Positions 1-47,667 of a stretch of DNA of 47,667 nt are shown piece after piece (the first letter of the stretch is position 1; every line of letters begins with the position of its first letter). The stretch is from Bacilli bacterium (GTDB lineage: Bacteria; Bacillota_I; Bacilli_A; RFN20; CAG-826). A model generated the notes under the pieces. The model was not told the DNA's origin and did no database searches. It was given only the letters and a program-made list of their open reading frames with translations. The stretch is from contig JAILEX010000001.1 in the NCBI GenBank assembly GCA_024687185.1, forward strand, positions 1 through 47,667, in the 5' to 3' direction. The position numbers and the translations under genes were made by a program.

Positions 1-2
1 TA

Positions 3-629
3 TTTGAAGACATTGAACGTATCGATATAGGTAACCTAGATAAGTTAAAGGGCTGCCGCTTCAATATCATCTGCGACGTTACTAATCCTCTTGTGGGCCC
101 CAATGGCACTAGCTATACCTACGCCAAACAAAAAGGCGCAAGCCTAGAGGAGATAGAGATTTTAGAAAAAGGGGCGACCCATATAGCAGAAATCATCTAT
201 AAGGAATTTGGAGACGATATCGAAAATAGGCCTTATTATGGTTGCTCTGGTGGTATCGCCATGGCCTTATCCTATTTCCTTAACGCGGATATCTTTTTAG
301 GAAGCGAGTACTTCTCTTCCCTACATAAACTTGATGATCTATTAGATGAAAATAGCCTAGTTGTCACTGGCGAAGGCAAACTCGATAAGACCTCCTTCCA
401 GGGGAAAGTGGTCTCTAAGATAGTAGACCTAGCAAAAAGAGTTGGCGCGAAGCTTCTTGCGATTGTTGGAAAAAGCGATTTAGACAAAGCCCAATGTTTA
501 TCTAAAGGCATTAATGACCTCATCGTCTTAAACCAAGACGAAGAGGATTTCGAAGTCATCAAAGGAAATGCACAGAAAACGTTATACGATAAAACGTTAG
601 AGTACTTCTCTTCGTTAGAGAACAAATAG
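3..629 (+). CDS. Glycerate kinase, C-terminal part (5' truncated by window edge)
   Basis: Open frame from base 3 reads FEDIERIDIGNLDKLKGCRFNIICDVTNPLVGPNGTSYTYAKQKGA...; CDVTNPL.GPNG..Y.Y..QKGA and TGEGKLDKTSFQGK are glycerate kinase (GlxK family) motifs. Confidence 0.9.
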   Translation, partial: FEDIERIDIGNLDKLKGCRFNIICDVTNPLVGPNGTSYTYAKQKGASLEEIEILEKGATHIAEIIYKEFGDDIENRPYYGCSGGIAMALSYFLNADIFLGSEYFSSLHKLDDLLDENSLVVTGEGKLDKTSFQGKVVSKIVDLAKRVGAKLLAIVGKSDLDKAQCLSKGINDLIVLNQDEEDFEVIKGNAQKTLYDKTLEYFSSLENK

Positions 630-640
630 CGCGACGCGAA

Positions 641-1693
641 TCACTTTTTGATATATCTTGCATTGCGGAAGGTACCGATTTTCTTTATTTTTCCTTCCTT
701 TTGAAGCTTAGTGAGCGCGGATTCGATTGTAACAATAGATACATCGGGCAAGAAGTCGACAATATCCATTTTTGACATTGGAACGATGGAACTCATAACA
801 ACGGCCTCGACCCTGTCCTTCTTCTTGCTCTTTCCTTCGCTAACGCCAATAAGTCTTCGGTTGATTTCCTTATAGCATTGATAAAGAACCTGAAACGTGA
901 ATTTGATAAAAGGCGTGTAATCGTTTTGATTCTCGTGCCAATGGGCTTGGCTACGCAATAAACTATCATAATAGTTCCATTTGTATTCGTTTATCTTAGC
1001 CTCAAACGAAACAAACCGCCCAGCGTCATATCCCGCCTTATATAGCAGCAACAAGGTCAATAAGCGAGACACCCTCCCATTTCCATCACTAAAAGGATGG
1101 ATGGAAAGAAAATCAACGATGACACAGGGGATCAAAAGCAAGGGATAAATTTCATAATCGTCCCTGGCCAGTTGATAGGCAAGGAAGAGTTTTTGCATTG
1201 CTTCTTCGGTTTCCTTTGCGGGCACCGGTTTGAATATGATGCGTTTCACCTCACCCGTCTTGTCTTTTTCCGCGATGATATTGTCACCTTTTTTATATTC
1301 CCCGCCTTTAAACCCAATATGCCTAGCGGTTAAAAGCCGATGGAGTTCCCTCACGGTAGCTTCATTAAAATCAAGGTCATCGAAATGTTCTTTTACAAAC
1401 TTCGCTGCATCATGATATCCAGCGATTTCCTCCTCGTTATGCCCCAAGGGAATAGAAGTGCTGTCCACGATTGCCTTAATACGTTCTTTTGTGGCAAAGA
1501 TTCCTTCAATGGCGTTGCTCCCTTCAACCGACTCCACAATGGCAATCGTTTCTAACTTCGCAAAGATGGAGTAATTGCTTTTTTTGCTTTCTTCAGATCT
1601 TACTTTTAAATCGGTTAAGACATTGGAAAGGGAAAATAACTGGGGGTCAATGCCCCTTTCCTTTAAAAATTGATAGGTAAAAGAGTGTTTCAT
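641..1693 (-). CDS. Fic/DOC family protein (putative AMPylase) with C-terminal winged-helix-like region
   Basis: Fic motif HPFSDGNGRVSRLL; upstream SVEGSNAIEGI resembles the inhibitory-helix motif; C-terminal DIVDFLPDVSIVTIESALTKLQKEGKIKKIG looks like a wHTH. Confidence 0.9.
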   Translation of the reverse strand: MKHSFTYQFLKERGIDPQLFSLSNVLTDLKVRSEESKKSNYSIFAKLETIAIVESVEGSNAIEGIFATKERIKAIVDSTSIPLGHNEEEIAGYHDAAKFVKEHFDDLDFNEATVRELHRLLTARHIGFKGGEYKKGDNIIAEKDKTGEVKRIIFKPVPAKETEEAMQKLFLAYQLARDDYEIYPLLLIPCVIVDFLSIHPFSDGNGRVSRLLTLLLLYKAGYDAGRFVSFEAKINEYKWNYYDSLLRSQAHWHENQNDYTPFIKFTFQVLYQCYKEINRRLIGVSEGKSKKKDRVEAVVMSSIVPMSKMDIVDFLPDVSIVTIESALTKLQKEGKIKKIGTFRNARYIKK

Positions 1694-1850
1694 TACTGCA
1701 TATATTTTATCGATTTATAGGCAGTAAAACAATAAGCATCCTTATATAAATCTTGCATCCATAACGCGCTTTTCCATATATTTCGTTTTTTCTTTTTTTG
1801 ATAGCCTCGTCTTCATGGCAAAGATTTCCTTTATGTGTGGCAAAAAGAAA

Positions 1851-1880
1851 GAGCGATACCAAGATCGCTCCTCTTTTTTT
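1851..1880. terminator. Likely bidirectional intrinsic terminator
   Basis: GAGCGAT-accaag-ATCGCTC followed by CTCTTTTTTT on +; A-rich flank gives a T-tract on -, just 3' of the minus gene at 1901. Confidence 0.75.
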
Positions 1881-1900
1881 ACAAATAATTGGGGTTTTGC

Positions 1901-3505
1901 CTAGAATTTGACGTGGAAGATCACTTCGTCATTTTCCCAGAAGCGCACTTTCATCTCCTTGTTGGAGCAATTTACGCCAACGTTTAATGAGGTGGTCCAA
2001 ATCGAGGCATCGTCACGCAAGGGCCTTTCGTCCCTTTCCATTCCAAAGCCATAATAGGCACACATCTTCTCGTATTTGCTTAGGCAACTTGGGTCAAGCT
2101 TTCCATTAGCGTCATAACGGATATGGAGTTTGGCGTAGACCGCGCCTTTAAGGGCTTCGAAATGATGGTCATCATAGACCCATTCCGAGGTCTCCCTAGT
2201 GATAAGCTCGAAATATTTATCGGCGTATGCTTTAAGGCTAGGATCGCCAGTAGAGGCATAAAGGTCATTCTTTTCCGCGATTTCGCCTAGAGTCGCTTTC
2301 TTGCCATCGACATCGAACTTGATGGAGCCATCATCGATGACTAAATAGCCGCTATCGATACCCTCTTCGATATACTTAAGGATATTAGGATCATAATCAG
2401 ACTTCTTCGCGTCTTCATAGACCTGGCCAAATAGAAGCATACGGCCATCTTCTAATACGGGCCAAAGCATATGGTAGTCGCCCCTCCAGTCGAGGATGGG
2501 GTTGCCCTTATTGTCTTGGAACTTAAGCTGGTCATAGGGATGTAAGCGAGAGCCGTCTTTGATCCTAACGGTCTCGCCGATCCAAAGGACCTCGTTCCTC
2601 CACATGATCTGCTCCATGGCCTTCATCATCTCCTCGAGGGTCTCGGGTTTATCGATGACCTTGGAGACCATCTGCAAACGGCCTTGTCCGCTGCCATAGG
2701 TTTCCTGGGCATTCCATTTTGGGGTGAGGTAATAATTGGCATGGCCATATTGGAAGGGAATGTAATTCACTTCGTCCTGGGCGATTTCGATGACCCCATA
2801 TTCGCCTGTTGCGTCGGCGATAAGGAAGCACATATTGTTTTGGACCACGGCCATCTGGACGCCGGGCTTTGGGGTGATGGTATACCAGTCGTAGCTATTC
2901 TTGATGAATTCGACCGCTTCCTTCACGGTGGCGCAGTGGGTGACGACAAGCGGGACCAAGTTGGTGGTGCAGGCGCGAAGCTCCTTCCAGGGTCTTCCAT
3001 CGCTACGGGTCTTTTCCCCATGTGCGCTATGGAGGCCATAGCAAACGAATTTGTCGTTTTTCTCACGGAGGTTGACTTCCATATATAACCCCTTCTCGTT
3101 TAGGCAATCGCACGCGGTAAGGGGGATCATCTTCTTCATGTTGGGGTCGATGTCGTCTAGCTTTTGGACTTCGCCATAGGGAAGATAGAAGCCGGGGGAA
3201 TAGGAAACGCAGAACGTTTTGTATTTGCCGGCGGTGTTTTTGAATACGTAGGCGGGGCTTTGGGAAATGTCTAGGTCCATGTTGCGGCCTGTGATGACTT
3301 CGCCGTTTTTGTTCCTTTTCGCCATGGCCGTGCAGCCGATAGAGGGAAGGACGTTATTGTCAGCGATGGCGTTTCCTAACAACAATCCCTCCTCAAACAT
3401 ATTGGGGTCAGTATAGTCGGGCAACTCGATAACGTAGTTTCCGAGGTCCTTAAAACCTTTGTGCTCCACTACCTTGGAGCCCCAAAGTTTTTCTTTGATT
3501 TGCAT
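1901..3505 (-). CDS. Linear amide C-N hydrolase / C69-like peptidase (Ntn-hydrolase superfamily)
   Basis: GCTAMAKRNKNGEVITGRNMD (candidate Cys nucleophile plus GRNMD), ACDCLNEKGLYMEVNLRE, typical of choloylglycine hydrolase/C69-like Ntn hydrolases. Confidence 0.75.
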   Translation of the reverse strand: MQIKEKLWGSKVVEHKGFKDLGNYVIELPDYTDPNMFEEGLLLGNAIADNNVLPSIGCTAMAKRNKNGEVITGRNMDLDISQSPAYVFKNTAGKYKTFCVSYSPGFYLPYGEVQKLDDIDPNMKKMIPLTACDCLNEKGLYMEVNLREKNDKFVCYGLHSAHGEKTRSDGRPWKELRACTTNLVPLVVTHCATVKEAVEFIKNSYDWYTITPKPGVQMAVVQNNMCFLIADATGEYGVIEIAQDEVNYIPFQYGHANYYLTPKWNAQETYGSGQGRLQMVSKVIDKPETLEEMMKAMEQIMWRNEVLWIGETVRIKDGSRLHPYDQLKFQDNKGNPILDWRGDYHMLWPVLEDGRMLLFGQVYEDAKKSDYDPNILKYIEEGIDSGYLVIDDGSIKFDVDGKKATLGEIAEKNDLYASTGDPSLKAYADKYFELITRETSEWVYDDHHFEALKGAVYAKLHIRYDANGKLDPSCLSKYEKMCAYYGFGMERDERPLRDDASIWTTSLNVGVNCSNKEMKVRFWENDEVIFHVKF

Positions 3506-3748
3506 AATCGTCGTCTCCTTTATAGTACATTATCGTATAACCTGTCCTTATAAAAAAGGGGGGGAAGGCATATTTTTCATAGAGGAATGCATAATTTGGA
3601 AAAGCCCTGTTTCACCATGCGGGAAAAGAGAGAAATCGATGCCGGTTTTCTTATTTCGCCTAAATAGGCGAGAAAGAGACATGGTTTCCGTTTTGCCTTT
3701 GTTTTTGGTATGCCATATTATGCTAAAATGGACTGCGAGGGAATTATT

Positions 3749-5377
3749 ATGGAAAATAGAGCCGATTTAATCATTCTTGGCAACGTCATCACCATGGACG
3801 AAAGGAAACTTCATGCTGAGGCAGTCGCGGTAAAAGGCGAGAACATCGTCTATGTCGGCAGCAAGGAAGTCGCGATGAAACTCGCTACTAAAAGCACCAA
3901 AATCCATGACTATGGGACCAACACGGTTTATCCAGGCTTTCTAGAAGCCCATTGCCATCCTGGCGGAGCGGGTTATCAAATGAGTAGCGTGGCTCCCTTA
4001 GATAGGGAGGCAAGCCTAGATGAATGCGTCCGCGTCATGAAGGAATATATGGAATCTCACCCCGATAACAAAATGTATTCGGGCCAAGGATTCCAGGAAA
4101 AGGACGTCCCTCCCCACGCAAGGATGCTAGATGCCATTTGCCCCGATAAGCTAATGCTATTAACCGATGTTAGCGGCCACTCCATGTGGATCAATTCGCT
4201 AGCCATGGAAAAATTCGGCATCAACGAAGAAGCCGTGAAGAAATGGGGAAGCGCCTGCGTGAAAGTAGATGAAAACGGTAAGCCCACAGGCTATATCTCC
4301 GAAGCCCCGGTCTTTAGCGTGCGCGCCCAAATCAAATTAGGGATAGACGATATGAAAAGAGCCGTTTTGGCATGGCAGGATTTCGCCTTGGCAAGAGGTT
4401 ATACCGCTTGCTATAACGCGGGCGTGAATCTAGTTAGCCCCTCTGAACCGGATGCGTGGCATGAACTAGAAAAAGAAGGCAAGATCAAAATCTATAACTA
4501 TGGTGGCTATATGCTTGCTGACAACACCGATACCCCAGAAGAAGATATGGATTTCGTCGAAAAGGAAGCAAAAAGGCTCAACGATAAACACAATATCATC
4601 ATCGGCGCCAAGGTCTTCTGCGATGGCATCGTCGAAGGACGTACCGCTTGGATGTTAGAAGATTATGAAGGCGAACCCGGTTATAAAGGCGTCTCTAGAT
4701 TCGATGACCACGATAAGATGGTCCGTTTGATCGTTGCCGCGAGCAACCACAACATGAACGTCCATGTCCATACGATTGGGGATGCCGCAATCCGCGCTTG
4801 GCTAGACGCCTTCGCCGAAGCGGAAGAAAAAACCGGCAACTTCGACCAAAGAAACGCCATGGCGCATCTTCAGTGCGCCCATAAGGAAGACATAAAACGC
4901 ATCGCCGAATATAACATCATGGCAGTGGACGGGATGATGTGGAGATCCAAGAATTCCTGCGACTACTATATCCCCGAGAAGAATATCGGCACGGACAGGG
5001 TGAGGAAAACCTATTCCCTTAAGGCCTATCTAGATAACGGGGCCTTGCTTGCCTCCCATTCGGACTTCCCCGTCTCTCCCTCCTTTAGCGCGGCGGAATC
5101 CATTTGCTATGGCGCATATGGCCATCTTCCTTCTCAAGGCGAAGAAGCATGGAGAAAAGACGGTCAGGACATCAGCCGCCTAGACGCCTTAAAAGCCATT
5201 ACGATCAACGTTGCCTATACTTGGCACGAAGAACACCGTATGGGCTCATTAGAAATCGGCAAACTAGCCAATATCGCGGTCTTCGATAAAGACTTCTTAG
5301 AAGATAGCTTCGAAGACATCGAGAAATCAGTTTGCCTTGCCACCTTCGTAGATGGCGAACTCGTTTATAAAGCCTAG
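3749..5377 (+). CDS. Amidohydrolase family protein (YtcJ-like, amidohydrolase_3)
   Basis: MENRADLIILGNVITMDERKLHAEAVAVKGENIVYVGS; PGFLEAHCHPGGAG; VHVHTIGDAAIRAWLDA; SDFPVSP. ATG at 3749 preferred over the ORF-track start at 3710. Confidence 0.9.
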   Translation: MENRADLIILGNVITMDERKLHAEAVAVKGENIVYVGSKEVAMKLATKSTKIHDYGTNTVYPGFLEAHCHPGGAGYQMSSVAPLDREASLDECVRVMKEYMESHPDNKMYSGQGFQEKDVPPHARMLDAICPDKLMLLTDVSGHSMWINSLAMEKFGINEEAVKKWGSACVKVDENGKPTGYISEAPVFSVRAQIKLGIDDMKRAVLAWQDFALARGYTACYNAGVNLVSPSEPDAWHELEKEGKIKIYNYGGYMLADNTDTPEEDMDFVEKEAKRLNDKHNIIIGAKVFCDGIVEGRTAWMLEDYEGEPGYKGVSRFDDHDKMVRLIVAASNHNMNVHVHTIGDAAIRAWLDAFAEAEEKTGNFDQRNAMAHLQCAHKEDIKRIAEYNIMAVDGMMWRSKNSCDYYIPEKNIGTDRVRKTYSLKAYLDNGALLASHSDFPVSPSFSAAESICYGAYGHLPSQGEEAWRKDGQDISRLDALKAITINVAYTWHEEHRMGSLEIGKLANIAVFDKDFLEDSFEDIEKSVCLATFVDGELVYKA

Positions 5378-5529
5378 GTCTATCAAACTTAATTTCCGAA
5401 AGGATGTGCACTTTTTGTATGGTTTTTCCTAATGAAAAACCTAAAAAGACCGCATATTTAAACCAATAATATACATAGGCTTAGAGATAGTACGTACTTT
5501 CAAAAACCCATAAAAGGTATAATGGCTTT

Positions 5530-7692
5530 ATGAAGCGCCTAGTTCCTTTATTCCCCTTGGCCTTGCTTTGTTTTTCTTGCGGAGGCCAAAGCACTTCTTC
5601 TTCCTCTTCTAGTTCATCTATTTGGAGCTCTTCAATCGAGGAATCTACCTCTAGTTCTATAGAAGAGAGTAATCCCGCGATTAAGGTGGAAGAGGGCCGC
5701 TGCCAGCCCATCTATTCCATTAATTGCTCCTTCGATGAGCATAACCCCAAGACATCGACCATCGCGCGTTTCACCGTCTATATCGAAACCGATTACGATA
5801 CCGATTTCGATGGCAAACTAGACTTAGTCAAAGCCTTCGTCCAATTGCCAAGAACCATCTTGGAAAAAGGATATAAGGTCGCCTCCATCATCGAATGCTC
5901 GCCCTATACCTGCGCCACGACCGATTTAGACGAAGAAGATATCGTAAAGGAACAGGCTTTGGTCAAAGACGAAGACCTTTATCGTCAAGGAAGTAAGCGA
6001 AACCCCGCTCCCGAAATCGACCTCTTATCCCATAACGAGGCGATGGACGTAAGCGAATTTTGCTACGAAATCGGCGAAGGGGAAGATGCCTATACCTATT
6101 ATGAAGACGCGCAGGATTGCGACTATTTCCTTTCCCGTGGCTTTGCCTTTATCAATATCGGTGGCTATGGCACTTTGGGAAGCGATGGATTGGAAACGGT
6201 GGGGACGAGAATCGAAACCCACGCCTATTCTTGCCTTATCGACTGGCTAAACGATGAACGCATCGCCTTTTCCGACTACGAAGGCACCCATACCGTAAAG
6301 GCTAGTTTCTCTAATGGGAGTTATGGCGCAGAAGGCGCCTCCTATTTAGGCACGACTGCCTATCAGCTTTCCTGCATGGGATTAAAAGGGCTTAAGGCGA
6401 TCATCCCAACCGCGGCAATCGCAAGCTGGTATGAATATACCAATTCCCAGGGCGCCGCCCAAAATTGCTCCTCCAACTGCGCATGGCTATCGCTATATTG
6501 CGCCTCGAAAATGTATGAGGAGAACCTGAGCGAGGATTATATAAATACGTATGGTGGCTATCTTCGCTACGTACAGCAAGAAGAAATCGCCTCCAATGGC
6601 GACTATAACGATTTCTGGGCGAAAAGAGACTACACGGTAAACGTAAAACCAAGTTGCCCCGCCTTGATCATTCATGGCGTCAATGACTTTAACGTCCCCG
6701 TAAGGCACGCCGCGTTAATGTATCAAACCATTAAAAAGGCAGGGCAAACCGCTAAGCTCCTCTTTCACCAAGGGGACCATCTCGCTTTCTATGGTGGGTA
6801 TAGGGCTAGAAGCATCGATGGCTACGAGGAATCCTTCAATGAAGTCGCCAATAGGTGGTATAGCCATTACCTCTATGACGTTGATAACGGCATCGAGGAT
6901 TTCCCCGATTTCACCTATCAGTCTAACGTGGATGGCAAGTTCTATTCTTCTAGCGATATCTTAGAGGCCTCAAAGAAAGCCATCACCCTTTCTAATCCTT
7001 CTAGAGAAAGCATCACCTCGAAGGACATGAAGTTCTTCTATGAGGCCTGGAACGACTCCTATTACGATAAAGATGATGCCAATTCGATTTCCTTTGTTAT
7101 CGAAGAGACTGATGAAGATAAACAAATCAATGGCATCCCCGAACTCAACATCCATTTAAAGACGAATGACGTCGGCAGGGATAACCTCCAAGTCACCGCG
7201 GTACTTCTAGATACCTACAGTGAGGAATTCCCTTGTTATGGCGCCGATAACTTTGAAATCACCAGCAGCACTTATGCCGATAAAAGCTTTGAGGTATATC
7301 CAGGGGAAGAAGGGACCTACCGATATTGCGTCCAAGAAAGAACAAATGCGAAGATGATTAGCTGCGCGACCTTCGATTTGTATAATCCTGGGACCCGTAA
7401 TTTCGGAGAGCAATTGGCAAGGACGGAACTAGAGGAAGATAAGTCTTACGAATACCAAGTCTATTTCGACCCCACTGCCTATACATTAGAAAAAGGTCAC
7501 ACCCTTAAATGTGTCTTGTTCACCTTCGATCCAGGACTAGTCTCGAAATGGGGCTATTTCGCCGATAGCGAGGATGAGGAATATGATGGCGAGACCGACG
7601 TCATGTTCACCCCCGCCACGTGGACCACGACCGAAAGCTATGGCTATACCCTTGATATGAGTAACGCCCCCATATTGTCTTTACCTTATTAA
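5530..7692 (+). CDS. CocE/NonD family hydrolase, Xaa-Pro dipeptidyl-peptidase (S15)-like lipoprotein
   Basis: Lipobox LLCFSCGG then Ser-rich linker; GASYLGT nucleophile elbow; HGVNDFNVPVRHAALMYQTIKKAGQTAKLLFHQGDHLAF. Confidence 0.85.
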   Translation: MKRLVPLFPLALLCFSCGGQSTSSSSSSSSIWSSSIEESTSSSIEESNPAIKVEEGRCQPIYSINCSFDEHNPKTSTIARFTVYIETDYDTDFDGKLDLVKAFVQLPRTILEKGYKVASIIECSPYTCATTDLDEEDIVKEQALVKDEDLYRQGSKRNPAPEIDLLSHNEAMDVSEFCYEIGEGEDAYTYYEDAQDCDYFLSRGFAFINIGGYGTLGSDGLETVGTRIETHAYSCLIDWLNDERIAFSDYEGTHTVKASFSNGSYGAEGASYLGTTAYQLSCMGLKGLKAIIPTAAIASWYEYTNSQGAAQNCSSNCAWLSLYCASKMYEENLSEDYINTYGGYLRYVQQEEIASNGDYNDFWAKRDYTVNVKPSCPALIIHGVNDFNVPVRHAALMYQTIKKAGQTAKLLFHQGDHLAFYGGYRARSIDGYEESFNEVANRWYSHYLYDVDNGIEDFPDFTYQSNVDGKFYSSSDILEASKKAITLSNPSRESITSKDMKFFYEAWNDSYYDKDDANSISFVIEETDEDKQINGIPELNIHLKTNDVGRDNLQVTAVLLDTYSEEFPCYGADNFEITSSTYADKSFEVYPGEEGTYRYCVQERTNAKMISCATFDLYNPGTRNFGEQLARTELEEDKSYEYQVYFDPTAYTLEKGHTLKCVLFTFDPGLVSKWGYFADSEDEEYDGETDVMFTPATWTTTESYGYTLDMSNAPILSLPY

Positions 7693-7706
7693 CAACAATT
7701 CGATTC

Positions 7707-7764
7707 CCTTTTTCTAGGTAAGAAAAAAGATTTCCTATACGTATAGAAACGCCCTAGAAAAAGG
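7707..7764. terminator. Nested inverted repeat between convergent genes, probable bidirectional terminator
   Basis: Perfect 12-bp IR CCTTTTTCTAGG (7707-7718) / CCTAGAAAAAGG (7753-7764) enclosing the palindrome CTATACGTATAG (7735-7746). Confidence 0.55.
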
Positions 7765-7816
7765 CTTGGGTTGATTTAAGGGAACAATCAAAAATAGTAG
7801 CAAAACCCTGATATTT

Positions 7817-10351
7817 TTATTTATTATGAAGGATTTTCTGCAAAGTCAGTTCGAGTAGTTCTATGTCGATAGGCTTGGAAAGATGAGCGTTCATGCCTAC
7901 GTCTAGACACTTCTGGGCGTCTTCTGCAAAGGCGTCCGCGGTAAGGGCGATAATAGGAATCTCCGCCGCGTCTTTTCTACGTAATCCCCTAATGGCGGCG
8001 GTAGCCTCAAAGCCATTCATGTTGGGCATCCTTAAATCCATTAGGATAACCTGATAATAGCCAGGATCATGGGACTTAAATGCCTCTAGGGCAAGGCGGC
8101 CGTCTTCGGCGATTTCCACCAAACAGCCTCTATCCTCGAGTATGCTCATCATGATCTCGGCGTTGATATATTGGTCTTCGGCGACAAGGATCCTCATACC
8201 GGCTAAGTCTAGCTTCTCGTTTTCTTTGCTAGAACTCTCTTCCTTGGAGGTAAATCCGACTAAGCCCTGATAGATCGTCGATTTGAATAGAGGCTTAGGA
8301 ATAAAGCGAGATGCCCCGGCTTCTTTTGCCTCGTCTTCGAAATCAAAGCCGTCGTATGCGGAGATTAGACAAATAGGTAAGCCGTCATCCACCACTTTCC
8401 TTAATTCTTTGATGAGCTCGATGCCATTCATATCCTCTAGCCTATAATCGACTAAGATTGCAAAATAAGAAGTGCTCTTCACCTTCTCTAACGCCTCTTT
8501 GCCACTTGTGCAATATTCACCAACGGCATGGAGCTGTTCGATATTTTCCACCGCAGATAGGCAAAGGTCCTTATTGTCGTCGACCACGAGGATTTTGCAT
8601 CCCTCTAGGCTTAATTCGCCATCGTCATGGAAGGATTCGAAGTCCACGGTCACATGGAAGGTGGTTCCCACACCCAATTCGCTTTCAAATGCGATGGTCC
8701 CACCCATCATATCGACGATGTGTTTCACTATCGACATGCCTAGACCCGTGCCTTGGGTCTTATGGATGCGTTTGTTGTCTTCCCTTTCGAAGGCGGTGAA
8801 TAACTTGGTCTGGAATTCCTTGGACATGCCAATGCCATTATCCTTGACGATGAAATGGGTCTTCACATGCCCTTCGCCCTTCTCGGATTTCTCTTGGAAG
8901 ATGGATAAGGAGATCTCGCCTTCATAGTCGGTGAACTTCATCGCGTTGGAAAGAAGGTTGAGGAGCACCTGGTTGATCCTGACTTCGTCGGCGTAGATAT
9001 TCTCGCTATCGATGTTGCCAATCGTGACGTCGAACTTCTGCTTCTTATCCTTGATACCGGGCTTAATGATCTCGCAGATGGATGCGACAATTTCACGCAA
9101 GGAGACCTTCGCGTTATTAAGCACAAGCTTGCCCGATTCGATCTTCGACATATCAAGGATATCGTTGATTAGCCCCAATAACTGCTTGCTGGACAAATCG
9201 ATTTTGTGGATGCAATCCTTCACCTTTTCCTTATCGTCGATATGGTGCTCGGCGATCTCACTCATACCGATGATGGCGTTCATCGGCGTACGGATATCGT
9301 GAGACATATTGGAAAGGAATTCGCTTTTCGCCTTATTCGCGGCCTCCGCCTTTTGGTTGGCCTCCACAAGTTCCTCGTTTTGCCTATTGATGATGTCTAG
9401 GTTTTTCTGCAATTCCTCCGCGGCGGCCTTTTGTTTCTTTGAGGTACTGGAGGTATAAACGGCAAAACCGATGGCGATAAGGATCATCTGGATCAAAACG
9501 ACGAAGAGGATGATGACGATGGGGTTGCGCCCGAGGAAGTCCTGGAAGGAGACGTTTTGATAACGGGAGGTAACCCATTTGTTGTCTAGCATCTTGATGA
9601 AGCCTTCGACCTGAAGCTCCTTGATCACGTCGTTTAGCCTAGAGCAAAGCGCAGTGTCTTCGCTTTTTAAGGCCATGCAGCCATACATGTAGCTAACCTG
9701 GTAACTAGAGACGATCACATTCCTCGCATTTAGTTTATCGACGAAGGAATTGCCGACCTGAATCGGGCAAATGACATAATCTAGTTCGCCCGTAAGGATC
9801 ATCTCAAACATCTCTTGGTAGGTATAGCCAGTGATGATCTTCATGCCGAGTTCATCGAAGGTGTTATAGGCGGCGACCTTCATGCCATAGAGCTCGCCGA
9901 CATAGTTGACTGCCTTTTTGCCATAGACGACGTATTGCTTTTCGTCAGTTGGAATCGTGCCAATTAGGTCATCGTCTTTTAATATCGCGTTGGATTCCAT
10001 GTTGAGGATGATGTCATAGGTGCCGTTTTTCAATCCGGTCTGGCAGTCTTCCCAATCCATTAGTTTTAGATCGAGGTTCATCTCCATCCTATTGGCAACC
10101 TCGGCGATCAATTCGACGTCTAACCCCTTATATTCCCCTTTTTCGATATAGGAAAAGGGCTCGTAGTCGTGGTCGGTTGCGACATGAAGAGTCTCACTAA
10201 AGGTATTTTTTGGAGTGATTGTGACGCTTGGGTCCTTGTTGAAGACGCCGTTGGCGTTTAAAACGACCAAAACGATTGAGGTGACGGTAACGACTATGAA
10301 AGTGGCGATGACGCCGATTATCGCCTTTACCTTTGTCGATAGTTTTTTCAT
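7817..10351 (-). CDS. Hybrid sensor histidine kinase with extracellular solute-binding (SBP_bac_3-like) sensor, HisKA, HATPase and two REC domains
   Basis: SBP-like VATDHDYEPFSYIEKGEYKGLDVELIAEVANRM; TM segment; SNMSHDIRTPMNAI; NGIGMSKEF; GTGLGMSIVKHIVDMMGG; REC1 ILVVDDNKDL; REC2 ILVAEDQYINAEIM...MDLRMPNMNGFEAT. Confidence 0.92.
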   Translation of the reverse strand: MKKLSTKVKAIIGVIATFIVVTVTSIVLVVLNANGVFNKDPSVTITPKNTFSETLHVATDHDYEPFSYIEKGEYKGLDVELIAEVANRMEMNLDLKLMDWEDCQTGLKNGTYDIILNMESNAILKDDDLIGTIPTDEKQYVVYGKKAVNYVGELYGMKVAAYNTFDELGMKIITGYTYQEMFEMILTGELDYVICPIQVGNSFVDKLNARNVIVSSYQVSYMYGCMALKSEDTALCSRLNDVIKELQVEGFIKMLDNKWVTSRYQNVSFQDFLGRNPIVIILFVVLIQMILIAIGFAVYTSSTSKKQKAAAEELQKNLDIINRQNEELVEANQKAEAANKAKSEFLSNMSHDIRTPMNAIIGMSEIAEHHIDDKEKVKDCIHKIDLSSKQLLGLINDILDMSKIESGKLVLNNAKVSLREIVASICEIIKPGIKDKKQKFDVTIGNIDSENIYADEVRINQVLLNLLSNAMKFTDYEGEISLSIFQEKSEKGEGHVKTHFIVKDNGIGMSKEFQTKLFTAFEREDNKRIHKTQGTGLGMSIVKHIVDMMGGTIAFESELGVGTTFHVTVDFESFHDDGELSLEGCKILVVDDNKDLCLSAVENIEQLHAVGEYCTSGKEALEKVKSTSYFAILVDYRLEDMNGIELIKELRKVVDDGLPICLISAYDGFDFEDEAKEAGASRFIPKPLFKSTIYQGLVGFTSKEESSSKENEKLDLAGMRILVAEDQYINAEIMMSILEDRGCLVEIAEDGRLALEAFKSHDPGYYQVILMDLRMPNMNGFEATAAIRGLRRKDAAEIPIIALTADAFAEDAQKCLDVGMNAHLSKPIDIELLELTLQKILHNK

Positions 10352-10576
10352 ATGAAGGCGCCTCCTTTAAATGCGTATGAGGCAAACGTTGCCTTTGTCG
10401 AAGGAAGTTTGTATGTAAATACAACGCAATATAATTATCTTTTTGTTTGCGCCCTTTCACAACATCAAAATGGCCTTTTTCCCTAGATTCGTCGCCTATA
10501 ATCCGCTTATTTGCCCCTAATGACCTTTTGCATTTATTTAATACTACGCCCCCAAAAGAGGTAGAATCTTCCCCGT

Positions 10577-11119
10577 ATGGAAAACTCTATGATCAATAAC
10601 GAGGCCCTAGAAGAAGGCCTAATCTACAAAAAAGTCTCACCCAAGGGAGCGAAGTTCAAAGACTACGTGTGGCTATATTTCCACACCATGTTCGGCAGCA
10701 TGCTCGCGGGCATCATCTTCACCCCCATCGCCATTGCCTTTGGGTTGTACCTGCTTATTTCCTCCCAAGATAAAGCCGTCTTCGGGGTGATCCTCCTTAT
10801 CTTAGGAGGGCTTCTATTGCTGCTATTGATGTTCTTACTTCTATTTTTGCCCCTATTGAACGCAAATAGGGCAAGGCACGTCGTTAGGGAAAATAGCTTC
10901 GTCGCGATATACGAAGACAAAATCGAATTCCATTATGAATATCAAGAAGGGCCAAAGGTCGATTACGCCTCCAAAACAAGCGAAATCATATCCGGCAAAG
11001 AATATAAGACCCGCTTCTTCATGAGGGGCAGGATAAATGGCAAGGTCAGCTCCTTCCTCCTAAGCAAGGACGAACTTGACGATAAGGCCAACGAAAGACT
11101 ACGTTCCCTTTGCAAATAG
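10577..11119 (+). CDS. Small two-TM membrane protein (YcxB-like C-terminal region possible)
   Basis: Two hydrophobic segments followed by a soluble FVAIYEDKIEFHYEY... domain. Confidence 0.6.
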   Translation: MENSMINNEALEEGLIYKKVSPKGAKFKDYVWLYFHTMFGSMLAGIIFTPIAIAFGLYLLISSQDKAVFGVILLILGGLLLLLLMFLLLFLPLLNANRARHVVRENSFVAIYEDKIEFHYEYQEGPKVDYASKTSEIISGKEYKTRFFMRGRINGKVSSFLLSKDELDDKANERLRSLCK

Positions 11120-11145
11120 GCGACGCACACACCAATAAAGGAAGT

Positions 11146-11180
11146 AACCGCGACAAGACGCCCGTCGCGGTTATTTTTTT
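11146..11180 (+). terminator. Intrinsic terminator
   Basis: AACCGCGAC-aagacgccc-GTCGCGGTT followed by ATTTTTTT. Confidence 0.85.
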
Positions 11181-11273
11181 CTTTCGCCAAGCCTCCGTTT
11201 TCCTAAAGCAGTTTTCCCGCGAGCATGTATAATGGCGTCGTTATGCCGATTAACGGCAAGAAAGGAGAAAACA

Positions 11274-11447
11274 ATGACCAACCTTACCCGAGTCTATGAA
11301 GGTTTGAAGAAGAACGCCTTAAACAAAGCGTTCCTACAGGCCGCCGAAGAGATCAATCCCTCCCTCGACCAAGTCGCTTACCATGACCCCCGTCTAGAGA
11401 GTCTTGATCTCCTTTTTAGGATTAACGTTCAGGGGGCGAGTCTATAA
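11274..11447 (+). CDS. 57-aa ORF translationally overlapping the aminotransferase gene
   Basis: AAGAAAGGAG RBS-like sequence before ATG at 11274; MTNLTRVYEGLKKNALNKAFLQAAEEINPSLDQVAYHDPRLESLDLLFRINVQGASL; stop TAA shares a base with the next ATG (TAATG). Confidence 0.6.
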   Translation: MTNLTRVYEGLKKNALNKAFLQAAEEINPSLDQVAYHDPRLESLDLLFRINVQGASL

Positions 11448-12610
11448 TGGCCAACGCAAAATTCCCAAGCGATTTGGTGCTCGCATTAAATCACCAAGCG
11501 GAGGAAAGGGCCAAAAAGGGCATCGACGTCACCAATGCGACCGTCGGCATGTTCTTCAAAGACGATGGCAGCCTTCCCATCCCCTCTTGCTTCACTTCGC
11601 AAGACTTCACCAAAAACACCAAGTACACCTATTCCCCCACAGTAGGCGTGCCCGGCTATCTAAAAAACGTATTGCCGTGGTTTTTTAAGGAAGAGGTAGC
11701 CTCCCTTCCTTCCGATCGTTTCACAATGGCAACCCCAGGAGGCACCGGGGCGTTATTCCTCTCTTTCTACGAGCTAAACGAACAAGGATATAAAATCCTC
11801 TATCCCGAAATCAGCTGGCCAAACTACCCCAATATCGTAAAGGCAACCAAAGCCAAGGCGGATAGATATCCCAATTTCGATGGCAATGCCCTTAATGTAA
11901 AGGGGATAAAGGGAAAGATGGGAAAAGGCAAAGTCGCCTTGCTTATCAATGACCCCTGCCAAAACCCAACCGGCTATTCCATGAGCAAGCAGGATTGGGA
12001 TAAGGTCGTGGATCTACTTAACGAAGATCCCTCTAACCGCGCCTTGATCCTAGACCTAGCCTATTATGATTACGCCGAGGAGGAATCGAAGGCCAATATC
12101 ATAGATGCCATTAGGAATATCGATGCACGTATCCCCTGTTTTGTCTGTTTTTCCTTCTCGAAGAGCTTCTCAATCTATGGCCTTCGCGTAGGTGCGCTCA
12201 CTCTCTTCCATGGCTTTGAGGGGGCCAATATCAGACTAAAGGACCTCGCCCGCGCCGCTTGGAGCAGTGGCAACGTCCTCGGCATGAACCTCATTAAGCA
12301 TGCCCTGGACATCGAAGGCAACAAAGAAGAGCTTAGAAACGAACTCGCCGATAACCGAAAGATGTTATCTAGACGCGGGGATTTGTTCCTAAAAGAGGCC
12401 AAGGAGGTGGGACTGGAATCCTATCCCTACCACGAAGGCTTCTTCTGTAGCCTTAAGGTCAATGACGCGGTGAAGGTCGCGGAGACGCTAAGGGAAAAGG
12501 ATATCTTCATCGCCCCGATTGGACCGAATATAATCCGCGTGGCCTTTAGCTGCGTACCCTATTCCAAAATAGGCGGATTGGCTAAGGCAATCAAAGACGC
12601 CGATAACTGA
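11447..12610 (+). CDS. Class I/II PLP-dependent aminotransferase (aspartate/aromatic type)
   Basis: TPGGTGALFLSF, NDPCQNPTGYSMS, DLAYYDYAEE, CFSFSKSFSIYGLRVGAL (PLP-Lys region). Confidence 0.88.
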   Translation: MANAKFPSDLVLALNHQAEERAKKGIDVTNATVGMFFKDDGSLPIPSCFTSQDFTKNTKYTYSPTVGVPGYLKNVLPWFFKEEVASLPSDRFTMATPGGTGALFLSFYELNEQGYKILYPEISWPNYPNIVKATKAKADRYPNFDGNALNVKGIKGKMGKGKVALLINDPCQNPTGYSMSKQDWDKVVDLLNEDPSNRALILDLAYYDYAEEESKANIIDAIRNIDARIPCFVCFSFSKSFSIYGLRVGALTLFHGFEGANIRLKDLARAAWSSGNVLGMNLIKHALDIEGNKEELRNELADNRKMLSRRGDLFLKEAKEVGLESYPYHEGFFCSLKVNDAVKVAETLREKDIFIAPIGPNIIRVAFSCVPYSKIGGLAKAIKDADN

Positions 12611-12624
12611 TTTTCACTCCCCAT

Positions 12625-12655
12625 AGGGCCATGGCACAAAAACTTGGCCCTTTTT
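12625..12655 (+). terminator. Intrinsic terminator
   Basis: AGGGCCA (12625-12631) / TGGCCCT (12645-12651) followed by TTTTC. Confidence 0.8.
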
Positions 12656-12756
12656 CTATCTGGTTAAAGATAAGGCAAACATTCCTTTTTTCGTTAATTT
12701 CCATACATGAAAGGTCTATATTACAGATAAGCCCAATAGGCTAGGAGGGCATAGCC

Positions 12757-13917
12757 ATGAAGAAAGAAGTCATAACCCTTACCCTATCCGCCATCGCCTT
12801 AACCGTCTTGGCGAGTTGCGGCAATAACAATAGCTCAAAAAGCCAAAGCACAAGCGCGGATATGGCGTCTATGCCTCTATTGGAAAGTTGCGCCATCCAC
12901 CATGATGACGAATTCGGCGGGGCCTATATCGACATTTCGATCGCGGACTTCAACGCCCTTGGCTTTTCCTTTGGCGATAGCGTATCCATAACCTTCGTTA
13001 GCGGGAAGGATTCCATCACCTTCGACGACATCGGCTACTATAGCGGATATTATGTCCCCGCAGGACAAGACCTACTCGTCGGCTATAAAGGCTATGACTA
13101 TATCAAATACTGCATCAACTATGGCGAGGATATCTATGCCGCAAACGGTTTCGATACGAATACCAAGGTCACGGTTTCCCTAAAGGAAGCAGGCAAATAT
13201 CTAGGCGTGGAGGAGACGCTTTCCATCTCCTATAGCGACGATAAGGCAAGCTATCCTAGCGATGAGGCCTTCGCCAATTTCAGGGAAGTCAAGGTCGGCA
13301 ACATCAAACCAGGCCGCCTATATAGGGGAGCGTCCCCGCTTGATGACACCCGCAAAAGGGCAAGCACCGTCTCTTCCCTATTGAAGAAAAACGGCATCGC
13401 CTACAATATCGATCTCGCCGATAAAAAAGAGAACATAGCAACCCAATCCAAATACGTGATTAGCGAATATATGCAATCGCTTATTGATAACGACAAATGC
13501 ATCTTTTTGGGCATGGCCGCGGCCTATAAGGCGGAGGAATTCTCCGTGAAGATGAAGACGATGTTCGAGGCTATCCTAAATAACGAAGGCCCCTATTACC
13601 TACATTGCCTAGAAGGCAAGGATAGGACGGGATATGTCTGCATGGTCATCGAGGCTTTGTGCGGGGCGACCTACGAGGAGCTAGTCGAAGACTACTTCAT
13701 CACCTATAGCAACTACTATGGGATAGAAAAGGGCTCGAAGAAATACGAGACGATCAAGGAAATCCATATCGACGAGATGATCCGTTATGTCTTTAGCTTC
13801 GATGAAAAGACGGGGCTATTTGGCGCCGGCTATTATTCCAAGGCCAGGGCCTATCTAGCTAGCATCGGTTTAAGCGAAAGCCAAATAGACGCCCTGCAAG
13901 AGAAATTCAGCGATTAG
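12757..13917 (+). CDS. Tyrosine-specific phosphatase-like lipoprotein (Y_phosphatase3/DSP-like)
   Basis: Lipobox LTVLASCGNN; VGNIKPGRLYRGASPLD; catalytic HCLEGKDRTGY (CX5R). Confidence 0.82.
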   Translation: MKKEVITLTLSAIALTVLASCGNNNSSKSQSTSADMASMPLLESCAIHHDDEFGGAYIDISIADFNALGFSFGDSVSITFVSGKDSITFDDIGYYSGYYVPAGQDLLVGYKGYDYIKYCINYGEDIYAANGFDTNTKVTVSLKEAGKYLGVEETLSISYSDDKASYPSDEAFANFREVKVGNIKPGRLYRGASPLDDTRKRASTVSSLLKKNGIAYNIDLADKKENIATQSKYVISEYMQSLIDNDKCIFLGMAAAYKAEEFSVKMKTMFEAILNNEGPYYLHCLEGKDRTGYVCMVIEALCGATYEELVEDYFITYSNYYGIEKGSKKYETIKEIHIDEMIRYVFSFDEKTGLFGAGYYSKARAYLASIGLSESQIDALQEKFSD

Positions 13918-13971
13918 CCATATCGATTCCAAAGGCACGTCCTCCGTTCGGATGGTATCATTAGCAAGCCC

Positions 13972-14913
13972 ATGCCCAAGGTAAGCGAGAAAAACAAAGC
14001 ATTCTACGAAAAGAAGGTCAGGAAGATGATCCATGACCGCTTTTCCTCCTATGAACCTCGTATCGCCGTTGGCTTAGTCGGGGAAGGCTCCGATTGCTTT
14101 GGCTATGACGACGAACTCTCTAGGGACCATGATTTCGGGACCGGGGTTTGCCTATGGCTAAATGAGGAGGACTATTCCCTAATCGGGGAAGAACTCTCCA
14201 AAGCCTATGGGGAACTCGTGGACGAGAAGGAACGCTCCTTCATGACCAAAAGGCTAAAAGAAAGAAGAGGAGTCCATTCCATCCGTGCCTTCTATTCGAA
14301 TATCCTAGGAATCGAAATCGACCCCAAAAACCCCAATTTAAGCGAAGAACAATGGAAAGCCCTCGACCATTCCTGCCTAAAAACGGCCACAAACGGGGTG
14401 ATTTTTCGCGATGACCTAGGGGAATTCACTAGATTCAGGAACTACCTCCTTTCCTATTACCCAGAGAAAATCTGGAGGATGAGGATCGCCGAGCAATTAC
14501 ATAAATTCGCCTCTTCCTTCCAAACCAACTATTCCCGTTGCATGGCTAGAAAAGACATCGTCACCGCGACCCTATGCAAGGCAAAGGGCATGGAAGCCGC
14601 GATGGAACTCTTCTTTTTGCTAAACAGAGTATACCCGCCCTATTACAAATGGACCTTCCATGCCTTAAAAGACCTCGATAAGGAAGGCGTCTATTCCAAG
14701 AAGCTAGAGTCTTTGGCGGAAGAGCCGATCAGACTTGAGGCATGGGAGGGAAGCGTCTATCTCCCCCATAGGCAAAACTATAAGGATATGAACGTCTGCA
14801 TCTGCGAGGAAATCGCCTCCGAGATCGAAGAGCTTCTTTTTTCCAAAGGGCTCATCCATAAAAGGGGACGTTACCTAGAAGCCCACGTGGACGAAGTGTT
14901 GGGCAACATTTGA
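13972..14913 (+). CDS. DUF4037-like nucleotidyltransferase-fold protein
   Basis: GLVGEGSDCFGYDDELSRDHDFGTGVCLWL resembles the GS..G..DE.SRDHD motif of DUF4037 proteins. Confidence 0.7.
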   Translation: MPKVSEKNKAFYEKKVRKMIHDRFSSYEPRIAVGLVGEGSDCFGYDDELSRDHDFGTGVCLWLNEEDYSLIGEELSKAYGELVDEKERSFMTKRLKERRGVHSIRAFYSNILGIEIDPKNPNLSEEQWKALDHSCLKTATNGVIFRDDLGEFTRFRNYLLSYYPEKIWRMRIAEQLHKFASSFQTNYSRCMARKDIVTATLCKAKGMEAAMELFFLLNRVYPPYYKWTFHALKDLDKEGVYSKKLESLAEEPIRLEAWEGSVYLPHRQNYKDMNVCICEEIASEIEELLFSKGLIHKRGRYLEAHVDEVLGNI

Positions 14914-15042
14914 CCCCATACAATAAAACGTGCGTATTTGTATTGATTAATCGGATTATTCCCTATATTCAATTGCCTATTTTTCCATTAAAAAACTATA
15001 ATTGTTTCAATAATTAAAAGTTATGGAAGGTGTTAGACGAAT

Positions 15043-15636
15043 ATGAAGGCAAGACATGTATTATCTCTAGCAACCGTCTTGGTTTTGACCGCGGGCGTGG
15101 TCGCCGCTTTTGCAGTTAACCAGGATAAGTCCCTAAGCGTCGCTTTGGGCGGACAGGAAAAAGTGGACCACCACATCACCTTCACAAAGGCCAATGTCAG
15201 CGAATTCCTAAACGAGGATGGCTTTGCCTTAGCGGAATTAAGCGCGACTACCGATAACGGGAATACGTTTAAATCAAGCGATATAACCATCCAGGATTAT
15301 GGTTCGGAAGGGCCAAAGCAAGGCGGTGAAGACGATGATTTCATCTTCCTAATCCATAACGCCGGCCATCCTTACTATTGCGATAATTATGTTAATTTCT
15401 ACCTATCCTTTGCCATGAACGTCGATGTCGCAAACTCCGTCAGGGTCACCGTCACTAGAACCACCCATTTCAACGATGGCGAATCAACAAGCAACTCCAC
15501 GCAGGTGGAAGAGGCGAACAAGGAAACCACGGACAACCTCTCCTATAGCATCAACTATTCCTTTGAGTTTACCAATAAGTATTTCGAATACGTCACAATA
15601 GACGCGGTGGACGTCTATTATTCCTGCACTTACTAG
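15043..15636 (+). CDS. Secreted protein of unknown function
   Basis: N-terminal signal/TM MKARHVLSLATVLVLTAGVVAAFAVNQDKS followed by a polar extracytoplasmic domain. Confidence 0.6.
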   Translation: MKARHVLSLATVLVLTAGVVAAFAVNQDKSLSVALGGQEKVDHHITFTKANVSEFLNEDGFALAELSATTDNGNTFKSSDITIQDYGSEGPKQGGEDDDFIFLIHNAGHPYYCDNYVNFYLSFAMNVDVANSVRVTVTRTTHFNDGESTSNSTQVEEANKETTDNLSYSINYSFEFTNKYFEYVTIDAVDVYYSCTY

Positions 15637-15656
15637 AAAAAGAGGGGACCCATACA

Positions 15657-16415
15657 TCAATATTGGCCAACGTCTTTGCCAATCTTATAGAGAAGGACCT
15701 TGCCATAGGGTCCTTCTTTTGTTTCTTCCCCTTCTATGATTTCCCTTTGCTTTAAAGCGTCTACGCCTTCCTCAAATAGCCTTTTAAGCAGCCTTCCGCC
15801 TTGGTGATATTCGAATAGGGAAAGGACGTCTTCATGGATTTCTCTCCCCTGTTTTATGGCGAAGTCTATGTCCGAAACGTGGTCTATTGGGTTTAGGCCA
15901 TCCAAAAGCACTATTTCAGGAAGTTTCACCTCATAACGATAAACCGCTTCTTCCTTGGCTTTGGATGCGGGTTCCAAACAGGCTTTGATAAACTTATGGG
16001 CCTCCCCGTCGAAGCTAGATCTTTCGGTTATGATCTCTATCTTGCCCACTAACGTTAACGGCTTAGAAAGCATCTTCCTATGCAGCTTTAGGCATTTAAG
16101 AATATGGTCGACGGTTTGATTGGGCGAAAGGCAATAATTGTAGGTTTTGATGAAAAAGGCAAATAGGCTTCCTCTATTTGGGGAAACCCAATTGGGTAAG
16201 ACGTCCCCTTTAACGAAGCGAAGGACGTTTCCCAAATCCTTCTCCCCTTTCTTTTCCAATAACCTTGCGATCTCCTTTAAATAGGCGTCGAAATCGGGAT
16301 GAAGCTCCCTAAATGCCTCTAGCATTCCCTTGAAGTAGCCATCAAGATGGCCTAAGGGCGCGCCATAGTAACGCGGCTTTTCCAGGAACTCGCGTTCCCT
16401 GTCTTTGAATTCCAT
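15657..16415 (-). CDS. Uncharacterised cytosolic protein
   Basis: Long ORF; start MEFKDREREFLEKPRYYG at 16415 preferred over 16517; no family recognised. Confidence 0.55.
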   Translation of the reverse strand: MEFKDREREFLEKPRYYGAPLGHLDGYFKGMLEAFRELHPDFDAYLKEIARLLEKKGEKDLGNVLRFVKGDVLPNWVSPNRGSLFAFFIKTYNYCLSPNQTVDHILKCLKLHRKMLSKPLTLVGKIEIITERSSFDGEAHKFIKACLEPASKAKEEAVYRYEVKLPEIVLLDGLNPIDHVSDIDFAIKQGREIHEDVLSLFEYHQGGRLLKRLFEEGVDALKQREIIEGEETKEGPYGKVLLYKIGKDVGQY

Positions 16416-16865
16416 TATTGTTTTTTTCCTCCTTAATGGATTGTTGGGTCCATAAAGAGAAAAACTCCCATCGCGACGAAGGGAGCCAAGAAAACCAGAT
16501 TGCATCCCATCGTCCAAGCTTTGGCACCTTATCCCCTATGTCTAGAATTGGGACAGGTTGTCGGCAGGTCAATGAGCTTGTCTCTACCTGCGCTCTTTAT
16601 GGATGGCTTTATTATAGGGGGAGAAAGGGGGCAAGGGAACAAAAGGATATAAGCAAGGAAACCATGTGGTCGGCTTGCGCCTGTTCGTCTTCGATGACGG
16701 CAATCTTAAGCAGTTCCATTTTCCAAATCTATTTGGCGAGGCGCAAAAAATGCATGATATATTGCGCTTTAACCTTGGGAAAATATTAAAAATCGCGCTT
16801 TTAAAAGAGAATGAACGCGGAGAAATCGGTGAATTTGAGTGCATTTTTGGATTTTTAGGGAATAC

Positions 16866-16897
16866 AAAAGGGGAAGGCCAATAGAAGGGCCCTCCCC
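16866..16897 (-). terminator. Intrinsic terminator of the GGDEF gene
   Basis: On - strand GGGGAGGGCC-cttctatt-GGCCTTCCCC followed by TTTTGT. Confidence 0.7.
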
Positions 16898-16918
16898 AAT
16901 GGTGGAGTCGGTTTTCAA

Positions 16919-18346
16919 TCAGGAAGAGGACTTCATTCTCCTTTTGTCTTCATACATCGTCGCGTCGGCGCGTTTGAAGGTATCCTCGAAGTTATTGTCG
17001 TGCTCCTTATCGAAATACGCGGTGCCTACGGCCGCGAAGATAGGCGTGGAATAGGCGCTTTCCAAAGCGTTGTTCAATTCCTTTTCAAGCCTATCGATGT
17101 CCTTGCAGTTCTCCTGCTCGCTTACGACGAGGAATTCGTCCCCGCCTACGCGGTAGATAGAGGAATTCGGGAAGATGGATTTGATGACCTCGCTTAGGGC
17201 GACGATAGTCTCGTCGCCTTTTTCATGTCCATAGGTATCGTTGATTTGCTTTAGCTCGTTTAAGTCGATCATGGTAAGGGCAAAATCGGCCTTGCCTTCC
17301 TTGATCTTGTCGTTTAGCTCGACTTCCTTTTCGAAGTAGGCCCTCTTATTGCCAACCCCGGTCATCGCGTCAATGTCGGCGATATGCTTCATCTCGTCGG
17401 CCTTCATCTCCGCGGAAAGGAGGTCGGCGATGTATTTGTTGAGGTCGCCTTCCATCTTCTTCATGGAGTTGGAGAGATCCTCGATCTCGTCGCGGGTATG
17501 GATATCGATTTTGCTGAATTTATCGAAGTTCTCATTGGCGCCGCTAGTATATTCGTTGGCGACTTTGGTAAGGCTTCTAATGGGTCTAATGATAAGTAGC
17601 GACACCAAAAGGAAGCCCGCCATGGTGGAGGCGACGGCGAGTCCGCCAAGCAAGAAGGCGAGGTTTGCGATGTCCGCGGATTCCTTAGCGGTGATCTCGT
17701 CCATGGAAAGCTCGACCATCGCAAAAGCGATGACATCCTTCTCGTTTTCGTCATAGATCGGGCGGCTTACGCTAACTAGATAGCCGTATTCCGCGGTATT
17801 GGTGATTTCCGGGGTGAAGCCCGTATCCATATGGTCTTTGACGGTCATGTCGCTTTCGCTGAATTCGTCGAAGCTGCCAGGCAGACACCTTTCCTCGATC
17901 GGGGAATCGTCGACGAGGTAAACGAGCCTATTGTCCTTTAGATCGGCATAGGCGATATAGGTGTATTTGGCTTCGTTTTTCGAATGGAATACCTCGATTT
18001 GCTTAAGGATCCTTTGATATTCGCTGCTAGAGGGGATGTTGTTGAATTTGGCGAGGTAGGCGAGCCATTCCGGGCTATCCCAGCCTTCGTTGCTGACCTT
18101 TTGCTCCTCGGGGATGGAGTCGTATTTCTCCTTCACCGCGGTTTGGACGGTCTTAACGTCGTTTAGATCCAAGAAGATGCCAAGGGTATCGGCGAGATGG
18201 GTGGCCTCCTCGATATAGTGGGATCTTGTTATGTCGATTAAGACGTTGGAAGAGAAGATGACGGCGACGGTGCTGACCATCGATACCGAAAAGAGGAAGG
18301 CAAGAAGCGCTTTGGCCCATAATGGAAACCTGGTTTTCCTTTTCAT
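16919..18346 (-). CDS. Membrane diguanylate cyclase: TM, extracytoplasmic sensor, TM, HAMP-like, GGDEF
   Basis: MKRKTRFPLWAKALLAFLFSVSMVSTV; second TM LAFLLGGLAVASTMAGFLLVSLLI followed by IRPIRSLTKVANEY; DAMTGVGNKRAYFEKE; RVGGDEFLVV. Start at 18346 preferred over 18493, which overlaps the riboswitch. Confidence 0.92.
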   Translation of the reverse strand: MKRKTRFPLWAKALLAFLFSVSMVSTVAVIFSSNVLIDITRSHYIEEATHLADTLGIFLDLNDVKTVQTAVKEKYDSIPEEQKVSNEGWDSPEWLAYLAKFNNIPSSSEYQRILKQIEVFHSKNEAKYTYIAYADLKDNRLVYLVDDSPIEERCLPGSFDEFSESDMTVKDHMDTGFTPEITNTAEYGYLVSVSRPIYDENEKDVIAFAMVELSMDEITAKESADIANLAFLLGGLAVASTMAGFLLVSLLIIRPIRSLTKVANEYTSGANENFDKFSKIDIHTRDEIEDLSNSMKKMEGDLNKYIADLLSAEMKADEMKHIADIDAMTGVGNKRAYFEKEVELNDKIKEGKADFALTMIDLNELKQINDTYGHEKGDETIVALSEVIKSIFPNSSIYRVGGDEFLVVSEQENCKDIDRLEKELNNALESAYSTPIFAAVGTAYFDKEHDNNFEDTFKRADATMYEDKRRMKSSS

Positions 18347-18374
18347 TGTTTTTGTCCCCCTTATTGAAATAAAA

Positions 18375-18399
18375 GCCGATGCGAGGACGTTGCACCGGC
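18375..18399 (-). terminator. Riboswitch terminator hairpin
   Basis: On - strand GCCGGUGC-aacgtcctc-GCAUCGGC (one G-U) followed by UUUUAUUUC; its 5' arm overlaps an alternative GGUGCAAC:GUUGCACC pairing (18389-18396 with 18418-18425). Confidence 0.7.
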
Positions 18400-18417
18400 G
18401 GGTCGAATACAAAAAAA

Positions 18418-18490
18418 GGTGCAACTGGCTGTCTAGAAACCTAGACCCTCTAGCTTTGCGTCGCCGGATCACTCCGGTTTTGCCGTCTAT
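18418..18490 (-). ncRNA. c-di-GMP-I (GEMM-I) riboswitch aptamer upstream of a GGDEF gene
   Basis: On - strand GACGGCAAAACCGGAGUGAUCCGGCGACGCAAAGCUAGAGGGUCUAGGUUUCUAGACAGCCAGUUGCACC: GCAAAACC, P2 capped by GNRA (GUGA), hallmark GACGCAAAGC, P3 hairpin, AGCCAG. Confidence 0.88.
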
Positions 18491-18491
18491 C

Positions 18492-18518
18492 ATTATATAG
18501 GCACCATTCTTATTGAAA
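18492..18518 (-). promoter_or_regulatory. Sigma70-type promoter for riboswitch/GGDEF transcript
   Basis: On - strand TTTTCA-16-TATAAT directly upstream of the aptamer. Confidence 0.6.
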
Positions 18519-18795
18519 AGAGAGGATAGCCTTTATTTTCTCGTGCCATCCGAAGTTTTTCGTAACCTGGATTCGTTTTGGTTTCCATTTTTCCTCCTCA
18601 CGACTTTCTCGTCGATAAAAAGCGTGTTTTCCTACGATGATTCCGTTAACTAAGCCAAACCGCTTCATTCCGTAATTCTATTGCGGAAGAAGCAAAATAG
18701 ACATTTTTCGCATATTCTTATCGCGATATTCCCTAACCTCGCCCTTTCAAAAGCCTACTCACCATGTAGAATACATGTATACGGGGCGCACGCTC

Positions 18796-20379
18796 ATGGA
18801 AACTCAATTTGACTTCAAAAACGTTGTTATCAAAGGCGACCAGCTAAAGGAAATCGAACAGATCGCCGAATTCATCCCGGGCGGATTCTTCATCTACTTC
18901 GCCGAAGGGAAGCAGGAACTCATCTACGCGAACAGCACCACCTGCCGCATATTCGGCTGCGAGAATCTGGAGGAATTCAAAAAACTCACCGGCTTCACCT
19001 TCAAGGGAATGGTCCATCCTAGCGACTACCAGGCGATGGAGGATAGCATCCGCCGCCAAATCGCATCCAGCGAGGAATCATTAGACCACCTAGAGTTCCG
19101 TATCATCAAAAAAGACGGCACCATCGCCTGGCTCACCGACTTCGGTAGGAAGGCCAATAGCGACGAGGGCCCGATCTTCTTCGTATTCGTGGAGGACATC
19201 ACCTCGGTTGCAAAGGCAAGCGAGAACAAGATGCTTAAAGCCGCGCTTGAAGACGCGGAAAGGGCCAATCAGGCCAAGGCCAACTTCATCTCCAACATGT
19301 CACATGACATGAGGACCCCGCTAAACGGGATTTTGGGCATGAGCGAACTCGCTTTGGAACACATCGAGGACAAAGAGAGGGTCACCGACTGCCTAAGCAA
19401 GATCAAATACTCGGGACAGCACCTTCTTTCCTTGGTCAATAACGCATTGGACGTCGCCAAATTAGACAAAGGCGACATCAGCATCGTCCCCAAGCCCGTC
19501 GACCTCAATAAGGAACTAGAGAACATCAAATTGACCTACATGCCCCTAGTCAATTTCAAAAAGCAAACCTTCGAAATCGATGGCGAAGGCATCCTTTGTC
19601 CCTATATCTGCCTAGACGCGGTCAGGCTCGACCAGGTTTTGATCAACCTCCTCACCAACGCCTCCAAATATTCCGCGGACGGGTCGAACATCGTCTTGAA
19701 GGTAACCCAGGAAGAAGAGCCAAACGACTATGTCAAAACCGTCTTCTCGGTCATCGATAACGGCTATGGCATGGACAAGGAATTCCTCAAGAAGGTGTTC
19801 CAGCCCTTCGAAAGGGAAGACCATAAGCGCATCAGCAAGGAACAGGGCACGGGCCTAGGCCTAGTGGTCACCAAGCTCATCGTCGAGAAGATGGGCGGGG
19901 AAATAGAGGTCGAAAGCGAAAAGGGCAAGGGCAGCGTATTCAAAGTCACCCTCCACTTCCTTAAGCTCGCCGAGAAGGAAAGGTTCAAAACCGTCCTTAG
20001 GGATAAGAAGGTCATCCTCGCCGAAGACCAATATATCAACCAGGAGATCCTTAGGGAGATCCTCGTCGAATTGGGCGCCGAAGTCGATATCGCCGATAAC
20101 GGATTAGAGGCCTATGAACTATTCAAGAACTCATTGCCCTATGAATATAGCGCGGTGTTCATGGATTTGAGGATGCCCGTGATGGACGGGTTTGAATCCA
20201 CGAGCAAAATCAGGGAACTTCCTAGGGACGACGCCAAAGCCATCCCCATCATCGCCATCACCGCGGACACCTTCCTAGAGGATAAGGAAAAAGGCGCGCG
20301 GGCTGGCATGAACGCCCATCTCCCCAAGCCCGTCGACATCGAACTCATCGCCTCCACCCTTTGCTCGCTTATTAAGTAG
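18796..20379 (+). CDS. Cytosolic PAS-HisKA-HATPase-REC hybrid histidine kinase
   Basis: SNMSHDMRTPLNGILGM; GTGLGLVVTKLIVEKMGGE; REC VILAEDQYINQEIL...MDLRMPVMDGFEST. Start at 18796 preferred because a TAGAAT -10-like box lies immediately 5' of 18775. Confidence 0.9.
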   Translation: METQFDFKNVVIKGDQLKEIEQIAEFIPGGFFIYFAEGKQELIYANSTTCRIFGCENLEEFKKLTGFTFKGMVHPSDYQAMEDSIRRQIASSEESLDHLEFRIIKKDGTIAWLTDFGRKANSDEGPIFFVFVEDITSVAKASENKMLKAALEDAERANQAKANFISNMSHDMRTPLNGILGMSELALEHIEDKERVTDCLSKIKYSGQHLLSLVNNALDVAKLDKGDISIVPKPVDLNKELENIKLTYMPLVNFKKQTFEIDGEGILCPYICLDAVRLDQVLINLLTNASKYSADGSNIVLKVTQEEEPNDYVKTVFSVIDNGYGMDKEFLKKVFQPFEREDHKRISKEQGTGLGLVVTKLIVEKMGGEIEVESEKGKGSVFKVTLHFLKLAEKERFKTVLRDKKVILAEDQYINQEILREILVELGAEVDIADNGLEAYELFKNSLPYEYSAVFMDLRMPVMDGFESTSKIRELPRDDAKAIPIIAITADTFLEDKEKGARAGMNAHLPKPVDIELIASTLCSLIK

Positions 20380-20504
20380 GCGTATCGAAAATAGGCTCGC
20401 CTAGCCCCAAATAGACCAACAAGGGTTATTTCTCCCTACCCATATCAAATAGGCCCTAGGGGCAGATTTAGGCATAATTGGTGGCAACTAAATTGGATAT
20501 CGGA

Positions 20505-21443
20505 TCACTTTTTCGCGAATTGGGCTTTGATGAATTCGATCCTTTTCGCGATCATCCTTTGGGTGGTCGGGGCTTTGAATTTACTGTCATAGCCATGCAT
20601 CGTCCCCTTCGTCTCATAAAGGGTGGATTCAACGCCTTTTTCCTTTAATAGCCTATGGAAAAGGACGCCATCATCATGGAGGCAGTCGAACTCCGCGACC
20701 TCGATATAGGCGGGAGGCAGAAGCCCGATATCCCCGTTTTCCACCGGGGAATTGATATAGGTTGGGTATTCTAACCCCTTGGGATCGGTCAGCTTATGGC
20801 TTTTCGCCGACAACGAGGAATTCCACATTGGGGTATCCGTGTATTTCCTGTTCGATTCCGAATCCCCCCTTTTATCAAGCCAGGGATAGATTAATAGCTG
20901 AAACAAAGGCCTATAGTCCTTATTTTGGTGGATCGCGTTAAGCATAGAGGAGACGGCGATGGTCGCCCCGGCGCTATCGCCGGTGATGCCGATGCGGCTA
21001 GTATCTATCCCTAGCTCCTTTGCATGCTCGAAAACGTATTCAAGCGCCTTATATCCTTCCTCCTGGGGATAGGGGAAGGGGTATTTCGGCGCGAGGTTAT
21101 ATTTGACATAGACCAAAACGCAGTCACATTCCAAAGCGTATTTCAAGGCGATTTGGTAATGGCTTCTATAGGCTTCGAAGACAAAGCCGCCGCCATGGAT
21201 GAAAATCAAGGCGGGACGGTTGGCCGTTTCCCTAATCGAGTTGGGGGTAAGCACATATAGGCTAAGCTCCTCCCCTTTATATCCTTTTATCTTGATGCGG
21301 GTGGTACTGCTTTCTTTGTTTTTCCTAAAAAAGCGTGGTACGCCCTGCGTCTTTTGGGACAAAAAGAGGACGAATCTGGATGTCGGCGCGGTAAAGGAAG
21401 AAAACGGGAAGAACTCTTTGGAGATGGGGTATTTCCTTGCCAT
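20505..21443 (-). CDS. Alpha/beta hydrolase, HSL family (esterase/lipase)
   Basis: HGGGFVFEAYRSHY oxyanion motif; GDSAGATIA nucleophile; final His region TMHGYDSK. Confidence 0.88.
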   Translation of the reverse strand: MARKYPISKEFFPFSSFTAPTSRFVLFLSQKTQGVPRFFRKNKESSTTRIKIKGYKGEELSLYVLTPNSIRETANRPALIFIHGGGFVFEAYRSHYQIALKYALECDCVLVYVKYNLAPKYPFPYPQEEGYKALEYVFEHAKELGIDTSRIGITGDSAGATIAVSSMLNAIHQNKDYRPLFQLLIYPWLDKRGDSESNRKYTDTPMWNSSLSAKSHKLTDPKGLEYPTYINSPVENGDIGLLPPAYIEVAEFDCLHDDGVLFHRLLKEKGVESTLYETKGTMHGYDSKFKAPTTQRMIAKRIEFIKAQFAKK

Positions 21444-21571
21444 GTCCCCATTATATAGGCAGGCGCGTCCATTTGCTTATGGAAAATCGTGTTAGATTAA
21501 CGCATATTCCTTTGACCGAAAGCGAATCGGTGTTACATTGATGGCAAGAAAACACATAGGAGGATTCGCCG

Positions 21572-24034
21572 ATGGAAGCAAAAAGGAAGACTATCATCGT
21601 AGGCGGGGTTGCCGGTGGCGCAAGCTGCGCGGCCAGGCTTCGCCGACTCGACCCCGATAGGGAAATAATCATATTGGAAAGGGGCGAATACATCTCTTAC
21701 GCCAATTGCGGGCTTCCCTACCACGTGGGGGACGTTATCCATAACCGCGCGGCGTTGCTATTAATGACGCCCGAAAGGATGTGGGAGAGATTTCGGATCG
21801 AGGTCAGGGTCAAAAACGAAGTCGTCTCGCTCGATAGGGAAAACAAAAAGGTCAAAGTCCATGATAAGGATAAGGACGAGGACTATGAGGAAGCCTATGA
21901 CGATTTGGTTATCGCGACCGGCTCCTCCCCGCTCCGTCCTAGGATTCCAGGCATAGAAAGCAAGAGGATCCGCACCCTTTGGACGGTACCTGATACCGAC
22001 GAGATCAGGGCGATGGTAAAAGAAGGCAAAACCAAAGACGTCGCCGTCATCGGCGGAGGTTTCATAGGGTTGGAGATGGCCGAAAACCTAGTCCATGCGG
22101 GCATGAAGGTCTCCCTTATTGAGGCATTAAACCAAGTCATGGCCCCAATAGATTACGAATTGGCCCAGATCCTGCATGAGAACATCCGCGAACATAACGT
22201 GAACCTCACTCTTTCCGATGGGGTCGATTCCTTCGTCGAGAAAGGCGATAAGGTCATTGTCAGATTGAAAAGCGGCAAGGAAATCGTCGCCGATTTGGTG
22301 ATCCTTTCCATAGGCGTCCGTCCCAATAGCCTCATTGCCAAAGAGGCTGGGTTGGTCCTAAACGAAAGGGGTGGCATCGTCGTAGACGACCATATGAGGA
22401 CAAGCGACCCTTCCATCTATGCCGTAGGAGACGTCATAGAAGTCGAGGACTTCGTCTTCAAGACAAGAACCATGGTGCCTTTGGCGGGACCCGCCAATAA
22501 GCAAGGCAGGATCCTAGCCGACATCCTTTCTGGCAAAGAGGCAAGCTATAAGGGGACCCAGGGTTCCTCCGTCGCCAAGGTCTTCGATTTGACCGTCGCC
22601 TCCACCGGGGCCAATGAGAAGACGCTAATAAAGAAGGGGATGGAAAAAGGCAAGGACTACGAAAGCCTCATCATCACCCAGAATTCCCACGCCGGTTATT
22701 ATCCTGGGGCGACCAAACTCACCATGAAGCTTCTTTTCTCCCCGAAGGACGAGAAGATCTTCGGTGCCCAAATAGTCGGCGTCGATGGCGTGGATAAGCG
22801 AATCGATACCATCGGCGTAGCGTTAAGATTAGGGGCGAAAGTCACCGATTTAAAGGACCTAGAGCTCGCCTATGCCCCGCCCTATTCCTCCGCCAAAGAC
22901 CCGGTCAATATGGCGGGGTATGTCGCCGAGAACATCCTAAATGGCTTAGTGAAGATCGCCCCATATGACGTCGCTATCTCCGATAGGGAAGCGACCCTGC
23001 TCGATGTGCGCGAACAAGCCGAGGTTATGGCCTATTCGATCCCTAACGCCAAAAACATCCCGCTAGGAACCCTTAGGGACCATCTAGACGAACTGGATAA
23101 GGAATCTAGGATCATCGTCTTCTGTGCAATCGGGGTCAGGGCCTATACGGGTGCCCGCATTCTGATGCAAAACGGCTTTAAGCGCGTCGAGGTCTATCCA
23201 GGCGGGGTTGGGTTCTATAAATCTAACTTCCCTGAGATTAAGGAAGAAATTATGGAAGAGAAAAAGGAGGAAACCCCTATGGAAAAAGAAGAAGACGTCA
23301 AGAAGATCAAGCTCGATTGCTCAGGGATGCAGTGCCCCGGCCCCATCATGGAGGTCTTCAAGGCCATCAGCAATATGAAGGAAGGCGAGCTCCTCGAGGT
23401 CTCCGCAAGCGATCCGGGCTTTGCCAAAGACATCGTCAGTTGGTGCAAGCGCACGGGAAACACCTTGGTTAGCAACGAAAAACGCGACAGCGAATACGTC
23501 GCGACCATTAGGCGTGGCGCACCCCAGGTTTGCGAAAGCAAAGACGCCCCTTCTTCCACTTGCCCAAAAGGCAAGACCATCATCGTCTTCGACGGCGACA
23601 TGGATAAGGTGCTCGCAAGCTTTGTCATCGCCAATGGCGCCCTAGCCATGGGAAGGCCCGTGACGATGTTCTTCACCTTCTGGGGCCTAACCGCCTTAAG
23701 GAAGCCCAAGAAGGTCAAGGTAAAGAAGACCTTCATCGAGAAGATGTTCGGCAAAATGCTTCCTAGGGGCGCGAAAAAGCTCAAGCTCTCCAAGATGAAT
23801 ATGGGTGGCATGGGCAGCAAGATGATGAAGGGCATCATGAAGGATAAGAACATCGATTCCCTTGAGGAGATGATGAAGAAGGCCATGGATAACGGGGTCA
23901 AGATCATCGCCTGCTCCATGAGCATGGATGTCATGGGCATCAAGCCGGAAGAACTCATCGACGGCGTGGAAATCGGAGGCGTCGGCACCTATTTGGGCGA
24001 TGCCGAGGAAAGCGACGTCAACCTCTTCATCTAA
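21572..24034 (+). CDS. CoA-disulfide reductase/FAD-dependent oxidoreductase fused to rhodanese, TusA (SirA-like) and DsrE-family domains
   Basis: IIVGGVAGGASCAARLRRLD...YISYANCGLPYHVGD; rhodanese LLDVREQAEV...FCAIGVRAYTGARIL; TusA LDCSGMQCPGPIMEVFKAI; DsrE-like IIVFDGDMDKVLASFVIANGALAMGRPVTMFFTFWGL. Confidence 0.92.
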   Translation: MEAKRKTIIVGGVAGGASCAARLRRLDPDREIIILERGEYISYANCGLPYHVGDVIHNRAALLLMTPERMWERFRIEVRVKNEVVSLDRENKKVKVHDKDKDEDYEEAYDDLVIATGSSPLRPRIPGIESKRIRTLWTVPDTDEIRAMVKEGKTKDVAVIGGGFIGLEMAENLVHAGMKVSLIEALNQVMAPIDYELAQILHENIREHNVNLTLSDGVDSFVEKGDKVIVRLKSGKEIVADLVILSIGVRPNSLIAKEAGLVLNERGGIVVDDHMRTSDPSIYAVGDVIEVEDFVFKTRTMVPLAGPANKQGRILADILSGKEASYKGTQGSSVAKVFDLTVASTGANEKTLIKKGMEKGKDYESLIITQNSHAGYYPGATKLTMKLLFSPKDEKIFGAQIVGVDGVDKRIDTIGVALRLGAKVTDLKDLELAYAPPYSSAKDPVNMAGYVAENILNGLVKIAPYDVAISDREATLLDVREQAEVMAYSIPNAKNIPLGTLRDHLDELDKESRIIVFCAIGVRAYTGARILMQNGFKRVEVYPGGVGFYKSNFPEIKEEIMEEKKEETPMEKEEDVKKIKLDCSGMQCPGPIMEVFKAISNMKEGELLEVSASDPGFAKDIVSWCKRTGNTLVSNEKRDSEYVATIRRGAPQVCESKDAPSSTCPKGKTIIVFDGDMDKVLASFVIANGALAMGRPVTMFFTFWGLTALRKPKKVKVKKTFIEKMFGKMLPRGAKKLKLSKMNMGGMGSKMMKGIMKDKNIDSLEEMMKKAMDNGVKIIACSMSMDVMGIKPEELIDGVEIGGVGTYLGDAEESDVNLFI

Positions 24035-24054
24035 TCGATTCGAATCTTTTTTGG

Positions 24055-24084
24055 GGGGCCAAGGCGACTTGGTCCCTTTTCTTT
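24055..24084 (+). terminator. Intrinsic terminator
   Basis: GGGGCCAAG-gcga-CTTGGTCCC followed by TTTTCTTT. Confidence 0.8.
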
Positions 24085-24218
24085 ATATAGGAAACGCTTC
24101 TTCCAAAGAAAAACTGCGCCTAAAGGCAAAGGAAACCGAAAGAGGCGAAAACGACATTTGAAACCTACTGCGTTTTCCTAAATAATATCGTCGTTTCCAT
24201 TAAAAAACGCAAAAACAG

Positions 24219-25508
24219 ATGACAGATTATTCCGCGATCACAATCCTTATCTGCATCCTCATGGTCGCCATGGCGGTCCATGTTTTGACTTACTCTGGGT
24301 TCAACAGCAGACAAAAGGCCTGGTTCGCCCTGACCTTTTTCTCCATCACCTTCTGCTCCTTGGCCGAATTCGCGGTCCATTGTGGCTATTACAATAAGAC
24401 CTTCGCCATTCCCTTGACCATATTGACGGTCATCCAATTCTCCCTCTCCCCATGCCTTGCCATGCTTTTCGCTGGCGCTTTGGGATTCCGCTACCAAGGA
24501 AAGATCGCCATAGCCTTCTTCGCGTTCAACCTAATCATCGAAATCATCGGTGCGCCCTTTGGGGCCGTCTTCTCCTTCAACGCGGACGGCTATTTCAGGG
24601 GCTCTTACTTCCTGCTATACGAAATATCCTATATCGGTAGCCTAGGCTATTTGATCATCGTTTTGTTTTTGGCGGGGAAAAGGTTCAAAAGAAGGGATTT
24701 GCCAACCATCATCAGCATCTTCCTCATCTTGCTTGGCGGCATCATCCCGATGACCTTCTTCAGTATCCATGTCGCCTATGCGGCCATAGGCATAAGCTCC
24801 GCGGTTTGCTACATCTACTATAACGATTTAGTGCAGCAAGACATCAAGGAAGAGCTTGTGAAGGAACAAAAGAGGATCAGCGATATGCAAGAGCATACGA
24901 TCTCCGGCCTCGCCAGCCTTATCGAAAGCAGGGACACCGAAACGGGCGGCCACATCGTAAGGACAAGCGCCCTGGTGAAGATGGTCGCGGAACAATCGGT
25001 CGAGGAAGGGCTATACAAAGAGACCCTTACCCCGGAATTCATCTCCAGGCTTTGCACCCTCGCCCCGATGCACGACGTCGGCAAAATCGTCGTCTCGGAC
25101 CAAATACTAAAAAAGCCCGGAAAGCTTACGAAAGAGGAATTCGAGGCCATGAAGAAACACGCCGCGATGGGCGGCAAAGTCGTTAGGGAGATCCTTAGCG
25201 GCATCACCGACGAAGACTATTTGAAATTCGCTTCCGACATAGCGACTTACCACCACGAAAGATGGGATGGCACAGGCTATCCTAGCGGTTTGTCCCAAGA
25301 GGCCATTCCCCTCTCGGCCAGGATCATGGCGATCGCCGACGTCTATGACGCCTTGATCTCCAAAAGATGCTATAAGGAAGCGATGACCTTCACCGAGGCC
25401 ATGAAGACGATGGAAGAGGAATCGGGCACCCATTTCGATCCAAAGCTCATCGCTGTCTTCCTTAAGAACAAGGAAAGCTACCGCCACTTCTGCCAAAGGC
25501 CAGAATAG
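24219..25508 (+). CDS. Membrane-sensor HD-GYP domain protein (putative c-di-GMP phosphodiesterase)
   Basis: Multiple N-terminal TM helices; RDTETGGHIVRTS, MHDVGK, HHERWDGTGYPSGL, IADVYDAL HD-GYP motifs. Confidence 0.92.
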   Translation: MTDYSAITILICILMVAMAVHVLTYSGFNSRQKAWFALTFFSITFCSLAEFAVHCGYYNKTFAIPLTILTVIQFSLSPCLAMLFAGALGFRYQGKIAIAFFAFNLIIEIIGAPFGAVFSFNADGYFRGSYFLLYEISYIGSLGYLIIVLFLAGKRFKRRDLPTIISIFLILLGGIIPMTFFSIHVAYAAIGISSAVCYIYYNDLVQQDIKEELVKEQKRISDMQEHTISGLASLIESRDTETGGHIVRTSALVKMVAEQSVEEGLYKETLTPEFISRLCTLAPMHDVGKIVVSDQILKKPGKLTKEEFEAMKKHAAMGGKVVREILSGITDEDYLKFASDIATYHHERWDGTGYPSGLSQEAIPLSARIMAIADVYDALISKRCYKEAMTFTEAMKTMEEESGTHFDPKLIAVFLKNKESYRHFCQRPE

Positions 25509-25619
25509 CAAAAAAACCTGCAAAACCCCGCTTTTATATTGAAAACCGCACTATTTTTCCTATATCCAAGGTCGAGATCAATCGTCTTATAATAGAGAAA
25601 ACAGTCGAGGTAATATTTC

Positions 25620-26825
25620 ATGGCGGAAGAAGAAACCGCCCCCGTTTCGGGGCAAGAGATCAAAAGCGAGTCACGCTTTAGCTATTTCGAATCCATCGGC
25701 GTCATCGTGGGACATGGCGTTGGCGCGGGCATATTGTCGGTCCCCTATTTGGCAAGCAGAAACCCATGGTGGGTCGTCATATTGATCCTGGTCGGGGCTT
25801 TTGCAGTCAACATATTGCTGCACCTGATGGTCGCCGAACTAAGCTACCGCCATAATGGGGCGCAGTTCGTCCAATGTTTGCAGAAAACGATTTTCAAAGG
25901 GAAGGTTGGCAAGGTCTTTACCTGGATCGCCTTCGCCCTTCTTGGGCTTTCCGTCATCATGAATTGCTGCTCCTATATCACGGGCGTCGCAACCGTATTC
26001 TATAACTGGTTTGGACTCCCGCTATGGGCAGGCATGCTCATCTATTACGCCTTTGCCGCATTGGTGGTTTTCTTTGGCATGAAGGCCGTGGGCATAAGCG
26101 AGAAATACTGCGTGTTCGTCATGGTCGCCGTCATGGTCGTCCTATTCATCGCGACCTTCACGGTCGGATTAAACCCCCTCCCCGAGGCCTTCGTCCACAT
26201 CAATAACGTCTTGGCCCTTTATGGCATGGTAAGCTTTGCTTTGTCTTCGGTCATGTCCGTACCAACCGTCGTAAAGGGGGCAAACGGGAACAAAAGGCAG
26301 ATACATGTATCGGTTATCGTGGGAACTCTAATCAACGTCACCCTCGTCGGACTGCTTACCCTAATCACCATTTTGGCCTGCGGGAACAACGTCACCACCG
26401 ATGGTGCCCTCGTGGATCTTTCCGGCGTGATAGGGGGTTGGGTTGGCATAGTGGGCTATGTCTTCACCATCCTCGCCCTTTCCACTTCCTTATGGGCCAA
26501 TACCCTCAATTTGCGCGACATCGTGCATGAACAGTTTTCCAAATTGCCGGTCAGGCTATGCTGGGTCATCGTCTCATTGCCTTGCCTTGCCATATCGCTA
26601 ATCTCCCTAATCCCCGTATTCGGAGCAAGCTTCGTCGCCTTCGCAAGAGTCGCCTCGGTCATCCAAATCGTCACGAACCTCGCCATCGTCGTCGCCTATA
26701 GCGTGACTAGGAGAAAGTTCGATGATTCGCCTCTACTTGGCAATTTCGGCGGCATCGTCTTCCAAGTCATCGTCATCCTCATGGCGATAGTCGCGACGGT
26801 TGGATCCATCCTTACGGTCCATTAA
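25620..26825 (+). CDS. Amino acid permease (APC superfamily, aromatic amino acid transporter-like)
   Basis: About 11 hydrophobic segments; GVIVGHGVGAGILSVPYLASRNPWW near the N-terminus. Confidence 0.75.
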   Translation: MAEEETAPVSGQEIKSESRFSYFESIGVIVGHGVGAGILSVPYLASRNPWWVVILILVGAFAVNILLHLMVAELSYRHNGAQFVQCLQKTIFKGKVGKVFTWIAFALLGLSVIMNCCSYITGVATVFYNWFGLPLWAGMLIYYAFAALVVFFGMKAVGISEKYCVFVMVAVMVVLFIATFTVGLNPLPEAFVHINNVLALYGMVSFALSSVMSVPTVVKGANGNKRQIHVSVIVGTLINVTLVGLLTLITILACGNNVTTDGALVDLSGVIGGWVGIVGYVFTILALSTSLWANTLNLRDIVHEQFSKLPVRLCWVIVSLPCLAISLISLIPVFGASFVAFARVASVIQIVTNLAIVVAYSVTRRKFDDSPLLGNFGGIVFQVIVILMAIVATVGSILTVH

Positions 26826-26964
26826 TTTCGTTTATGCTTCCATTCGCCAAGACTCTCGGAACGCCAAATATAACAATAGGTAAAAAGCCCCTTATTTTGT
26901 ACAACGGCAAAATAAACGTCATAGCGTTTCACTTTTCATCCATTCGTTTTTTTGTCAATCCGTT

Positions 26965-26993
26965 TTGATTATCACGAATCGAAGGTATAAAAT
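26965..26993 (+). promoter_or_regulatory. Sigma70-type promoter of GGDEF gene
   Basis: TTGATT-17-TAAAAT, 43 bp upstream of the ATG at 27036. Confidence 0.65.
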
Positions 26994-27035
26994 AATCGAC
27001 GATTTTATACTAGCTATTACTATCTGAAGACGACT

Positions 27036-28430
27036 ATGGACTCCGAGAAAAAATTCGACAGACGAAAAGGCATCTCTCTCAAAATCATTGGATGGGTAAC
27101 TACTTTAATAGCCTCCATCGTTTCCGCAGTCCTCGTCATCTCCCTTATCAATTTAGGCACAACCTACCATAAAGTCACTTCCACAACCGCCGAATACATG
27201 GCATGGAAAGATACCGCCATGGGCCTTTCAAACGGCTCGGACGAACTAACGAACCAAGTCCGTTCCTATGTCGTCACGGGACAAGTCAAATATAGGGATG
27301 GCTATTTCACCGAAGCCGCCTCGGGAAGAAGGGAAAAAGCCGTCGAAACCATCAAAAACTACTTAGAGGAAACAACGGTCTATAACGATTTGCAGGAGGC
27401 ATTAAACGCTTCCATCGACTTGATGAACAGCGAATATTACGCCATGAGGCTTATGGTCGTATGGTCCAACGAGGATATGGCCGGAGTCCCCGAGGAGGTG
27501 AAAAAGGTCGTCTTGTCCGAGGAAGACGAAGCCCTAATCGCCACGGCCCAAAGCGACCCATCCAAATGGGAAGGCATCAAAGACCGCGCGGAGGGAATCG
27601 TATATGGCGATGCCTACGCCAATTCGAAAACCAAGATCCTAGGCAACGTCGACAAAGCGGTAAGCACGCTTGATGGCATGTTGCAGAATAGCGTTTTGGA
27701 AGCCTCCAGCCAAATGAAGATCATCATCGTTTTCCAATCCGTATTCATTGGCATCAACATCTTCTTCGTCGCCGGTTCGATATTATTGATGTACATCTAT
27801 TTGCTCCGCCCGATCCAGGATGCCGTTACCCGTCTCAATAACGACGAGGCAGTCGAGATAAGAAGCGTAAAGGAATACCGCTTCCTCGCCTGGACCTATA
27901 ACAAAATCAGGGAGCAGAACAAGCACCATAAGGAGTCGCTGCTATACCAAGCCGAGCACGATAAGCTTACGGGCCTATTAAACCGTACCGGCTATGACGA
28001 CGTCTTCCAGAAGATCGATTTGAACCACGTCCTTTTCATCTTGCTTGACGTCGATAAATTCAAAGACGTGAACGACGAATACGGCCACGCCGCGGGCGAT
28101 AAGGTCCTAAAAAGGGTCAGCGACACGATGCTATTCTATTTCCATGACGACAATTGCCACGTCTTCCGCATCGGCGGGGACGAATTCGCCATCATCATGG
28201 AAGGCATACAGGAAGATAGGGTCGCGGAAATGGTCGAACGCTGCAAACATATGAACACCGAACTAAAGGGCGGGACCCAACAACTAAGGATCTCCCTTTC
28301 CATCGGCGTCGCCCTAGGCAACGACCTAGACACCACCGATACCCTCTTCAAAAAAGCCGACCTTGCGCTTTACCACACGAAGAACACAGGACGCGGCAAA
28401 GTCGCATTGTTCGACGAATCCATGCGCTAA
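27036..28430 (+). CDS. Membrane diguanylate cyclase with extracytoplasmic helical sensor and GGDEF domain
   Basis: Two TM segments flanking a helical sensor; HDKLTGLLNRTGYD, DVDKFKDVNDEYGHAAGDKVL, RIGGDEFAII. Confidence 0.93.
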   Translation: MDSEKKFDRRKGISLKIIGWVTTLIASIVSAVLVISLINLGTTYHKVTSTTAEYMAWKDTAMGLSNGSDELTNQVRSYVVTGQVKYRDGYFTEAASGRREKAVETIKNYLEETTVYNDLQEALNASIDLMNSEYYAMRLMVVWSNEDMAGVPEEVKKVVLSEEDEALIATAQSDPSKWEGIKDRAEGIVYGDAYANSKTKILGNVDKAVSTLDGMLQNSVLEASSQMKIIIVFQSVFIGINIFFVAGSILLMYIYLLRPIQDAVTRLNNDEAVEIRSVKEYRFLAWTYNKIREQNKHHKESLLYQAEHDKLTGLLNRTGYDDVFQKIDLNHVLFILLDVDKFKDVNDEYGHAAGDKVLKRVSDTMLFYFHDDNCHVFRIGGDEFAIIMEGIQEDRVAEMVERCKHMNTELKGGTQQLRISLSIGVALGNDLDTTDTLFKKADLALYHTKNTGRGKVALFDESMR

Positions 28431-28481
28431 AGCCAGTTAGGCTAATATAAGCGCGATTTAGCATAACGCTTAGACAATATT

Positions 28482-28551
28482 GATGAATTTATAAAAATTT
28501 CACTTATTCAAGAAATGCCGATGAATTCGAATAAAATCGATGAATTCGAAT
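28482..28551. repeat. Tandem 14-bp direct repeat CGATGAATTCGAAT plus a partial upstream copy
   Basis: Exact copies at 28519-28532 and 28538-28551 (19-bp period); partial GATGAATT at 28482, 38 bp (2 x 19) before the first copy. Confidence 0.7.
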
Positions 28552-28583
28552 TTTTTTTCATACTTTTCGCGCGCATATGTCGC

Positions 28584-28612
28584 TTGACTACGGGTGCGCG
28601 CATAAATAAAAT
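28584..28612 (+). promoter_or_regulatory. Near-consensus sigma70-type promoter driving the riboswitch/surface operon
   Basis: TTGACT (28584-28589), 17-bp spacer, TAAAAT (28607-28612), about 13-15 bp before the aptamer. Confidence 0.8.
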
Positions 28613-28624
28613 TTCAAACGTTAA

Positions 28625-28690
28625 AAGCAAAACCAGAGCGATCTGGTGACGCAATGCTACAAGGGTCTTCTCGAAGATAGCCAGCTGCCA
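28625..28690 (+). ncRNA. c-di-GMP-I (GEMM-I) riboswitch aptamer, variant core, upstream of surface-protein operon
   Basis: AAGCAAAACCAGAGCGAUCUGGUGACGCAAUGCUACAAGGGUCUUCUCGAAGAUAGCCAGCUGCC: GNRA (GCGA)-capped P2, GACGCAAUGC (consensus GACGCAAAGC), P3 hairpin, AGCCAG. Confidence 0.85.
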
Positions 28691-28692
28691 AC

Positions 28693-28715
28693 AAACCAGA
28701 TGAAACTGGTTTTAT
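28693..28715 (+). terminator. Candidate riboswitch expression-platform hairpin (weak terminator)
   Basis: AAACCAG-atgaaa-CTGGTTT then TAT; short U-tract; same CTGGTTTT can pair with AAAACCAG inside the aptamer (28629-28636). Confidence 0.5.
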
Positions 28716-28733
28716 GACAAAGGAAGGTACGAG

Positions 28734-28823
28734 ATGATCAAAGAGACGAGTAAAGGAAAAACTAGGGGATACGAAATCCTTTTTTCATGCGCGCCGCTTC
28801 TATTCTCCAAGAAACTAACCTAA
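28734..28823 (+). CDS. Possible 29-aa leader peptide ORF
   Basis: AAGGAAGG RBS-like sequence 8 nt before ATG; MIKETSKGKTRGYEILFSCAPLLFSKKLT stop; lies between the riboswitch and the 28837 gene. Confidence 0.35.
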   Translation: MIKETSKGKTRGYEILFSCAPLLFSKKLT

Positions 28824-28836
28824 GGAATTAACCACT

Positions 28837-30264
28837 ATGGGAAGGTTTGGGGAAAAAATCAAAGGCTTGTTCCAAAAAGGTGACGAAAATAACCGTAACC
28901 TTGGAAAGCTTTTTGGTATCCTCGGACTAATCGTAGGCAACGTCATGGCCGCCAGCGCGATGACGATTGCGTGGTTCAATATCATCAACCGCGAAGCCAA
29001 CATCGACACGGTGGCAGGCGACCTCAACGTCGAAATAAAGAAGGTCTCCGCCTATAAGTACATCTACCCCTATTATTCCAACTCCGCCGAATTCATCAAT
29101 TACGATGGGGAAGGGGAGGTTCTTTCCTTTGTTATGGAGGACCAAAATTACCCCGAGGCGGATTTCGAAGACAGCATAACCATAACCCTAGGCGACCCCT
29201 ATAGCGGGACCTATATAACATCCGGGACCGGAACGAAGGAAAGCATCCTTTATCCTACCGGCAGCTCCTTCTTCTACTACCTTCTCGGCGATTCGGTATT
29301 TTCCGGCACAACAAGCGAATGGTCCATCGACAATTCCGTTCCCTTTTCATATATGGCGGCCCCCACGGCAAATAACCCCGCCATACTCGATAACGTAGTC
29401 GTTTCAGCCGGGGCCGAATTCACCCTTTTCGATGCAAGGACGGCCACGGCGGGAAGTTGCAATTACCTAAATTACGCAAGCGCGGATGCACCGAGCGAAG
29501 GCAAAAGCAAACGCTTTGAGATCCTTTCGAACAAAACGCTCCGCTGCCTTTCCGCCGGAATCTATAGCTTTTCCTACACCGGGTCATCTCTTACGATCAC
29601 CCTCCACAACCGCAATAACGACGCCGTCATCGGAAGCAACATCCTCGATCCCACGAAGATTAGTCTGGATTATTATGCAACAGGCCAATCCGGAACACTG
29701 AACGACTATGTCCCCACAGCGATAAAAAACCAAAACACAATGGTGGTCCTAGACGTTGAATTAGCCTATAGGAACGCAAGCGAAATAGATGCGGGATTAC
29801 AAGTAAAAAGGCTGGCGAATACCGCTTTTGACTATACCGATAGCGAAAACACGGTAGGCTATATAAACGAACAACAGCAAAACGCATTGAAGGCATCCGA
29901 CTTTTATGCGTTTTACCCATGCTTTAGCGAAGGGTCGCTAGGAAGCGCGAGCGAAGTATGGGAAGCCCTACACCAGAAAAAGACCAACGATACGGTCAAC
30001 CAGGTGAATATATTCAGCAAATTCGATGGCACGGGTACCGTTATCGACGCACCTTTATATAGCGACACCTTGACGGTAAACGCAGGCAAAATCACCCTCG
30101 ACGCATCTTCTAACAGCACCTATCACTGCTATATCGCCATTGATTATGACTATATCCATACCCTGTATTTCCTAAATGAGAATAGACTTGGAAAAACCTA
30201 TCGTCTCGATAGGGATTTCGGCTTTTATTTCACGGCTACCCAGCATATGGAGGCATCCGAATGA
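28837..30264 (+). CDS. Surface protein with TasA/SipW-type-like N-terminus
   Basis: MGRFGEKIKGLFQKGDENNRNLGKLFGILGLIVGNVMAASAMTIAWFNIINREANIDTVAGDLNVEI: basic leader, TM, then xAWF...AGxLxVxI as in SipW-dependent proteins. Confidence 0.6.
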   Translation: MGRFGEKIKGLFQKGDENNRNLGKLFGILGLIVGNVMAASAMTIAWFNIINREANIDTVAGDLNVEIKKVSAYKYIYPYYSNSAEFINYDGEGEVLSFVMEDQNYPEADFEDSITITLGDPYSGTYITSGTGTKESILYPTGSSFFYYLLGDSVFSGTTSEWSIDNSVPFSYMAAPTANNPAILDNVVVSAGAEFTLFDARTATAGSCNYLNYASADAPSEGKSKRFEILSNKTLRCLSAGIYSFSYTGSSLTITLHNRNNDAVIGSNILDPTKISLDYYATGQSGTLNDYVPTAIKNQNTMVVLDVELAYRNASEIDAGLQVKRLANTAFDYTDSENTVGYINEQQQNALKASDFYAFYPCFSEGSLGSASEVWEALHQKKTNDTVNQVNIFSKFDGTGTVIDAPLYSDTLTVNAGKITLDASSNSTYHCYIAIDYDYIHTLYFLNENRLGKTYRLDRDFGFYFTATQHMEASE

Positions 30265-33200
30265 AAAAGGGTGCCATGTTTACAAAACTCGCAATAGGGG
30301 GAAGCCTATTCCTAATCGCGGTTTCCATAGCGGTTTCCTCGTCTTTGGCCTATTACATCAAGAACGCCTCAAGCAACGGTTCCTATGGCGAAATCGGATT
30401 AAGGTCCTATTTCGAACGTGGGTCTGGCTCAGAAGGGGAGCCCTATGTCATAACCAGGCCTAGGCACATGTATAACCTTTCAAAACTTCAGTCTTTGGGC
30501 GTTTTCAGCGAGAAAACCTATTTCCAGCTTGGACTAGTCGGATTGGCTGGCTCCAACGAAAACCTAGGCCCCCTATGCTATGTAAGCGATAGCTCAAACG
30601 AGGTAACCCCGTTCTTAGACATGTCTGAATCGAGCTATGATCACGAACCGATTTATTCCATCGGATCGGAAGCCGTTCCGTTCTATGGCGAATTCGACGG
30701 GCAGGACATCGAAATCAAAAACCTCAATGTCTATGCGGACCCAGAGGATTCCGGGTTATTCGGCTATACGGCCTCGGGTTCTTCCGTACATGACCTTTTC
30801 CTTTCGAACATCACCATCAACACGATGGGCTATACAAGCGCATACGAAAGCCTATATGGGCCTAATAGCACGCTAAACGAAACCGTGACATTCGTCTATA
30901 ACCTCACAGGTGAATCCGATGGGGCCACAATAGTTTTCGACCACGACTCCACCGAATACGACATCGTCGCCTTTACAGCCGATAGGTCGAACCAAGGGTT
31001 TGTACATGACGAAAACGCAGGCGACCGTGTCCCGACCCTAACCTACACAACCACCAATTCCAATTACTCCTATGCGGTTAACGTGTCCGGAGCCCTATTG
31101 TCCAATTCAAACGGCACAATCTCCCCCAACCTAACAGAGTTATTCGCCTTTTTCAAACAACAGATGGACCAGGAAGACGCCTCTTATCCGATGCAGGCCT
31201 CGACCTCCGTTTCCATCGTCGCCTACAACCTCGATAGCTATGGTCAAACTCACTCGAAATCGCTTTTGACCCTATCATACCTATTCACCATGGAGTCCGC
31301 CGATGCGACCGGAATCGGGATGGAGGTTCGCGTCGGATCCCAACACACGAACAACATAGGACTCGTAATCGGGCATTGCGACGGCTCGATCAAGGATTGT
31401 TACGTATATAATGGCGCATTCAAAATGAACAATGGCTCGACATTGTCCGGAGGGACCTATACGGCGCTAGAAAACCGCTCAAGCCTAGGATTGGTCGGAT
31501 TGGTTGGAAATACCGTTAGGAACTTGGTGGCAGAAGAATCGGGCGGTTCGACCACGGCCGGGAAAAACGTTGGCGTTTTGGACTTTACGACGATTTATGA
31601 CGATATCATCGACTCCTCTTCTTTCTCTAGTAGCGAAAGCATCGGCGCAGGAGGCATTTCCTATTCGCCAAGATCAGGAAACAAATATACCAATTACCTA
31701 AGGAAGAACCTCAGTGACCAATACGTGACGGAATCCGAGAATACCGTTGCCTTCGCCGGTCAGAAGATCATCAAAAACACCGATCTAGGCGTTTTTACGG
31801 TAGGAACGGACTATTACGCAAATAACGGCACGGGAGCTTCCAATCGACTTGATTCCTCTATCGTCAGAAAGGAAGAGACGGATGTCGACGGCGGGTACTA
31901 TCTCTACTACGCAACCGGCGAATATCAAAGAAGCGCCGGCTATGACTATCGCAAAAACTATAAACAGTGGTACCGAAGCAACAGCTATCCCAGCACGGGC
32001 GACGAGATACCACAGATTTTCCAAGGCCGACATCTTCCCAAGGCCGAAGAAACCACATGGGAGAGTTTTGCGTATAGGGAATTGCACCAAAACTATATTT
32101 TCCGTTTCAAGCTCGATCCCTATTACCGAAAAACAAGGGGCTTGTACTTCTCGGATTTGGATACCTCTTCCATCGGCGGATCCTTCCTCGCAAAATACTT
32201 CCGTTATAAATTGGTTGACCAAAATAGCCAACCCATACCCATAGGAAGCAGAAATAGCGGCGTTATGTTGCGCGATAGTTTTGGCAACGAAATCAAAAAA
32301 CTGATCTCGAGTTTTTCTCTTCCCGACCAAACGGGCAGCAACACGAACATCATCTGCATCAATAACTCTGCGGAACTTTATCCGGCGGCCAATACCGTTA
32401 ACTTCGAAATCAAAACGGAATATGCGAACATCACCGTAGTCGCAAGACCGGAGGATGCTTATAACGATGGCGGGGACGACGACGGGGCATCGATCGGCGT
32501 TTACGAATTGACGGATTCCCCAAATGAAAGCGGGAACAGCAAAATTTTGCAAAAGCAATCCTACGACCCAAAATATGCTTTCTTCATGCCCGGGGAAAAG
32601 CATTTGAGCTATTTTGACTACAACGTAATAAACGGGTCTGGCAAAATCGGCACCTATGATAGCAGCGGCAACTTCACGGAAGTTTCCTCTTCCGCCGCCC
32701 CCTCTTACGCTCCGCGGGCAAACGGGGCCGAAGCCGAATATAAGGCGGGGACACGACTATTCGTCCACACATTTAAATTGCCGCAAGGGCGATATTGCCT
32801 TTCTTCCGCCGACAACAGGGCCAAAATCTATTACATCTGCGCCCAGGGCCAAAGCGAGGGGCAAATCGAATTCAACGATACGATCTATGCCGGAAGCAAT
32901 TCCGTCGAATCGGTCGATTTCCTAAAAAGCCCGCGATTCGATCCGGACACGAAGGCAGAACTCGTTACCCTAGATGGAGTCAGTACATATAATCCGGCGG
33001 GAAACGAGTTGCTCAATAAACGTTTATATGTGACCTTCCTGGATAGCGACAGGTCGAGCTTCGCTTCTTCTCCGGCCCCTTCGCAACTAACGTTCCTATA
33101 CGATCCAGAAAGCGCAAAGTTCCTGATATCCTCTTCCCAGCCTTCGGCAATGACCCATATCGCAGTCAGCAATTACGACCACTCGCTTGCCGGGGACTCG

Positions 33201-33272
33201 AAATCGCTCACGGTATCGCTAATGGGAAACGAAAGTTCAGGAAGCACGTTGTTCTATTCCTACGAGGCATAA
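30261..33272 (+). CDS. Large secreted/surface protein (1003 aa), function unknown
   Basis: N-terminal TM then LAYYIKNASSNGSYGEIGLRSYFERGSGSEGEPYVITRPRHMYNLSKLQ; ATGA overlap with upstream gene. Confidence 0.65.
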   Translation: MKKGAMFTKLAIGGSLFLIAVSIAVSSSLAYYIKNASSNGSYGEIGLRSYFERGSGSEGEPYVITRPRHMYNLSKLQSLGVFSEKTYFQLGLVGLAGSNENLGPLCYVSDSSNEVTPFLDMSESSYDHEPIYSIGSEAVPFYGEFDGQDIEIKNLNVYADPEDSGLFGYTASGSSVHDLFLSNITINTMGYTSAYESLYGPNSTLNETVTFVYNLTGESDGATIVFDHDSTEYDIVAFTADRSNQGFVHDENAGDRVPTLTYTTTNSNYSYAVNVSGALLSNSNGTISPNLTELFAFFKQQMDQEDASYPMQASTSVSIVAYNLDSYGQTHSKSLLTLSYLFTMESADATGIGMEVRVGSQHTNNIGLVIGHCDGSIKDCYVYNGAFKMNNGSTLSGGTYTALENRSSLGLVGLVGNTVRNLVAEESGGSTTAGKNVGVLDFTTIYDDIIDSSSFSSSESIGAGGISYSPRSGNKYTNYLRKNLSDQYVTESENTVAFAGQKIIKNTDLGVFTVGTDYYANNGTGASNRLDSSIVRKEETDVDGGYYLYYATGEYQRSAGYDYRKNYKQWYRSNSYPSTGDEIPQIFQGRHLPKAEETTWESFAYRELHQNYIFRFKLDPYYRKTRGLYFSDLDTSSIGGSFLAKYFRYKLVDQNSQPIPIGSRNSGVMLRDSFGNEIKKLISSFSLPDQTGSNTNIICINNSAELYPAANTVNFEIKTEYANITVVARPEDAYNDGGDDDGASIGVYELTDSPNESGNSKILQKQSYDPKYAFFMPGEKHLSYFDYNVINGSGKIGTYDSSGNFTEVSSSAAPSYAPRANGAEAEYKAGTRLFVHTFKLPQGRYCLSSADNRAKIYYICAQGQSEGQIEFNDTIYAGSNSVESVDFLKSPRFDPDTKAELVTLDGVSTYNPAGNELLNKRLYVTFLDSDRSSFASSPAPSQLTFLYDPESAKFLISSSQPSAMTHIAVSNYDHSLAGDSKSLTVSLMGNESSGSTLFYSYEA

Positions 33273-33284
33273 AGGAGGCAAACT

Positions 33285-36200
33285 ATGAAAATGAAACCAA
33301 TCAAAAGTTTATTCGCGTTATTATTTGGGATTTTTATGCTCCCAATGATCGCTTCTTCTTGTGCCATGGAAGGCGATCCTTTGGCGGGAAGGAACGTAAA
33401 GCATTTTCTTAGCGGCAACAAAGTCGCGACGGAAGGCAATTGGGTCTACTATGGACTAGAAAACAACAACGGCGACGTCACTAGCTATGCCGTTTCCCTA
33501 ACGGATTCGGCAAAAAACGGGACAGGAGCCATTTCTATCCCGAGCACCTATAACGCTTTGCCCGTCACCGGCATTTGGGAAGGGGCCTTCCGTGGCAGCA
33601 ACGCAACCAGCATCACGATTCCAGATAGCATAACGGTCATAGACTATGAAGCATTTATGTATTCAAGGGTCACTGAAATCGCGATACCTTCCTCGGTGAG
33701 CCTAATCGGGGAAGGGGCTTTCTATAGTTGCCCAAACCTAACCAACGTCCGCATCAATAACAGCAACGAGACGGGCTCTGGATATGCCAATGTCTGCTCC
33801 GCCACCGGAGGCGAGGAAAGCGAAGACATCCTATATTCCAACTTGCAGACTATTCCGGCGTTTTGCTTTTTCAAATGTTCGAAATTGGTAGAACTGTCGT
33901 TGCCGGCTTCAATCAAAGAGGTAAGTTATGAGGCGTTCCGTGGATGTGCAAGGATGAAATCCATGCTTTCGTTTAAAAACCTAGACATCATTCGCGCTCG
34001 CGCATTCGAAGGGTGCGTCGCGCTTACAAAGGTGTATATCCCCAACTCCTTTTTCGAGAGCAGCGCCAACACCATCGAGCCATTGGCCTTCAATTATTGC
34101 AGTTCCTCGCTCCATTTCATCTTCGCCTGTGAAGCAGCGACGGCCACCACATGGATTTCGAACCATCCCAATTGGGGTTGGTATAACGAATTGGGGTCTC
34201 CAGCCACATATAGCTATGTCTATAATTCCACTAGCACAAGCAACGTGGAAACAACGCAGGCAAGCACCACCTACACCAACGATTGGACCTATAACACCGA
34301 ATTCAATAGCGACACCAACGAAAGCGAGGTAACCATTACTTCCTATGTTGGAACCACCGTGGACGAAAATAACGAAAACATTACCTTCATCACGGTCCCC
34401 AATGAACTCGGTGGCTACCCCGTAAGAAAAATAGAAACCACCGCGTTCAACTCGATCAAAAGATTCATAAAGCGCATTTTCTTGCCAACTACGCTGCAGC
34501 GAATCGAAGTATCGATGTTCAATGCGGACTACAAAGAACTTTTGGTAGTGGACTCCAACGAATCCTGCCAAGAAACCGAGAACCCCATAAATCCCCGCAT
34601 CGATTTGTCAGACCTAACAGACTTAGAGGAAATAAGGGATTTTGCCTTTTGCAATATACCGAAGGCATCAAGCATCCGAATCATCCACCTTCCCTATCAC
34701 CTGAAAATGGTTGGTAAAGAAGCCTTTAGCAAACGCAACCAAAGCGATACCAACCCACGTCTACGCCATGTCAAGGAGTTCGAATGGGACTACAACGAAG
34801 CAGAGGCGCAACTTGAGTTCATCGGAACGGATTGCTTTTTCAAAATGGGGCTTTGGGATGAAAAGAAAATCAATGGAAGCAGTTGCGACTTTGGCGGTCA
34901 AAACCTTAACCACGATAAGAAATGGGAAACCCAATATATCCACGAAAACCATATCGACGCAGACGGCAACGTCAATTACACCCCATCCACCATTATATTT
35001 CCAAAGACGTTTAAGGGTTTTGGCTACCCTAACGCTGCTACGGCCGCGCTATATGACGGCACCTACGACAAAGGGGCGGCCCATACCTTTGCGGGCTGTC
35101 CTTTATTGGGAAACGTCATTTTCAAAGGCGGAGAAGGAAGCAATGATTTGTTTTTGCCCATCCAAACCTTCGCGTTCAACGAATCCCTTCGAAACGTGGT
35201 TTTTGAAGAAAGGCCAGGGAAGACCATCACGTTTTTAACTGACGATGGAAAATATTCCGAAGTGTGCATCGGCTGCAGCGCGGGAAGGTTCCATAACGAT
35301 TTCCGCGGGGATCCCGGCCTTCAAACCCTCGTCCTTCCTAACCAACAAACCGTTTTATGCATTCAAAGGCTAGCGTTCCAGGGCAATTCGCGTGGAGTGA
35401 TATACATGTCTGGCTCCGCCAGCAACTCTACCTTTATGAGAAGCTCAACCGTGACCGACTTAGACGCCTTTAACAGCAACCCCATTCCGAATAAGGCCAT
35501 TTCCTATGCAACGGGATGGCGTTCGATAGGCGACGAAAGCTGGTTTAACTATGGCGACAAAAAAGCTTATTTGGGTTATTGCTTTGCGGAAAGCGAAACG
35601 ACGAAAAGCGACCAGTACCTAAATTCCTATTTGCTAGACCAATCAATGCCCGTATATGAAAACATTCACTATAAGCAAACCTTTATCGTTAATAATGGAA
35701 CGGAAAACGTGGAAGTCACCGCCGAGGTAGGAAGCGATAACACCAAGGAATTCGTGGTCAAGGACAAATGCGCCTTCGTCACCGGCACAAGCACCGGTAA
35801 AGCCACAATGACCAATTACCTTTATGACCGTTGGGATTCCACCTTCACCGGAACGGCAAGGGTTCCCGCAACCGTAAAAGGCTATGATGGCACCACCTAT
35901 ACCGTAAACAAAATCGGCGAATCTGCCTTCACCGCCTGTTTCTCCGATGGCATCGACCAAGCCAGCAAGGAAGACTATAAGGACCTCACAACCGTTTTAA
36001 TGCCAAACGCAATCACGGAAATAGGTGACTATGCGTTCCTCAGAGCCTATGGGGTCGAGGAAATTACAGGATATACCCCCGATGCTAACGACGACCCTAC
36101 CGGAGATGCCCTTAACGCCAATTATACGATGCCAACGAGCCTAATATGGATTGGAAAAAACGGGCTTTCCTTCTGCAACGTCAAAAAAATCTTAGGGTTA

Positions 36201-38123
36201 CGAAACGATGTGCGTTTCTACGAAAACGTCACAACGGGAAACGACAAGGACATGACAAGCGTATTTTCCAATAATCTCTCACTAAGAGTCATTTCCTTTT
36301 TATCGGTCAAAAATTACTTCACGACAACCTATATTTCCGAAAGCGGGGAAACCTATACCTCCGCTTTATACGCGAACATAAGCGGCGTCAGTATAAATAC
36401 AAACGGCGGTAGATTATTGCTCATCCTAAATCGAGACAATGCCGACGTTAATAAACCTAGCGCCGATTACACCTATACCGATGGAGTTGGAACCTTCGAT
36501 CTAGGGTACCATAGTCACTCAGCCAATCGTAAATTCCTATATGGCGCAACCAGAATGGGCTATTGGATCAAAAAGCTAAAAATCGCAAGCAAAACGCCAA
36601 GCAACCAAGCATTTTTCTCCGCCGTATGTAACAGAAGAATTGTGAACGAGGTTATGACCGTAACGGATTCCTATATTTATTTATTTGAGCCTATAAGGGA
36701 CTATAGGGACAACGTTTGTGATCTAACTGCCGCAGAAGGCAACATATTTAGTTTGCAGGCCTATGCTTTTGCGGGATGCGAACAATTCGATACCATTTAC
36801 CTCAACCAAAATGAAGGCGGCACCCTTCCAAACGGAGTATTCTCAGGCGCGGAAAACATAACCTATGTTACCCCTGGGCCAAACGGAGATGGAGATAATT
36901 ATATAGGGGAAAGACTTGTCGATCCAACCGTCCTTGACTTATCCAACACCAAATATGCGGGTATTGGTTCAGAAACTTTTAGAGATAATGAAATTTTCGA
37001 TACCGTAAGAATTCCAAATAACGTATCGAGCTTCACAATTGGAAGCGGCGCCTTCCGAGATTGCGACACCCTCACTACTTTGGATTTAAGGACGGCCAAA
37101 CAAGGATGCACCATCAACATCAATGACAGTGCGTTCAAAAATTCTGGCTTAACGACAATCTACTGGCCCACCAAGAGCGGTTGTACGGTCAATATCACCG
37201 GAGGTTTCCGCGAATGTCCAAGTCTAACAAACCTTTCCTTCAGCAGTACCGTCACAACAAACATTGGCGAATATGCTTTTTATAGCTGTTCCGGTTTGAC
37301 ACGCATCGATTTCACGGGTCTAGTCGGAGAAGGAATCAGCGGTTATGACGTCGCAGATGGCAAAGCATCTATCGGCAATTATGCTTTCCAGAACTGCAAA
37401 AATCTTTATAACAACGACGGCGATACCCTTATTATCCCAGAAAACGTCGTTGCCATCGGTAAACAATCATTTAAATCTAGCGGCATTAAAAGCGTAGAAT
37501 TCAAAGCAAAAACAATGCAATTTTCTAACGAGAGCTTCGATAACTGCACTTCGATGAGTCGCGTATATTTCTCCTATAACGGAGCAGACGCAAACGAAAG
37601 TAATTGGGATTTAGTAAGCGATATTAATATCCAAAATGACCAGTTCAATACCTTCTCGGATTGCGGCGACAACCTAACAACCATCATTTTGCCGCCGGCA
37701 TTCGATCTTTATAACGCTGCAAAGCACTCCATCGTATGGCAAAGCAAAAAGGTCTTGTTCTATATCAGAAGAACGATTAGGTCCACTGACAGAGAGCCCG
37801 AAACGGATTGGAGGTTAAGGGAGGGCACCGATGCCGGACCCGCACAATGCCATTTCCAGGTATCCACCATAGCCGACGTTTTAAATAGTTCCTACACTGA
37901 CACCACTTACACAACCGCAATCGCGGACTACGTCATATCCCAAGACGATTTTTACTGGTATCTTCAAAATGGTGATGCCGTTCGCTTAGGCCAAATTGAT
38001 AAAACTGAGATGGAAGGCGATGGCGTATATTCCGTTTATTTTATTCTTAATGGCGTCGGAACCGGTAAACTCCACGGCGGGGATGGCACACTCTATCCGG
38101 TTGGTCGAACCTTTTCAGCATAA
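33285..38123 (+). CDS. Large BspA-type leucine-rich-repeat (LRR_5) surface lipoprotein, 1612 aa
   Basis: Lipobox-like MIASSCAME; repeats such as SITIPDSITVIDYEAFMYSRVTEIAIPSSVSLIGEGAFYSCPNLTNVRI; no LPXTG seen at the C-terminus. Confidence 0.82.
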   Translation: MKMKPIKSLFALLFGIFMLPMIASSCAMEGDPLAGRNVKHFLSGNKVATEGNWVYYGLENNNGDVTSYAVSLTDSAKNGTGAISIPSTYNALPVTGIWEGAFRGSNATSITIPDSITVIDYEAFMYSRVTEIAIPSSVSLIGEGAFYSCPNLTNVRINNSNETGSGYANVCSATGGEESEDILYSNLQTIPAFCFFKCSKLVELSLPASIKEVSYEAFRGCARMKSMLSFKNLDIIRARAFEGCVALTKVYIPNSFFESSANTIEPLAFNYCSSSLHFIFACEAATATTWISNHPNWGWYNELGSPATYSYVYNSTSTSNVETTQASTTYTNDWTYNTEFNSDTNESEVTITSYVGTTVDENNENITFITVPNELGGYPVRKIETTAFNSIKRFIKRIFLPTTLQRIEVSMFNADYKELLVVDSNESCQETENPINPRIDLSDLTDLEEIRDFAFCNIPKASSIRIIHLPYHLKMVGKEAFSKRNQSDTNPRLRHVKEFEWDYNEAEAQLEFIGTDCFFKMGLWDEKKINGSSCDFGGQNLNHDKKWETQYIHENHIDADGNVNYTPSTIIFPKTFKGFGYPNAATAALYDGTYDKGAAHTFAGCPLLGNVIFKGGEGSNDLFLPIQTFAFNESLRNVVFEERPGKTITFLTDDGKYSEVCIGCSAGRFHNDFRGDPGLQTLVLPNQQTVLCIQRLAFQGNSRGVIYMSGSASNSTFMRSSTVTDLDAFNSNPIPNKAISYATGWRSIGDESWFNYGDKKAYLGYCFAESETTKSDQYLNSYLLDQSMPVYENIHYKQTFIVNNGTENVEVTAEVGSDNTKEFVVKDKCAFVTGTSTGKATMTNYLYDRWDSTFTGTARVPATVKGYDGTTYTVNKIGESAFTACFSDGIDQASKEDYKDLTTVLMPNAITEIGDYAFLRAYGVEEITGYTPDANDDPTGDALNANYTMPTSLIWIGKNGLSFCNVKKILGLRNDVRFYENVTTGNDKDMTSVFSNNLSLRVISFLSVKNYFTTTYISESGETYTSALYANISGVSINTNGGRLLLILNRDNADVNKPSADYTYTDGVGTFDLGYHSHSANRKFLYGATRMGYWIKKLKIASKTPSNQAFFSAVCNRRIVNEVMTVTDSYIYLFEPIRDYRDNVCDLTAAEGNIFSLQAYAFAGCEQFDTIYLNQNEGGTLPNGVFSGAENITYVTPGPNGDGDNYIGERLVDPTVLDLSNTKYAGIGSETFRDNEIFDTVRIPNNVSSFTIGSGAFRDCDTLTTLDLRTAKQGCTININDSAFKNSGLTTIYWPTKSGCTVNITGGFRECPSLTNLSFSSTVTTNIGEYAFYSCSGLTRIDFTGLVGEGISGYDVADGKASIGNYAFQNCKNLYNNDGDTLIIPENVVAIGKQSFKSSGIKSVEFKAKTMQFSNESFDNCTSMSRVYFSYNGADANESNWDLVSDINIQNDQFNTFSDCGDNLTTIILPPAFDLYNAAKHSIVWQSKKVLFYIRRTIRSTDREPETDWRLREGTDAGPAQCHFQVSTIADVLNSSYTDTTYTTAIADYVISQDDFYWYLQNGDAVRLGQIDKTEMEGDGVYSVYFILNGVGTGKLHGGDGTLYPVGRTFSA

Positions 38124-38341
38124 ATTTAATTGAAGCACGCCCAATCAATCCCAACCCTTGAAACAATCCTTAAACGAGTTTTTGTTGTTTCATAAAATTT
38201 TCTTTTCGTTTATGATTGTGTAAGAGACAGTGAATTCGAAATTCCTTCGATGATAAAAGGGGTTTTAGGAAGCACTGAAGGAAACCGTAACATAAACTTA
38301 CAATATTTGATCCGAGATATACTGGATAATTTAGAAAACCC

Positions 38342-39558
38342 ATGAAAAAAGTCATCATCGTTGCAAAGAAAGGCTCCCAACGCGTCGAGTTCATCAAAGA
38401 GGTTTTAGAGTAGGAATATAAGGTCGAAGAGATCAACTCTTTTGAAGATACCCTTCTTGTTTTATCCGATACCGAAAACGAACCAAACCTCCTTATCCTC
38501 GACAACCCTTCCTCCAACGATTCGATGAAGGCAATCCTTGGTTCCATCTCCAAAAGGAATAACTTCGCCTTCTTCTTCCCCGTCTTGATCCTCACCGATC
38601 AAAAACACATGGAAGAAGACGATGAATACCTTGATGATCCCGTTATAGGAATCTTATCCGCCTCTGAAAGCAAAAAGGTTATCTTAAAGAGGATTGAACA
38701 CGCGATAAAACTTGCAAATTCCGCTTCTTTTGACGAGTTTTCGGAAATGCTTAAGGCCCTTCCTTCCCTAATCTATTTAAAAGATAGCGCGGGAAGATAC
38801 GCCTTCTCCTCACAAAGCTGGCACCATCTAAAACTAAAGGGTTCGATCCGCGGCTTAACTGACTTCGAAATCAGAAAAGACAGGAAAAACGCCGAAATCG
38901 CAAGGGCTAGCGACCTCGAGGTTTTGAAATCGGGCAAAGGCAAACGCTACGTCATCAAAGAATGCACCGACGAAGGTACCGATTACCTTCAAGTCATAAA
39001 AGAGCCACTTAAAAACGACGATGGTTCCGTCTATGGCATCATCGCCATCGTCAATAACGTCACCGACGAGGAACTATTAAGGCAAGAGCTCAGGGAAAAT
39101 CGATCACCGACCAATTGACTGGGCTATATAACCGCTACTACTTTGAGGAACTTGCGCAGGCCAACCGCAACACCCTCGTCCTTCCCTCAACCATCATTTC
39201 CGCCGATTGCGATAAGCTAAAGCAAATCAATGATAGATTCGGCCATGCCGCGGGCGACCAATATATCCTTTATGCGCGCGATGCCATACAGACCGCTTTG
39301 CCAGAAGGCTCCTTCTTATTCAGGATGGGCGGAGACGAATTCCTCGCCTTCCTTCCTGGAGTAGACGAAGAGGAGGCTTCCGCCTATATCGAAAGGATCA
39401 ATGAGAACGTCACTAACTATGTTAACGACGACTTCGCCCTCAAACTCTCCGTCGGCGGATATACCATCAAAGACAAAAACACCACCATCGAGAAAGCCTA
39501 TCTTTATAGCGATAAGGCCATGTATGAGGTCAAACGGGCTCATAAATCAGGCTGCTAA
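38342..39558 (+). pseudogene. Decayed REC-PAS-GGDEF diguanylate cyclase (in-frame TAG plus frameshift)
   Basis: MKKVIIVAKKGSQRVEFIKEVLE-TAG(38411)-EYKVEE...; same frame continues to ...LRQELRE then shifts to the frame reading SITDQLTGLYNRYYFEELAQ...RMGGDEFLAF. One extra A in the AAAA run at 39096-39099 would restore RQELREKSITDQLTGLYNR. Confidence 0.8.
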
Positions 39559-39657
39559 ACAATTCTTTCTAAAATCATAAACCTCGCTATTTATTTTTAG
39601 TCAATTTTAAAGTTGGCCTTTTATGATGATGTTCAAATAAGGAGGGTCAACCTATTT

Positions 39658-41370
39658 ATGAAAAGCAAACTATTACTAGCCCTGGCATCATCTGCATTAT
39701 TAATGTCTTGTGGCTCAACTTCTGGAGGTTCTGGTTCTACCTATACCTCTGGCTCCACCGGCACAAATAGCGCCTCCGGCCAAACGTCGGCGGTATCAAT
39801 TAGCGAAGATGATGTCGATAGCGACTTCACCCTAGTCGATGAATCCAATAACGCGATTAGCGGCACTAGTGGCGTATATAAAATCACCTCGGCCGGCACT
39901 TATACCGCTAGTGGAAAACTTAGCGGACAGATCTATGTCGATGCCGCGGACGCGGAAGTCGAGCTCGACCTAAATGGCGTCTCCATTTCTAATTCTAGCG
40001 TCTCACCCATCTTCGTCGCGGCCTGCGCCGATTTCGACTTAAAGGCCTTAAGCGGCACAAGCAACTACATCTATGATAACCGTACCACCGATTATTCCGA
40101 ATCTGAGGATGACACCGTTGGCAAAGGCGCGGTCTATGTCGCCGATGGCGATTTGAAGATCAAAGGCACGGGTACCTTATCCGTCACTTCTTTAGCCAAT
40201 AGCGGAATCCATGGCAAAGACAATGTCACCGTCAAAAACGTCACGATGCTCGTAAAGGCCGTCAATAACGGTATTAAAGGTAATGACAAAGTCACGATCG
40301 AAGAGAACCCAACTCTTGGTATCGTCGCCGGGAACAATGGCATCCGCACCTCTAGCAGCGACACGGGCAGCTCCGCGCAACATGGCTATATTTATATCAA
40401 CGGCGGTACCATCACCATCAACTCCTATGGCGATGGCATCGACGCGGAATACGCGGTCGAATTCGGTACCTCCGAAGATGATGATGGCAATACCTGCACC
40501 CCAGTCGTTGATATCTATACCAACAAATATTCCTCCTACTCCTATAGCGAGGTTTCCTCTAGCGCCAAAATCAATTACGCCTATGGCGGTCCTGGTGGCG
40601 GCAACCAGGGTGGCGGAAACCAAGGCGGCGGATTCGATGGCGGCGGAATGTCCGGCGGATCCTCGGCCGAAAAGGCGGATGAATCCGCGAAGGGCATCAA
40701 AGCCAACGAGGCCATCAACATCACCGCCGGCGAAATCTTCTGCTACACCTATGACGACGGCATCCACGCCAATAGCGGCGAATCCTTGGAAAACGGCTCC
40801 ACCTCTAGCGGCAATATCACCATCAGCGGCGGCGAGATCAGCCTCAAGGCAAGCGATGACGGCCTCCATGCGGACGGCACCCTCAACATCAAAGGAGGCA
40901 CGATCAATATCGCGGAAAGCCATGAAGGCGTCGAAGGCAATATCATCAACATCTCCGGCGGCGAGACCACGGTCTACGCTTCCGATGACGCGGTCAACGC
41001 CTCTAGCGCCCTCAATATCTCCGGCGGTAGGGTCGATTCCAATATGCCCGCTTCTGGCGATGTGGACGGCTTAGATAGCAATGGTTCCTTCACCATTAGC
41101 GGCGGCACCATCATAACCCGTGGCCCCAATAGCGAAATGGCTGCCCCAATCGACGTGGACGGCAACGTCAAGATGACGGGTGGAACCCTCATCGTCGTCG
41201 GCTATTGCCCCTCCATCTCCACTAGTCTAACCAAAACCTCTTCCTCTAGCGGTCTTTCTAGCGGCTCCCACACCGTCACAATTGGCGGATCGACCATCTC
41301 CTATAGCAACGCCTATAGCTATAGCGGTTCCACGACCGTCTATGGTTCTGGCACGGCAACCGTTAAATAA
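39658..41370 (+). CDS. Carbohydrate-binding domain-containing lipoprotein (Cthe_2159/DUF4353-like beta-helix)
   Basis: Lipobox LLMSCGST; ...LSGQIYVDAADAEVELDLNGVSISNSSVSPIFV...NSGIHGKDNVTVKN...NNGIRTSS; Gly-rich insert GGPGGGNQGGGNQGGGFDGGG. Start at 39658 preferred over 39613. Confidence 0.8.
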   Translation: MKSKLLLALASSALLMSCGSTSGGSGSTYTSGSTGTNSASGQTSAVSISEDDVDSDFTLVDESNNAISGTSGVYKITSAGTYTASGKLSGQIYVDAADAEVELDLNGVSISNSSVSPIFVAACADFDLKALSGTSNYIYDNRTTDYSESEDDTVGKGAVYVADGDLKIKGTGTLSVTSLANSGIHGKDNVTVKNVTMLVKAVNNGIKGNDKVTIEENPTLGIVAGNNGIRTSSSDTGSSAQHGYIYINGGTITINSYGDGIDAEYAVEFGTSEDDDGNTCTPVVDIYTNKYSSYSYSEVSSSAKINYAYGGPGGGNQGGGNQGGGFDGGGMSGGSSAEKADESAKGIKANEAINITAGEIFCYTYDDGIHANSGESLENGSTSSGNITISGGEISLKASDDGLHADGTLNIKGGTINIAESHEGVEGNIINISGGETTVYASDDAVNASSALNISGGRVDSNMPASGDVDGLDSNGSFTISGGTIITRGPNSEMAAPIDVDGNVKMTGGTLIVVGYCPSISTSLTKTSSSSGLSSGSHTVTIGGSTISYSNAYSYSGSTTVYGSGTATVK

Positions 41371-41391
41371 ATAAGGCCAATCACCCTATAG

Positions 41392-41434
41392 GTACCCCAA
41401 ATCCTAGACATCTAGGAAAGGGGTACTTTTTCTT
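41392..41434 (+). terminator. Strong intrinsic terminator with two stacked stems
   Basis: GTACCCC-aaa-TCCTAG-acat-CTAGGA-aa-GGGGTAC followed by TTTTTCTT. Confidence 0.85.
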
Positions 41435-41511
41435 CGACAAAAAGGCATAACAAGAGGAACATAACCCCTTTATAAGGGGTACAATAACCTATTCGAAAGA
41501 AGGGACGACTG

Positions 41512-42645
41512 ATGTTTAACAAAAGCGATATCAAAAGGAACGAATGCCAGCTTTTCGGCGGCCAAGCCAAGAAGGGATACGATTGGTGGTGGCATTCCTT
41601 CACCGCATATAACAAAAAGACGGGGGAGGCCAAACCCTTTTTCATCGAGTTCTTCGTTTGTAACCCCGCCTTGGGAAAAGAAGAGCCCATATTCGGCCAG
41701 TTAAAGGAAAACAAAGAAAAGGGTATCCGCCCATCCTACTTGATGGTTAAGGCGGGGTGCTGGGGAACAAACGCGACCCAACTCCACCGTTTCTATGGTT
41801 GGAAGAAGATAGAAGTCGGATATAAGGCGCCCTATTTTGTGAAATCAGAAGGATGCTATATAGACGAAAAATCGACGCACGGGTCCATTAAAATCTCCGA
41901 AAAGGAGGCCAAAGAGCATCCTGAATGGATGTGCGATAGCGGTGAGATCACTTGGGATCTGAGGATCGAAAAGAAGATCGCCTTCAACGTCGGTTATGGC
42001 GCGGGTTCCCTCTTCCGGCACATGCAGGCGTTTGAGATGTTTTGGCATGTCGAGGGCATGAAGTCCTTCTTTGAGGGAACGATTACCTTTAACGGTGAGG
42101 AATATGAGGTAAGGAAAGAGGATTCCTATGGCTATGCAGACAAAAACTGGGGCAAGGACTTCACCTCCCCCTGGGTTTGGCTTTCCAGCAATAACCTAAC
42201 TAGCTTGGTTTCAGGCAAGAAACTCGATAATAGCGCCTTCGATATAGGCGGAGGCTGTCCAAAGGCCTTTGGAATCGCCTTAAAGCGCAAACTATTAAGC
42301 GCCTTCTATTACGAAGGGAAGTGCTATGAGTTCAACTTCTCGAAATTCTGGACGGGCACCCGCACCAAATTCGATTGCAGGGAAAGCGAAGACGAGATCA
42401 TCTGGCACGTCGAGCAAAGGACGTGGAGAAAGAAGATGGTCACGGACATCACCTGCAAGAAAAAGGATATGCTTTTGGTCAATTACGAAGCCCCCAACGG
42501 CAAGAAGCTCCATAACCGTCTATGGAATGGCGGAAACGGGGTAGGCGTAATCAAGCTATATCGCGGCAAAAGGCTAATCGATGAAATCGAAGCCAAAAAC
42601 ATCGGCTGCGAATATGGCGAATATTGCGATCCAATAAACAAATAG
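41512..42645 (+). CDS. Tocopherol cyclase-like family protein
   Basis: KKGYDWWWHSFTAYNKKTGEAKPFFIEFFV...; SYGYADKNWGKDFTSPWVWLSSNN resembles the tocopherol cyclase family. Confidence 0.7.
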   Translation: MFNKSDIKRNECQLFGGQAKKGYDWWWHSFTAYNKKTGEAKPFFIEFFVCNPALGKEEPIFGQLKENKEKGIRPSYLMVKAGCWGTNATQLHRFYGWKKIEVGYKAPYFVKSEGCYIDEKSTHGSIKISEKEAKEHPEWMCDSGEITWDLRIEKKIAFNVGYGAGSLFRHMQAFEMFWHVEGMKSFFEGTITFNGEEYEVRKEDSYGYADKNWGKDFTSPWVWLSSNNLTSLVSGKKLDNSAFDIGGGCPKAFGIALKRKLLSAFYYEGKCYEFNFSKFWTGTRTKFDCRESEDEIIWHVEQRTWRKKMVTDITCKKKDMLLVNYEAPNGKKLHNRLWNGGNGVGVIKLYRGKRLIDEIEAKNIGCEYGEYCDPINK

Positions 42646-42648
42646 GAC

Positions 42649-43551
42649 TTACGATAAGGTGAAAACGAGGTTATTGAGCCTTAGGTTTTCATAGCAGTTG
42701 CTATTGCCGTTGTCATTTTGGACGTAATAGCCCGTATTGGAATCAAGCTCATAGAAGGTTGATTCGGCATTGGAGAATTCGATGGTGAAGAAAAGTATCT
42801 CCCTACCTTCTTCGCTTGCCCCTTGGTTAACGATGGAAAGGGGTAACGTGGGAGGCGTGGCGGATTCGGGATAGGTTTCCGCATAGGCAAAGCGATCAGT
42901 TAAGGAGGAATAATAATCCCTTCTATAGTCGGCGTAGGCGCTTTGGATGTCCGCAGTCACGCTTTCGGGTGAGGACATGGGGGACACGGAATAGGCCTGT
43001 CCGCGGATATCGATCGCCCAGGTCAAGGAAACGTTTTTCTCCGCGCTTACCTTGGCGGAGTTGGAGGTTGTTTCGGAGAAGGAAGATAGGCTAAATCCGG
43101 ATACGCTGCCACTTGTGATAACCAGGGCATAGGTAAGTTTATGGGCGGGCCAAAGTTCTTCGATGGAGGTTGGGTTATAATCCACTCCTCCCCTAGTGAT
43201 GGTCTGGACGCTGCCGTTATTCGAATAGTTGATCTTTGTGAAGGTGGCCGCGTTATTGGTATAGGAAACCTCATATCCGGCGAATTTATTGATTCGATTG
43301 TTCCAATTTCCGTCTTTGATGACCGCATTCACGCTAAAAGTGTCTAAGAAATACAAATCGTATTCGATTCCACCCGGGCTTTGGATGGTGAAGGAAGACA
43401 CTTCCGTCGTGACACTTCTATTAGAAACGAACCAAGCCATGGTGCCGCTAGTCACGCCACCGACGCCAAGCAAGATGAGGAAGCAATTCAACAAAACGGC
43501 AAAAGTCGCCCTATTGGCCTTGCTTTGTCCTTTTCTCTTCGCTTGTCCCAT
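42649..43551 (-). CDS. TasA/SipW-type-like surface protein under c-di-GMP riboswitch control
   Basis: MGQAKRKGQSKANRATFAVLLNCFLILLGVGGVTSGTMAWFVSNRSVTTEVSSFTIQ: basic leader, TM, TMAWF motif, beta-rich remainder. Confidence 0.6.
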   Translation of the reverse strand: MGQAKRKGQSKANRATFAVLLNCFLILLGVGGVTSGTMAWFVSNRSVTTEVSSFTIQSPGGIEYDLYFLDTFSVNAVIKDGNWNNRINKFAGYEVSYTNNAATFTKINYSNNGSVQTITRGGVDYNPTSIEELWPAHKLTYALVITSGSVSGFSLSSFSETTSNSAKVSAEKNVSLTWAIDIRGQAYSVSPMSSPESVTADIQSAYADYRRDYYSSLTDRFAYAETYPESATPPTLPLSIVNQGASEEGREILFFTIEFSNAESTFYELDSNTGYYVQNDNGNSNCYENLRLNNLVFTLS

Positions 43552-43594
43552 CGAAAATGGCCTTTCCTTGGTGCCGGTTTTCGTCCATCGGGAT

Positions 43595-43622
43595 AAAAAA
43601 CAGCCACCGCATTTGGCAGCTG
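43595..43622 (-). terminator. Riboswitch terminator overlapping the aptamer 3' end
   Basis: On - strand CAGCUGCC-aaaugc-GGUGGCUG (G-U wobbles) followed by UUUUUU. Confidence 0.8.
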
Positions 43623-43680
43623 GCTATCTAATCGAGTAGACCCTTGTAGCTTTGCGTCGCCAGGTTACCCTGGGTTTGCT
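43614..43680 (-). ncRNA. c-di-GMP-I (GEMM-I) riboswitch aptamer
   Basis: On - strand AGCAAACCCAGGGUAACCUGGCGACGCAAAGCUACAAGGGUCUACUCGAUUAGAUAGCCAGCUGCC: GNRA (GUAA)-capped P2, GACGCAAAGC, P3, AGCCAG. Confidence 0.9.
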
Positions 43681-43693
43681 TTTCACAAGAAAT

Positions 43694-43723
43694 ATTGTAA
43701 CCCCATTACGGCAAAGATGTAAA
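43694..43723 (-). promoter_or_regulatory. Sigma70-type promoter for riboswitch/surface protein
   Basis: On - strand TTTACA-18-TACAAT, immediately upstream of the aptamer. Confidence 0.7.
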
Positions 43724-43910
43724 TAAACTAGAGTGTTTTTCTCTACATTTTGATAAGGGCTATTTTGTAGATTCGATAAACGCCCCTTCTAAATCGCTTT
43801 TCTAGGGTTATTAACAAACGAAGCGTTAAGACAATTAGAAGCGTTTTTTTCTATATAAAAGAGGAAGAATTTCTCCTATAATCCTTCATGTCAATCAAGG
43901 AGTATTCACC

Positions 43911-44882
43911 ATGACAAATTTCCAAATTTACAAAAAAGTACTGTCGTTCTCCTTCCTAAGCCTATTGATCGATTTGGCCATGTTGGCGTTAGTGAGCGCT
44001 AGCACCGTCATCGGCTTCTTCATCGGGCAGGGAGTGAACGCTGAGGGCGGCGGATTCGTCGGAGCGGTCTTCGGACTAATCGTCGGCGCCATCTTGTTCG
44101 GCTTGGCCGGCAACTTCGCCTCATTCACCGTCAACGCCGCCCAAATCGCCATGATCACGGAAGGCGTTACCACGGATAAGATGCCCGACCACACCTTCAA
44201 ATCCGGCTTCCAGGCAGTCAAAGCCCGCTTTGGCGCCATCACGGCCCTCTTCTTCATCATTCGTGCCATCAAGTCCGTCTTCCGTCAGTTAGGAAGGGGC
44301 ATCAACAAAATCGGCACCGCGGTCGGCGGAGACGTCGGCAACACCGTCACCTCCGTCATCGACGGCATCATCCAAACCCTCATTGCCTATCTATGCGATT
44401 GCTGCCTTGGCTGGGTTTTATACCGCAAGGACCAAAACGCGGCCAGAAGCGCTTGCGAAGGTACCGTCATCTTCTTCAAACACGGCAAAACCCTTCTTAA
44501 GAACGCCGGCAGGATCTTCGGCATGGGCGCCTTGTCCTTCATCCTCGTAGGCGGTGCGCTATTCGGCGGACTCTTCCTCCTCTTCAATGGACCTTTCAAC
44601 GGTGCCATGGTTAGCCTATATACCGAACTTGGCAAACTAGTCGAAGGCGAATTAGGGTTCAGCGTAATCGTCTTCGTGATCATGTTCTCCGCGATCGGCG
44701 CTATCGTCTTATGGAGCATCCTCCATGGCGTCCTCGGCCATCCCTTCATCCTCGTTGGCGTCCTACGCAACTACATCCAAAGCGGCATCGGCGACACGAT
44801 CAAGGAAAGCGACTTCGCCGACGTCGAGGCGAAAGCCCCGAAGTTTGGCAAACTCGTTGCCAAGGCAAACGAAGGCAAATAA
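43911..44882 (+). CDS. Polytopic membrane protein of unknown function
   Basis: Several TM segments, Gly/Ala-rich; RBS-like AAGGAG upstream; no family recognised. Confidence 0.65.
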   Translation: MTNFQIYKKVLSFSFLSLLIDLAMLALVSASTVIGFFIGQGVNAEGGGFVGAVFGLIVGAILFGLAGNFASFTVNAAQIAMITEGVTTDKMPDHTFKSGFQAVKARFGAITALFFIIRAIKSVFRQLGRGINKIGTAVGGDVGNTVTSVIDGIIQTLIAYLCDCCLGWVLYRKDQNAARSACEGTVIFFKHGKTLLKNAGRIFGMGALSFILVGGALFGGLFLLFNGPFNGAMVSLYTELGKLVEGELGFSVIVFVIMFSAIGAIVLWSILHGVLGHPFILVGVLRNYIQSGIGDTIKESDFADVEAKAPKFGKLVAKANEGK

Positions 44883-44904
44883 GGCTTTTACACCTAATTC
44901 ATCT

Positions 44905-44931
44905 AGGCGCCTTCGGGCGCCTTTTATTTGC
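44905..44931 (+). terminator. Intrinsic terminator with UUCG tetraloop
   Basis: AGGCGCC-TTCG-GGCGCCT followed by TTTATTTG. Confidence 0.9.
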
Positions 44932-45400
44932 CAAATTTATGTTTATATAAGGGATACATTTCTAGCAAAGCCTTATCCGTAGTCATTAACTCAAAGCCCA
45001 TGGAAATACTTTCTAGAATCATTTGCTGGTCAGGACCAATCAATGCAGGAAGGGCACCATTATCCTTTTCCTCTTCGTTAGGCAAAACCGCGAGATCTTT
45101 TTCGGAGAGGACCTCCTCATCTTCGCAATCCATATAGTAGGACATATACTCACTACTTCCATGGCTTGCGGCCATTATATTGGCCCAAGCCCTCATAGAA
45201 CAACGAAGGCACGTCCCTTCGTTAAACACAGGCACGCCTTTCTCGCTATTTTGATGTGTAGCGCCCGAAAACAACAAGCCCTCCTCTAAGATTCCCGCAA
45301 TCGTGGCTTGCATTACCTCGGATTGATCGTGCTTATGAAAATCAACGGTAGGATACTCGCTATCATAACTAGTCCATCCCACTACTTGTAGAAGATCCAT
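44924..45400 (-). CDS. Uncharacterised small protein
   Basis: Start MDLLQVVGWTSYDSEYPTVDFHKHDQSEV preferred at 45400; no family recognised. Confidence 0.55.
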   Translation of the reverse strand: MDLLQVVGWTSYDSEYPTVDFHKHDQSEVMQATIAGILEEGLLFSGATHQNSEKGVPVFNEGTCLRCSMRAWANIMAASHGSSEYMSYYMDCEDEEVLSEKDLAVLPNEEEKDNGALPALIGPDQQMILESISMGFELMTTDKALLEMYPLYKHKFGK

Positions 45401-45546
45401 AATTATCCCCCTAAAAATGATTAACAAAAGATTATCATTCAGAAAGGGACAATACAAAAGGAGAAGGATTCTTTTAAACCCTCCTCCATTGTCTTTAAAT
45501 GAACGAAATTCTTGCTAAAACTGTGCAAAAACCACACTTTTATAAC

Positions 45547-46401
45547 TTAAAGAACTTCGTAATGATAAATAACCGATTCGCCAAACGTGCTGGAAATATA
45601 TTTGGCCACAGAGGCATCCGCGAAAGCCGAAACAAGGGCTTTGGTCTTATCGGTATTGACGTTAGAAGGCTTAACGACGATCCCGTTTGCCCTTAACGAT
45701 AAGGTCTCGTCCGAAATCTTTTCGCCAAAGACGATCCTAGTGGCGTAATCATCTCCTAAACCAGTTAAAGCGGCATTACCAGGAAGGATACCGAAGTTAT
45801 AGTCGGAAAGAGAGATCGCGAGGTTGCTCTCCTGGATGCAGGTTAACTTGCAGTTGCTGTAGTTATCCGCGAAGGTGACTTGGCTATTGGGGCTAGTGGT
45901 ATTGAAGGTAGTAAACGCACCATCGGTGTAGCAGGAATCGGCAATGCCAGAGAGGATGCCGTTATCCTTCAATAGCAATAACGCCCTTTCGATATTGGTG
46001 ACGTCATTGACGAGTTCGATGGTATCGCCGTTCTCGACCGTTTTATGGGAAGTATGGGATGCATAGAGGCAAAGCTTTTCGAAATGGGCCTTGCAAACCA
46101 TCTTCAAGGCACCGCTTTCGCCAGCTTCCGCGTTATAGGATTCTAGGTAGGGAAGGTGCTGGAAGTAATTGGCGTCGTATTCGCCACGTGCGACGGCGCT
46201 ATTCTGTTGCGTCCATTCCAGTGTTGTGACGGATAGGCTGAACCCCTTCTCCTTCAAGACGGGGGCGATGGCTTCCTTTAGGATCTTGGCGTGGGGAAGC
46301 TCGCTGGCGGCGATGGTGATCGTGGTTTCGGAACTCGTGCCTCCTCCGCAAGAGAACAAACCAAGGGTAAGAATCGAAGCGAATAGTAACGACTTTTTCA
46401 T
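45547..46401 (-). CDS. metQ: MetQ/NlpA-family methionine ABC transporter substrate-binding lipoprotein
   Basis: Lipobox LGLFSCGGG; ASELPHAKILKEAIAPVLKEKGFSLSV...DANYFQHLPYLESYN; adjacent to MetI/MetN. Confidence 0.9.
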   Translation of the reverse strand: MKKSLLFASILTLGLFSCGGGTSSETTITIAASELPHAKILKEAIAPVLKEKGFSLSVTTLEWTQQNSAVARGEYDANYFQHLPYLESYNAEAGESGALKMVCKAHFEKLCLYASHTSHKTVENGDTIELVNDVTNIERALLLLKDNGILSGIADSCYTDGAFTTFNTTSPNSQVTFADNYSNCKLTCIQESNLAISLSDYNFGILPGNAALTGLGDDYATRIVFGEKISDETLSLRANGIVVKPSNVNTDKTKALVSAFADASVAKYISSTFGESVIYHYEVL

Positions 46402-47069
46402 TTTGCAAATCTCCTTTTGTCGGTCCTTTTGGCTAGGAATAAGCCGAGTTCCTGAATCGCCTGGACCAAGACGACGATTAGGATCAGGATGAGCCAGATG
46501 TCCGGGCGGGACAGATAGTTCATCGGGTAGTTGTGGTAGATGCTATAGGCCCTGGCGATCAATCCGCCTGCGCCGAAGTCATAGGCGAACGCGGTATAGC
46601 CAAGGATAGACACGGTTGAGATGGCGACTCCGATTAATAGGGAGGGCCTAGCCTCCTTTAGAAGCACCTTCGTGATGATCTGGAAGGTGGAGGCGCCCAT
46701 GCTCCTAGAGGCTTCGACGACGCCTGGGTCCACTTCGTTGAGGGAGGATTCGACGACCCTTCCCACATAGGCAAACGAAGCGAAGAATAGGGGGATGATC
46801 ATCGTATACCATGCTCCCGTCGCCCTTCCGAAGACTCCCTTGGTAAGGGGGATGAGGACGATGATGAGGATTAGGCAGGGGACGCTACGCAAGACGTTGG
46901 TAAGGAAGCCTAGGGCCAGGTTTAGCCACTTATTGGGCTTTAGCCCCTTCTTACCAGTGCTATATAGAAGTATCCCTAAGGGCATCCCCACGAGATATGC
47001 GAGGACGGTGGCAATCGCGGTCATGCCCAGGGTTTCCGCGAACGCCAAGAAGAATTCACTCCACTCCAA
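46398..47069 (-). CDS. metI: Methionine ABC transporter permease
   Basis: GMTAIATVLAYLVGMPLGILLYSTGKKGL...NVLRSVPCLILIIVLIPLTK; EASRSMGAS permease loop. Confidence 0.92.
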   Translation of the reverse strand: MEWSEFFLAFAETLGMTAIATVLAYLVGMPLGILLYSTGKKGLKPNKWLNLALGFLTNVLRSVPCLILIIVLIPLTKGVFGRATGAWYTMIIPLFFASFAYVGRVVESSLNEVDPGVVEASRSMGASTFQIITKVLLKEARPSLLIGVAISTVSILGYTAFAYDFGAGGLIARAYSIYHNYPMNYLSRPDIWLILILIVVLVQAIQELGLFLAKRTDKRRFAK

Positions 47070-47667
47070 TTTTCTTCACCTCCTCATACTCCACGTGATG
47101 GAGCTCTAGATATTTCTTGAGTTTGTTTTGATCGGCTAGTTCCTTGGGGCGTTTGATGACGGTTTGGCCGTACACCTTTCCGCCTATGACCTCGGTGGAG
47201 GCATAGACGACGGAGACTAGGATCGCACAATCCTGAACGATGTTGGCGATAAGCGGTTCATCGGCATTGCCATTGAAGAGCAACCTGATGAAATGGTGTT
47301 CGTTTAACGCCGTGTGGACGTGGTTGGTGTAGATTAGCGATTTGGCTATATCGGTGGAGGGGTTGAGGAAGACGTCTGAGAGGTCCCCTTGTTCCACTAG
47401 CCTCGCCTTATCGAGAATCGCGACCTTGTTGCAGATCTGCTCCACCACGGAAAGCTGATGGGAGATCATGATGATCGTGATGCCTAATTCCTTATTTAGG
47501 TCCTTAAGTAGGTTAAGGATCGATTCGGTTGTCTCCGGGTCAAGCGCACTAGTGGCTTCGTCGCTTAGGATCACCTCGGGTTCTAATGCCAACGCCCTGG
47601 CGATCGCGACCCTTTGCTTTTGGCCGCCGGAGAGGCTGCTTGGATAGGCCTTCGCCTTTTCCCTAAG
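47056..47667 (-). CDS. metN: Methionine ABC transporter ATP-binding protein (5' part outside window)
   Basis: Upstream open frame gives YPSSLSGGQKQRVAIARALALEPEVILSDEATSALDP (ABC signature, Walker B, D-loop); C-terminal NIL-like region. Confidence 0.92.
   Translation of the reverse strand, partial: LREKAKAYPSSLSGGQKQRVAIARALALEPEVILSDEATSALDPETTESILNLLKDLNKELGITIIMISHQLSVVEQICNKVAILDKARLVEQGDLSDVFLNPSTDIAKSLIYTNHVHTALNEHHFIRLLFNGNADEPLIANIVQDCAILVSVVYASTEVIGGKVYGQTVIKRPKELADQNKLKKYLELHHVEYEEVKKIGVE

What the first reader, a model, noticed from the sequence alone, without database searches (positions are those of the whole stretch)
28625..28690. Variant c-di-GMP-I aptamer core (GACGCAAUGC) controlling a 9.3-kb surface operon
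The element has the GNRA-capped P2, P3 and AGCCAG of GEMM-I, but the near-invariant GACGCAAAGC reads GACGCAAUGC, while the other two copies in this window keep the consensus. Known GEMM variants with core changes have altered ligand preference (e.g. cGAMP-type GEMM-Ib, though at a different position). The change could tune affinity, alter specificity or mark decay. It heads a 475/1003/1612-aa surface operon.
Basis: partly seen in the sequence, partly recalled or inferred. Interest (0 to 1): 0.75.

Follow-up and report, generated by a model that had tools for sequence, protein, structure and literature searches.

The report
c-di-GMP riboswitch with two core changes

Summary
The element is a real c-di-GMP-I (GEMM-I) aptamer: RF01051, 28616-28692 (+), 48.5 bits against a cut-off of 35. 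U49 (28655) is also real and rare. It occurs in 2 of 153 sampled Bacilli copies, and a strict pattern finds 12 stretches in about 85,000 genomes. It is not a known ligand contact. It turns the A-U pair at the base of P3 into U·U, recurs in unrelated phyla mostly with the normal G20, and is kept in a similar operon of another species (G002). Decay or a new ligand through U49 is therefore unlikely; a mild affinity effect is plausible.

In sampled relatives, A20 copies sit before surface-type genes (25/28) and never before a GGDEF gene (0/28), whereas 12/25 G20 copies do. The own genome has 11 canonical GGDEFs, EAL and HD-GYP enzymes, and no Hypr GGDEF was found. The best reading is a c-di-GMP switch of the A20 grade controlling a surface operon. 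cGAMP is the minority alternative: one relative has a Hypr-like GGDEF and only A20 aptamers.

The parts
28584..28612 (+). candidate sigma-70-type promoter, TTGACT-17-TAAAAT; would start the RNA at about the 5' end of the aptamer
   Evidence: consensus match 10/12; about 1 such match expected by chance in the scanned 501 bases
28616..28692 (+). c-di-GMP-I (GEMM-I, RF01051) aptamer, A20/A47/C92 grade with U49
   Evidence: cmscan 48.5 bits, complete model
28626..28626 (+). A at the Vc2-G20 position, the c-di-GMP/cGAMP selectivity base
   Evidence: model position 11; 28/53 copies in the relatives sample also have A; A20G changes cGAMP selectivity to c-di-GMP in Gmet_0970 (PMC6456294)
28632..28647 (+). 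P2 hairpin ACCAGA-GCGA-UCUGGU
   Evidence: alignment
28655..28655 (+).
   Evidence: model position 40, marked as non-standard pair
28686..28686 (+). U90, Rfam pairing partner of position 49; the pair is U-U here
   Evidence: U kept in 11 of 12 natural U49 elements
28688..28688 (+). C92, the ligand-pairing C, consensus kept
   Evidence: alignment; position by my count
28693..28712 (+). expression-platform hairpin AAACCAG-AUGAAA-CUGGUUU that mimics P2; its arms can pair with the P2 strands
   Evidence: strand-swapped fold -25.9 versus bound-like fold -23.5 kcal/mol; P2 fully broken in 53 of 2000 shuffles
28734..28823 (+). 29-codon leader ORF with SD AAGGAAGG (28720-28727); its stop TAA (28821-28823) overlaps the SD-like TAAGGA before p475
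   Evidence: read from sequence; function not tested
28837..30264 (+). 475-aa AWF-type secreted or anchored protein, first large gene of the operon
   Evidence: N-terminal hydrophobic segment ending MTIAWFN; ortholog under an A20 aptamer in G011, 39% over 493 aa; no Pfam or NCBIfam family
30261..33272 (+). 1003-aa surface-type protein
   Evidence: orphan; homologs under A20 aptamers in G002 and G011
33285..38123 (+). 1612-aa BspA-type leucine-rich-repeat protein
   Evidence: PF13306 E 9.8e-62
27036..28430 (+). membrane GGDEF protein directly upstream, canonical diguanylate cyclase signature (GHAAGD, RIGGDEF)
   Evidence: PF00990 E 1.1e-31; D at the PleD-344 position
24219..25508 (+). HD-GYP-type phosphodiesterase
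   Evidence: PF13487 E 1.8e-31
43612..43690 (-). second A20 GEMM-I copy, before the 300-aa AWF protein 42649-43551; terminator overlaps the aptamer (ON-type)
18417..18494 (-). G20 GEMM-I copy before the GGDEF gene 16919-18493 (feedback)

Best explanation
A working c-di-GMP-I riboswitch of the A20 grade that couples cellular c-di-GMP to a surface-protein operon (28837-38123). Shown by sequence: complete aptamer, A20, U49-U90, operon content, canonical c-di-GMP enzymes in the genome, and the split of A20 (surface genes) and G20 (GGDEF genes) copies in relatives. Inferred: the ligand is mainly c-di-GMP; A20 and the lost terminal A-U pair of P3 lower affinity or discrimination, so surface genes respond at another signal level than the G20 feedback switches on the GGDEF genes; binding locks P2/P3 against a competing fold in which the P2-like platform (28693-28713) captures the P2 strands. 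By analogy with the other A20 copies it is probably an ON switch. U49 itself is a tolerated P3-base change, not a ligand switch.
For: Complete RF01051 match. U49 makes a non-standard pair with a conserved U, here and in 11 of 12 natural U49 elements from several phyla; it is the only form found in one Gallionellales genome, and is present before a similar operon in G002. Contact lists for the cGAMP riboswitch name A41 and A42 (A47/A48) but not the next A. A G20A-type mutant of the C. difficile Cd1 aptamer shows no large effect on c-di-GMP binding (PMC9262584). All 11 full GGDEFs of the own genome have Asp at the guanine-reading position; 6 EAL matches; HD-GYP. Three same-genus genomes with no GGDEF match also have no GEMM-I match; the 22 other genomes, the own one among them, have both. 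G009, G010 and G015 carry A20 aptamers with only two GGDEF matches each, all with Asp. A20 versus G20 by GGDEF target: 0/28 versus 12/25, Fisher p 2e-5. Many A20 copies have a terminator made from the aptamer 3' strand, hence ON-type.
Against: No binding or expression data. The own genome is 87.8% complete, so a Hypr GGDEF could be missing. A20 is the published hallmark of cGAMP-selective GEMM-I, and G022, whose two aptamers are both A20, has a GGDEF with both Hypr marks. The terminator of this copy is weak compared with its ON-type relatives (-6.7 versus about -15 to -30 kcal/mol), so ON versus OFF is uncertain. 'Surface' rests on N-terminal segments, the LRR protein and SipW-like neighbours in a relative. 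The 53 copies are related, so the Fisher test overstates independence.
Confidence: 0.68

Rival explanations
1. A cGAMP (GEMM-Ib) riboswitch: A20 makes it read 3',3'-cGAMP made by a Hypr GGDEF that is missing from the assembly or unrecognised.
For: A20 is the published switch position (PMC6456294). G022 has Ser at the PleD-344 position, Ser at the cross-dimer Arg position and a GGDEF motif, which fits the Hypr marks, and only A20 aptamers. G002 has Asn at 344 and His at the cross-dimer position in the GGDEF just upstream of its U49/A20 aptamer.
Against: No such enzyme among the 11 full GGDEFs here; A20 aptamers occur in G009, G010 and G015 with only two, canonical, GGDEFs; no SMODS cyclase match above cut-off in the 25 genomes searched; no non-Asp enzyme among the GGDEFs of G021 that were read, although its only aptamer is A20; EAL enzymes abound.
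Confidence: 0.14
2. A decaying aptamer: U49 marks loss of function after the operon was rearranged.
For: The terminal P3 pair is lost (about 1.5 kcal/mol in the folding model); weak terminator; a short leader ORF that could be a gene remnant.
Against: The other near-invariant positions apart from A20 are intact (48.5 bits); U49 recurs and is kept in G002 before a similar operon; U49-only genome in Gallionellales.
Confidence: 0.1
3. U49 itself gives a distinct ligand specificity.
For: It is next to A47/A48, which stack on and contact the ligand.
Against: U49 occurs with G20 in 9 of 12 pattern hits and beside A49 copies in the same genome; the position is outside published contacts; the two pocket-variant families that Rfam separates (-GGC, -UAU) appear from their consensus to be named for positions 20/47/92, not 49.
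Confidence: 0.04

Closest known systems
c-di-GMP-I riboswitch (GEMM-I, Rfam RF01051)
   Same: Complete aptamer with P2 GNRA loop, P3, GACGCAA core, AGCC and C92; in the 5' leader of surface-type genes; c-di-GMP enzymes in the genome.
   Different: A instead of G at position 20, U instead of A at position 49, and almost no P1.
GEMM-Ib cGAMP riboswitches of Geobacter (Gm0970, Gs1761/pgcA, pilM)
   Same: A at the selectivity position; ON-type logic in surface or pilus genes; gene context similar in kind.
   Different: Lower P2 is G-C/C-G here, while Gm0970 as I recall its sequence has C-G/U-G; Bacilli host, whereas a 2022 paper places the class in gram-negative bacteria (PMC9262584); no Hypr GGDEF found in this genome.
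Cd1 c-di-GMP riboswitch of Clostridioides difficile
   Same: P1-poor GEMM-I aptamer whose position-20 equivalent tolerates A without large loss of c-di-GMP binding (PMC9262584).
   Different: Natural base there is G; different regulatory logic and gene.
Rfam c-di-GMP-I-GGC (RF03167) and c-di-GMP-I-UAU (RF03168)
   Same: Pocket-variant families of the same clan; some natural U49 elements score best with these models.
   Different: The window copy is A-A-C at 20/47/92, so it belongs to neither.

Membership tests
c-di-GMP-I riboswitch (RF01051) | covariance-model score above the curated cut-off over the whole model | tested here: met
   48.5 bits versus 35, model 1-87
c-di-GMP-I riboswitch (RF01051) | G at Vc2 position 20 (consensus) | tested here: not met
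   A at 28626; the consensus is not absolute: A in 28/53 copies of relatives and 18/100 copies of the wider sample
c-di-GMP-I riboswitch (RF01051) | A47 and C92 ligand contacts | tested here: met
   A at 28653, C at 28688 (alignment)
c-di-GMP-I riboswitch (RF01051) | selective binding of c-di-GMP | not testable with these tools
   needs in-line probing or ITC
GEMM-Ib (cGAMP) riboswitch | A at position 20 | tested here: met
   28626
GEMM-Ib (cGAMP) riboswitch | a cGAMP synthase (Hypr GGDEF, Ser at 347/348) in the same organism | tested here: not met
   11/11 full GGDEFs have Asp; genome 87.8% complete, so not final
GEMM-Ib (cGAMP) riboswitch | at least 100-fold preference for cGAMP | not testable with these tools
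   needs binding assay

The most novel reading that the evidence does not exclude
The A20 GEMM-I copies of this gut Bacilli genus form a cGAMP-responsive or mixed cGAMP/c-di-GMP regulon for surface proteins, separate from the G20 c-di-GMP feedback loops on GGDEF genes, with Ser- or Asn-bearing GGDEFs (G022; G002, G017, G007) as synthases. This would be cGAMP riboswitch signalling in a gram-positive lineage.
Probability: 0.13. Interest if true: 0.78.

Novelty: new variant of a known kind. Interest (0 to 1): 0.42.

Why it matters
It shows that a striking base change in a conserved core can be a peripheral one while the decisive change is easy to overlook. It also points to a genus in which two grades of one riboswitch class are divided by gene function: G20 in front of signal-making enzymes, A20 in front of surface proteins. 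That makes it testable whether A20 means a second signal (cGAMP) or a different threshold for the same signal.

Tried and rejected
Compensation of U49 by a matching change at position 90: rejected, U is kept in 11 of 12 U49 elements (one has C). U49 compensated by the platform (CAUUGC in G002 can pair with GCAAUG): rejected as likely chance and explained by the terminator stem; absent in the window copy. Perfect link between non-Asp GGDEFs and A20 aptamers: rejected, A20 occurs where only canonical GGDEFs were found. Counts of A49 versus U49 in viral contigs: the search machine gave no answer. In the phylum of one U49 genome, every pattern match outside that genome itself had A49. The primary GEMM-Ib papers tried (Kellenberger 2015 by PMC id, and one DOI I believed to be Ren 2015) are not held. 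AlphaFold2 of the 475-aa protein from a single sequence was useless (pLDDT 35), so no fold search was made; no relative in the PDB.

Full report
What is there. Rfam finds three c-di-GMP-I aptamers in the window: 28616-28692 (+, 48.5 bits), 18494-18417 (-, 50.5) and 43690-43612 (-, 56.4), all over the cut-off of 35. The finding's element is the first. Its core reads GACGCAAUGC at 28648-28657; the other two read GACGCAAAGC. The changed base, 28655, is model position 40 (A49 in Vc2 numbering, by my count). In the Rfam structure it is the first pair of P3, with the U at 28686, so A-U becomes U-U; cmscan marks the pair as non-standard. The folding model puts the cost at about 1.5 kcal/mol.

How rare is U49. 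Among 53 GEMM-I copies from the own genome and its relatives (same genus, a few of the same order) position 49 is A in 51 and U in 2: this one and G002:C30:60235-60310. Among 100 further copies from the wider group it is A in all (92 by script, 8 read by eye). A strict pattern with U49 finds 12 stretches in about 85,000 genomes: Chloroflexi, Deltaproteobacteria, Paenibacillus, Gallionellales (two in one genome), Actinobacteria and others, and G002 itself. The pattern is strict, so this is a lower bound. Eleven of the twelve keep U at the partner position, one has C; nine have G20 or score with G there and three have A20 or were read as A20 (L073 and L074 are A20 in the printed sequences, the rest G; the window copy itself is the third A20 case known to me). 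In a Deltaproteobacteria genome and in Paenibacillus the U49 copy sits beside A49 copies; in the Gallionellales genome both copies found are U49. So U49 is rare, has arisen several times, is not tied to position 20 and can be the only form in a genome.

Why U49 is unlikely to change the ligand. The ligand contacts listed for the cGAMP riboswitch (4YAZ numbering) are G8, A11, A12, U13, A14, C15, A41, A42, G74, C75 and C76 (PMC7288161; PMC6274999). A41 and A42 correspond to A47 and A48; the next A (A49) is not listed. The two Rfam pocket-variant families, -GGC and -UAU, appear from their consensus lines to be named for positions 20, 47 and 92; that reading is mine.

The same element has A at 28626, model position 11 (Vc2 G20); the 43690 copy has it too. 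In Gmet_0970 an A-to-G change at nucleotide 20 changes cGAMP selectivity to c-di-GMP (PMC6456294). In the C. difficile Cd1 aptamer, however, a G-to-A change at the equivalent base had no large effect, and the authors call it a selectivity factor rather than a hard filter (PMC9262584). So A20 alone does not settle the ligand.

Which signal is available. The own genome (87.8% complete) has 16 GGDEF matches, of which 11 are full domains, all with Asp at the PleD-344 position; 6 EAL matches; and an HD-GYP protein in the window. No SMODS-type cyclase passed the cut-off in the 25 genomes searched. Three same-genus genomes without a GGDEF match also lack GEMM-I (G001, G005, G016); the other 22 of the 25 genus genomes, the own one among them, have both. 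G009, G010 and G015 have an A20 and a G20 aptamer and only two GGDEF matches each, all with Asp. G014, also with two GGDEF matches carrying Asp, has two G20 aptamers, one of which closely resembles the A20 copy of G015. This points to c-di-GMP as the ligand in use, with a loss of discrimination or affinity in A20 copies. Of about 105 GGDEF domains read from genus members (not every match was fetched), five lack Asp: Ser in G022, Asn in G002, G017 and G007, Cys in G013, where no GGDEF motif was matched. The G022 enzyme has both Hypr marks named in PMC6456294 (Ser at 347/348, non-Arg at the cross-dimer position) and G022's two aptamers are both A20. This is the best lead for cGAMP in this group.

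Division of labour. Of 28 A20 copies, 25 precede AWF-type genes and none a GGDEF gene; of 25 G20 copies, 12 precede a GGDEF gene (Fisher p 2e-5). The target classes come from a script (an A-W/Y/F-F/L/M motif near the N-terminus; GGDEF HMM hits downstream) and the copies are related by descent, so the p value is only a guide. Seven of the 12 G20 copies on GGDEF genes have GCTTTG, complementary to the core, downstream; with a terminator that does not overlap the aptamer this suggests OFF feedback. Many A20 copies have a strong terminator whose 5' arm is the aptamer's own AGCCAGCUGCC, which suggests ON. In G002 the cluster with A20 aptamers also holds a SipW-like signal peptidase (weak NCBIfam match, E 2.2e-6, below its cut-off), an EAL protein and several AWF/AWY proteins.

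The window copy in its setting. A promoter-like site (28584-28612) would start the RNA at the aptamer, leaving almost no P1. The platform 28693-28712 is a hairpin resembling P2; its arms can instead pair with the two P2 strands. The strand-swapped fold is the minimum (-25.9 kcal/mol) and the aptamer-like fold with its local hairpin is close (-23.5); 53 of 2000 shuffled platforms also break P2 fully, so this is suggestive only. The terminator is weaker than in relatives, so the sign of regulation is inferred from relatives, not read here. A 29-codon ORF with a good SD lies between the aptamer and p475. The operon is p475 (AWF type), p1003, and the 1612-aa BspA-LRR protein. G002 has U49 aptamer, AWF protein, p1003-like, then a 1308-aa protein with a weak match to p1612; G011 has an A20 aptamer, a p300-like, a p475-like and a p1003-like protein. 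A 68,439-base contig named Bacilli bacterium RGIG3712 from goat rumen matches G002's contig in length, so the genus is probably ruminant-gut Bacilli.

Verdict. A real GEMM-I riboswitch of the A20 grade with a rare, recurrent and probably mild P3-base change, most likely tuning a surface operon to c-di-GMP. The ligand is the open question, and A20, not U49, is the base to test first.

Noticed in passing
G022:C57:2216-2668 (L225): GGDEF with Ser at the PleD-344 position, Ser at the cross-dimer Arg position and an intact GGDEF motif: a candidate Hypr (cGAMP) enzyme in a gut Bacilli genome whose two GEMM-I aptamers are both A20.
   Followed up: partly
G002:C30:60505-60960 (L219), G017:C6:55263-55730 (L218), G007:C7:27995-28456 (L305): GGDEF domains with Asn instead of Asp at the guanine-reading position; the G002 one lies just upstream of the U49/A20 aptamer and also lacks the cross-dimer Arg.
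   Followed up: partly
G070:C2:259425-259876: Four GEMM-I matches in tandem within 450 bases in a relative of the same class.
   Followed up: no
G000:C28:15786-15866 (L001) and G000:C109:17822-17902 (L002): Identical GEMM-I copies near contig ends; may be one locus split or duplicated by assembly, so the own genome may have 5 rather than 6 copies.
   Followed up: no
window 28734-28823: 29-codon ORF with a good SD between the riboswitch and p475; its stop overlaps the SD-like sequence of p475. Could be a leader peptide or a relic of a lost first gene.
   Followed up: partly
window 39613-41370: Large Cthe_2159-type carbohydrate-binding protein (PF14262, E 8.8e-62) downstream of the operon.
   Followed up: no
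window 18417-18494 (-): G20 aptamer before a GGDEF gene; the listed ORF start (18493) lies inside the aptamer, so the true start is probably further downstream.
   Followed up: no
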